IMG/VR virus record: IMGVR_UViG_3300025141_000238
Coordinates: 1-41,110 of that record
Direction: 5' to 3' (one strand)
From: a virus
DNA: 41,110 nt
Position numbers and translations under genes: made by a program. Shown piece after piece: positions 1 through 41,110 of the stretch (position 1 is its first letter; each line of letters opens with the position of its first letter). The notes under the pieces were generated by a model. It was given only the letters and a program-made list of their open reading frames with translations, did no database searches and was not told where the DNA came from.

Positions 1-283
1 GATTAAGTTTCAGCGACTCCCGATCATGCCAGACACTTCAGCGGTATTTACGTCCACTTCGTCCTCATGAATAACTCGGCGTTACGATCCAAGTAGCTCA
101 GTCAAATGTCTCCACCCGTTCTCACTCACGACGCCATCCTCGCCGACCCGACCTGGGTAAGGAACTTATTGCTATTCGTACAGGTCCGATTTATGTAAGT
201 ACGAATAACCTATGGGTAACTATCCCACTTCAATCATCAGGTGTAGTAACCCCCGACTAGCCAGTGGTGAAACCAGCATGACT
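1..283. other. Left-end region without a clear gene
   Basis: No minus-strand gene can be read here. On the plus strand one frame is open from about 75 to the TAG ending at 260; its last ~35 codons look like protein (contains AIRTGPIYVSTNNLWVT) but it has no ATG start. Other plus frames each hold short coding-like stretches broken by stops, and bases 1-180 look more GC-rich than the rest. This could be the decayed or mis-sequenced 3' end of a plus-strand gene, or a contig end. I see no tRNA, promoter or terminator. Confidence 0.3.
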
Positions 284-601
284 CTATTTATCCTTCAACC
301 TAAACAAAGACTCTCTTTCTCTTGAAAGCAACTGACCTTGTAAAGCATGAACTTGATCTAATAACTTACCTTCTTTATCGCTGCTGTCTTTTCGGATATC
401 AGATATTACACGATCATATCGTTCACGCATAACCTCTATCCTACGTTCATAACCAGCGTCAATCTCTTTTAATTGAGACTGAAAAGAAGCGACAAGTTTC
501 TCAAATTTCTTCTGCATATTGATATGCTGCCAAACAAGAAAAGCCGCAAAAGAACCAAGAGCACCAAAGTCTAGTATTTGAGAGATTATCTGATCTGTCA
601 T
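284..601 (-). CDS. Small membrane-anchored coiled-coil protein (holin-like topology)
   Basis: 105 residues. One hydrophobic segment near the N-terminus (about residues 8-25, LDFGALGSFAAFLVW) is followed by a long charged helical region rich in K, E, R and Q that should form a coiled coil. This topology resembles BhlA/UviB-type holin-like proteins, which insert in the inner membrane, but single-span coiled-coil proteins of other roles look the same. I start at the ATG at 601, which follows a G-rich Shine-Dalgarno stretch (GGGGGTGATA); a GTG at 607 is also in frame. A weak promoter-like TTGGTT-16-TAAAAT lies just upstream. It is the last gene readable before the left edge. Function inferred from topology only. 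Confidence 0.6.
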   Translation of the reverse strand: MTDQIISQILDFGALGSFAAFLVWQHINMQKKFEKLVASFQSQLKEIDAGYERRIEVMRERYDRVISDIRKDSSDKEGKLLDQVHALQGQLLSRERESLFRLKDK

Positions 602-664
602 TATCACCCCCCAGCAATTTTACCGGGAGTCTACAATCAACCAAGTTTTGATCCAAGAATAATA

Positions 665-982
665 CTAATCTTCCTGCAAAGAAGATTCGTATGCTTCCTC
701 TCTGGCATTCTGATCATCATCCTCCGCTTGCTTCACCAAAGCCTCTTCTGCAAGCTCAGTAAAACTTGGCGATAAACTCTCTAAAAGACGAATTGGTATC
801 TCTGGGTAAACTTTCTTAGTACGAATATACGGGTCTGAATATGTAGCAGAAACCTTAGTAACTTCTACCTCCCCAGGATCTTCAGGTTGCCAGAAGTCAC
901 CCGGATCTCCCGCGTGAATAACACCATCGACCTCAACCTCGATCTCAAACGAAATCCATGTCTTCACCGACCTACCACTCAT
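665..982 (-). CDS. Hypothetical protein, 105 aa
   Basis: I do not recognise this protein. It begins MSGRSVKTWISFEIEVEVDG, suggesting an N-terminal beta-rich domain, and ends in an acidic helical tail rich in E, D and Q. The start is set at the ATG at 982 because a perfect AGGAGG lies six bases upstream; the in-frame upstream extension would overlap the preceding gene and has no ribosome site. It sits 10 bases downstream of the 993-1232 gene and probably shares its promoter at about 1257-1285. No signal peptide or membrane segment is seen. Confidence 0.65.
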   Translation of the reverse strand: MSGRSVKTWISFEIEVEVDGVIHAGDPGDFWQPEDPGEVEVTKVSATYSDPYIRTKKVYPEIPIRLLESLSPSFTELAEEALVKQAEDDDQNAREEAYESSLQED

Positions 983-992
983 TCCAAACCTC

Positions 993-1232
993 CTACCAAC
1001 CACAAAGATGACAAGATACACCGTGGCGACAACCACCATTAACCTGTCTGTGTAAAGTCTCGGCTATAGCTTTAGCCATTTCCTCAGTATCACATTCACA
1101 TATAAACGTAGAAGGTCGCTCTACCTCACCACGGTCGTAAGCACGATGATGAAGACCACGAACGATGAATGTTCCGTCCTCAGAACTAGGCTCTGATATA
1201 ACCTTCTCTACTTTTGAACCATTGAGTAACAC
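993..1232 (-). CDS. Hypothetical small protein with C-terminal Cys/His motif
   Basis: About 79 residues, not recognised. The C-terminus carries C-R-H-G-V-S-C-H-L-C, which could bind a metal. The start is most likely the GTG at 1232: AAGGAGG ends five bases before it, and the predicted transcription start is about 1250. The longer in-frame GTG at 1256 would lie upstream of that transcription start, practically next to the -10 box, so it can be excluded if the promoter is right. First gene after promoter P1; likely cotranscribed with 665-982. Confidence 0.65.
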   Translation of the reverse strand: MLLNGSKVEKVISEPSSEDGTFIVRGLHHRAYDRGEVERPSTFICECDTEEMAKAIAETLHRQVNGGCRHGVSCHLCGW

Positions 1233-1256
1233 GAAAACCTCCTTGTTTATACACAC

Positions 1257-1285
1257 ACAATATAAAAACAGGTAGTCTCTGTCAA
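1257..1285 (-). promoter_or_regulatory. Sigma70-like promoter P1
   Basis: On the minus strand TTGACA (1280-1285) is followed after 17 bases by TATTGT (1257-1262). The predicted start is an A at about 1250, giving an 18-nt leader holding AAGGAGG for the gene starting at 1232. The spacer is nearly identical to that of the promoter at 3045-3073. Confidence 0.75.
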
Positions 1286-1299
1286 GTACTATTTAGATA

Positions 1300-1557
1300 T
1301 TACACCGTAACGCATGCCTGTCTGTTGGGCATCCATTCATCATCCCGCAACATTTCCGTTAAGAAGTCACCAACCTTAACGTCTTTCGCCCCATCAACTT
1401 CCCATCCGAGCCTTTTCGACCCTTCGACATAGTCAAAGACTAAGGTCTCATCGCCTAGTAGGGATTCACTAACGAGGAACAATCCCCATTCCCCCATTTT
1501 GACAACGACCTGTCTTTCATTCAGAATTTTGACAATCCGATTATCCTGCATCAACAT
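1300..1557 (-). CDS. Hypothetical protein, 85 aa
   Basis: Not recognised. A compact mixed alpha/beta sequence of 85 residues (begins MLMQDNRIVKILNERQVVVK) without cysteines in motif spacing, membrane segments or signal peptide. ATG at 1557 is preceded by GAGGTGA with a four-base spacer. It follows the 1562-2644 gene by four bases, so the two are almost certainly cotranscribed from the promoter near 3045. Short host-directed early proteins are often of this kind, but nothing in the sequence shows that. Confidence 0.65.
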   Translation of the reverse strand: MLMQDNRIVKILNERQVVVKMGEWGLFLVSESLLGDETLVFDYVEGSKRLGWEVDGAKDVKVGDFLTEMLRDDEWMPNRQACVTV

Positions 1558-1561
1558 AAAA

Positions 1562-2644
1562 TCACCTCAAATCCTGGCTATTGATTGGACTATACATACC
1601 AAAGAAAAGCGTATCTAGGTCTAACCATTGATGGTACACAGGCGCATTGACTTGCCTTTCTACAATCAAAGACCTCATGAATTCTAAAACGTAATCTTTA
1701 TCAATAGTTTTGTTTAAAATTAAAGCATGTAGAGCAGCAATTCTACCAAGCCTGTCTGGAGAAAATACATCTTCACTGAACTCGTCCAATATAGTGGAAC
1801 TTAAACCCAGTTCTGAGTCGCCTACATGTGCACATGCCAAGAACTCCATAGCGTGTCTCTGAGCACTGTTATATTCTGGACTATTCAAAAAAGTGCGATA
1901 GTCGGTCCCTAAAGCGGAAAACCAATCCCATGCATCAGGTAAAAACCCCCACATAGAAGCATTCTTTTTTAACTCAGGAAACTTGTCTTTAGAAACTCCA
2001 GCTTGTTCAAAAGCTGTACGACACAAGACAGTGGCTAAAAGCCTCTGACGTACATGAGCATCGACGACTGGTTTGAAAGACTCCTCAAAAACCTGAGTAG
2101 AAAGTTTACGTACAAACTCTTTGATTTTAGGATGTTTGCCACGGTTCACATCGACGTTAAACCCATGTACAAGCTGGTGATACTCGACAGAGTCAATAAA
2201 GTCTGACTGCTCAACCAAAACCCTTTCTTCAGACTGTTTAGGCCAACCAAACCCATCCTTTGGAAGTTCTTCATATCGAACAACTTTGTATATTTTCCAG
2301 AGCACTCTCTGGTCGTTACTGTCGGATTGATGTTTTTCAATAAATTTATTCTTTTCAGAAATAGCATCATCAAGGTTTTGGTACAACACGTCACCTCCCA
2401 CTTCAAACGGTGGAAGACAGTGACTCAACACAGCGTCACTCGGATCAGAAAAACGCTGGGCGTGACATGCATCCCAAAGCATATCCCAGTCGAGTAAAGC
2501 AAGAGCATTCGTGTACTTAATCTCAGTGTCATAGTCTGGAAAAAACATATGCATAATATCATTGTGCCACCATGACTCTTCAGTCGTTTTTGGCGCAATG
2601 ACTGCAAAGACTTCATAACCAGTAAGGCAGTTGTGTCTAGTCAT
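1562..2644 (-). CDS. Hypothetical protein, 360 aa
   Basis: Not recognised. A 360-residue soluble protein rich in aromatic residues (several W, F and Y). The N-terminal ~130 residues look mixed alpha/beta (begins MTRHNCLTGYEVFAVIAPK); the C-terminal half is predominantly helical, with helices around residues 200-345. No membrane segment, signal peptide or familiar nucleotide-binding motif is visible. Its ATG overlaps the stop of the upstream 2641-3018 gene as ATGA, which indicates translational coupling, and it is the largest gene of the small-gene region on the left. Confidence 0.7.
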   Translation of the reverse strand: MTRHNCLTGYEVFAVIAPKTTEESWWHNDIMHMFFPDYDTEIKYTNALALLDWDMLWDACHAQRFSDPSDAVLSHCLPPFEVGGDVLYQNLDDAISEKNKFIEKHQSDSNDQRVLWKIYKVVRYEELPKDGFGWPKQSEERVLVEQSDFIDSVEYHQLVHGFNVDVNRGKHPKIKEFVRKLSTQVFEESFKPVVDAHVRQRLLATVLCRTAFEQAGVSKDKFPELKKNASMWGFLPDAWDWFSALGTDYRTFLNSPEYNSAQRHAMEFLACAHVGDSELGLSSTILDEFSEDVFSPDRLGRIAALHALILNKTIDKDYVLEFMRSLIVERQVNAPVYHQWLDLDTLFFGMYSPINSQDLR

Positions 2645-3018
2645 TCTTCACCACCCTTTGATAGAAATTTTTCAAAAACTTCTTCAGTGATTCTTTTTGC
2701 TTGATCATAAGTTATGGGCCTGTACTCCTCCTCATCCAAGTCACCGTTAGCAGACCACTCCTGCATTCGAGCCTCAACGCTCTGAACGAACTCTTTTCCC
2801 AGTTCTTTTACATCTAGGGCGGGACCCCAGGTAACATGCCCAGAGCCGTCTTCACACAACTTAAACCTACAGTGACTAAACGAGATATTGGTCGGCTTCC
2901 CAGACGCATCCCTGTCAATATGAAAATAAGCCTCCACCCTAGACTCCACGTCCATGTGAAACTTCTCGGTGTGATCTTCAATCCACTTGTAATCAAACCC
3001 ATAGTGATTCTTTTTCAT
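2641..3018 (-). CDS. Hypothetical protein, 125 aa
   Basis: Not recognised. 125 residues, charged and soluble, with a beta-rich middle (residues ~25-60) and a helical acidic C-terminus ending in GGEE. ATG at 3018 follows GGGGTAAATA. It is the first gene behind promoter P2 (predicted start about 3038, leader about 20 nt). Its stop overlaps the start of the next gene by four bases (ATGA). Confidence 0.7.
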   Translation of the reverse strand: MKKNHYGFDYKWIEDHTEKFHMDVESRVEAYFHIDRDASGKPTNISFSHCRFKLCEDGSGHVTWGPALDVKELGKEFVQSVEARMQEWSANGDLDEEEYRPITYDQAKRITEEVFEKFLSKGGEE

Positions 3019-3020
3019 TA

Positions 3021-3049
3021 TTTACCCCTATACTTTATACACGTATAAT
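3021..3049 (+). promoter_or_regulatory. Candidate plus-strand promoter, divergent from P2
   Basis: TATAAT at 3044-3049 on the plus strand with TTTACC 17 bases upstream (3021-3026). The -10 is perfect and the -35 is weak. It overlaps the -10 of the minus-strand promoter P2 almost base for base, so the two could not be occupied at once. It would drive the plus-strand ORF at 3100-3279. Confidence 0.4.
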
Positions 3050-3073
3050 ATAAAAACAGGTAGTCTACGTCAA
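3045..3073 (-). promoter_or_regulatory. Sigma70-like promoter P2
   Basis: On the minus strand TTGACG (3068-3073) and TATTAT (3045-3050) are 17 bases apart. Predicted start is an A near 3038. Spacer AGACTACCTGTTTTTA is shared with promoter P1 at 1257-1285, as are AGTAC upstream and GTGTATAAA downstream. Confidence 0.75.
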
Positions 3074-3099
3074 GTACTTATTTTGGTACTCGTAAATAA

Positions 3100-3279
3100 A
3101 TGCCCGGTTTCACCCGTTTCTTTGCCACACAACACAAACTCAACAAGGAGGTTTCAAACGCTAATGCCATGTTACCGGACGGGGCTACTACTTCAATGGA
3201 GGATGGTTCGCAAATACTACCATCCGACACACGGTATGCTCATGTCATTAAACTATTCTATAACCTTGATCCGATATAA
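3100..3279 (+). CDS. Putative plus-strand small protein, 59 aa
   Basis: The only convincing plus-strand ORF. It begins MPGFTRFFATQHKLNKEV and ends IKLFYNLDPI; residue use is that of an ordinary soluble protein and no minus-strand frame is open across 3100-3247. A divergent TATAAT promoter sits 50 bases upstream. Against it: no clear Shine-Dalgarno sequence before the ATG, and the last 32 bases overlap the 3' end of the minus-strand gene at 3248-3436, tail to tail. Not recognised as any family. If real it is transcribed against the surrounding operons and could have a regulatory role, which is inference. Confidence 0.45.
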   Translation: MPGFTRFFATQHKLNKEVSNANAMLPDGATTSMEDGSQILPSDTRYAHVIKLFYNLDPI

Positions 3280-3436
3280 AGTCCAAAGCAGACTGCTCGA
3301 TATCGTCTGCCATCTCAGGGCAGTAATCTGGGTCTGAACCATCAGAAAACTTATCTACCCAACCGAGAGACTCAGCAAACTCTATTGTGGGTCCGAATCC
3401 ATCATATACATAATACTTAGGAGGATTGTCTGTCAT
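3248..3436 (-). CDS. Hypothetical protein, 62 aa
   Basis: Not recognised. 62 residues, acidic, with an aromatic N-terminal stretch (PPKYYVYDGFGPTIEFAE) and a helical C-terminus. ATG at 3436 has AGGTGATTT just upstream, a good ribosome site. It follows the winged-helix gene 3440-3625 by three bases, so it belongs to the operon driven by the promoter at 4018-4046. Its last 32 bases overlap the plus-strand ORF 3100-3279. Confidence 0.65.
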   Translation of the reverse strand: MTDNPPKYYVYDGFGPTIEFAESLGWVDKFSDGSDPDYCPEMADDIEQSALDFISDQGYRIV

Positions 3437-3439
3437 AAA

Positions 3440-3625
3440 TCACCTATTCTTTAAAGTTAACCAACGCTCACCCAAAGGTGTGATGGTCCATCCTGTATGA
3501 CGCTTACCTGTCACAAAACCTTTTTTATGTAGCTTCTCTAAAGTACTCCTGGGTTTAGACAGTTGTCCTTTTTCATAAACTTCTCGGAGTACGCTTTCTT
3601 GCACAGGTGTCACTTTACGCTTCAT
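3440..3625 (-). CDS. Small winged-helix DNA-binding-like protein
   Basis: 61 residues with the pattern of a minimal winged helix: helix 1 (TPVQESVLREVYEKG), a second helix ending in a recognition-like helix (SKPRSTLEKLHKKGFV) and a beta-hairpin wing with basic residues (TGKRHTGWTITPLG). MarR/PadR-type single wHTH phage proteins have this layout. It probably binds DNA as a small regulator, target unknown. ATG at 3625 has only a weak AAGAG upstream; it follows 3634-3900 by eight bases. Confidence 0.6.
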   Translation of the reverse strand: MKRKVTPVQESVLREVYEKGQLSKPRSTLEKLHKKGFVTGKRHTGWTITPLGERWLTLKNR

Positions 3626-3633
3626 ACTAACTC

Positions 3634-3900
3634 TTAAATGAAAGGGGTTTGTGTTCCGTGAGGGAACAGTTTCATAATCTCCTTTGACTTATTAACAGTG
3701 AACTCATTTCTGGAATCGAAATGGGATTGTTCTGACCACTCTTCGATGGTTCGTAAAAACAAAGAGAAAATGTTTTGTTGCAGGGTTTTGTGCTCTCGCA
3801 TCACTTCTTTTGCAAACTCAGTCCTTTCCAGACACATCACGTTTGAGAAGTCAGAAAGGGTCTTTACCGCGTCTTTTGCTGTGCTTTTTTGAGTAGACAT
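3634..3900 (-). CDS. Hypothetical helical protein, 88 aa
   Basis: Not recognised. 88 residues starting MSTQKSTAKDAVKTLSDF, mostly helical and likely small and soluble. The ATG at 3900 is chosen because AGGAGATGTT lies directly upstream. The reading frame stays open upstream to about 4055, past a GTG at 3960, with strongly protein-like codons but no earlier start codon (see findings). First gene behind promoter P3. Confidence 0.6.
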   Translation of the reverse strand: MSTQKSTAKDAVKTLSDFSNVMCLERTEFAKEVMREHKTLQQNIFSLFLRTIEEWSEQSHFDSRNEFTVNKSKEIMKLFPHGTQTPFI

Positions 3901-4017
3901 AACATCTCCTGTCGTATTTATATAAGTCAAATAATAAGGGCCTTTCACCCTATCGCCCACTTTGTATTTGCATCTTGTGGCGTTGGGAAGTTCACAAGCC
4001 CTGCCTCTATGAACTGA

Positions 4018-4046
4018 ACAATAACAAGGTGTAGAATACCTGTCAA
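4018..4046 (-). promoter_or_regulatory. Sigma70-like promoter P3
   Basis: On the minus strand TTGACA (4041-4046) and TATTGT (4018-4023) are separated by 17 bases. Predicted start is near 4011. It lies just after the stop of 4063-4302 and before the 3900-3248 gene group. Confidence 0.7.
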
Positions 4047-4062
4047 GTAAATTTTAACACTA

Positions 4063-4302
4063 CTAAGTATCTTTTTTATTTTTACTTTCGTAGTATTCGT
4101 TCATGTCGTGTATAAAATTTCTTGCAGTTTCAATATCTAGTAAGGGTACGCTATCTAATTTACCAGACTTAACGGCGTCCTCTGCGTCTTCTAGGGCCTC
4201 TTCAAATAAATCTCCCAAAGCATTATCAAACACAACCTCGTACATCTTCTCCATCATGAGAAGCCCTTTGGCAACACCTTTAGTCATTCTTGGTCGTTTC
4301 AT
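4063..4302 (-). CDS. Hypothetical acidic helical protein, 79 aa
   Basis: Not recognised. About 79 residues, nearly all helical, with an acidic central part (LFEEALEDAEDAVKSGK) and a basic start (MKRPRMTKGVAKG). Two in-frame starts are possible: ATG at 4311 with only a poor ribosome site, and ATG at 4302 preceded by GGGGATT, which I prefer. Last gene of the group running from the tRNA-Arg promoter through 4783, 4520 and this gene. Confidence 0.6.
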   Translation of the reverse strand: MKRPRMTKGVAKGLLMMEKMYEVVFDNALGDLFEEALEDAEDAVKSGKLDSVPLLDIETARNFIHDMNEYYESKNKKDT

Positions 4303-4313
4303 AATCCCCATTC

Positions 4314-4520
4314 TTAAAAACTTTGCGGAAACTCATCTGGGCTTGGGTTCTTCTCTTCCCACAACACGTCATCACAAGTCTCACATACTAACCTAACACA
4401 CAAGACCCTCTCGTTAACAAAACAAGTAAACTCTCCAGACAAACCCTCATAGCATACAACACACTGTATATCGTGCCCTTTGTGCTTCATGAGCGTATCA
4501 AAAGATATCTTCCCCGTCAT
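4314..4520 (-). CDS. Small zinc-ribbon-like protein, 68 aa
   Basis: Two CxxC pairs, CVVC near residue 20 and CETC near residue 47, are about 27 residues apart, the arrangement of a treble-clef or zinc-ribbon knuckle; family not recognised. The ATG at 4520 overlaps the stop of the upstream gene as ATGA and is preceded by GGAA, so I take it over an in-frame ATG at 4553 that lies inside the upstream gene. Probably a metal-binding protein acting on nucleic acid or another protein; the role is not visible. Confidence 0.6.
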   Translation of the reverse strand: MTGKISFDTLMKHKGHDIQCVVCYEGLSGEFTCFVNERVLCVRLVCETCDDVLWEEKNPSPDEFPQSF

Positions 4521-4783
4521 GCTTCCGTATTCCAACCGCCATTCATCATGCAATGAAGCATGTGAGAGCGGACATGCTTAACAGAGGAAAATTCTTTTTT
4601 TCTAGCGTTATCTTTTAAATCAAGAAGCCAGGTTACCTTTGGTCTACTATGCCTTTCTAATTTGACAGCCTTTCTAAACACACTACCTACAACATCCCCA
4701 AATACTAAAACGTCATAGTGCGCCTCAGAATCCGACACATCATTTTTACGCAAAACTATCTCTTTACATGGCTTACTAGACAT
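4517..4783 (-). CDS. Hypothetical basic protein, 88 aa
   Basis: Not recognised. 88 residues, basic (many K, R and H), no membrane segment. It begins MSSKPCKEIVLRKNDVSD, has a short beta-rich middle and a helix near the end. ATG at 4783 has GAGG about ten bases upstream. It lies directly downstream of the tRNA-Arg gene and would be released from the same transcript after tRNA processing. Its stop overlaps the next gene's start (ATGA). Confidence 0.6.
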   Translation of the reverse strand: MSSKPCKEIVLRKNDVSDSEAHYDVLVFGDVVGSVFRKAVKLERHSRPKVTWLLDLKDNARKKEFSSVKHVRSHMLHCMMNGGWNTEA

Positions 4784-4816
4784 TACAAATTAACCTCTTA
4801 ATTAAATACAAGTTAG

Positions 4817-4890
4817 TACCCTCTAGTGGACTCGAACCACTGACCCTCGGCTTAGAAGGCCGATGCTCTATCCAACTGAGCTAAGAGGGC
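4817..4890 (-). tRNA. tRNA-Arg (anticodon UCU)
   Basis: Cloverleaf on the minus strand: 7-bp acceptor stem (with one G-U at position 1), D arm with TAGCTCAGTTGGATAGAGC, anticodon stem TCGGC/GCCGA with loop CTTCTAA (anticodon TCT, reads AGA), T arm with GGTTCGAGTCC. No CCA is encoded; the bases after the discriminator A are CTA. A promoter 12 bases upstream would start the transcript about five bases before the tRNA, so the RNA probably depends on RNase P and host CCA addition. Confidence 0.93.
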
Positions 4891-4901
4891 AGCATATAAA
4901 T

Positions 4902-4930
4902 ATAGTAGTCTAACAAGAATACACAATCAA
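4902..4930 (-). promoter_or_regulatory. Sigma70-like promoter P4 for tRNA-Arg
   Basis: On the minus strand TTGATT (4925-4930) and TACTAT (4902-4907) with a 17-base spacer. Predicted start is an A near 4895, five bases before the tRNA 5' end at 4890. Confidence 0.7.
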
Positions 4931-4958
4931 GGAAAAATATATCTTTTTAACTACTAAA

Positions 4959-5282
4959 TCACGGGATCATGTCGTTACCTACCCCAATTCCAGCCCTGAC
5001 CATAAGCAGCATTAGGGTAGAACCAAGAGACATAGCCACGGCAGTGACAGTGCAAAGTTTAATTCTAACAACGAGATCCTTTTGATCTATGAAAAATAGA
5101 ACACTAGGAAGGTTCAAAAAAGGCAACGCAACACCAAGAAAAGCCTGTAATACAATCCAATCGTGATTGATTGCATAGCTGTACCAGTTAGCCCAAAAGT
5201 CGGTGATAAAAGCAAGAACAAACACAGTCATATACATATGTCTATTCAACCAACCCCAAAGGCTATGCACGTTAGCAAGCAT
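4959..5282 (-). CDS. Small integral membrane protein, three spans
   Basis: 107 residues with three hydrophobic segments, at about 16-36 (MTVFVLAFITDFWANWY), 44-64 and 77-97, joined by short loops, the middle one containing DQKDLVVRIK. No signal peptidase site. It should sit in the inner membrane. A holin or superinfection-exclusion protein could look like this; nothing in the sequence decides. ATG at 5282 has AAGGAG; the gene overlaps the end of the upstream gene by 11 bases, which suggests coupling. Confidence 0.65.
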   Translation of the reverse strand: MLANVHSLWGWLNRHMYMTVFVLAFITDFWANWYSYAINHDWIVLQAFLGVALPFLNLPSVLFFIDQKDLVVRIKLCTVTAVAMSLGSTLMLLMVRAGIGVGNDMIP

Positions 5283-5478
5283 TTCTCTCCTTTAACCACT
5301 CTTTCCAGCCGTCCATCAAAGCCTCGTAAGGTTTTACGTCCAATTCGTCTCCAAGGTGGAGTAAGTCCCTTATGGCGTGTGTGAACATCTGTTTGTCGTT
5401 GGAGTTTGTCGTATTTTGACAAGTTATGGCGTTTAACGCCACACGAGCGCGTTCCCTTCTATCTTGAATATTTTCCAT
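5272..5478 (-). CDS. Hypothetical helical protein, 68 aa
   Basis: Not recognised. 68 residues, mainly helical, charged at both ends (MENIQDRRERARVALNA at the N-terminus, DGWKEWLKERNAC at the C-terminus), with two cysteines. ATG at 5478 has AGG about eleven bases upstream. Its stop lies 11 bases inside the following membrane-protein gene, so the two are likely translated together. Confidence 0.55.
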   Translation of the reverse strand: MENIQDRRERARVALNAITCQNTTNSNDKQMFTHAIRDLLHLGDELDVKPYEALMDGWKEWLKERNAC

Positions 5479-5491
5479 TTTGATAAACCTG

Positions 5492-5863
5492 TTAAAACTT
5501 GCTGATCACAATACTAATATCAGAACTAGCAGTTAAATCGCTCCATGCAACTGTGATCCTGGTAAAATGTTTAAGTGATGATGTATGGCTATCCTCACTA
5601 AAGATAAATAATGCGTCCGTAGCGGCGCGTCCAGCGTCAGGATCACCCCCGGTGATTATTGAACCTCGGTCGGACTCAAACCCAGTTATGGCTCCGTACA
5701 CGTTTACCTTCGCGGTTGATACACTTCCTGCATCAGCAGTTTTACCACTACTGTCTCTAACAAAATACCTAATGGCAACGTTCTGTTCCTCTTCCAAAGA
5801 GAAAGAAACACTGCCCGACGTATCGGTAGAGTATTTTACTAAAGTTTGTTTAGTCACAGACAT
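5492..5863 (-). CDS. Beta-rich protein, 123 aa, possibly virion-associated
   Basis: A Ser/Thr-rich, beta-strand-rich protein (VSFSLEEEQNVAIRYFVRD, later VNVYGAITGFE) with no cysteine, signal peptide or membrane segment. Such composition is common in minor virion proteins, and the two large virion proteins of this window have the same flavour, but that is all the support. ATG at 5863 overlaps the end of the upstream gene; a GTG at 5857 is an alternative. Confidence 0.55.
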   Translation of the reverse strand: MSVTKQTLVKYSTDTSGSVSFSLEEEQNVAIRYFVRDSSGKTADAGSVSTAKVNVYGAITGFESDRGSIITGGDPDAGRAATDALFIFSEDSHTSSLKHFTRITVAWSDLTASSDISIVISKF

Positions 5864-6116
5864 CTAATTCAACCACTATTGGACCGTTCTCACCAACGTA
5901 AGTACCAGTAACATTATATTCCATATAGTCCACCGCATCATCGTGCGATGACCCATCCCTTTCAACCATGACGTTAACGCATTTAGTATAGTCGTACACC
6001 GCAACGTCAAGCATTCCAGTTCTTCGACCAACACCTACCAAAGCATCATCAAATCCGTCAAGAAACAAAGCATCAGGATTACATACAGAAAGTTTTTCTT
6101 TTATTATATCAACCAT
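5850..6116 (-). CDS. Conserved phage-type hypothetical protein, 88 aa
   Basis: The core (DALVGVGRR, then LDVAVYDYTKCVNVMVERDG, then EYNVTGTYVGEN) matches a pattern I know from many tailed-phage genomes: a ~90-residue protein with a GVGRR motif, a YDYxKC motif and a terminal YVGE-x-x-P motif. No function is known to me. The ATG at 6116 follows the upstream stop directly; longer in-frame starts overlap that gene and lack support. Likely a small soluble alpha/beta protein. Confidence 0.7.
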   Translation of the reverse strand: MVDIIKEKLSVCNPDALFLDGFDDALVGVGRRTGMLDVAVYDYTKCVNVMVERDGSSHDDAVDYMEYNVTGTYVGENGPIVVELDVCD

Positions 6117-6118
6117 GT

Positions 6119-6343
6119 CTAGCCCGAGTAATAAGCGTCGAAACCCGTTTTGCTCGATAACACAGTCCAACCGCTATCAGTCGCGTAGGTCTTAGCAAGG
6201 GCCTCAGTAGTAAAAAATGAGTTATTTAATATCCAACTATATGCTTGGTTAGTAAAGTACAAAAAGTCAGCCATACTACCTTCTATCAACCTGTAGCCGG
6301 ATGGTCCTGCCTTATGCCTGTATTGTACCCAAAAATAAATCAT
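6119..6343 (-). CDS. Hypothetical aromatic-rich protein, 74 aa
   Basis: Not recognised. 74 residues rich in Y, F and W (begins MIYFWVQYRHKAGPSGYRL). The ATG at 6343 overlaps the upstream stop (ATGA) and has GGGGAGA just before it; a TTG nine bases upstream is a less likely start. It follows 6340-6744 and precedes the conserved 88-aa gene, all closely spaced, suggesting one operon. Confidence 0.55.
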   Translation of the reverse strand: MIYFWVQYRHKAGPSGYRLIEGSMADFLYFTNQAYSWILNNSFFTTEALAKTYATDSGWTVLSSKTGFDAYYSG

Positions 6344-6744
6344 TCTCCCCAATCCCGAATAATCGCTTGAAGAACCAGTAGGAATGCCAACTTTAACCTA
6401 ACAGCCTTCCTATCCACAGATATTTCTTCACCGTCTTCGTTTTTCTTGGCAGCTTTTACATAAAACGCCTGATCTCCAACGGTAGACTGTACTGTTGTGA
6501 TATCCCATCCCAGCTTAATAATTTCGTCAATAACCGCATCAACATTGTCCTCTACGGACACAGAATACTTTCTACGAAGTCTTCTAATAATTAAATCATC
6601 ATCACCATTTTGAGCGTCTAAATGAAAACGACTCTTTGTAGTTGCTGAAGGTATACGGACTCCATTTCTTCGGATATGAACAGATGGACGTCTATCATGT
6701 TTTTTAACACTCAAACCACTAACATAATTTTTTGCAAGTCGCAT
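6340..6744 (-). CDS. Hypothetical basic protein, 134 aa
   Basis: Not recognised. 134 residues; strongly basic N-terminus (residues 1-60 with many K and R, e.g. SVKKHDRRPSVHIRRNGVR), then an alpha/beta part and a helical C-terminus (LKLAFLLVLQAIIRDWGE). The basic start may bind nucleic acid, which is inference. AAGGAG lies five bases before the ATG at 6744. Downstream of the Dam methylase gene by 19 bases. Confidence 0.6.
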   Translation of the reverse strand: MRLAKNYVSGLSVKKHDRRPSVHIRRNGVRIPSATTKSRFHLDAQNGDDDLIIRRLRRKYSVSVEDNVDAVIDEIIKLGWDITTVQSTVGDQAFYVKAAKKNEDGEEISVDRKAVRLKLAFLLVLQAIIRDWGE

Positions 6745-6763
6745 AATACTCCTTCGATAAAAA

Positions 6764-7567
6764 CTAATAATTGGTAATTAACAGTTCAGAATATCTACCC
6801 CGAGAGCGACCTTCTCGCGAAATAGACCGAACCGCCTGGACTTCATGAAAACGAAATCCATCGTACCACTCCCTGATCAAAGACAAGTCATTGTTACTAA
6901 CCGCGAACAAAACTCCCTTTGAGTCAAGATACCTACAGAATTCAGATAGACTTTTGTTCTCTGAAACTCCGAATGTATTTGAATTATATTCAGTAAAAGA
7001 TGTGTCAGACTCTTTCAGATAAGGAGGATCAAGATATACAAAATCCCCGCTGTCAGCATCGGTCAAACAAGACACATAATCCCCACCCCTAAACTCAACA
7101 GACTGTAACAAACCGCTACAAGTTCTAAGATTACCGAAGTCTTTGTGAGGACTACCTGATCGCTTCCCAAAGGCGACATTGAACCCCCCACGTTTATTCC
7201 TCCGGTATAAACCGTTAAAGCCACACTTATTCAAATAAATAAATCTTGCGGCATCCTTGTAGGAAAAACACTCCGATCTACTGTTAAATTTAGTCCTTAT
7301 ATCGTAATAAGCCTCAGATTCATTATCAAAAGAATCTAATTCAGATATAACTTTATCTACGTCACTCTTTACTTGTAGGTGCGTACCCATCAAATCAGCT
7401 TCAATATCTCCAACAATCTTCTTTTTACCAAGCACATTAAGACACACCACGCCAGACCCTAAAAAAGGCTCGTAATACGTTCCATAATCTTTTGGAAAAA
7501 GAGAGAGGAGTTGGTTTAAGGACCTGTATTTTCCACCAGGCCATTTGATGAATGAGCGTTGAAGCAT
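6764..7567 (-). CDS. dam: DNA adenine N6-methyltransferase (Dam-like)
   Basis: Class alpha adenine-N6 methyltransferase using S-adenosylmethionine, of the Dam/DpnM/T4 Dam family; 267 residues is a usual length. It starts with the KWPGGK motif (residues 8-13), has the SAM-binding PFLGSGVV motif at about 34-41, the family stretch IYLNKCGFNGLYRRN near 120, and the catalytic DPPY near residue 190. The target is probably GATC but cannot be read from the sequence. It likely protects phage DNA from restriction or marks it for packaging. The ATG lacks a clear ribosome site and is preceded by an AT-rich run containing TATAAT. It follows the small terminase by 14 bases. Confidence 0.93.
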   Translation of the reverse strand: MLQRSFIKWPGGKYRSLNQLLSLFPKDYGTYYEPFLGSGVVCLNVLGKKKIVGDIEADLMGTHLQVKSDVDKVISELDSFDNESEAYYDIRTKFNSRSECFSYKDAARFIYLNKCGFNGLYRRNKRGGFNVAFGKRSGSPHKDFGNLRTCSGLLQSVEFRGGDYVSCLTDADSGDFVYLDPPYLKESDTSFTEYNSNTFGVSENKSLSEFCRYLDSKGVLFAVSNNDLSLIREWYDGFRFHEVQAVRSISREGRSRGRYSELLITNY

Positions 7568-7581
7568 AGTATATTATATAT

Positions 7582-8208
7582 TTACTCGTCAGAAAAATCA
7601 GCCACATCTTCAAAGGACACGGCTTCTTCCTTTGGCATAGAGTTATATTCGGGTAATTCTAAAATCTCTTCTGCATCTAATATAGCCGCGTCTAACACGG
7701 CATCAGCAACCATTTGTTTTTGATCATCAGACCAAGCGTTTAAAACGTCACTAGTGACTTGAACCTCTACTTTATTCGCCTCTTTATGTAAAAGTCCACT
7801 ACTTTGAAGAAGTTTAATCTGCTCTTTTCTAGTAGACCTAACAGAATCTAAAAACTTAGCTTTACGAGCATCGCCATCATCTAATTGCGCTACCTGATTC
7901 CAAGCCTCTTGCTCGATTCTTTGAAACGTCTGTAGAGTATCCCCAATAAAGTCTTCTTGGGCAAAAGTAGTAACGTGCTTTAGATTAGAGTCCCTAATGG
8001 CTTTTATATCGTTATATACAGTGTTCTCAGACACACTTAGAGCGCGAGCTATAGTACCGGCTGTCTGGCCCCGGAGCCTACGCCGAATGACCTCCATACG
8101 GCGTAATTCTATAACTTCCTCTGGACTCATCAACATACTACGAGCATTGCTACCATCCTCGTCGATGTTTTCTAAATCATTTGGGTCTGTAACAGGAGTG
8201 CGTGTCAT
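7582..8208 (-). CDS. Probable terminase small subunit (HTH protein)
   Basis: 208 residues. Residues about 40-73 (LRGQTAGTIARALSVSE and following) form a clear helix-turn-helix, followed by long helices (about 85-135) and an acidic C-terminal tail. An N-terminal HTH, a helical oligomerisation region and a C-terminal contact tail are the layout of phage small terminases, which recognise the packaging site and recruit the large subunit. It lies six bases downstream of the large terminase gene, the reverse of the usual order. It could instead be another HTH regulator; the neighbour is the main support. Confidence 0.65.
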   Translation of the reverse strand: MTRTPVTDPNDLENIDEDGSNARSMLMSPEEVIELRRMEVIRRRLRGQTAGTIARALSVSENTVYNDIKAIRDSNLKHVTTFAQEDFIGDTLQTFQRIEQEAWNQVAQLDDGDARKAKFLDSVRSTRKEQIKLLQSSGLLHKEANKVEVQVTSDVLNAWSDDQKQMVADAVLDAAILDAEEILELPEYNSMPKEEAVSFEDVADFSDE

Positions 8209-8214
8209 ATAAAC

Positions 8215-9963
8215 CTATAAAAACTCAAAGGAAAAGGTTCTTTTTTTCCTCTCCATAGCAATAACGCAATACGCCCAAGCGTGTGTTAAGTGGGGGTCTA
8301 ATCCAAGATAGTTCCACTTATATCTATAATTCGTTGGGTCTGACTTACTTTGTACAAGCTCTCTAATGACCGACTTTAGGTGTAAAAAGAGAGATTGTTC
8401 GCAAACAAACTCAGGATCATAACTTCCAGTCTTAAAATTTCGTACTGTCTGTACGAGTCCTCGTGGGTGAGGGCACTCGACCCTCCTATCTACCCACTGC
8501 TTCAAAGCATACTCGATACATTTGTATCTGTCTAAAAAAACAGTCCACTTAAACTTCAAGTCTTCACTGCTTCGCCTAGAGTAAGACTTGTCTGAACCCT
8601 TTGTCCTAGAGTTTTTATCAGACCACTTCACCATCTCCTGAGAGTCTTTGTAGTAGGAGAGAAACACCCTTCCTGGGAATGCTCTGGCAAAGTCTTTCGC
8701 CTCGTTAGCATTTGGTAGTGCATCCAAAACACATAAGTCAACATCATATTCCTGCATCAAAGTGTAGAGCCTTTTAAACGGAGTCACCACCTGACCATCC
8801 ACCTTGTATTGCTCTGACTGGTTATCGACTACCTCTACATGGATAAGTCTACGCTTATTATCAACTAATTTAGCTATAATTAAGTGTAAGTTTCCAGACC
8901 TCTGGTCAACTCCCATACAAGTGTTTTTCATATCGGATCCCCAGTCTATATCCGTATTGACACAAGACTGAAGCTCCTCCTCCGTAACACCTACATTCTC
9001 CTCGTCAACGTAAGGTTTTCCCAACGTTGCGTTATAAAACTCTTTAGGATTGTCTGTGGTTATATATCTTTCCCATACCTGTTTTGCAGACCTTGTAGCC
9101 GACAACATCTGGTGGATGTGAAAACTATCGTACTCAGACGTTGGATTGTGAGCCACGTACCCACCATCTTGTGGGTCTAAGTCATCTTTCCCGCATTTTG
9201 GGCACCTATAAAAATAGTCCGGTCTTCCACTTTTAACATTAGTTCTCGAACCAATACACCCAGGAAAATTATCCGACAATATAATACCATCAGGACAGAA
9301 GCATTTCGTATGCCACGTCTTCTGCGTACCTAACATAAACGCTTTATCAATAGCATCATTTGGGTAACCAGCAGTACTAATCTTATACAATTCTGGGTCT
9401 GCACAACCACTCAATCGCTCCTCAAGCTGGTTAATCGTAGATGGGGCCATCAGGCGCACCTCATCAAGACACAATATATCCATTGGCGTTGAGTCCATCG
9501 AAGCCACACCGCCAGTATAAGACAGATACAAAGAGCTATTACCAAACTGAACCAAGTCAATACTCAGAGTCCCAGATAAAACCTCTTTAAACTCGGGTAT
9601 GCTGTACACAAGCGGTCTAAGTCTATCTTTTGAAAACTTTGCAACAGAGTCAAAAACCGGGAAGTAAAAACCCCCCTTTCTAGCTACCATCCTGCCCGTC
9701 TGCTCTGAAAACCTTAGTTTATGTAAAACTTTCAGAATCATCCAGATAGTCAAACCTACCTGAGTGCATTTCCTGATAGACATATACGGGTTATTACACA
9801 GGTATATGTCCTTCAAAAACTTTCTGCCTTTGAAGGTGAACGGCTTGTGATCTACATCAAATTTATTTAGAGCGCACCAAACACCCAGGTTCTCTTTCCT
9901 GAGCGCGTCTATCTGTTCTTTTTTAAGACCACCGACACTGGGGAACTCTTCTGGAGCATCCAT
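8215..9963 (-). CDS. terL: Terminase large subunit, GpA family
   Basis: DNA-packaging motor and nuclease of the lambda GpA type. The N-terminal ATPase has a variant Walker A KCTQVGLT (residues 65-72; GpA-type proteins use a Q/R-x-G form) and Walker B ILCLDE (163-168). A zinc-knuckle CPKCG lies near residue 255, as in GpA proteins. The C-terminal nuclease part contains GVDQRSG near 355 and LCVLDALPNANEAKDF near 415, the acidic positions expected for an RNase H-fold nuclease. The length of 582 residues is normal. ATG at 9963 has GAGATA upstream. The NYN ribonuclease gene lies seven bases before it and the probable small subunit directly after it. Confidence 0.93.
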   Translation of the reverse strand: MDAPEEFPSVGGLKKEQIDALRKENLGVWCALNKFDVDHKPFTFKGRKFLKDIYLCNNPYMSIRKCTQVGLTIWMILKVLHKLRFSEQTGRMVARKGGFYFPVFDSVAKFSKDRLRPLVYSIPEFKEVLSGTLSIDLVQFGNSSLYLSYTGGVASMDSTPMDILCLDEVRLMAPSTINQLEERLSGCADPELYKISTAGYPNDAIDKAFMLGTQKTWHTKCFCPDGIILSDNFPGCIGSRTNVKSGRPDYFYRCPKCGKDDLDPQDGGYVAHNPTSEYDSFHIHQMLSATRSAKQVWERYITTDNPKEFYNATLGKPYVDEENVGVTEEELQSCVNTDIDWGSDMKNTCMGVDQRSGNLHLIIAKLVDNKRRLIHVEVVDNQSEQYKVDGQVVTPFKRLYTLMQEYDVDLCVLDALPNANEAKDFARAFPGRVFLSYYKDSQEMVKWSDKNSRTKGSDKSYSRRSSEDLKFKWTVFLDRYKCIEYALKQWVDRRVECPHPRGLVQTVRNFKTGSYDPEFVCEQSLFLHLKSVIRELVQSKSDPTNYRYKWNYLGLDPHLTHAWAYCVIAMERKKRTFSFEFL

Positions 9964-9970
9964 TTATATC

Positions 9971-10540
9971 TCAACTATCTATAATTTCATCTAAAAACTC
10001 TTCACTACCTCGTGACTGGTTCTGTCTGTACCTCTCCTTGGGGTCATATACAACATCATCATCTAAATAGAAGACCTCATCAGCTATTTGAGAAATGGCT
10101 TTGTTTAATGACTTTTCAAAAGAAACAACTACCACCTCTTTACCAAGATCTTTAAGAGGGTCAAGTAAGTATATGAAATCTCCGTCACCACTTACCAGTA
10201 TAAAAGAATCATAACTATCTTTATGGTAAAGGGCATCTGCCGTAATCCCAACGTCCCAGTTCGTATTCTGGGCATTCCTTCTATCAGGATCAAAATGAAG
10301 ATTTCTCTTCTTTATGTTGAACCCTAAAGCTCTCAAAGTGTTAACGAAGTTAGTCTGGTCATGGTTCGGACTAGCTATCATGTAGGCAGTGCAGTTTACC
10401 GATGAGTTCTTCTCTTCTGCTATGTCTGACACATAGTCTAACAACTTTTTAAAATCAACTCTGAAATTAGGACCGTGTGTATACCTACACGAGTACCACA
10501 AATTCTGAATATCAACTGCAACTTGGTATCTCTTAGCCAT
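9971..10540 (-). CDS. NYN-domain (LabA/DUF88-like) ribonuclease
   Basis: 189 residues with the NYN/PIN-like fold pattern: VAVDIQNLW (D10, N13), a central WDVGITADAL (D96, D102) and LVSGDGDF (D119, D121). These acidic residues form the metal site of NYN RNases such as LabA/DUF88 proteins. It probably cuts RNA; in a phage this could mean tRNA or mRNA processing or turnover. ATG at 10540 follows TAGG. It sits between a 23-residue Cys-rich ORF and the large terminase gene, probably in one operon with the Hjc-like nuclease. C-terminal ~40 residues are charged and look disordered. Confidence 0.87.
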   Translation of the reverse strand: MAKRYQVAVDIQNLWYSCRYTHGPNFRVDFKKLLDYVSDIAEEKNSSVNCTAYMIASPNHDQTNFVNTLRALGFNIKKRNLHFDPDRRNAQNTNWDVGITADALYHKDSYDSFILVSGDGDFIYLLDPLKDLGKEVVVVSFEKSLNKAISQIADEVFYLDDDVVYDPKERYRQNQSRGSEEFLDEIIDS

Positions 10541-10546
10541 TTTAAC

Positions 10547-10618
10547 CTACTTTTTCAGAGCGTTCGTATCACAAGCGCAATGGAGGAACACCCTCTGACA
10601 TTTGTGGCATTTTTTCAT
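10547..10618 (-). CDS. 23-residue Cys-rich microprotein
   Basis: A tiny ORF that exactly fills the gap between two genes. Its ATG overlaps the stop of the Hjc-like nuclease as ATGA, and the product (MKKCHKCQRVFLHCACDTNA, then LKK) has a CxxC followed by CxC, a likely zinc-binding knuckle. The stop lies seven bases before the NYN gene. Too short to assign to a family. The ATGA overlap and the spacing of the cysteines are the reasons to think it is translated. Confidence 0.5.
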   Translation of the reverse strand: MKKCHKCQRVFLHCACDTNALKK

Positions 10619-11259
10619 TCCCGTATGCCCAACGCTTTTTTCTTCTCTTGAATGGCTAGACTCAGTGCTTTCAGACATTTTTCTTTCCCCATTTCCAGAA
10701 ATCTATTTAAAGTAATAACCACTACATCTCCGACTCGAATATATGAACTCGACTCAAGAGACTTTGGCGTACCCCAATCTACGGACTCCCAAAAATAATC
10801 TGGGACCATACAAAACTCTGGTATTCTATTTTTAGTGAAGACAAGAAGTGGTATCTGGTCAGAAGGACACTCTTCAGTAGTCTGCTTCCACCACTTCCAA
10901 ACAGCAGACTTTCTACTGGTAAAAATCGTATGAAATTTGGCTAATGCTTCTTGGTTCTTGCACTCAACATGGAACTTCCACTCTTCATCAGAAGTGCATA
11001 AGTCTCCTGCCATGTTATAATCGCCTTTTAACGGAGATCCGCCTGACGCTGGCGTTCTATGGAACGTGGTACCCCAAAAGTTTGAAAGAGACTTAGCTAT
11101 CTTCCTTTCAAAAGTACCGCCCTTTCTTTTCGCCTTCTTACCGGCCTTTGAGCGTACACTGTTGGTCCCGACATCGTCAGGAACACCAAGTATAAACTCA
11201 TCCATATCTATATCAATGGAGGGTTTCCTGGGTTTTTTGCTCAATTTCATCACTACCAT
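10615..11259 (-). CDS. Hjc-like Holliday-junction resolvase / PDDEXK nuclease
   Basis: The central part has the archaeal-type Hjc/PD-(D/E)XK pattern: KGGTFERKIAKSLSNFWG (E51), then HRTPASGG, GD at 85-86 (D86), and HVECKN with E99 and K101. These are the metal-binding and catalytic positions of a Mg-dependent structure-specific nuclease. It probably resolves branched DNA before packaging, fitting its place between recombination genes and terminase. Residues 1-45 are a charged, likely disordered lead; the C-terminus is helical. The start is uncertain between ATG 11259 and ATG 11250; both overlap the upstream gene by about 40 bases. Confidence 0.82.
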   Translation of the reverse strand: MVVMKLSKKPRKPSIDIDMDEFILGVPDDVGTNSVRSKAGKKAKRKGGTFERKIAKSLSNFWGTTFHRTPASGGSPLKGDYNMAGDLCTSDEEWKFHVECKNQEALAKFHTIFTSRKSAVWKWWKQTTEECPSDQIPLLVFTKNRIPEFCMVPDYFWESVDWGTPKSLESSSYIRVGDVVVITLNRFLEMGKEKCLKALSLAIQEKKKALGIRE

Positions 11260-11428
11260 CTTTAAAAGTTATCTCTACACGAAGAACTTCCCCTTCTCCG
11301 TCAAAATACTGATTTATTACATAATTTTCGTCTATGTAATTTCTAAAATTCTCTATTTCTAATAAAGATCGGAACAGGCCCAAAAGGTAATCATTCGCCT
11401 CATCTATGGATAGTTCTTTAGTCTTCAT
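11213..11428 (-). CDS. Hypothetical acidic protein, 71 aa
   Basis: Not recognised. 71 residues, helical N-terminal half (ELSIDEANDYLLGLFRSLLE) and a beta-rich C-terminal half (GEVLRVEITFKDG). The best-placed start, ATG 11428, is one base downstream of the predicted transcription start of promoter P5, so the mRNA may be leaderless. Its end overlaps the Hjc-like nuclease gene by 47 bases in another frame. Confidence 0.55.
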   Translation of the reverse strand: MKTKELSIDEANDYLLGLFRSLLEIENFRNYIDENYVINQYFDGEGEVLRVEITFKDGSDEIEQKTQETLH

Positions 11429-11435
11429 CGTCCCA

Positions 11436-11464
11436 ATACTAAAAACCGATCAAAGTAGTGTCAA
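11436..11464 (-). promoter_or_regulatory. Sigma70-like promoter P5
   Basis: A near-consensus promoter on the minus strand: TTGACA (11459-11464), a 17-base spacer and TAGTAT (11436-11441). The expected start is at about 11429, immediately before the ATG at 11428. It would drive the 71-aa gene, the Hjc-like nuclease, the NYN ribonuclease and probably terminase. Confidence 0.8.
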
Positions 11465-11477
11465 GAAATACAAAAAG

Positions 11478-11705
11478 TTAAACAAACACGCCTAGATAAT
11501 AAGAAAATAAATAAATAACGCAAACAACAAGAAGATCAGTGTTAAAATCAAAGTTTAAATCTCTTGGTTGCTGTACGGAATTATCTTTATTGTCACTAGG
11601 CTCTAAAGGTCTCCGATATTTTTTAATAGTTCCATAAATGTCTACGAAAGATACTAAAATATAGTAAATCGCTAAAAAAGATAGGAACTTAAAAACGCCG
11701 TACAT
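11478..11705 (-). CDS. Small membrane protein with two spans
   Basis: 75 residues. Hydrophobic segments at about 3-22 (GVFKFLSFLAIYYILVSFV) and 57-74 (DLLVVCVIYLFSYYLGVFV) flank a polar loop rich in K, D, N, P and Q. It should be an inner-membrane hairpin. Class II holins have a similar size and topology, but there is no endolysin next to it, so the role stays open. ATG at 11705 overlaps nothing and follows GGAGTAGG, which is also the stop of the KTSC gene. Confidence 0.6.
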   Translation of the reverse strand: MYGVFKFLSFLAIYYILVSFVDIYGTIKKYRRPLEPSDNKDNSVQQPRDLNFDFNTDLLVVCVIYLFSYYLGVFV

Positions 11706-11706
11706 C

Positions 11707-11922
11707 CTACTCCGTCTTCTCGTAATAGAATCCGCCAGACTTAATCAGACTAGCAAATGCTTTTCCTATAGACTCTGATGTCATCAAGGTGTTGTATACG
11801 CCCTCTGCTATGTCAGAATACGTGTAGACAGTTCCTTTAAGAAACTCTACCTCCATCTTTTTACTTTCTGGGTCATACCCAATAGACCTAATCGATGACG
11901 AATTCACTGAGTCTCTATACAT
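11707..11922 (-). CDS. KTSC-domain protein
   Basis: 71 residues matching the KTSC domain pattern: an SSSIRSIGYD opening, then EFLKGTVYTYSDI and YNTLMTSESIGKAFASLIK. KTSC domains are small folds found alone in phage and bacterial proteins or fused to lysyl-tRNA synthetases; their function is not well known. The ATG at 11922 is preceded by TTGGAG; the in-frame sequence upstream is only the tRNA-Leu gene read through and is not coding. It lies 18 bases downstream of tRNA-Leu. Confidence 0.85.
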   Translation of the reverse strand: MYRDSVNSSSIRSIGYDPESKKMEVEFLKGTVYTYSDIAEGVYNTLMTSESIGKAFASLIKSGGFYYEKTE

Positions 11923-11940
11923 TACAATCTCCAATGCTGG

Positions 11941-12026
11941 TGGTGGGGCTGGGGGGAATCGAACCCCCACAGCCTAAGGCTAACGGATTTTAAGTCCGTC
12001 GTGTCTACCTATTCCACCACAGCCCC
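11941..12026 (-). tRNA. tRNA-Leu (anticodon UAA), CCA encoded
   Basis: 86 bases on the minus strand: acceptor stem GGGGCTG/CAGCCCC, a D arm, anticodon stem ACGGA/TCCGT with loop CTTAAAA (anticodon TAA, reads UUA), a long class II variable arm (TAGCCTTAGGCTG region), T arm GGGGGTTCGATTCCCCC, discriminator A and an encoded CCA at 11941-11943. It abuts the stop of the 12027-12311 gene, so it must be cut out of a longer transcript. Confidence 0.95.
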
Positions 12027-12311
12027 TTACTCTTCAGAATCATCTTCAGAATCTTCCTCAACATCTTGTTCCACAGGCTCATAAAATAAACCTATAGTTA
12101 TGTTCTGAACCGGAACAGAGGAGTCTTTCTCGCCATCCTCCAATTCAACCCCAGGTAGTGAGCTTCTTGGTACGGAAAAGATGTTAGAATCCATTTGCAC
12201 ATCAAGAACCTTAGCCTGAGTGAGGTCTTCATCCTTCAACCATTGGTTAACAACGTTATCCAAAGGAACAGGGTCATTAAGAAAATTCACACTAAACGAT
12301 TTAAACTTCAT
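12027..12311 (-). CDS. Small acidic protein, possibly Cse60-like
   Basis: 94 residues. The first half (FKSFSVNFLNDPVPLDNVVN, then QWLKDED) resembles small proteins of the Cse60 type, which have a beta strand, a helix with NxWL and a second strand (KVLDVQM); this is a weak resemblance. The C-terminus is a very acidic tail (EDSEDDSEE). An excellent ribosome site TAGGAGG precedes the ATG at 12311. It sits between the tRNA-CAU and tRNA-Leu genes, with its stop touching tRNA-Leu. Confidence 0.6.
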   Translation of the reverse strand: MKFKSFSVNFLNDPVPLDNVVNQWLKDEDLTQAKVLDVQMDSNIFSVPRSSLPGVELEDGEKDSSVPVQNITIGLFYEPVEQDVEEDSEDDSEE

Positions 12312-12324
12312 AGTTACCTCCTAG

Positions 12325-12397
12325 TGGACCCCCAGGGATTTGAACCCTGAACCGTCCGGTTATGAGCCGGATGCTCTAACCATTGAGCTAGAGGTCC
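12325..12397 (-). tRNA. tRNA with CAU anticodon (Met or Ile2)
   Basis: 73 bases on the minus strand: acceptor GGACCTC paired with GGGGTCC, D arm TAGCTCAATGGTTAGAGCA, anticodon stem TCCGG/CCGGA with loop CTCATAA (anticodon CAT), T arm CAGGGTTCAAATCCCTG, discriminator A. No CCA is encoded. The G1-C72 pair excludes initiator tRNA. The short D loop with CAATGGTTAGAGC is more like the AUA-reading Ile2 tRNAs (lysidine-modified C34) than elongator Met, so identity is open. Confidence 0.92.
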
Positions 12398-12410
12398 GTA
12401 ATTAAAAAAC

Positions 12411-14345
12411 TTAAGCAGAGATGCTCATACCATCTCTTCTTTGCAACACAATTTCATCATTGAAATAACTCTTCAACTCGTCTCTGTGAGTAATCACAAA
12501 GACAGATGACTTTCTTCGCGCCAGATCTTCCAATACCTTGATCACATAGTAAAGGCCCTCTGCATCCACACCCTCAAAAACTTCGTCTAGAAGTAAAATA
12601 TTAAACCTCTTGCCAGACCTGGACGATATGAAGTCATTAAAGGCCAAAGCTACCGCCAAATCTACGCGCCTTCTCTCACCACCACTATTACCCTCGTAGG
12701 TTTCTGAAGCCTTTTTATTTTTAATATCAAGGTTAAAATCCTCTCTATACTCACCGGAAGACAACTGTTTTACGGTGTTGAATCTTGCAGTGATACCGCC
12801 ATCTGTTAGTATGGTAAGATAATGATTAAGTCTCTCATTTATGTAGGGGACGACCTTATCCAACATAAAAGATCGAATACCTTTTCGAGAGAACCCGTCT
12901 ACCCAAAATTTAACGTAATTTATCTCTTCAGACTTTTCCTCAATTTCAGAGTCAAGAGACTTAATTTTTTCTCTACAAACATCTCTTTGTCGCTCCTGGG
13001 AACTTAGTACGCCCTTCCAAGGGACCTCCTCAGTCTCCTCTTCAAGCTCTGCAATGCGGTTCTTCAGAAAATTTATTTCTTGGGCATATGTCTCAATTCG
13101 AGATTTAAGAGATTGCTTCTTAGACTCTATCTTATTTTTATGGATCAACTCACTCGTAAACTGCTTAGATAGGTCTCTAGCAGTCCGTATGGAAGTTTCT
13201 ATCTTTGCTTTTCGACTCTCGTAAGATTTAGACAAAGACTCTAGTTTTTCAGCCAAAGATTTAACAGATCGCAAGTTATCCGCAATCTCAAACTCAAGAT
13301 AATCTTTATGGCTCTCAATACTATCGACCGTTACTACAGACCCACAATGGTTGCAGTGTTCCCCTGCGTCACTACCATCGCTAAGAGCAGCTATCCTGGA
13401 TTTAAAAGACCCTATAGCGCCGTCTATTCTACCTTTACGACCTATGATTTCGTCTCTACTCTCACGATATCTTTTAGTGAGACTATCCCTTTTCAGCTTT
13501 TCAGACCTCTCTAACTCCTCACACTGAGAAATTCTATCCTCGATATCCGAGACATCTTTTGTTTCAGGCATGTCAGATAGGGCTTTTTTCTCGCCGGACA
13601 ACTTTTCAATGCAGTACTCTAGCTCCTCATCTACGGTCTTTTTCTTTTGCAGCAATTCACGCTCACCCTCTGCGATTCGCCTCTTACATTCAACTATACT
13701 TTTAGTAAGATCTTCTATCTTGTTCAGGTGGTGTGTGCGTTCCCTACTAAGAATTTCTACCTCGGAGGAAAGGCCACTCAATGCCTTTTTAGAGTGATCA
13801 TGCGCCCTAGCAAAAGCCTCGATGTTAAGAACCTTCTCCATCGTAGACTTTTTCTCTGCGTCACTCATCTCGGAGAACCGCTTTAGGTTCTTGCTGTGAC
13901 CCTGACCAAAGATAATAGAATTGGCAAAAGATACCTTATCCATCCCAATGACAGACTCGATAAACTCCTGAGTTTCTCTATTATCCTTACCTCTGGAGTC
14001 AATTCCATTTATGTAAAGGTAAAGATTGTTCTTTTTCTTAGTGTGCTTTCGGTATCTCTCTATTTGGTACTTCGTATCACCATCTACCATTTGAACAACA
14101 ACAGAACAGTCCTTTTTCACTGTGTTGTTTACCACACCGTCAGCAGACCTGATGTTGCGTAAGGTGTCCCCAAAAATACACCAGTACACCGCTTCCAAGA
14201 TACAAGACTTCCCACTCCCGTTACTGGAACTAGTAGTGTCGTCCAGGTTCTCCCCAGCAATACGAGTAAGTCCGCGACCGCTAAGAATCGCGTCTACTTC
14301 ACCAATTATAAGAAAATTTCTGATTCCTACAGATTGAATTTCCAC
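12411..14345 (-). CDS. SbcC/Rad50-like ATPase (T4 gp46 type)
   Basis: ATPase subunit of an SbcCD/Mre11-Rad50-type nuclease that processes DNA ends for recombination. Walker A SNGSGKS at 41-47, coiled coil about 180-480 broken by a zinc hook CNHC at 331-334, the ABC signature SGGERR at 554-559 and Walker B ILLLDE near 583-588. At 644 residues it is shorter than bacterial SbcC and close to phage gp46, because the coiled coil is short. It starts with GTG at 14345 and has no strong ribosome site. Its partner SbcD is at 15983-17062; between them lie five small genes and a transglycosylase, which is unusual. Confidence 0.93.
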   Translation of the reverse strand: MEIQSVGIRNFLIIGEVDAILSGRGLTRIAGENLDDTTSSSNGSGKSCILEAVYWCIFGDTLRNIRSADGVVNNTVKKDCSVVVQMVDGDTKYQIERYRKHTKKKNNLYLYINGIDSRGKDNRETQEFIESVIGMDKVSFANSIIFGQGHSKNLKRFSEMSDAEKKSTMEKVLNIEAFARAHDHSKKALSGLSSEVEILSRERTHHLNKIEDLTKSIVECKRRIAEGERELLQKKKTVDEELEYCIEKLSGEKKALSDMPETKDVSDIEDRISQCEELERSEKLKRDSLTKRYRESRDEIIGRKGRIDGAIGSFKSRIAALSDGSDAGEHCNHCGSVVTVDSIESHKDYLEFEIADNLRSVKSLAEKLESLSKSYESRKAKIETSIRTARDLSKQFTSELIHKNKIESKKQSLKSRIETYAQEINFLKNRIAELEEETEEVPWKGVLSSQERQRDVCREKIKSLDSEIEEKSEEINYVKFWVDGFSRKGIRSFMLDKVVPYINERLNHYLTILTDGGITARFNTVKQLSSGEYREDFNLDIKNKKASETYEGNSGGERRRVDLAVALAFNDFISSRSGKRFNILLLDEVFEGVDAEGLYYVIKVLEDLARRKSSVFVITHRDELKSYFNDEIVLQRRDGMSISA

Positions 14346-14475
14346 TTTTATGTTTACCTGTTTCTATAAAATTATTCGGCCAATCTTCTAGCGGCCTATT
14401 ACATATCGGACACGATTTATCTAAAACTATTACTCCGCAATCATAACACAACTTGTACGCTGAACCTTCCGGCAT
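14299..14475 (-). CDS. Small zinc-ribbon protein, 58 aa
   Basis: Two CxxC pairs, CYDC (about residues 10-13) and CPIC (about 22-25), make a compact zinc ribbon, followed by a polar tail. The ATG at 14475 has GAGGAG eight bases upstream; an in-frame TTG at 14511 lacks one. The gene overlaps its upstream neighbour by 46 bases and the start of the SbcC-like gene by 47 bases, so translation is probably coupled across all three. Exact function not visible. Confidence 0.6.
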   Translation of the reverse strand: MPEGSAYKLCYDCGVIVLDKSCPICNRPLEDWPNNFIETGKHKSGNSICRNQKFSYNW

Positions 14476-14765
14476 TCTGAACTGCTCCTCAAACACATAT
14501 CTTTTTGGCAAGCAATAACTAAGTTTATTGCCTCAATACTAGTCTCTATGCGATGAGAAGAAACACAATCTAAAAGTTTGTCTGTCGTACAACTGTCTAA
14601 GTCTAATAAGTTTTTATTTGAGCATCCGTAAAAAGAGGCTCCCAGTATGATCAGTATCACTAACAAAAAAGCGCCTAAAACCTTACCGTTTTCACGCTTA
14701 AGGAACTCAATGGCCTCTGTGACAGTGCGCTTTAAGTCTTCAAAAGATTCTTTATCTTGGTACAT
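14430..14765 (-). CDS. Single-span membrane protein with Cys-rich outer domain
   Basis: 111 residues. A charged N-terminal ~28 residues is followed by a membrane segment (VLGAFLLVILIILGASFYGC) and then a ~60-residue domain with six cysteines (SCTT, LLDC, ACQKDMC, SEC, SCVM). The cysteine-rich part probably lies in the periplasm and forms disulfides. FYGC could be a weak lipobox but the segment is too far from the N-terminus to be typical. Next to a lytic transglycosylase, so an envelope or lysis role is possible. Start taken at ATG 14765, just past the upstream stop. Confidence 0.55.
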   Translation of the reverse strand: MYQDKESFEDLKRTVTEAIEFLKRENGKVLGAFLLVILIILGASFYGCSNKNLLDLDSCTTDKLLDCVSSHRIETSIEAINLVIACQKDMCLRSSSECRKVQRTSCVMIAE

Positions 14766-14766
14766 A

Positions 14767-15222
14767 TTATTCAAAAACAAGAGATTCTATATACGCCAAC
14801 CGCTTCTTAGTGCCCAATACCCTTCTAGCATAATACCTAGATTTTTTGGTACATTTATTACCTGCATTGTAGTGGCATAAAGCTTCTTTTTCATCCCCGT
14901 ACTTTGCTAGATACACTTTTAAAGCCCGAATACCCTCTACCAGAAGGTCACACCCTTCCAGCTTACCGTTGGGGCACCAGTATTTAGGTAACACCTGCAT
15001 AGGACCGCGAGCGCCAGCCTTACTTACCGCATGCTTATTAAACCCCGACTCGTGCCATGCCACAGCAACAGCCAAGTTTGGAGGGGCATCCATCTCAACA
15101 GCCAGGTCCATAACAGAGATGCATGTAGAAATCTTATCTGGCATCTTCTTCTCTATCCGATCATTCCAAGAATCTGAGTAGAATGATTGAAGTAAACAAA
15201 CACAAAGATAAAGATGTTCCAT
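14767..15222 (-). CDS. Lytic transglycosylase (SLT-like) endolysin or virion muralytic enzyme
   Basis: 151 residues with the SLT/goose-lysozyme-like signature: catalytic Glu in AVAWHESGFN (about residue 57), GARGPMQVLP, and CHYNAGN with the YNAG motif near 120. It cuts peptidoglycan strands at the MurNAc-GlcNAc bond. The first ~15 residues (MEHLYLCVCLLQSFYS) are hydrophobic and could act as an export or signal-arrest segment. ATG at 15222 overlaps the upstream stop (TGATG) and has GGAGG nine bases upstream. No holin gene is adjacent, but a single-span Cys-rich membrane protein follows. Confidence 0.87.
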   Translation of the reverse strand: MEHLYLCVCLLQSFYSDSWNDRIEKKMPDKISTCISVMDLAVEMDAPPNLAVAVAWHESGFNKHAVSKAGARGPMQVLPKYWCPNGKLEGCDLLVEGIRALKVYLAKYGDEKEALCHYNAGNKCTKKSRYYARRVLGTKKRLAYIESLVFE

Positions 15223-15542
15223 CACTTATAACCGCCTTTTCTATACTCTGCCCAAGCCCTGGATTCCTTCTCATACCAATCAACAACAAAAGTTTTTACA
15301 AATTTGTCTGGTAAATTGAGTAAACCATTCGCCTCTGCGTCAGATAGCTTAGTATATTTATAACCAAGTTTATTTAAGTCTCTCTCAACATTGTACAACT
15401 GACTACTGTTGTCGCACCTAATAATCCCTCTACCAAAATAACCAGATTCATTGTTAAGAGCACACTGCAAAACTTCTTCTACATGAAGTCCTCCACAGTG
15501 AACTTTTAAAAAAGCTGTCTGATCATTTAAAAATACGCCCAT
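15222..15542 (-). CDS. Hypothetical protein, 106 aa
   Basis: Not recognised. 106 residues, mixed alpha/beta, basic C-terminus (SRAWAEYRKGGYK), no membrane segment. It begins MGVFLNDQTAFLKVHCGG and its ATG overlaps the upstream stop (TAATG), and its own stop overlaps the transglycosylase start (TGATG), so it is locked into one translation unit with both neighbours. Confidence 0.6.
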   Translation of the reverse strand: MGVFLNDQTAFLKVHCGGLHVEEVLQCALNNESGYFGRGIIRCDNSSQLYNVERDLNKLGYKYTKLSDAEANGLLNLPDKFVKTFVVDWYEKESRAWAEYRKGGYK

Positions 15543-15979
15543 TAAATAGAAACCTCATACGAGCAATCCCCAGGTCTTGACCAAGGATCTATCTTATAAT
15601 CTGGGTATTTAAACTCATAAACTTCATCAGCTATTGCTTTCTTCATCAATCGTATATCTTGGATGTACTCGGTCGGTACAGTGTCTTCCACCCACTCACG
15701 AACAACGCTACCGCTTATGCTGAGATAGTCAGCTACCTCTTCCACCCCTACATTACGTATACAATAAATTAAGTCTGCTAAATCTTTTGAATTCCTCTGT
15801 CTTCCGTCAAATGCTTTCGTTCTATCTTCCGGGTATCTGTTGTATGCCCTTAGATCTCCGCTATTCTGAACCTTTTTAAAACAAGGATCGCACAACCCAC
15901 GCCCTCTATAGGCAATCTCTGACTTAGGTGTACTACACAATTTACAAGTAGCTAATTCAAGAGGCCAGACTCGTTCCAT
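15542..15979 (-). CDS. Zinc-finger plus HTH protein, 145 aa
   Basis: An N-terminal zinc finger with CKLC (residues 12-15) and CDPC (about 30-33), then residues ~75-98 with a helix-turn-helix pattern (VEEVADYLSISGSVVREWVE). It should bind DNA and may regulate phage genes or serve a recombination step. The C-terminus is rich in aromatic and acidic residues. It starts at ATG 15979, three bases after the stop of the SbcD-like gene, so it is in the same operon. Family not identified. Confidence 0.68.
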   Translation of the reverse strand: MERVWPLELATCKLCSTPKSEIAYRGRGLCDPCFKKVQNSGDLRAYNRYPEDRTKAFDGRQRNSKDLADLIYCIRNVGVEEVADYLSISGSVVREWVEDTVPTEYIQDIRLMKKAIADEVYEFKYPDYKIDPWSRPGDCSYEVSI

Positions 15980-15982
15980 GTA

Positions 15983-17062
15983 TCACTCTACGACTTCTGA
16001 AAGAATTTTTTTACCAACAGATATAAGCTTTGAAATATCTAAATTTTCAGTAGGTATTATATCTGAATTTGCGTAATCTTCCAATATTCCATAGAAACCT
16101 TTTTCTTCAGATAACTCCACCCTTTGTAGAGGAATATCTTTATCCTCAGGAGTAAACCTAAACTCAACACTCAGTGCGCCCAAAGAAAGTAACTTATCAG
16201 ATACCTCTTTTTTATCTGCCTCAGAAAGTTCTGACTTACTAACAACTCGAACAAACTTATTATGTGCGTCTTGTACATCAATACGGTCATCGACAACTAA
16301 AAACTCAGGGGCATTACATTTCTGTCTATCAATAGACATATCCTTTGAATCGAACACAACAAATGACTTTTCAAAGCCTACGTCATCCCACCTATGCTGC
16401 ATGGCAGACCCAATATAATGAAACTTCGGTCCAATTTGTTGTCCGATGTGGTAATGCCCACTGAATATGACATCCCATTTGTCAGGACACAACATAGGTA
16501 AACTCAACTCACACGGAATAACATAGTCCCCAGGTCCAATTTTCGCACCTTGAACTCCGTAATGGATCAATAGGATAGACTTTTTAACCCAGTCAGGCTT
16601 ATTTGATATTCCCTCTACAGCATGTGCTGCGATAATTTCCCCATCATCGTAGTAAGGGATCGTAAATAGCCCCACGCCAGCCCTCTTATCTAGAGACCAC
16701 CACTTTGGTTCATCTGCCACAAAGCAAGAACTACTAGAGTTAAACCTTTCTAGGGCGTGTATAGTGCCAGACCTATTAGCTTGGTCATGATTTCCTACAA
16801 GAAGAATACTCTTAACGCCATCACGAGATTCGGAGAGTATAGTTTCATGAATCTTATTATAAGTGTCTACGTCGATAGATTTTCTTCTATCAAATAAATC
16901 ACCACCAAATAACACCCACTTAGCCCCACAATCTCTCGCGTGAGTATAAACCTGTCGTATAACACCAACAGCGTCTAAAACACGACTGTTAGTCCCATGC
17001 TCCAACACACTCCCATTTGAATACGGGTGTGCATGCAAATCGGAAAATAAGCATATTTTCAT
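15983..17062 (-). CDS. SbcD/Mre11-like nuclease (T4 gp47 type)
   Basis: Calcineurin-like metallophosphoesterase nuclease subunit of the SbcCD-type complex. All metal-binding motifs are visible: FSDLHAH (D8, H10), GGDLFDRR (residues 53-60), GNHDQ (90-94), a conserved His in LIHYG near 168, and SGHYH near 205. The C-terminal ~100 residues form the capping and SbcC-binding part. The length of 359 residues is normal. With the SbcC-like protein (12411-14345) it would resect DNA ends for RecA-driven recombination and degrade hairpins or host DNA. Confidence 0.94.
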   Translation of the reverse strand: MKICLFSDLHAHPYSNGSVLEHGTNSRVLDAVGVIRQVYTHARDCGAKWVLFGGDLFDRRKSIDVDTYNKIHETILSESRDGVKSILLVGNHDQANRSGTIHALERFNSSSSCFVADEPKWWSLDKRAGVGLFTIPYYDDGEIIAAHAVEGISNKPDWVKKSILLIHYGVQGAKIGPGDYVIPCELSLPMLCPDKWDVIFSGHYHIGQQIGPKFHYIGSAMQHRWDDVGFEKSFVVFDSKDMSIDRQKCNAPEFLVVDDRIDVQDAHNKFVRVVSKSELSEADKKEVSDKLLSLGALSVEFRFTPEDKDIPLQRVELSEEKGFYGILEDYANSDIIPTENLDISKLISVGKKILSEVVE

Positions 17063-17081
17063 TTAAAATGTTCCAAGTTAT

Positions 17082-17264
17082 TTAAACGCACTTTAGAAAG
17101 CCAAGACACCCACCATCAACACAGACACCGACCCAGCAATCCCCATGGCCGCATTGGTAATCGTGCTTACAAGGCATCTCTTTCATACCCTTAGCCGTGT
17201 GTGGGTCATCAACTCCCGATACCATCATCATGGCCATAAGAATCCACATATTATATAAACTCAT
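17082..17264 (-). CDS. Putative secreted six-cysteine peptide
   Basis: 60 residues: a hydrophobic signal-like segment (residues 3-17, LYNMWILMAMMMVSG), a short linker, then a compact domain with cysteines at 32, 38, 43, 48, 53 and 59. The regular spacing (5-4-4-4-5 residues between) and Gly-rich loops look like a disulfide-stabilised knot, as in exported Cys-rich peptides. The ATG at 17264 is chosen because AAGGA lies upstream; it overlaps the upstream gene end by 14 bases. The mature peptide would act outside the cytoplasm. Target unknown. Confidence 0.6.
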   Translation of the reverse strand: MSLYNMWILMAMMMVSGVDDPHTAKGMKEMPCKHDYQCGHGDCWVGVCVDGGCLGFLKCV

Positions 17265-17466
17265 CTTTATCCTTAACGTTCTTAAGCATAGAAGATAACC
17301 TTCTACCAATCATATCGTCTAAGCTATCAGAGACAACACTCTCAAGCTCTTTCAAATCCTCTTTGGCCTCTACCTCGGCTTCGATGGCCAAATCGAACCT
17401 TGCGCTCTCAAAGTTGCCCAAGTTAACTGTCTTTCCCATATTTATAGTGGCTTTTTTCAATTTCAT
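17251..17466 (-). CDS. Conserved phage-type small protein, 71 aa
   Basis: Contains KTVNLGNFESARFDLAIEAE, a pattern I know from small phage and clostridial hypothetical proteins (T-[IV]-N-L-G-N-[YF]-x-S-[AI]-[KR]). The first half should be a beta hairpin and the second half an amphipathic, acidic helix. No function is known to me. ATG at 17466 follows AAGGGT closely. It lies 17 bases downstream of the RecA gene and overlaps the start of the six-cysteine peptide gene. Confidence 0.7.
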   Translation of the reverse strand: MKLKKATINMGKTVNLGNFESARFDLAIEAEVEAKEDLKELESVVSDSLDDMIGRRLSSMLKNVKDKDEFI

Positions 17467-17483
17467 ACCCTTACTCTACTACA

Positions 17484-18554
17484 TCAGGTAGTTGATTGCA
17501 ACTCTTTTAGTAGTCTCTCTTCAATAATATTTTTTATATCTTTATTTTTAACAAGAAAGTCGCAAACAGCGTTCTTGCCTTGCCCTATGTTATTGCCGTC
17601 GTACTTATACCAAGACCCCGACTTCTCAATAATCCCAAGGTCAGTTCCCATGTCCACAATTTCTCCCATACGGTCTATGCCTTTTCCAAAAACAATATCC
17701 GTGGTGCAAGACTTGAATGGTGGAGCGAGTTTGTTTTTAATAACTTTAACTCTCACAGTATTTCCAACCGATATATCTCCTTCCTTAATACTCTTGATTC
17801 TATTGATCTGCGCTCTAACAGAGCAGTAGAATTTCAAAGCATTACCCCCAGGAGTGGTGGTCGGGTCTCCAAACATAACACCAATTTTTTGACGGGTTTG
17901 GTTAATGAACATCAGACACGTATTTGTCTTACTCACTATTGCGGTGAGTTTACGAAGAGCCTGACTCATCATACGAGCCTGAAGTCCGACATGATTCTTC
18001 TCCATATCCGCATCTAGCTCTGCTTTTGGAGTCAAAGCGGCTACAGAATCTATAACAACAAGATCAACAACATCGGCCTTAACGATGTCTTCAACAATAT
18101 TAAGGGCTTGTTCACCATAATCTGGTTGGGAGAAAAGAAGATCATCAACACTCACACCAAGATTCGTAGCGTATGCTAAATCTAAAGCATGCTCCGCATC
18201 AATGAACGCAGCCACGCCGCCAGCCCGTTGGCACTCTGCGATTGCATGCAATGTAAGGGTTGTTTTTCCACTGGACTCAGGACCAAAAATCTCAACAATT
18301 CTTCCACGTGGGTACCCCCCGATACCAAACGCATAATCAATGCCTATACTACCGGAAGATATAACACCGATATCTTTAACAGGAGATTCACCCATTTTCA
18401 TCAATGAGCCATCTCCATGTTTTTTACTTACATCAGCCATCAGCTTAGATAAAGCTTTTACTTTATCGGTCGAAAGATCCGCGTCGGGTTTTGTCCCCGA
18501 CACGGCGCTCTTCACAGACTTCGTCTTACTTCTAGAGGTAGACTGTAATTTCAT
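17484..18554 (-). CDS. recA: RecA recombinase, bacterial type
   Basis: Strand-exchange ATPase. It is of bacterial RecA type, not UvsX type: Walker A GPESSGKT at 91-98, [11 protein letters not shown] near 115, [15 protein letters not shown] near 165, the L2 region with [15 protein letters not shown] near 240, and a C-terminal domain ([14 protein letters not shown]). Residues 1-30 are a Lys/Ser-rich extension and the acidic C-terminal tail of many bacterial RecAs is missing; the tail normally dampens RecA activity. Its ATG overlaps the stop of the ssDNA-binding protein gene (ATGA), so both are made together. It would drive recombination-dependent replication and repair. Confidence 0.97.
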
Positions 18555-19504
18555 CCCTTACCCCCGCGAGCGACTTTTTTGAGTTCATCCAGCTTTTTCA
18601 AGATGTCTTTATCACCTTCTGATGCCTCTGAATCTTCGGACAAAACTTCATCCCACTCATCGGCATCCTCAACTTTAGTTTCAGAAGGTGCAGCAGGTTC
18701 GAATTCATCCTTCTCCTCCACTGGAGCAGGTTTCTCCTCAACAACGCTAGTCTCAATACGTTTAGTCTCGGTAGTGTTGCCACCTAAAGAAACCTGTGGA
18801 GACCCTGTACGAGGATCTAAGACTCCTTCAAAGATCTGCTCTTGCTCCTCCAAACTCCAATGTTTCACCGGAAATTCAACATCAAGATCATACAAATTAT
18901 CAAGCGCCTCTGGGACAACCAATTCCTTCGGACTAGCACCAACCTGGATATCGTATCGTGTCCAAGCCCGGTCACCTGTATTTGAAGTAACACTGGCTGT
19001 AATTTTAAAATTACGACCCGTCATCGGATGTGTTAAGTCCCCGTACTCAGGGTTTTGGAAATAAGAACGGATGTCCGAAAATAAACGCCAACTGTACTGA
19101 TAAATCTGAACCTTTGGTGTTCCGTCTTCATTATGCGGGTCATCTACATCAATCACGTTCGACATAACAGATGCACTTGCCTTCATACGACGGGCTAGGT
19201 CCTGCTTTCTAGGATCCCCTGCATTGTAATAGTCATTTACAGTCTGACAGAAAAAACAAGGCTCCTCAAAATGACTATAATTACAAGGTAGTGGTGGAGT
19301 CTTACTCATCCCAATGGGGATCCCCCAGTGTTGCTTCCTTACAATATAAAATTTAGGATCTCGTGGACCTCTCAAAAATCGAATTACTTTTGATTCTCCT
19401 GCCGGAATTTTCAAGCGGTCGATACGCTTTCTTTTGCCAAACTGACGCTCATCACTCTTCATCTCGCCTAAATCAAGACTAATAAAATCTTCATATTTAC
19501 TCAT
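18551..19504 (-). CDS. gp32-like single-stranded DNA-binding protein
   Basis: 317 residues. The core has a basic segment ([17 protein letters not shown]), an OB-fold-like part and a zinc motif with Cys/His in [17 protein letters not shown] (about residues 75-91), as in phage gp32-type proteins. The C-terminal ~90 residues are strongly acidic ([20 protein letters not shown]), the usual protein-docking tail, ending in a basic tip. It coats single-stranded DNA and would organise RecA and polymerase. ATG at 19504 has AGGAGA upstream; seven residues of in-frame upstream sequence lack a ribosome site. Confidence 0.85.
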
Positions 19505-19514
19505 TATCTTTCTC

Positions 19515-19988
19515 CTATTGTTCAAAGACTCTTGGTTCTACTGTTGTTTTTCGTTGATCTGCACCGGCATTTATCAAAGCTTGTAGCTTATGATTCAAAG
19601 CGTTGCAGGTTGCCTTAAAAAGTTGCTTCTGCTTCCGCGCCTCAATTAACTCAAGCCTCAATTCTTGATACTCTGGGTTTGTAATAATTGTGTTTTTCAG
19701 TTTCGTTTCTGTGCTCTTTATTCCAGCAGCCTCAAAGTCTGACCTCGTTTGGTGGTCCAACACGGCGTATACCCTCTCAAGCTGATATTCAACTTGTTTT
19801 TCCTGGCTTTCTGCAACAGAGCAAAGGTAGCCATATGCAGCTACCAATTCAGGCTGTCTAAAAAATTCTTCCTGAATGTTAGAAAAGTCAATCTTCACAT
19901 CTTTTACAGGATTTAACTTCAGATAAAGATCTGTAATATCAAACTTGTTACCATTCACATTCATTTTATGCTGGTCTATCTCACTCAT
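19515..19988 (-). CDS. Hypothetical helical replication-linked protein, 157 aa
   Basis: Not recognised. 157 residues; the first ~35 are mixed, the rest are long helices likely to coil (RLELIEARKQKQLFKATC). Placed directly between the polymerase gene (stop and ATG adjacent) and the ssDNA-binding protein gene, so a loader, mediator or accessory factor for ssDNA-binding protein or RecA is reasonable, but that rests on position alone. GGAG in the polymerase stop region is the ribosome site for ATG 19988. Confidence 0.65.
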   Translation of the reverse strand: MSEIDQHKMNVNGNKFDITDLYLKLNPVKDVKIDFSNIQEEFFRQPELVAAYGYLCSVAESQEKQVEYQLERVYAVLDHQTRSDFEAAGIKSTETKLKNTIITNPEYQELRLELIEARKQKQLFKATCNALNHKLQALINAGADQRKTTVEPRVFEQ

Positions 19989-21923
19989 TTATAACTCCAA
20001 TGTTTTTTTGTCCCCCCAAGAGACATCACTCCAACTTACCTCTGCTATAATTGGCACTTTAAAGTTCCAATCTTCAAAAGCCTTTTTAATTTCTAAAATT
20101 AAAGACAACTCATCTTTGTGGATGTAAAAAACACACTCATCGTGAATGTTCATAACCATTTTAGACTTCGTACCCGTCAATAATTTGTGGCAACGAATAA
20201 GGATAATTTTGAACATATCCGCTGAAGAACTCTGGATGACAAAGTTTACAGCCTGTCTATAAGATCGCTCACGCCTCCACTCCTCAATATTTGAGTCTTT
20301 CAAATGGTTCAGGTGGCGAACTCTGCCAAAGTAGTTTTTTACAAAACCTTCCTTTTTTGCTATTCTTTTATACTTTTCAATAAACTTCGCAACACCCGCA
20401 TAGCGTTCAAGATACCTTTCTATATAGTGCTTAGCGTCAGAAACAGAGATACTTAGGGTCTCGGCCAATCTCGTCGGCCCAATACCGTAAATAATTCCAA
20501 AGTTAATAGGTTTTGCGATAGTTCTTTGCTCCTTGGAAACATCCTCCAAGTCAATATCAAAAATTTCTGCCGCAGTCCGGGTGTGAATATCCTCTTCATA
20601 CGTATAGGCATGCATCAGGATTTTATCGTTGCTGTAATGCGCCGTCATCCTAAGCTCTACCTGACTCAAATCGATAGGTACAATTATGTACTCGTCACCT
20701 GGCGGTACAAAAGAATTACGTATACCTGTACTCCTCGGTATCACTTGAAGGCTTGGGTTTTTACAAGTCAATCTTCCCGTCACAGCCACTGCTTGCATAT
20801 AACTACAGTGTATATACGAGCGGTCATCGCAGTGCCCCCTCAAAGGGTCCGTATAAGTGTATTTCGTTTTATACCCATCCCTATATTCCAAAAGCTTTGC
20901 GATAAAGGGAAACTTTCCAGAAATACCCTTTAATGCTTTTGCGTCCGTAGACATCTTACCTTTCGGTGTGTACTGGAATGTATGTATCCCTTTCTGCTGA
21001 AGAATCGACGCAATTTGTGTTGGACTGTTTAAGTCAAACTCAACCCCCGCTAACCCCCAAACATCTCCCTTCAACACCTCAAGCTTATCCCCCAACACAT
21101 TCGATTTTTCGATTAGAATGTTTTGGTCAACATAAACTCCTTCTTCCTCCATGTAACAAAGCACCGGGAGAAGATCTAATTCTCGCAAATAAACCTTAAA
21201 GATGTCCGAGTCTCCCACTACATCCACCAAAAGGTGCTCAAAAAGCTTTAAAGTGTACAACGTATCTCTACACGCATATTCAACCATTATATCAATGGGT
21301 ATATGCTCAAATCCAAAGTCCTTAAGTTTGATCTTCAAAGACCTCGCAAGCTTTCGTCTAATATCGGCAATGATTTTTTCGTATTCATGAGCTTTCTCAT
21401 CAATAAATCTTGCTGCAAGGTTTTTAAGAGAGTGGGACTCGTTCTCGTCCAAAACATAATGCATTAGCATTGTGTCATGTATCTCTCCACCTATTACGAT
21501 CCCATCTTTCTTAAGCTTGTGGTAATCAAACTTGTAGTTATGAAACACATACTTTTTTGATTCATGCCCAAACATATCATTAAGTATGTCTCTACAATCC
21601 TCAATATCCATCTGGTGGTCATCACACTCGTGCCTAAACGGTATGTAATAATTGTCGGAGTCGGACCAGGAGAAAGACAAGCCAATAATCTTATCCGTCC
21701 ACTTCAAACCTTGGGTTTCTGTATCGACGGCAATAAGACTTGGATTGTCCTGCGCGAACTTACGATAAATCTTATCAATATCTATAAGATTATCTAGTAA
21801 GGTAAATTTATAACGACTGTCTTTTTCTTTAGGAATATCTATAGACGCAAATACTTTCGCCAGGATTTGTTCTTTAGATAAATTTTTTGTCGTACTTTTC
21901 TTTTGCTGCTTCAAGTCTGTCAT
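19989..21923 (-). CDS. Family A DNA polymerase with 3'-5' exonuclease
   Basis: 644 residues: an exonuclease domain with VDTETQ (66-71), FHNYKFDYH (127-135) and YACRDTLYT (216-224), then a polymerase domain with motif A IDLSQVELRM (D418), motif B RTIAKPINFGIIYG (467-480: R467, K471, F475, Y479-G480) and motif C IHDE near 600. There is no N-terminal 5'-3' flap nuclease, as in other phage Pol A proteins. Phe475 aligns with E. coli Pol I F762, which goes with strong discrimination against dideoxynucleotides. It would be the replicative polymerase. It overlaps the upstream zinc-ribbon gene by 50 bases. Confidence 0.96.
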   Translation of the reverse strand: MTDLKQQKKSTTKNLSKEQILAKVFASIDIPKEKDSRYKFTLLDNLIDIDKIYRKFAQDNPSLIAVDTETQGLKWTDKIIGLSFSWSDSDNYYIPFRHECDDHQMDIEDCRDILNDMFGHESKKYVFHNYKFDYHKLKKDGIVIGGEIHDTMLMHYVLDENESHSLKNLAARFIDEKAHEYEKIIADIRRKLARSLKIKLKDFGFEHIPIDIMVEYACRDTLYTLKLFEHLLVDVVGDSDIFKVYLRELDLLPVLCYMEEEGVYVDQNILIEKSNVLGDKLEVLKGDVWGLAGVEFDLNSPTQIASILQQKGIHTFQYTPKGKMSTDAKALKGISGKFPFIAKLLEYRDGYKTKYTYTDPLRGHCDDRSYIHCSYMQAVAVTGRLTCKNPSLQVIPRSTGIRNSFVPPGDEYIIVPIDLSQVELRMTAHYSNDKILMHAYTYEEDIHTRTAAEIFDIDLEDVSKEQRTIAKPINFGIIYGIGPTRLAETLSISVSDAKHYIERYLERYAGVAKFIEKYKRIAKKEGFVKNYFGRVRHLNHLKDSNIEEWRRERSYRQAVNFVIQSSSADMFKIILIRCHKLLTGTKSKMVMNIHDECVFYIHKDELSLILEIKKAFEDWNFKVPIIAEVSWSDVSWGDKKTLEL

Positions 21924-22137
21924 CGAAATTCTTTTTGTGGTCGTTTACTGATCGTTTTTTTAGTGCGCTGTTCATTCGTTCTTTCGTATTCAAAGTTGCT
22001 ATTGCTGGTGCTGAAAGCTGTAATTTAATTTGGTCACTACCACACTCTTTACATCGAAGATTTTCTATCTCCGAGTTGCGGTAGTCGTACTCCCTTTTGG
22101 TCCCACATTCTTTACATAAAAAATTATTTAATACCAT
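21874..22137 (-). CDS. FmdB-like zinc-ribbon protein, 87 aa
   Basis: Residues 1-35 form a zinc ribbon of the FmdB type (CKECGTKREYD, then LRCKECGS), followed by a charged helical tail (KKNFDDRLEAAKEKYDKKFI). Such proteins are common in phages and bind nucleic acid or act as regulators; the exact role is unknown. ATG at 22137 overlaps the upstream stop (TGATG). Its 3' end overlaps the polymerase gene by 50 bases, suggesting coupling of the two. Confidence 0.75.
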   Translation of the reverse strand: MVLNNFLCKECGTKREYDYRNSEIENLRCKECGSDQIKLQLSAPAIATLNTKERMNSALKKRSVNDHKKNFDDRLEAAKEKYDKKFI

Positions 22138-22760
22138 CACTCTAACCCGTAACAATGTTTCATACAGTCTATCGTTCTGTTTAACTCAGATTTGCTTGAA
22201 AGCTGAGCCGCCCAACATAAATAATCTGGAAAATTTGGCAACTCAGAATCATATAAAGATCTGCACTTTACCCCTTTTTCACTCAACAACTGCGCTAGAT
22301 CGTCTCTCAAATATACCAAGATCGAATTCTTTCTTCGCAAATCAACTTTGATTAAGAACTGATCATTATCTCTATAAAAAGAATGTAGAAACTTAGTTGC
22401 ATTACATTCAAAACCATTTGTATCTAAAAAGTCCCTAATCTCAAATATGTACGCATCTTTAGGATAACCTTCATCTTGGTACAATAACCTTGCGGGCTTT
22501 TTATAACCTTTTTTCTGCTTTGGAAACTGATTCCCTCGCTCAATAACACTGTTAAAAAAAGCATCCCTTTGTTTTTTGTAGACTCGCTTTAACTTCTCTC
22601 CCTGCGCTTCTTGTTGATCTCTTTTCAACTTCTTCTCTGCAAAGAGACCCATCGCAGACTGGTGTGTCTTCACACACTCATCTCTTAAAAGACATTCGTG
22701 GTGAGGACACTCAACTCCAGATTCGTCGTAAAACTCAACCCCAAAACATTCAGGACGCAT
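22137..22760 (-). CDS. Hypothetical protein with N-terminal Cys cluster, 207 aa
   Basis: Not recognised. The N-terminus has CPHHECLLRDEC (about residues 18-29), which looks like a metal site; residues 40-95 are strongly basic (GEKLKRVYKKQRDAF) and the C-terminal half is alpha/beta (IKVDLRRKNSILVYLRDDLA). The mix suggests nucleic-acid binding. ATG at 22760 overlaps the upstream stop (TGATG) and follows AGGA. It sits between a ribbon-helix-helix gene and the FmdB-like and polymerase genes, in the operon from promoter P6. Confidence 0.65.
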   Translation of the reverse strand: MRPECFGVEFYDESGVECPHHECLLRDECVKTHQSAMGLFAEKKLKRDQQEAQGEKLKRVYKKQRDAFFNSVIERGNQFPKQKKGYKKPARLLYQDEGYPKDAYIFEIRDFLDTNGFECNATKFLHSFYRDNDQFLIKVDLRRKNSILVYLRDDLAQLLSEKGVKCRSLYDSELPNFPDYLCWAAQLSSKSELNRTIDCMKHCYGLE

Positions 22761-22936
22761 CAAATCCTATCAAGCTTCTTGTCGTAGTGTTTTCTAATTA
22801 AACTTCGAACAAGCTCTGAAATAGTGATTCCACACTTTTCACTGTCTTCGACCAAGTGTTTATGATCCACAGGGGACACATAAATCTGTATTTTAACTTT
22901 TTTTGTTTCCGCAGAACGGCTTTTCAACAATCTCAA
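22760..22936 (-). CDS. Ribbon-helix-helix (CopG/Arc-like) regulator
   Basis: 58 residues. The sequence KKVKIQIYVSPVDHKHLVED gives the ribbon strand, and KCGITISELVRSLIRKHY the second helix with the usual GITISELVR signature of RHH repressors. It probably binds DNA as a dimer and may repress promoter P6, which is immediately upstream; that is inference. I start at a TTG (22936) preceded by GGAG with a six-base spacer; an in-frame TTG at 22948 lies inside that ribosome site. Confidence 0.78.
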   Translation of the reverse strand: MRLLKSRSAETKKVKIQIYVSPVDHKHLVEDSEKCGITISELVRSLIRKHYDKKLDRI

Positions 22937-22977
22937 TTTAATCTCCAAGTATACTAAGATACAACTAGCGAATTATT

Positions 22978-23006
22978 AGTGTAGTCTAAAGAGATGCCTT
23001 AGTCAA
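22978..23006 (-). promoter_or_regulatory. Sigma70-like promoter P6
   Basis: On the minus strand TTGACT (23001-23006) overlaps the primase stop codon; TACACT (22978-22983) follows after 17 bases. Predicted start near 22971, 35-nt leader before the ribbon-helix-helix gene. It would drive the RHH, Cys-cluster, FmdB-like and polymerase genes. Confidence 0.65.
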
Positions 23007-23998
23007 GAGAAATGTTCTAATTTGAACATTTGATACAAGACACTATCTACAGGAACTGAGTTGATTATCAATTCGTAATTTTCTTCGGCAGATCTCTCAC
23101 CAGCATCTTTACCATCAGAATGCAAAACTACAAAGCATTCCGCCTGTAATTTTTTACAATACTGTTCTACCTGAGGATAAGCATCCAAATCCCAATAAAA
23201 AATAACTTTCTTAAATTCGTTTAACATACTTATTTGTCTCTTTGATAAAGACTTACCAAAGGACGCCACAGTCGGGGCTACTTTAGACGCACTAATAGCA
23301 TCAAACACTCCCTCAGTGACCACAACGGTCTCGCCTGTTACATCGTCAAGATTGAAAAGGAAGTCAGACTGTTTATTACCCTTTGGGTTTAGATATTTTC
23401 TGTCGCTATCCCCAAATAGATCCCTGGCTACGAACGTCACTAGTGCCCCTTCATGGTAGCAAGGGACCACGATTCGACCGGAGTACTGTCCTTGGTAACA
23501 AAACCTAATGTCAAAGCTCCTTATGGTCTCGTCATCTAGTCCTCTCATGTTCAAGTACCGTCTCGACACTCCCAACATATTATCTATGCTTGGGATATCC
23601 ACAGCTTCAAAGATCGACACAAATTCAGTGCCAAAAGATAAGGACTTATACGTAAACTCAACGACTTGATCTTCTTCAAAAATACCATCTACGATATCCT
23701 CTACATCCAAGTCAGAGCTAGAAGAAAAAGCCCCATCGTCTACCATAGACAAGACTTCACTTATCGATATATTTTCTAGGTCTGAAATGAACTTTACAGG
23801 GGATTTTGGGTCATATTTACATCGCTGACAATAAGTAAGGCCAGCAGACAATAAAACGTAAAGGTGGCCCTTATTATCGTCGCAGAAAGGACAGTGGACC
23901 CTTATCCTGTCCTCATTAGAAGTAGAATAGTTGTCCACAAACTTTTTAGATACGTAGCTCGGAAAATCGAACTTTGATAAAAAATCTTCCCTTTTCAT
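23003..23998 (-). CDS. DnaG-like primase (zinc ribbon plus TOPRIM)
   Basis: 331 residues. An N-terminal zinc ribbon (C36, C39, C57, C60: CPFC and CQRC) that reads template, then a catalytic TOPRIM core with E229 in VVVTEGVFDA and D270/D272 in FYWDLDA. The length suits a phage primase without the DnaB-binding tail. It makes RNA primers for lagging-strand synthesis with the DnaB-like helicase two genes upstream. ATG overlaps the upstream stop (ATGA), so it is coupled to the SprT-like protease gene. Confidence 0.92.
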   Translation of the reverse strand: MKREDFLSKFDFPSYVSKKFVDNYSTSNEDRIRVHCPFCDDNKGHLYVLLSAGLTYCQRCKYDPKSPVKFISDLENISISEVLSMVDDGAFSSSSDLDVEDIVDGIFEEDQVVEFTYKSLSFGTEFVSIFEAVDIPSIDNMLGVSRRYLNMRGLDDETIRSFDIRFCYQGQYSGRIVVPCYHEGALVTFVARDLFGDSDRKYLNPKGNKQSDFLFNLDDVTGETVVVTEGVFDAISASKVAPTVASFGKSLSKRQISMLNEFKKVIFYWDLDAYPQVEQYCKKLQAECFVVLHSDGKDAGERSAEENYELIINSVPVDSVLYQMFKLEHFS

Positions 23999-24486
23999 GC
24001 CACAATACGACTTTCCAACATAGGGTCATTACAACGAAAGCAGTTCAATTCCACACGCTTTTTCCGAAACAGTATATGTTTGCAGTTAGTGCAAGTATAT
24101 TCGTATCTGTTTTCTCGGACGGGTCTGGCGTAAAGAAATTCTTCATACGTATCTGGTATGACCTTCTCGTCGATGGATTCCTGCCTATCTAACAAAAGAT
24201 CGTAATACTCTTTAAACCCAGGACCATGTTCAGGATCATCACAAAAAGCAAAGTGACCAACCTCGTGTAGTAAAGTAGATTGGAGGTCACTTGGGTGCCT
24301 ATAGTGATAAGCGGGGTATATTACTAGTTCTTTCCTATCCAACATAGCCAGTGCCGCGTAGCTATACTTACCCTTACCAACGCGAACCTTTATCTCTGAA
24401 GGATCGTACTCGGGCACAAAAATATCGCACATCCTATAAAGTTCATATGTTAGATGCTTCTCTTCGCAGGGAAATACAAGTTTCAT
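23995..24486 (-). CDS. SprT-like zinc metalloprotease
   Basis: 163 residues. The zincin motif HEVGH is at 74-78 with a third ligand His at 87 in DPEHGPGF, as in the SprT/Spartan family, and a C-terminal zinc ribbon (C132, C135, C149, C152: CTNC and CFRC) of the SprT type. Spartan-like proteases cut proteins crosslinked to DNA. Here it lies between the helicase and primase genes and is translationally coupled to the primase, which points to a replication-fork job. ATG at 24486 has AAAGGA about ten bases upstream. Activity is inferred from intact residues. Confidence 0.85.
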   Translation of the reverse strand: MKLVFPCEEKHLTYELYRMCDIFVPEYDPSEIKVRVGKGKYSYAALAMLDRKELVIYPAYHYRHPSDLQSTLLHEVGHFAFCDDPEHGPGFKEYYDLLLDRQESIDEKVIPDTYEEFLYARPVRENRYEYTCTNCKHILFRKKRVELNCFRCNDPMLESRIVA

Positions 24487-24500
24487 AATAATAATATCCT

Positions 24501-25811
24501 TTATAACGCATCATAAAATTTACCATGAGCAAAATTAGTGCTTATGGTCACCTCCGTACCAGAAGTACCGTCTCTATTCTTAGCTAGGAACAGTCGCATC
24601 TCCTGTTGTTCTTTCTCTTTCTTGTTTTGACAAAGACCCACAATAACGTCAGCGATCATAGCCTTACCAAAATCCTCGGAAATATCGGCTACAGTCACTT
24701 GAGATTTGCTCAGAGACCCCCGGTTAGCCTGGGAAGCCGTCCAAATAGGTATCTGCTCGTCTACAGCCCAACCGCGAAGCGTCTTATAAATGTGTGATTG
24801 ATTGTGACGCTCCTCACTAAATTTCTGGCCAGACTTCAACAAGTCTGCGTAATCCACTACAACAAAATCTGGGAAAAACCCGGTCCTTCTAAGGTTGTCA
24901 GCATAGTTTCTCAGGTTGTCTACCGTCACAGACTTAGTCGGGTACTCTTTGATGTGAACATTCCCTACATTTTCGTCGTTCATCATCTCCAAAATACGCC
25001 TCTCAACCATCTCAGGACGCTCTGATGTCTCAGTACTAGTCATGTTAGAAACACTCATATCAAAACGATCCAAGTACCTGTCCTCACTCATCTCTAACGT
25101 GAAGATAATTCCCTTAAGACCCTTTAACATATTGAATTCAGCTATGTGTTTCAGGAACATCGACTTACCACGATTGGTAGGGGCAAGTATTACACCCATC
25201 TCCTTCTCGCCAAGACCTCCACCACGAAGGAAGCTGTCCAACTCAAGAATACCCGTAGGGACAATCCTACGCTTAACAGAGCGCCTACTTATCCTATCTT
25301 GGTACCCTTCTACGTCTGGGTAGGTCTGTCCCGTTTTAAACTGGATATCAGCCTTCTGAAAGGCCTCGATAAAAACCTTTGGTACGTCCTCGTACTCACC
25401 CTTCTGATAGACTGCCTGAGCCTTTACAAAAGCCTCTTTCATTAAGTTTTTCTTAACAAATGTGACAACCCGAGCTTCGATATATCCCGCATCGGTCAGG
25501 TCATCCTCACACATGAAGTTATATAACTCCTGAAAGAACTTTACCCGAACACGGTCTATCTCACCCTTGTTAACCGAAATCTTAATTCGATCTATCAAAG
25601 ATCTCTTCGTAATCGTAGCCCTGGTGTTCCTAAAATGCGTTCGCATCGTAGCGTACATCCAAGACAGGTCTTTATCTGAAAAGTATTTCGGGGATAAGTT
25701 ATCACTAGCATATGCCAGAAACCTAACGTCCCTGTACATTAACGACAATATACCCTTCTGAAAATCCCTATCAAATTCTTCTTTTAAATTCCCCAGAATT
25801 TCTGCTTCCAT
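24501..25811 (-). CDS. DnaB-like replicative helicase (T4 gp41 type)
   Basis: 436 residues. An N-terminal helical domain (about 1-160) and a RecA-fold motor: RIVPTGILELDSFLRGGGLG near 182-201, Walker A APTNRGKS at 210-217, and Walker B VVVDYADLL with D320. A C-terminal LSKSQVTVADISEDFGKAMI stretch gives the arginine-finger region. This is the DnaB/gp41 type that unwinds DNA 5'-3' ahead of the fork and works with the primase downstream. It lies five bases after the 429-aa gene of unknown function, in the same operon. Confidence 0.93.
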   Translation of the reverse strand: MEAEILGNLKEEFDRDFQKGILSLMYRDVRFLAYASDNLSPKYFSDKDLSWMYATMRTHFRNTRATITKRSLIDRIKISVNKGEIDRVRVKFFQELYNFMCEDDLTDAGYIEARVVTFVKKNLMKEAFVKAQAVYQKGEYEDVPKVFIEAFQKADIQFKTGQTYPDVEGYQDRISRRSVKRRIVPTGILELDSFLRGGGLGEKEMGVILAPTNRGKSMFLKHIAEFNMLKGLKGIIFTLEMSEDRYLDRFDMSVSNMTSTETSERPEMVERRILEMMNDENVGNVHIKEYPTKSVTVDNLRNYADNLRRTGFFPDFVVVDYADLLKSGQKFSEERHNQSHIYKTLRGWAVDEQIPIWTASQANRGSLSKSQVTVADISEDFGKAMIADVIVGLCQNKKEKEQQEMRLFLAKNRDGTSGTEVTISTNFAHGKFYDAL

Positions 25812-25816
25812 GTGTC

Positions 25817-27106
25817 TTATTCTCTATATGATTTTATTTTTCTATAAAAAGCCATTTTCTTACCTTCCTTCCCCCAAGCTTGTGCATCCACAAGCTCCTG
25901 ATACAACGGAAGGCTCTTTAAATACTGCCAAGGAATATAACCGCTCTCTGGATTACCGAGTATCCAAAGAACCTGCTTTCTAGACAATCCCTGCGTTCGC
26001 ATCTGATGGTTAATCATTTCCTCGTAAATCTGAACCATGTCAGAGTTGGGACTGTCTATTTGTACATCGGTTGTCTTTGTACGATACGACTGTTGAACAT
26101 TATCGATACCGTCATCAAAGTAGTTCAAATCATCTTTAAATTTTTCACAGTAACTTTTGTATCTACCTACTGAGTTCCAGGGAGAATTCAAAGAGACGAT
26201 GTACGAAATGTTCGGAGCACTACTTCTCCAATTGTCGTGATAGTAGTACTGGGCCTCAATAAAACGTCTAACGTCCAACCCATAATTCTTACAGATGGCA
26301 GCGCCTAAAACGTACTTATAAAACGTTCTACGCTTCTTGGATAACACACCATTACGCAGCAACTTGTAGTATGGCTGGTCGTTATAATCCTGTATTTTCT
26401 TCTCACAAGCCTTAACAAATTCAATAACTTCAGCACCACTAACGGTAACGTTTTTGGTGTGAATTTCCGAGACAAACTCATCTTCGCTGTGTACGATGTC
26501 TTTAGGGTTATGGATCGACTTTCTGGACTTAGATTTGAAAGCTGTAAATTGCTCTGGCTCGCTAACTTTTTTACTCTTGTGCGACACGAACTCTTCTTGC
26601 TCAGAATTACGTCGCTTCTTGTTATCATCATCATCCGGGTCGGGAGACGATACTGTGCCTTTCAAATTACTCATCGAGACGCTGACTCTGCTTTTTGAAT
26701 TGTTAGTGACTGACGCCAATAAATTCGAACCTACAACACCGCTGAAAGAAAGAAAAGGCCAAAGAAATAATTCGGACCATTCTCCTTGATTAGAGACAAT
26801 TTGTGACAAGCCCGAAGGGCGCGTCGAAAATTCGTCTCTATCCAACATAGCCTGTAACGAATCAAACACGTAGTGTTTGATGAGAGTAAGGATTTGTTGG
26901 ATAAATAAAACAATATAGTTATAAATCTTACCAAAAGAAAAACCCCTATATACTACGTATATAGGGTCAAAAAGAAAAGGTTTTCTTTGAGATTGGATTC
27001 GAACAAGACCATCAAAAAAATAACTCTTGACAATACCACGAAGGTCGCCTGATAATCCTAGATATGTTGTTGCTTCGGCTACGATGTGCGCTGTGCTTGT
27101 TGGCAT
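25817..27106 (-). CDS. Unknown 429-aa protein upstream of the helicase
   Basis: Not recognised. Residues 1-145 have unusual aromatic-rich, partly hydrophobic stretches (VLFIQQILTLIKHYVF at about 65-80). Residues 150-225 are a charged, probably disordered linker (SPDPDDDDNKKRRNSEQEE). Residues 230-429 are helical with many Y and W and may be a DNA-binding or helicase-loading domain; that is a guess from its place before the DnaB-like gene. ATG at 27106 follows GGGGA. A hairpin followed by a T-run lies inside the first 55 codons (26944-26966), and a GC hairpin sits in the leader. Confidence 0.68.
   Translation of the reverse strand: MPTSTAHIVAEATTYLGLSGDLRGIVKSYFFDGLVRIQSQRKPFLFDPIYVVYRGFSFGKIYNYIVLFIQQILTLIKHYVFDSLQAMLDRDEFSTRPSGLSQIVSNQGEWSELFLWPFLSFSGVVGSNLLASVTNNSKSRVSVSMSNLKGTVSSPDPDDDDNKKRRNSEQEEFVSHKSKKVSEPEQFTAFKSKSRKSIHNPKDIVHSEDEFVSEIHTKNVTVSGAEVIEFVKACEKKIQDYNDQPYYKLLRNGVLSKKRRTFYKYVLGAAICKNYGLDVRRFIEAQYYYHDNWRSSAPNISYIVSLNSPWNSVGRYKSYCEKFKDDLNYFDDGIDNVQQSYRTKTTDVQIDSPNSDMVQIYEEMINHQMRTQGLSRKQVLWILGNPESGYIPWQYLKSLPLYQELVDAQAWGKEGKKMAFYRKIKSYRE
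26933..26966 (-). other. Intragenic hairpin with T-rich tail
   Basis: Minus-strand RNA from 26966 down can fold into a 10-bp stem, CCCTATATAC / GTATATAGGG with loop GTA, followed by GTTTTTCTTTT. That is the form of an intrinsic terminator, but the stem is AT-rich and lies in the coding sequence of the 429-aa protein around codons 47-54. Confidence 0.45.
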
Positions 27107-27145
27107 TGTTCCCCAGACCTTGTCAATGAACAGTTTATACCTTTT

Positions 27146-27186
27146 AACCCCGGCCCTTACCCCCCTTAGGTGCCGGGGTTTTTTAT
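27146..27186 (+). terminator. GC-rich hairpin; terminator form on plus strand
   Basis: A 9-bp stem AACCCCGGC/GCCGGGGTT (27146-27154 with 27172-27180) and a 17-base loop, followed on the plus strand by T at 27179-27184. On the minus strand the tail has only two T, so it would be a leader hairpin in the mRNA of the 429-aa gene rather than a terminator. Confidence 0.55.
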
Positions 27187-27227
27187 AACTAGTTGATTTT
27201 AAATAGTAAATCAGAGCCAGTTCAATA

Positions 27228-27256
27228 ACAGTAGATCAAAAAATTCTTTTCGTCAA
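27228..27256 (-). promoter_or_regulatory. Sigma70-like promoter P7
   Basis: On the minus strand TTGACG (27251-27256), 17 bases, TACTGT (27228-27233). The predicted start near 27221 gives a ~115-nt leader with a GC hairpin before the 429-aa protein, helicase, protease and primase genes. Confidence 0.65.
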
Positions 27257-27291
27257 GCGTTTAATTTCAAAGACTACAAAAAATAACAATA

Positions 27292-27759
27292 TTAGCTCTT
27301 TACGATATTCTCGTAAGCGTCTTTTACGCTCCTAAATTTCTCCAGATCTGGATTATCCCCATCAGGATGGTAGTGCTTCACAAGCGCCTTGTAGGCTGCC
27401 TTTACGACAAAATTTGGAGCCGAGTCTAACAAGTAAAGTTGGGAGTACTTTGAGTTAAATTTTTTGTCGATTTTGACCTTGTTTTTACTTTTATTATAAT
27501 TATCTTGTAAAACATCTTGTATAATTTTTTGATAGTTTATTGGAAGAGAACTTGATTCAATTTGGTTAAAAAGGTGCCTCGAAAAAGCAATGACATCTGG
27601 CAGAGAATCTGGAACAATCACCCAACAAGATTTTTTAGAAAACCAAGTTCTGTTCGATTGAGGTATAGAAGTAGATAAGAAACTTTTTAAATCATCGTTT
27701 TTAAATAAAAGCTCTATCGTATCATTATCATCATTGTAATAAAGTACTAGTTTACTCAA
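27292..27759 (-). CDS. J-domain protein (DnaJ-like C-terminus)
   Basis: 155 residues. Residues 104-155 form a J domain: YSQLYLLDSAPNFVVKAAYK, the HPD tripeptide at 131-133, and FRSVKDAYENIV. J domains stimulate the ATPase of Hsp70/DnaK. The N-terminal ~100 residues do not match anything I know and probably hold the client-binding part. The phage may use it to bring host DnaK to a replisome or virion protein, as lambda P recruits DnaJ/DnaK. Starts with TTG at 27759 that overlaps the upstream stop; CAGG lies upstream. Last gene of the P8 operon. Confidence 0.88.
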   Translation of the reverse strand: MSKLVLYYNDDNDTIELLFKNDDLKSFLSTSIPQSNRTWFSKKSCWVIVPDSLPDVIAFSRHLFNQIESSSLPINYQKIIQDVLQDNYNKSKNKVKIDKKFNSKYSQLYLLDSAPNFVVKAAYKALVKHYHPDGDNPDLEKFRSVKDAYENIVKS

Positions 27760-28163
27760 AACTTTACCTGCACCTTTTGTGTGCTTAGTCGCCCATACTT
27801 TTCAGATATAACAGGTACTTCTATCTGCTTTAAAAGCCACAGTTGTCCTATATAATTAAACGGTATCTCTGCACTTGCTTCCTTACGTATACCCCTACCC
27901 ACTAAAGACAGACTCATACCGGCCCCAGCATACGGACCTCCATACACGTAGATCTTCTTCTCATCCAGATCAATACTAGATAGTCTCCCTACCATGTGTG
28001 TGATGTCCTCTGACCTAGTAGACGTAGTGTTTTTCGTAATCACCCAAGAAAACTCCCCACGACCGCTTCTGGTGTACTTCAGAGGGTAATTGTGGTGTAG
28101 GATGATCTCGACCGTCTCAGGCGGTGTTACGTCCTTTATATCTATCGGTGTTCCGTATGCCAT
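27756..28163 (-). CDS. Hypothetical beta-rich protein, 135 aa
   Basis: Not recognised. 135 residues with many predicted strands (KKIYVYGGPYAGAGMSLSLV) and a basic C-terminus. No cysteine, membrane segment or signal peptide. Its stop overlaps the start of the J-domain gene, so both are translated together. It follows the PvlArgDC-fold gene by two bases. A partner role for either neighbour is possible but nothing shows it. Confidence 0.65.
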   Translation of the reverse strand: MAYGTPIDIKDVTPPETVEIILHHNYPLKYTRSGRGEFSWVITKNTTSTRSEDITHMVGRLSSIDLDEKKIYVYGGPYAGAGMSLSLVGRGIRKEASAEIPFNYIGQLWLLKQIEVPVISEKYGRLSTQKVQVKF

Positions 28164-28165
28164 AA

Positions 28166-28675
28166 TTACTCTATAATCATTGCTGCGACCAGGACACAGT
28201 ACTCTCTATCGTCTGCACACTGGACATGTTCTACCAACTGAGTTGGGTTGGGGAGAATCCCCTGTCTATCAGCCTCATATTCATAGCACATCTCTTTCAA
28301 TATAGATCGCTTAATTCTATCAACTGAGGACCCACGATATGCACCATATGAAACATATCCCCAATCAGGCATAGATATGCCAGAAACACACGCGGATATA
28401 GCAGAAGCGCCAGTACTAAATATCTGCGTCCCATACTTGTATATTTTGTTATTTGCAGCGTGTGCCAGGAACTCATCTTTTGTACATAGAATAAAAGGGG
28501 ACTTCTCTATACGAGATACGTCATCATAGTACAATTCGTCTATACCTGCGGCTTTCTTCGCTATGAACTCTGCGGACTTTTGGTTAGTATAGTTACCCAC
28601 TCCGCTGGTAAGCCAGACGTATCTAGGAATAACGTGCCGTTTCTTATAGCTTGGGTTTACTTTGTATCTGTCCAT
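28166..28675 (-). CDS. PvlArgDC-fold protein, catalytic residues apparently lost
   Basis: 169 residues with the layout of pyruvoyl-dependent arginine decarboxylase: RYVWLTSGVGNYTNQKSAEF (19-38), AAGIDELYYDDVSRI, then FSTGASAISACVSGISMP (86-103) and a C-terminal helix plus VLVAAMIIE. Family members self-cleave between two serines in an SSI motif to form the pyruvoyl cofactor; here the aligned stretch is VSRI (53-56) with R55 at the second serine. The position of the catalytic Glu in the MEYEG-like segment is A112. The alignment is by eye. If right, it cannot be a normal decarboxylase. It overlaps the upstream gene by 19 bases. Confidence 0.6.
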   Translation of the reverse strand: MDRYKVNPSYKKRHVIPRYVWLTSGVGNYTNQKSAEFIAKKAAGIDELYYDDVSRIEKSPFILCTKDEFLAHAANNKIYKYGTQIFSTGASAISACVSGISMPDWGYVSYGAYRGSSVDRIKRSILKEMCYEYEADRQGILPNPTQLVEHVQCADDREYCVLVAAMIIE

Positions 28676-29070
28676 AACAGGTTCACTTTCTTCCTGTAAA
28701 TTTTAGTTGCAGGCATAGTGTGTGGAAACTCAACGGGTATCTCCAGTTCAAAATCAAGCTTTCTTTTAAGAACAACAGTATCTGCGTTTGTCTCACCCTG
28801 CCATATGTGAATGTCCCGTATGGCCTCGTACTGCAACTCTGCAACACCTTCAAAGCTAGAGGCTGTATTGCTAGTAAAACGTATAGTCAATATCTTATCC
28901 GCATTAGCTAATACGATACCTTTACCACCAGTAAAAGATCTGGGAGTCCTTTTAAACGCATCCTTTGTTCGGTGTATAGTCTCTTCCCTCACACGAACAG
29001 GGTTTGCTGGACGGGACCTAAGCAAAGTAATTAGTATGTCATCACCGCTTTTTAACTCTGTAATATTCAT
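28657..29070 (-). CDS. Hypothetical protein, 137 aa
   Basis: Not recognised. The first 55 residues are basic (SRPANPVRVREETIHRTKDA), the rest is strand-rich (KILTIRFTSNTASSFEGVAE), ending in a basic strand. Its ATG overlaps the UvsW-like stop (ATGA) and its end overlaps the PvlArgDC-fold gene, so it is coupled to both. No metal or nucleotide motif is visible. Confidence 0.65.
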   Translation of the reverse strand: MNITELKSGDDILITLLRSRPANPVRVREETIHRTKDAFKRTPRSFTGGKGIVLANADKILTIRFTSNTASSFEGVAELQYEAIRDIHIWQGETNADTVVLKRKLDFELEIPVEFPHTMPATKIYRKKVNLLWTDTK

Positions 29071-30524
29071 ATGGAACTCAAATCATCAATAATTTCAATA
29101 TCAAAACAATTTTCCTTTTTATAACTCTCAATTCGATCCAAACTATGCTTAGCAAGATACTTATTTGTTCTGTCGCAAAAATCTATAACTGAGAGTTTAT
29201 CTTTACCTTCATGCATCCGTAAACCGCGACCAACCCTTTGAATAGCCCGAATGTAGCTGTTACCACCTGCTGCGAAGATGAGGACATCGATATTAGGAAT
29301 ATCAACACCTTGATCAAGAATACTACTGGTAATCAGAACACGAGTTATTCCATTGGAAAAACCTTCAATTCTTTCAGTGCGCTCATCAAGGGGGGTGTCG
29401 CCATGGATAAAGTAGTGGGGTATAAACGCACCGTCTCGGAACTCGTAGAGAAGATGATCAAGACGATGTCCGTGGTCAATCTTTTTAACGATTATGAGGA
29501 TGCATTTCCCTTGAGTATAGTAATGGTCGGTAAGTTCACAGATAACTCTATTTCTGTTAGCATTACCTACGATACCGAGGTCGTAAGCCTCTTGATAGTC
29601 CCTAACCTTGGTGAGATCGGGAGAGTCAATATCAAAAAATTTGATCTCAGTGGGGACACTGACACCGTCTTCAATCATCTCCTTATTGGTAATCTTACAG
29701 CAAACTTCACCCGTAAGAGCGACGAGCTTCAAGTCCTGCTTATCCCCGCGCTTAAAGGGCGTTCCACTAAGGCCATACCTGTAGGGTGCTTCACAAAACC
29801 GGACGACGTTCCAAAGGCCTTTTGACGCCGCAGTATGGCACTCGTCCACGATTACGACGTTAACACTGGTCAATAACTCTTTAACCATCGCCTGCCGCTC
29901 TCTACTACTGTCAGAAAGTTTGTGAGGAGTGAGTCTCCTTGCAAGTGTGTCCGCAGAAGCTACTGTGAACTTACGAACATCCCATTTGTCAGACATGACT
30001 AAGCCAATATCCTCTTCCCCCAAACGTTTCTGAAATCTCTTGTACGTTTGAGCAACCAGATCTTTTCCCTTAACCAAGAAGAGTGTTGGTAAATCCAAAG
30101 CTTTTATGACTGCGATTGCGGTTTCCGTCTTACCAGAGTTAGTAGCTGCCCAAAGAACACCGTGGCGTTTCTTTATCATGGCATTACCCGCCCGAACCTG
30201 GTGCTTTCTTAAAGTGACTTCCTTTAGTGGGACATCCTCTACCTTTGGGATATGTTTTGGAGACTTAAAATCCCTGTGGTCATTAATTGTTATAGGTTCA
30301 TCTGGGTAGTGCTTTTTGTATTGACGAACAACTCTATCTTTTAGGCCCGTTGGGAACAGACCCTTATTCTTACTAAATAATCTGGTGTAGCCGTCCCAAT
30401 GACGGCTTTTAAAAGAAGCTACGTGGCGATAACCACTCTTCCTAAACCGAGTGGCTTGATCTACAATATCTGAGTCATAAACGCCACTTATAGCTGTATA
30501 GTTAGAATAAATATCCAATTGCAT
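29067..30524 (-). CDS. UvsW-like superfamily 2 helicase
   Basis: 485 residues. An N-terminal ~95-residue substrate domain precedes two RecA-fold lobes: Q-like LRKHQVRAG (105-113), Walker A ATNSGKTE (126-133), DECH box (227-230), SGTPF (253-257), and in lobe 2 ITSSILDQGVDIPNIDVL and QRVGRGLR (motif VI). It is the T4 UvsW/ERCC3-like type that remodels R-loops, D-loops and stalled forks. With RecA and SbcCD it fits recombination-dependent replication. ATG at 30524 lies 25 nt after the predicted start of promoter P8, with AAGGAT in the leader. Confidence 0.93.
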   Translation of the reverse strand: MQLDIYSNYTAISGVYDSDIVDQATRFRKSGYRHVASFKSRHWDGYTRLFSKNKGLFPTGLKDRVVRQYKKHYPDEPITINDHRDFKSPKHIPKVEDVPLKEVTLRKHQVRAGNAMIKKRHGVLWAATNSGKTETAIAVIKALDLPTLFLVKGKDLVAQTYKRFQKRLGEEDIGLVMSDKWDVRKFTVASADTLARRLTPHKLSDSSRERQAMVKELLTSVNVVIVDECHTAASKGLWNVVRFCEAPYRYGLSGTPFKRGDKQDLKLVALTGEVCCKITNKEMIEDGVSVPTEIKFFDIDSPDLTKVRDYQEAYDLGIVGNANRNRVICELTDHYYTQGKCILIIVKKIDHGHRLDHLLYEFRDGAFIPHYFIHGDTPLDERTERIEGFSNGITRVLITSSILDQGVDIPNIDVLIFAAGGNSYIRAIQRVGRGLRMHEGKDKLSVIDFCDRTNKYLAKHSLDRIESYKKENCFDIEIIDDLSSI

Positions 30525-30555
30525 TTTTATCTATATCCTTTTAAAAGTTAACTTT

Positions 30556-30584
30556 TATATACCACCAAGAGACTACCAAGTCAA
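30556..30584 (-). promoter_or_regulatory. Sigma70-like promoter P8
   Basis: On the minus strand TTGACT (30579-30584), 17 bases, TATATA (30556-30561). Predicted start is an A near 30549. It lies between the end of the 134-aa gene and the UvsW-like helicase gene and would drive the helicase through to the J-domain gene. Confidence 0.75.
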
Positions 30585-30585
30585 G

Positions 30586-30990
30586 CTATAGATCCATGGT
30601 CACCGCTAGTCTCTGGCCTATTCTTTTTTCTATACTATTTACCGCCCACTTATTAAGAGGGCTTATTTTCATCTGCGTATTTTCATCTCTATCTAGTATC
30701 ATTCCCCAACGCCTTTCATTTTTTGGGGCACCTGGGTAATGTGCCGACCAATGCAGTATCATCAGTTCTAGGTCTGGCATAGCGTCGAATATGCGGTAAG
30801 CACGTTCTACGAGAATGCTCATACAACTGGTGTAGTTTCCCTTGTGACAACTGTTGGGGGTAATCCAACAGCTTAATCTAGGCAGTTTTGTGTCTTTAGT
30901 GAGAGACTCACACTCTGGAAATATGTCGTCTAAGGCAATAATCATGCTTTTTTTGCCAGACTGACCTTTTAATACACTTGCTTCAAACAT
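30586..30990 (-). CDS. Hypothetical protein, 134 aa
   Basis: Not recognised. 134 residues; middle part with LSCWITPNSCHKGNYTSCMS (three Cys, possibly metal-binding), then helical. No membrane segment. The ATG at 30990 sits directly after the T-run of an intrinsic terminator and has no Shine-Dalgarno sequence; an in-frame ATG at 30945 also lacks one. Expression must therefore depend on readthrough or a different start, or the gene is silent. Confidence 0.55.
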   Translation of the reverse strand: MFEASVLKGQSGKKSMIIALDDIFPECESLTKDTKLPRLSCWITPNSCHKGNYTSCMSILVERAYRIFDAMPDLELMILHWSAHYPGAPKNERRWGMILDRDENTQMKISPLNKWAVNSIEKRIGQRLAVTMDL

Positions 30991-31029
30991 AATAAAAAAG
31001 GGGTAGTAATCCTTAAAGAATACTACCCC
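30991..31029 (-). terminator. Intrinsic terminator abutting a start codon
   Basis: Minus-strand RNA forms a perfect 9-bp stem, GGGGTAGTA/TACTACCCC (31021-31029 with 31000-31008), with a 12-base loop, followed by TTTTTTATT. The U-run ends directly at the ATG of the 134-aa gene at 30990. A weak promoter-like TTGAAT-17-TATATG overlaps its 5' arm. Confidence 0.85.
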
Positions 31030-31072
31030 ATATACGCTGATAAATCAGCTTATTCAATGATTTATTTGAGCT

Positions 31073-31246
31073 TTAAGCTTCACACATGCTTGCTTCTGCA
31101 CGAGCACGAAAGAAAGATTCGTAAACTCCGCACCAAGTACCTTGCTTAGACCAAACATGAAACCCATTTAGGGTAAGTCCGTGTGGAGTTTTCCAAGTTC
31201 CTAACCAGACTAAAGTTGATTCGTAAAGGTCTTTGCTGTTCTTCAA
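31073..31246 (-). CDS. Tryptophan-rich small protein, 57 aa
   Basis: 57 residues starting with TTG: MKNSKDLYESTLVWLGTW, then a repeated aromatic pattern (four Trp in the first 38 residues, at 14, 18, 32 and 38), ending RARAEASMCEA. AAGGAG lies seven bases before the TTG. It is soluble-looking with a beta-rich N-terminal half and a helical end. Not recognised. It lies 17 bases downstream of the 22-residue ORF and upstream of the terminator, so it is the last gene of the virion and lysis transcript. Confidence 0.65.
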   Translation of the reverse strand: MKNSKDLYESTLVWLGTWKTPHGLTLNGFHVWSKQGTWCGVYESFFRARAEASMCEA

Positions 31247-31263
31247 CTTAATGCTCCTTCACC

Positions 31264-31332
31264 TTAATGGCGTCCGTACTGCCTACACCATTTTTTATGC
31301 TTTGCCCCCCAATATCCGCAAGAGGGGCACAT
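31264..31332 (-). CDS. 22-residue Cys/His microprotein
   Basis: A tiny ORF (begins MCPSCGYWGAKHKKW) with CxxC at 2-5, a third Cys at 16 and several His, a possible minimal zinc knuckle. Its ATG overlaps the stop of the preceding 30-residue gene (TAATG), which is the main argument for translation. No family can be assigned at this length. Confidence 0.42.
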   Translation of the reverse strand: MCPSCGYWGAKHKKWCRQYGRH

Positions 31333-31424
31333 TACTTTCCCGAGTTATTGCGGGATGCTTCTGAGTAAATAAGGTATCCTAAACTAAAAGCCACGGCACA
31401 AAAAACGTATATAGCTACTTTCAT
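31332..31424 (-). CDS. 30-residue single-span membrane microprotein
   Basis: The product MKVAIYVFCAVAFSLGYLIY plus a short polar tail (SEASRNNSGK) is one membrane span with a Lys at the start. AGAGGA lies upstream of the ATG at 31424. Such microproteins can modulate holins or host membrane proteins; here it follows exported and holin-like genes. Role not shown by the sequence. Confidence 0.5.
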   Translation of the reverse strand: MKVAIYVFCAVAFSLGYLIYSEASRNNSGK

Positions 31425-31456
31425 TCAATCCTCTTGGTGTGGTTGGTGCCCCCCTA

Positions 31457-31891
31457 TTACTTAGAGTAACGAAGGACGAGTGCCGTGGTTACCGACCCCA
31501 CGGCCACACCCCCAACTAGCACCAGAGTAGCTTTCCACCAAGAGAAATCATCTTTTTGTAAACTTAATAAAACTTCGCTTTGCAGAAGTTCTATCGAATT
31601 ATCCTTTTCATTTATTATACTTAGGTACTTGTTTTCTTGATTTAGAAGTTTTTTATCAAATAGATCTTGATCTACAAGTCTTAAGTCCGAAAGACCCTTT
31701 AACTTTATCTCACAAGTTTCTTCACACAATTTTATCTTCCCATATAGCTTTAACGCAGTTGCGTTACTCATACATTGCATGTCTGTATCAAATGTGACCG
31801 CTGTATTAGCACGTATTAGCTTTACAGGCCCTTCAGCAAGGGTAGGGATAGGGAAGCACACCAGGAGGGCTATAGCGACGAATTTAAGCAT
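31457..31891 (-). CDS. Exported protein with C-terminal membrane span (spanin-like)
   Basis: 144 residues: an N-terminal signal peptide (MLKFVAIALLVCFPIPTLAE), an outer domain with three cysteines (residues ~40-60) and a helical coiled-coil stretch, and a C-terminal membrane span (ATLVLVGGVAVGSVTTALVL) with a basic tip. A protein anchored at the inner membrane with its body in the periplasm is the topology of a spanin-type or envelope-bridging protein, but there is no good lipobox. It lies just after a coiled-coil membrane protein, with which it may pair. ATG at 31891. Confidence 0.58.
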   Translation of the reverse strand: MLKFVAIALLVCFPIPTLAEGPVKLIRANTAVTFDTDMQCMSNATALKLYGKIKLCEETCEIKLKGLSDLRLVDQDLFDKKLLNQENKYLSIINEKDNSIELLQSEVLLSLQKDDFSWWKATLVLVGGVAVGSVTTALVLRYSK

Positions 31892-31894
31892 TAT

Positions 31895-32305
31895 TTAGTC
31901 CAATATATCGTTGAGTATATTATTGACAGCATCACTGTCATCTTCCAACGCTTTATTTTCTTCTTTTATGTTATCTTCTGCGTCTTTAACTTTTCTGTCA
32001 GTTTCTTTCTGAATATGTTCTTTTTGTTTTTTAGCTTCGTCTTCAAACTTAGAGTCTTTTTTATTCGATTCTTTCGTAATCTTCGCAATTTTTTCTCGCT
32101 CTGATTTTTTGATGTCGTTGAGACGGCCTATGACCTTTTCTGTTGGGCTTTTCTTCCCACCAGTCAGGATCCACAGGATCAATCCAACCAAGAAAGCGAC
32201 AGGAATCCAATAATACTTGTCCCACCATTCTTTGGAAAACAAGGTACTTTTTAAAAATTCCCATACACCACTAAAAAACTTAGATAAAACATTTAATACA
32301 ATCAT
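31895..32305 (-). CDS. Membrane-anchored coiled-coil protein (i-spanin-like topology)
   Basis: 136 residues: a ~25-residue amphipathic start, one membrane span (WIPVAFLVGLILWILTGG, about 33-50), then an ~85-residue coiled coil very rich in K and E (KKQKEHIQKETDRKVKDAED). This is the topology of inner-membrane spanins such as Rz. It is followed by an exported membrane protein and preceded by a holin-like gene, so a lysis cassette is plausible. No strong Shine-Dalgarno sequence precedes the ATG at 32305. Function inferred from topology and position. Confidence 0.6.
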   Translation of the reverse strand: MIVLNVLSKFFSGVWEFLKSTLFSKEWWDKYYWIPVAFLVGLILWILTGGKKSPTEKVIGRLNDIKKSEREKIAKITKESNKKDSKFEDEAKKQKEHIQKETDRKVKDAEDNIKEENKALEDDSDAVNNILNDILD

Positions 32306-32419
32306 ATTTAAAACCGTTTTTAATGGACAACCTAGTAAATTATTTTGAACCCTTGTGTCTTTTTTACTAATCGCTTAGCAAGCATCTAACCAATTGTGTG
32401 ACGTGACCTCTCCTCAACC

Positions 32420-32725
32420 CTATCGGCCAAGAAGAGTTTTCTTATGAAAAGCGTATAGACCATTAGCCACAAATCCCATGCAGCCCCCATAAATCCAAAG
32501 CGCACCTTGAGGCACATCTTTAAAGAAGAAGTTTTCTCCAGTAAAGGGAGCGTACACCAGGACAACCCCCAATAGCATTGTGGCAGGGACAACCCAACGG
32601 TTGAGTCCAATCTCTTTCATGCTTTTCACACCAACAAATTTCTTTGTGGCAGAAACCACGGCGTTCAAGAAGAAAGGAAGAACAACTTCTGGATGATTAC
32701 TGAGTAAACTAATTATATCGCCCAT
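32420..32725 (-). CDS. Holin-like membrane protein
   Basis: 101 residues with hydrophobic segments near 14-28 (VLPFFLNAVVSAT), 44-62 (RWVVPATMLLGVVLVYAPF) and 74-92 (ALWIYGGCMGFVANGLYAF), and a basic C-terminal tip (HKKTLLGR). Size, three spans and a short charged tail fit a class I holin, which forms lesions in the inner membrane. It follows the tail-fibre gene, a usual place for holins, with AAGGAG before the ATG. The downstream 114-bp gap (32306-32419) holds only a possible 17-residue ORF and an imperfect inverted repeat. Confidence 0.65.
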   Translation of the reverse strand: MGDIISLLSNHPEVVLPFFLNAVVSATKKFVGVKSMKEIGLNRWVVPATMLLGVVLVYAPFTGENFFFKDVPQGALWIYGGCMGFVANGLYAFHKKTLLGR

Positions 32726-32747
32726 GTTAAAACTCCTTTAATTCGGA

Positions 32748-35700
32748 CTAAATACCACTTGCATCGTAGATGTCGCCTTCAGTTCGGGTCCCTCTTACAA
32801 TACGTCTTCTCTCTGTTTTATCACCCGTAACAACGAGGGTTGTCTCAACCACAATAAACGGAGAATCTCTTCTACTGCTCGATACGTTATCAGAATCGTT
32901 TAATTCTGGGTCTTTTGGTTTATTTGCAGTGCTACCAAACCAGTCACGACCTCTATCTTCAGTAAACCCACAAAGATCTACCAGTTGAAAACGATCTCCA
33001 GGCACAATTTTTGTATTACCTGACATGACAATACCGACATTATTAGTAGCATTATCACCGTATGTGTCGTCCCAATGATCTATACTCTTCCCATCTGAAG
33101 CCGGGTCTATGTAGAAAATTGTGTCGTAAAGAGTATTATTATACAGTTTAATTTCGCCTTCCCATTTATTTGTTCGCATCCAACCAGCGTTAAGTGATTT
33201 ATCATCGTCCACAACAAAAACAGTGGTTCTACCGCCATCAAAAGAGTTAGGAAAAATTCTAATCACACCAGAGTGGCCGTGATAACTCGACGTATCACAA
33301 AGACCCCTAACCGTATTCCAAGCAAAGTGTAGGCTTGGGAAAAAAGCAGGAGTTTTATTTTCTTGTTTCAGGTTTGTTGGTACGCCTGATATATCTACAG
33401 CACAACCTTGAGTGGTGCAATTTATGTCATTATTAGTGATGGTCATTCTGCAAGGTTTACTATCTGCATTATTACCTTCAGAAAGCCAAAGCCCATAACC
33501 GTGAGTATAAATAAACTCTCCCTGAATGCCGCCTGCTACTGTTGCCTCTTCTGAACCGGCTCCCCAAGTATGTTTTACGATTAGAGGTGCCCCGTCTATT
33601 ACATTGTTTGATATATTTAAAGTACCTGGAAATCTTAGTATACGTATACCAACTAACGTATTAAAATCTTTTATACCTAAGGCACCCACCGGACTTGTTT
33701 TAACAACAGACGTTGTCATGTCCCGCAATATATTATTAGATATATTGACTGTCCCATGCTTTTTACAAAATCGCATATCCATAAACGCGACTAATTTTCC
33801 GAGTGCAGTTTGTTGTGCTGTGTATGTCATACCTTCTTGCACAGGTCCTGCTGTTAAAAACCACTTTTCGGAACCACCACTAAAAGACCAGGTTGCAAAT
33901 AAATCGTTACCCTGTGCATCAAAACTTCCAACACCATCAGTAAAGTAACTCATAATCTTATTGTTCTGACAATTTAACGAGAACCACTCCCAATTCCGAT
34001 ATTTTGTTGCTTCCATAGGAAGTGTTGTACCAGTGATGTTTGTGCTTGTAGAAAGTTGGTCAGAAGATGTAACGCCAATGTCTTGCCTAGCAAGTATTCC
34101 AAAATTCATATTTGTTAATGAAAAATCATTATTTAAAAAAGTACCATTAACAACGCTTACTCGATCATTTTGACCTATAACACCATGACCCCAAGGTGTT
34201 AGTAATATTCCGTTATTTTGTCCGTCAGCAGCAGACTTGTCTCTACAAAGAATTTTATTGTCATTCATAACAACAGTAACGTAATCATTAGTATTAATGG
34301 TCGTGTTATCCGAAGTTGTATTCCAAAAAGGAACATCAAATTTAATCGCTGTTACTTTTACAGAACTTGAATCGCCTTCTAAACCTTGGAAACTATTTCC
34401 ACACACTTCAGAAGATCTAGCTCCAGCAATTAAGTATAGGCAATCTTGACTAACTGTTCTTTGCGAACCGTCAAAAATATTACCATTAGCTACGACGTGC
34501 CCACCGGAAATCATTACGCAGTTTGAATCTCCAGTACTACAGCGTTGGTGTACATTGTTATTGTAGTTAAAGTTTCTAACAATCCATTTTTGTTTATTAC
34601 TAGTACCTACTGTGCCTTGCGCTCCAGAAGCAAAACAAGCTGTGCCTGTAGCACCCATCTTCACAACTTCAGCACTAACATTTCTGTATGTGCAGGACGA
34701 TATTTCAATTAAGTCATAAACAGTTGGATTTGTTGCGGCAACTTGCGCTGATGTTGTCGCAACAGTAGAAAGTAATGATAAGTCTAATGCAATCTTTGAG
34801 TTTTCAAAAACACAACTTTTAACAGTAACTCTACTTGATTGAGATGTATTACTAGAGATATCGCCTAATATTATGCCCGTTCCGCCAATGGTGTTTACTG
34901 AACTGCCGAGATTGTTTATGAAATTGCACCCTTCTACGTGCAGATTTACTGATATATCAATAAGACCGTCATTTGAGGTGTCAAAGTCAGCTATAGATGC
35001 CCCATCATCTACCGTTACACCGTCTTGAACGGATTCAAAAATACAAGACTTTAAAACATTTCTTCCCGCAGTAAGAGTTAATCCCCTATCTATTGTATGA
35101 AAGTGACAATCATTAACTAAAAGAGTTATGTCTGCATTGTTTCGGATGCATAACCCTGATTTATAGTCAAAATCAGCGGGATAACCTTGTGACTCATCTT
35201 TACCTAATACATCACCAACAAAATTACACCCAGATACTCGAACTGACGGGCATTTCAAGCTCGATGCAAAGTATACCCAGCCTCTTTCGGCACTACTGGT
35301 CATGTTAGTTTGCTGACCCATAAAGTCGCAATTGGTAATTGAGATCGCACCGCCAGCTTTTGAAGAGTTTTCACCGTAGGCGTATGCATTAGATGAAGCT
35401 TTGCCAAATCGAATACCTTCAACCATACCGACGAAGCTAAAGTCACCGCCAATATCATCCGCACCATCAGTCTCTTCAGAAACAAAAGTACAGTTATCGA
35501 TCTTTACGTTCCTGGCAGTGTTATTGAAATTAATACCTCTTCCGGTAACCTCAAACCTAGAGTTGAGAATTTTTATATCTCTCATCGCAGTTTCTTGAGA
35601 AGAATTTCCTAAAATAACCGCAGAGCTTTTTGCTTGTCCTACCCCGGTACCATCTCCACTAATTGCTGTGTATAGCGAGCCACCTTTGATTCGAACGTTG

Positions 35701-37769
35701 TCTAACGTAAAGTTAAACACTGCTTCAGTTTCATTTGCTTGAATTATACTATCTCGACCGCCAGAGTTTACATCAGAATTACCACCAAGCGACCCACTTA
35801 TATCAGAACCTTCTGCTCTACCTATTAAGTAAATGTCAGAAAATTTAACTCCAGGTATCGTTTTTCTGCTTTCTCCAGTTTCGGCTGTAGTAGCTTTAAT
35901 ATTAAAATAACAATCTTTACTACCTGACGCCGCTGTGTAGGTACCAGTAATCTTAGTATTGTCTGGTCCGTCACCTTTAACATGTATATTTGGTCTTATT
36001 TTGGCCGTCGAAGTAAGTATATACTCCCCACGTTTAACGTAGATTGTCCCACCAAGATACTCAAATTGTCTGCTAGTATAATCTGATGTGTTATCTAAAA
36101 TATCGTTTATTACTGCGCCAATATCTTCGGAACCGCTGACGTTATAGTCACCAAAAGAATTAATACCGTCGCCAATAGTAATTAGAAATGGTTTATTTGC
36201 TTGAAGTTTGTGCTGCAAGCTACTTTGATAAGTCCTATTTAACTTATCAATTCTTGCGTCGTATACCTCGGTTAAGGTCCCCATCTTACGAGTGTCTACA
36301 TATTGCTCACTAGTAAGTATTCCTTTTTCTAATTTGTAAGCGTCACCAACCGCTACATTATTATTCAACGAGGTAGAGAATATAAGTACGTGGTCTCCAA
36401 TAACAGCAGACACTTCAGCAGATTGACCATTGTTACTACCACTAGTAAACGTTACCGTTGCACCTTCGTGGTCTTCCGTAAAAAACTCACTAGTGTCTAC
36501 CAGTTTATTCTTTGCTTGGTGTGTAATAGCAGTGTCATCATCAGTGGTAATACCCTGGGCCAAACCGGTCATAGATATAGGCTTACCGTATTTCATCTCT
36601 CGGATAAGAGTTCCAAGAACTCTAAAGAAATCTTGAGAATTTTTTATGTTGTTTTCTACACGATTTCTAGGGTGCGTTACGACCCTATCGTTATTATATG
36701 TAGTGGTTGCTGGTGTAGTAGGATCTGGATTTGTGATTAACGCTTTACCAGAAAAATATCTAAGGTTTCTTGTTTCATCAGAAAACTTAGACCCTACAGT
36801 TGGCTCGCTCGTAGCAGACGACGGATCTGTGAACGAGAAAAACATGGGTCGATTGTCGTACTGACTTCCTGCGACTAAATAATCTGGACCTGTAGTAGCC
36901 ACTAACAGGTCTCCAGCCATTATCTCATTGGTTCCGTCAGAGCTTTCTTGAAGCGACGAAATACCTGTAATCTTCCCGTTGTAGCGGTCATTATTAGTGT
37001 ACCCAAAAGACGTTTTTGAGTTGAGCGTAATTTGGCTACCAGTATCTTGATTGTATACAGAGAAAGTACCAGATGTCGGGAAGTGGCGCGTATTAGAACA
37101 TACGAGTTCCGTAATGCTATTACCTAGCGTAACATTAGGTGACTTAAGAATTGTTGTTTGTGCTTTTTCAGTAGAGCCTACGCTGATTGCTTCATTAGCA
37201 ACCACTACACTGGCTAATGGTATGCGAAGTGTGTTTGGGTCTGACGAATCTGGAAAAGATCCAGATTGAAATCCAATATCGTAAGAGCGGCACAATCTGA
37301 TAGGTACATCTATTAAGGTCTCTTTACCCTTTTGAGCAGAGTGTGTATCACCGCCAGGGGCGTCCACGATGTCTGCATTTTCATATGTTGGGTCCCAAAA
37401 AGCTCTTGAGTCTTTAGCACTATCAACAAGTTGGAACTCAACATAAACACAGTACGTACCTGGGGTTGATGTAAGTTGAGTTGATGGGGATGATGCGTCG
37501 GAGTTGTTTTTGAAGTTTGATCCCTCTTCAAAGGTAATCAAGCGACCCTCTCTATCTAGGGCCAGACCATTATGGACCGTTATCATCCTGGTTGCGGCGT
37601 TAGATATCTCTACGCGAAACCCTTCTAAAACAAACCCACCACTATAATCGCCGCTAAATAGCCTATGTACGTGATCTTTGAGGGAATCGACCGTAAAAGT
37701 ACGAGTTCCGTATCTCAAATCCTCAAGGTCTATACGTTGATTAGGAAATAAATTTAATTCTTTAGGCAT
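32748..37769 (-). CDS. Giant beta-helix virion protein (tail fibre or spike-like)
   Basis: 1673 residues. The N-terminal ~400 residues are a structural domain (begins MPKELNLFPNQRIDLEDLRY) that probably attaches to the virion; residues ~440-490 hold a module of the form F-x-G-x-x-V-x-F-x-S-G-x-N-x-G seen also in the next gene. From about 530 to 1500 runs a right-handed parallel beta-helix pattern: repeated N-x-x-[FI] and ISNCDF, IKGGS, VSGCNF segments, as in tailspikes and pectate-lyase-like proteins. Such proteins bind or digest host surface polysaccharide. The starting ATG follows GGGA and the previous stop by one base. No catalytic triad can be picked out by eye. Confidence 0.82.
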   Translation of the reverse strand: MPKELNLFPNQRIDLEDLRYGTRTFTVDSLKDHVHRLFSGDYSGGFVLEGFRVEISNAATRMITVHNGLALDREGRLITFEEGSNFKNNSDASSPSTQLTSTPGTYCVYVEFQLVDSAKDSRAFWDPTYENADIVDAPGGDTHSAQKGKETLIDVPIRLCRSYDIGFQSGSFPDSSDPNTLRIPLASVVVANEAISVGSTEKAQTTILKSPNVTLGNSITELVCSNTRHFPTSGTFSVYNQDTGSQITLNSKTSFGYTNNDRYNGKITGISSLQESSDGTNEIMAGDLLVATTGPDYLVAGSQYDNRPMFFSFTDPSSATSEPTVGSKFSDETRNLRYFSGKALITNPDPTTPATTTYNNDRVVTHPRNRVENNIKNSQDFFRVLGTLIREMKYGKPISMTGLAQGITTDDDTAITHQAKNKLVDTSEFFTEDHEGATVTFTSGSNNGQSAEVSAVIGDHVLIFSTSLNNNVAVGDAYKLEKGILTSEQYVDTRKMGTLTEVYDARIDKLNRTYQSSLQHKLQANKPFLITIGDGINSFGDYNVSGSEDIGAVINDILDNTSDYTSRQFEYLGGTIYVKRGEYILTSTAKIRPNIHVKGDGPDNTKITGTYTAASGSKDCYFNIKATTAETGESRKTIPGVKFSDIYLIGRAEGSDISGSLGGNSDVNSGGRDSIIQANETEAVFNFTLDNVRIKGGSLYTAISGDGTGVGQAKSSAVILGNSSQETAMRDIKILNSRFEVTGRGINFNNTARNVKIDNCTFVSEETDGADDIGGDFSFVGMVEGIRFGKASSNAYAYGENSSKAGGAISITNCDFMGQQTNMTSSAERGWVYFASSLKCPSVRVSGCNFVGDVLGKDESQGYPADFDYKSGLCIRNNADITLLVNDCHFHTIDRGLTLTAGRNVLKSCIFESVQDGVTVDDGASIADFDTSNDGLIDISVNLHVEGCNFINNLGSSVNTIGGTGIILGDISSNTSQSSRVTVKSCVFENSKIALDLSLLSTVATTSAQVAATNPTVYDLIEISSCTYRNVSAEVVKMGATGTACFASGAQGTVGTSNKQKWIVRNFNYNNNVHQRCSTGDSNCVMISGGHVVANGNIFDGSQRTVSQDCLYLIAGARSSEVCGNSFQGLEGDSSSVKVTAIKFDVPFWNTTSDNTTINTNDYVTVVMNDNKILCRDKSAADGQNNGILLTPWGHGVIGQNDRVSVVNGTFLNNDFSLTNMNFGILARQDIGVTSSDQLSTSTNITGTTLPMEATKYRNWEWFSLNCQNNKIMSYFTDGVGSFDAQGNDLFATWSFSGGSEKWFLTAGPVQEGMTYTAQQTALGKLVAFMDMRFCKKHGTVNISNNILRDMTTSVVKTSPVGALGIKDFNTLVGIRILRFPGTLNISNNVIDGAPLIVKHTWGAGSEEATVAGGIQGEFIYTHGYGLWLSEGNNADSKPCRMTITNNDINCTTQGCAVDISGVPTNLKQENKTPAFFPSLHFAWNTVRGLCDTSSYHGHSGVIRIFPNSFDGGRTTVFVVDDDKSLNAGWMRTNKWEGEIKLYNNTLYDTIFYIDPASDGKSIDHWDDTYGDNATNNVGIVMSGNTKIVPGDRFQLVDLCGFTEDRGRDWFGSTANKPKDPELNDSDNVSSSRRDSPFIVVETTLVVTGDKTERRRIVRGTRTEGDIYDASGI

Positions 37770-37770
37770 T

Positions 37771-40700
37771 TTAACATCCCAACTCTGTTTGCTCAGACTT
37801 AAACTCTATGCCAGCGGCCCTAAGCAAATTTGGTAAATTTGTTATATTCTGATTTAATATAACTTCAAGAAAACTTCCACCTAAATAAGGTCTGTGGTCA
37901 CTGCCATCGGCATTTGTACTAAATTGACCTGAAGTTAAAATAATCTCTGTACCGCTCGGGTGTGAATACTCAAATACACGCCCAATATTTTCAGTATCCT
38001 TTAACGTTAGTACCCTACCATCTTTGGCAGAATACTCAACGTATTCTTCGAAGGCTCCTCCATGCCGAATACCTCCGACTTTGAAGTCGTTAGACCCACT
38101 GAACTCAGTGGTTCCTGCTGGAAAGTCATCTCCCCCGTCAGAAGCGACATCTGTGGCGGTAAGTATACCTCCTGACAGACCTAATCGACTTCCAGGCTCA
38201 CTATTATCAACTAAAGACTGCACTCCAGGGCTTACTATTGTATAAATTAAGTTTGTACCGGCGCTCAGACCGGAAGAAGTTACGATGTTATTATCGTTAA
38301 GAACATCTATTATCGTGGCTTCCTCAGATCCTATTATAACTTTATACCCTAGCAGAGCATTTTTGTTTTCAGGACCATACGCAGATTGAAAATTTTCACT
38401 TTTATCGGTTAATCTGCGTGTGCCGTCAGCAAGAATAACGACAGTTGCTCCTCGCCCATCTATTTTTAAGTCAGTCTTACAAAGAACACCGCCCCTAGAT
38501 CCATAATCTAAGTAAATGGCCCCTTTATTGGGCCATCCGACTGTATCTCCGTTAATGCAGAGGTGTTTTACCTCAAGAGCTACTCTCTCACCTACCGTGT
38601 GATCGTGTTGCACAGTTTCAATAGCGTTTAATTGAATCCAACCTTCTTGGTTATTTACATCAACAACTTCAAATCTTTCTGTTGTCTCTGGTCCATCCCC
38701 TACTTGAATGGTAAATGGATTTTGTAAGCCTCTTGGGAACAACGTAGCGTCATCTATGTATAATTTAACGGGCGCTGTGGCTCCTACGTTTAGAGCAACG
38801 ACAGGCTTACCATCTGCACCTAAAGATTTTCCGTGAATTCTGTAGTAAGAAAACTGTTTAATCTCATAGTCCATTTTAGAAACTTTTAAAAGATTGTCGT
38901 TTTCAACACTAACTACAGTAGTTTTTTGTTTGTAGTTTTGGTGATCATTTGGGCCTAAAAACTCAATTTCATCATCAACAGCAACGCCAAGTGTAGTGAA
39001 GTTTTGATTACTATCGTGTATGAACTCTAAGTAATTATCGTCACCTGGAAGTTGATTTTCGGTTAGACTTTGTGTTGCTTTGGACACAGAAAGTTTTGGG
39101 GTGGCAATTAACTTTTGAGGTGCTGGAATTCTAAACATTGCGGTTGTTTTAGAAGTCCCGTCTGACAGCGTTCCCGTCTCTATATGAGTGTCTGGTAAGC
39201 TGGTACTTATGTGCGAAGGTTGGTCTACTGTCGTGTATAGATCGTCACTTCCTGCGTACACGTATGACCCTGCAAAAATAGGGTTAAATACTTGCGCTGT
39301 ACCTGCGGCATTCGAAACCATAGCGTTAACATCGCCTAACTGTACTAATGACTTTATCTTGTACTTAACTTTTGAGGTTATGGCATTACTAAATGCTGTT
39401 CCGACAACTAGTTGATGATTTCCTTTACCTTGAACTTTTGTAATTACACGTTCTTCACCTGCATTAGCCCCGTCAATTATGACAAGAACTTGGCCTACTA
39501 AAGACGGGTGGAATGTTTTTGAATTATCTTCAAGGACTGTCGTAGATAAGTCTGCGCTTATAGTTACTTGGTTTATCTGACCTAATAGGTTAGACGGGTA
39601 CCCAAACTCATCTTCAAGAAATAGAAGAGATACTTTCGAGCCTACTGGGTAACTCGTTGCGCCGATGTTATCTGCATACGCAATACCTACTTTTGCAGGG
39701 TCTCTGTGGACTGTATCTCCAATAAAGTGTGGGCTTGTAAGTTTTTTATCTAATTTCAAACGTTTATACGTTACCCCAGATATTGTAATAGATTGTTTTT
39801 GTACTATTTCAGCTTGCTCTTCTGTTCCAGATCCTTTCTTAGAGATAACTACAGTGTCTCCAACTGTAAAATTGCTAACGTCTTCTACAGTAATAGTATC
39901 TGTTTTTGTAAAGTCTCCTGTAGCTGGGTAATTACCAGGAACAGAAGTTGTTCCGTTCGCAATGGTCGTATATGTAAGTTCTTTAGTGAGAAATAAATTG
40001 TCCGTAACAGACGCATCTGAGCCACTGACAATCTTTACAGACCTAAATATATTTTGAGGGGATTCAGAGTCTAAATCTCTTAACTTATCATTCAAATCAT
40101 CTAACGACACTTCAATTTGAGTAGACGCATTCGTAATTGCGTTAGTCACTGTAGTAGCTAAAGGAACAGACGGTTCAGTCGCTTTGGCGTTTGTAAATTT
40201 AGTAGAGTCTATTTGCTCGTGTATATAAAAAGCTTTTATATCGTGGTCAGGCTTACACCCCTCACTAAATGCGACTGTAAACTCGCCTGTCGCTTTGGTC
40301 TCAATAATAGACCATTTACAACTTTCAATAAGAACCTGAGCAGGCTCTACAGTCACACCAAAGTCGTGCTCTTTAGTAACACTAGCTATTGGGGACGATG
40401 GAGTACCATTCTCGTTATTGGCAATAGTAAACACGCCAACGTTTGTTCCACTAAACATAGTGTTAGTACTTATCCAAAGCACTTCTTCATTGCACTTCCC
40501 TCGATCTAGGATTACGGAGAAGTTGGATGCAGGGAACCCTCTAGCGTCAGCAACGTAAATCTTATTGTCTTTTGACGTGCCAGAAGTAGGTTTGTATTTC
40601 TTGCGTATCTTGTACTTTAAACCTGCCATGGTGGTGTCAAAACCAGGATCTAAAGTAAGCTGTGTTGCACTATTACGCTGCTTAACCGCGACTCGTTTAC

Positions 40701-41110
40701 CAAGCAGGTCTGACGAAGTATCGGTTATTTCTATCTCATCACCATCAACTACGTCACCAGCACCACTACCCAGCGTAGACTCGTTTGCAGCAACAAACGC
40801 TGCCTGGTCGTCGTTAAGAGTGGTTAGGGTAGAGTCAGCGTCAGCAGTTCCTTCCACAGCACCATTCGAGTCTAGTACGAAATAACTGCCCGTGGTGCTG
40901 TAATTAAGGTTCGCTACCTCAACACTCTCACCTTCAAAGTGTTTGTATTTAAGACGAGACTCAGAATCTACAGGAAATACGTCCGAGTTTGACGCTAACG
41001 TCAAAACAGCGCCGCTTCTTGACGCAACCTCTACGGTTTCCTCAGTAGCTTCTCCCCTGTTAAGGGTCACGGAGTACCTGCTGGCGTTTATCTTCTCAGA
41101 AAAGTTTTTT
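37771..41110 (-). CDS. Large beta-rich virion protein, 5' end outside window
   Basis: At least 1110 residues; the frame is open to base 41110 (the codons before the GTG at 41070 read KNFSEKINASRYS), so the real start lies beyond the window. It is Ser/Thr/Asp-rich and strand-rich with no cysteine motif apart from a terminal LGC. Modules with the pattern L-x-D-x-S-x-x-F-x-x-x-x-x-G and later G-x-x-x-x-I-x-x-V recur (e.g. DGANAGEERVITKV; LLGYKVIIGSEEATIIDV). It is probably a baseplate or tail protein partner of the beta-helix protein downstream, to which its stop is one base away. Confidence 0.75.
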   Translation of the reverse strand, partial: KNFSEKINASRYSVTLNRGEATEETVEVASRSGAVLTLASNSDVFPVDSESRLKYKHFEGESVEVANLNYSTTGSYFVLDSNGAVEGTADADSTLTTLNDDQAAFVAANESTLGSGAGDVVDGDEIEITDTSSDLLGKRVAVKQRNSATQLTLDPGFDTTMAGLKYKIRKKYKPTSGTSKDNKIYVADARGFPASNFSVILDRGKCNEEVLWISTNTMFSGTNVGVFTIANNENGTPSSPIASVTKEHDFGVTVEPAQVLIESCKWSIIETKATGEFTVAFSEGCKPDHDIKAFYIHEQIDSTKFTNAKATEPSVPLATTVTNAITNASTQIEVSLDDLNDKLRDLDSESPQNIFRSVKIVSGSDASVTDNLFLTKELTYTTIANGTTSVPGNYPATGDFTKTDTITVEDVSNFTVGDTVVISKKGSGTEEQAEIVQKQSITISGVTYKRLKLDKKLTSPHFIGDTVHRDPAKVGIAYADNIGATSYPVGSKVSLLFLEDEFGYPSNLLGQINQVTISADLSTTVLEDNSKTFHPSLVGQVLVIIDGANAGEERVITKVQGKGNHQLVVGTAFSNAITSKVKYKIKSLVQLGDVNAMVSNAAGTAQVFNPIFAGSYVYAGSDDLYTTVDQPSHISTSLPDTHIETGTLSDGTSKTTAMFRIPAPQKLIATPKLSVSKATQSLTENQLPGDDNYLEFIHDSNQNFTTLGVAVDDEIEFLGPNDHQNYKQKTTVVSVENDNLLKVSKMDYEIKQFSYYRIHGKSLGADGKPVVALNVGATAPVKLYIDDATLFPRGLQNPFTIQVGDGPETTERFEVVDVNNQEGWIQLNAIETVQHDHTVGERVALEVKHLCINGDTVGWPNKGAIYLDYGSRGGVLCKTDLKIDGRGATVVILADGTRRLTDKSENFQSAYGPENKNALLGYKVIIGSEEATIIDVLNDNNIVTSSGLSAGTNLIYTIVSPGVQSLVDNSEPGSRLGLSGGILTATDVASDGGDDFPAGTTEFSGSNDFKVGGIRHGGAFEEYVEYSAKDGRVLTLKDTENIGRVFEYSHPSGTEIILTSGQFSTNADGSDHRPYLGGSFLEVILNQNITNLPNLLRAAGIEFKSEQTELGC

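Follow-up and report, generated by a model that had tools for sequence, protein, structure and literature searches.

A gene for a six-cysteine mini-protein with a putative export leader was found within the recombination block of the window, that is, the whole analyzed stretch of 41,110 nucleotides (IMG/VR record IMGVR_UViG_3300025141_000238). The same gene is present at the same place in 14 other distinct IMG/VR viruses, where it likewise lies between a phrog_5189-like gene and sbcD. The existence of this family is well supported and so is, as far as can be judged from sequence, the export of the peptide. We tentatively favor a periplasmic peptide whose target may be the machinery that cuts peptidoglycan or lets DNA enter; it would resemble Spackle in its action without being homologous to it. 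Superinfection and lysis depend on small exported phage proteins, which are routinely overlooked owing to their size. Those that are expressed early and act in the envelope were known already; the six-cysteine family, which none of the searched libraries contained, is new.

The gene spans positions 17082 to 17249 on the minus strand and comprises 55 codons and a stop. The original prediction had placed the peptide at 17082–17264. A frame of 60 codons is present at these coordinates, but it runs on the minus strand from 17264 to 17082, and the plus strand of this segment is interrupted by stops. The start at 17264 is probably wrong as well. In the nearest relative (L002/L006) the corresponding codon encodes Arg, no start codon is present there, and the gene preceding the peptide terminates with ...GAGGAGTTTATATAAT-ATG. 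In the relatives the end of the preceding gene reads ...GAGGAnTTTATATAATG or ...TATAATATG, which is where the peptide starts; its start lies at or just past this stop codon in all relatives but one. Since L006 lacks a start codon at 17264 and the relatives begin at the stop of the upstream gene, the ATG at 17249 is most probably the conserved start. The five extra residues of the longer frame are not conserved as coding. A purine-rich ribosome site is located 6–11 nt 5' of the start in the relatives, and the site of the window, GATGAG, is weaker than theirs. The hydrophobic leader and the six cysteines were both present as originally claimed, the latter at residues 32, 38, 43, 48, 53 and 59 counted from 17264, corresponding to 27, 33, 38, 43, 48 and 54 in the 55 aa protein.

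After removal of duplicates the family set consisted of 15 distinct viruses including the window. With the peptide as query, L002 and L003 were recovered. With SbcD as anchor 23 viral loci were found, and in nearly all of them the gap between recA and sbcD contained a frame of 54–61 aa with a leader and six cysteines. Three more scans with the peptide yielded only viruses of this set. The peptide was confined to loci with the order recA, phrog_5189 and sbcD: a profile search of 115 records (the loci and the window) detected it at this locus only, and record-wide searches gave one copy per record. Peptide identity across the relatives ranged from nearly 70% down to approximately 20%. All 15 members carried a leader followed by C-x5-C-x4-C-x4-C-x4/5-C-x5-C upstream of sbcD. 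Homologues keeping the frame, the cysteine spacing and the leader, on which the original prediction had made itself dependent in advance, were found in 15 of 15 viruses at the same locus.

The peptide was absent from L023, L024 and L025. A different short hydrophobic frame with a single span fills the slot before sbcD in L024 (4637–4786) and L025 (4849–4998), a possible functional replacement of the six-cysteine peptide. Searches of phages (INPHARED), plasmids (PLSDB) and species genomes (GTDB) gave no relatives. The single plasmid match in PLSDB (E 0.7) lay at a site without annotated feature, and pattern matches in GTDB bacterial genomes included no confirmed relative of the peptide or of SbcD. 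A tblastn match in L004, a GC-rich contig, was discarded as the reading frame is unrelated. Matches of the L012 peptide in INPHARED (Acinetobacter and Pseudomonas phages, E 0.2–5) were rejected as well, since those inspected were located in annotated genes of 120–171 aa without leader context.

The cysteine domain CKHDYQCGHGDCWVGVCVDGGCLGFLKCV (17085–17171, minus strand) is under strong purifying selection while the leader drifts. All six cysteines were kept in 15 of 15 members with a spacing of 5-4-4-(4/5)-5, which is 5-4-4-4-5 in the window. Between the window and L006 the domain showed 4 nonsynonymous changes (69.8 sites) and 12 synonymous ones (17.2 sites), with a dN of 0.06 and a saturated dS of approximately 2, compared to 24 (62.7 sites) and 9 (15.3 sites) in the leader (dN/dS approximately 0.5). 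The dN/dS of the domain was approximately 0.03–0.1 in three pairs and that of the leader 0.5 to approximately 1 in two pairs, values that are approximate only wherever dS is near or above 1 and hence saturated. The pair L012/L016 followed the pattern of window and L006 with constraint mainly in the cysteine domain, constraint was found in leader and domain alike in L013/L015, and the silent distance of the domain in L007/L008 was saturated past estimation. The domain was 31–90% identical to that of the window, comparable to SbcD (56–74% where measured), and no sign of an arms race was seen in it. Most members share a W, a GxG and an AY-x-x-CV motif and are net acidic, not cationic. A chance ORF, in favor of which nothing can be said except the small size, is regarded as refuted by the occurrence in 15 distinct viruses, the kept cysteine spacing, the dN/dS well below 1 and the fixed position.

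The leader and a short variable spacer occupy 17193–17249 (minus strand). Judged by its composition, the segment combines an uncharged hydrophobic N-terminus MWILMAMMMVSGV with a signal-peptidase-like site between VSG and VD. A hydrophobic core with the first 12 residues uncharged was present in all 15 members, even though leader identity to that of the window was only 8–41%. Small-x-small sites as used by signal peptidase were found in 13 of 15 members; shuffled leaders averaged 8.0, and 0.4% of the shuffles reached 13. Together with the kept leader and cysteine spacing, the purifying selection and the uncharged N-terminus, these sites support the exported six-cysteine peptide of the original prediction. 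A basic n-region of the usual kind is missing from the leaders. Several leaders of SLT (lytic transglycosylase) proteins encoded at the same loci are likewise without basic residues, and the peptide leader therefore fits the local export style.

Three disulfides may be expected within the domain from the cysteine pattern and the putative export. The trimmed family domain of 37 residues (L012 and 14 others) was modeled by AF2 with a pLDDT of 90.3 and a pTM of 0.57, a confident prediction of a compact small fold; for the untrimmed peptide of the window only a poor model was obtained (pLDDT 54). In the domain model, strands 20–24 and 29–34 form a C-terminal beta-hairpin, accompanied by two short helical turns of three residues. 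Foldseek found nothing significant for this model in PDB or BFVD (best PDB E 2.9), which is weak evidence of novelty as chains of 37 residues score poorly. No significant match of the peptide was obtained in Pfam, PHROGs, NCBIfam or PDB sequences. Late nodulin (PF07127, best E 0.038) and Conotoxin_I2 (PF17557, best E 0.054; 14.1 bits versus a cut-off of 27) both stayed under the gathering cut-off, and a CxxDxxCxxxxCxxGxC stretch of 4r12 resembling the domain was below threshold. PADLOC matched one of the 15 members to PDC-M07B (E 0.0054), which we attribute to chance.

On the minus strand the transcription order is ssDNA-binding protein (18551–19525), RecA (17484–18554; Pfam RecA 1e-122 and RecA_C), the small phrog_5189-family gene (17251–17466), the peptide, the SbcD-like nuclease (15983–17062), two small proteins, the SLT lytic transglycosylase (14767–15225), a membrane protein of 116 aa (14430–14780) and SbcC (12411–14345). 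RecA is the first large gene upstream of the peptide in the block. The phrog_5189 gene stops 1 nt before the peptide start in the window, and its stop overlaps this start (TAATG) in most relatives. Additionally, the ATG of sbcD overlaps the peptide stop (ATGA) in L012, L013, L015, L016, L020 and L021, and the three small-to-large genes therefore appear to be translationally chained. These overlaps with replication and recombination genes suggest early or middle expression. A promoter scan gave fewer sites than in shuffled sequences. The 116 aa protein has one strong membrane segment and seven cysteines mostly beyond it; it was kept in L006–L008 and had no PHROG or Pfam match. Small phrog_5189-like proteins with the motif GRTxNLGNxESxRxDL were found at 79 viral loci (L036–L114) beside the window gene at 17251–17466. 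This upstream partner is widespread in other phages, whereas the six-cysteine peptide occurs in a subset of its loci only.

Eleven of the 14 testable loci encode an exported SLT shortly after sbcD; the sequence of L009 ends before this region. The SLT of the window (Pfam SLT 1.9e-12) is a candidate functional neighbour and starts with a hydrophobic leader without basic residues (MEHLYLCVCLLQSFYSDS). The SLTs that accompany the peptide belong to two different families, the first being syntenic in the window, L006, L007 and L008 and the second located directly after sbcD in L003, L010, L011, L012, L016, L020 and L021, where it exceeded the Pfam SLT cut-off in L012. L015, as a twelfth locus, carries an SLT elsewhere in the record. 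In the fragments L013 and L018 the peptide was present and no SLT was found; the converse holds for L023, which has an SLT-like gene and no peptide. A dedicated inhibitor of the SLT is therefore not required by the data. Proteins of 388–415 aa with a peptidoglycan-binding-like stretch, recognized by eye, are encoded 3' of sbcD in L013 (6076–7221), L015 (6058–7221) and L024 (6412–7656). In L013 and L015 the 388 aa protein stands in place of the block SLT, and that of L013 had no PHROGs match. The peptide had originally been placed between recA and sbcD for no obvious reason, a view that is weakened by the exported SLT sharing the block in most relatives.

Adjoining the SLT gene, L003 encodes a 608 aa protein (8245–10071, minus strand) with four Cu-binding_MopE motifs (E 2e-19), a weak VWA match and a lipoprotein-like start. 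We take this to be a surface protein of a sort common in Myxococcota, which is only a hint on the host.

The closest precedent is T4 spackle (gp61.3), an exported early protein with a signal peptide which inhibits the phage's own tail lysozyme (PMC7677548, PMC7650644). Its gene sp is located between the primase gene 61 and the helicase gene 41/uvsX, contrary to the earlier statement that no such phage gene was known in this position. Both are small phage proteins, exported and disulfide-containing (in the six-cysteine peptide presumably so) and encoded within a replication/recombination block; early expression and a cell-wall enzyme as target are known for T4. However, Spackle has approximately 75 aa in its mature form, one disulfide and a fully alpha-helical fold (PMC7650644), whereas the peptide has approximately 35–43 aa, six cysteines and a predicted beta-hairpin, so that the AF2 domain model is not all-helical. 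No Spackle chain appeared in the PDB-sequence profile searches to E 10, and the window peptide had no PHROG match. With knottins of the inhibitor-cystine-knot type (squash inhibitors, late nodulins, conotoxins) the peptide shares the leader, the six cysteines and a domain of 30–40 residues. Local similarities to 6u6g, a late nodulin (E 0.095), and MCo-52-2 (E 2.9) were weak and not significant, and no knottin was present in the Foldseek PDB listing (best E 2.9), which is weak evidence for such a short chain. A Cys4-Cys5 loop of 4–5 residues is long for a squash-type knottin. Myxo_Cys_RPT (TIGR04201) showed a weak partial fit in 4 of 15 full-length members (best E 0.033) and reached 10–11 bits in 3 of 10 domains scanned alone versus a cut-off of 25; these are repeat proteins, while the peptide is a single domain. 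A literature search of open-access papers found no precedent for disulfide-rich exported peptides encoded by phages.

Because of the exported SLT in the block and the T4 spackle precedent, an inhibitor acting in the periplasm or in envelope exclusion was ranked first, followed by lysis control and a host-envelope target. A putative early or middle operon from the ssDNA-binding protein, RecA and phrog_5189-like genes through the peptide to SbcD and the exported SLT would make a short precursor. The leader would carry it through the inner membrane and then be cleaved off, and the remaining peptide of approximately 35–43 residues would fold round three disulfides in the periplasm. There it may bind and block a component that cuts peptidoglycan or serves DNA entry, above all one belonging to a second phage arriving at the cell, and so cause superinfection exclusion in the way of T4 Spackle; alternatively, it may restrain the phage's own exported transglycosylase until lysis. 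Leader and cysteines in 15 of 15 members, domain-focused selection, gene coupling, the SLT in 11 of 14 loci, the spackle precedent and the confident fold argue for this scheme. Against it stand the SLT mismatches of L013, L018 and L023, the unrelatedness of Spackle, the leaders without basic n-region and the missing sign of an arms race. A stronger claim would make these the first known case of exported mini-proteins with three disulfides that a phage encodes and produces alongside its recombination machinery, having a fold outside PDB and inhibiting peptidoglycan-cutting or phage-entry machinery; it is unlikely to hold. The conserved mature domain of approximately 35 residues is easy to make and has a confident predicted fold, so the family is directly testable, with the exported transglycosylase next door as a clear candidate partner.

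Control of the phage's own lysis is a less probable but serious alternative, in which the peptide restrains or stabilises the co-encoded SLT, or serves as an envelope sensor in the manner of the T4 antiholin RI, and thereby determines when lysis occurs. The exported SLT in the same block of most relatives and the high conservation of the domain, as expected for a fixed internal partner, fit this role, as do the different candidate wall-acting proteins seen by eye near sbcD in L013, L015 and L024. However, the peptide is present in the fragments L013 and L018, in which no SLT was found, two different SLT families stand beside one peptide family, and a spanin-like gene, together with small membrane genes that are candidates for lysis, is weakly indicated elsewhere in the window (31.4–32.7 kb). 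Host functions such as a periplasmic protease, Dsb or a transport factor, rather than phage or lytic enzymes, are an only slightly less probable target; the surface conserved in most members (W, GxG, AY-x-x-CV) implies a conserved partner and any exported small binder would be compatible, but no specific partner is indicated.

A leader followed by six cysteines is typical of secreted disulfide-knotted peptides. This pattern and the sub-threshold resemblance to late nodulins and I2 conotoxins would suit a peptide that leaves the cell for signalling or to act on other bacteria or predators. A periplasmic location is more probable than release into the medium, because the conservation of the cysteine domain is similar to that of SbcD and unlike that of a fast-changing weapon. 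Most members are acidic rather than cationic, no release route or immunity gene was seen, and the gene lies among replication genes. The anti-competitor factor of the original prediction has a low probability. Even more doubtful is a cytoplasmic or membrane-anchored mini-protein that binds zinc or Fe-S, with the leader as anchor. Six cysteines could hold a metal and the missing basic n-regions would agree with an anchor, but most members have only a short uncharged hydrophobic run (12–18 residues; 20–24 in three) and the signal-peptidase-like sites exceed those of shuffles. Additionally, CxxC pairs, a usual mark of zinc or Fe-S sites, are missing from the domain, and zinc-finger families gave no match above threshold.

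Elsewhere in the window, three phage tRNA genes were found on the minus strand, Arg(tct) at 4816–4890, Leu(taa) at 11941–12026 and Met(cat) at 12324–12397. A probable lysis cassette is located at 31457–32725 on the same strand and comprises a signal-peptide protein with cysteines, a weakly Rz-spanin-like protein and a membrane protein of 101 aa.
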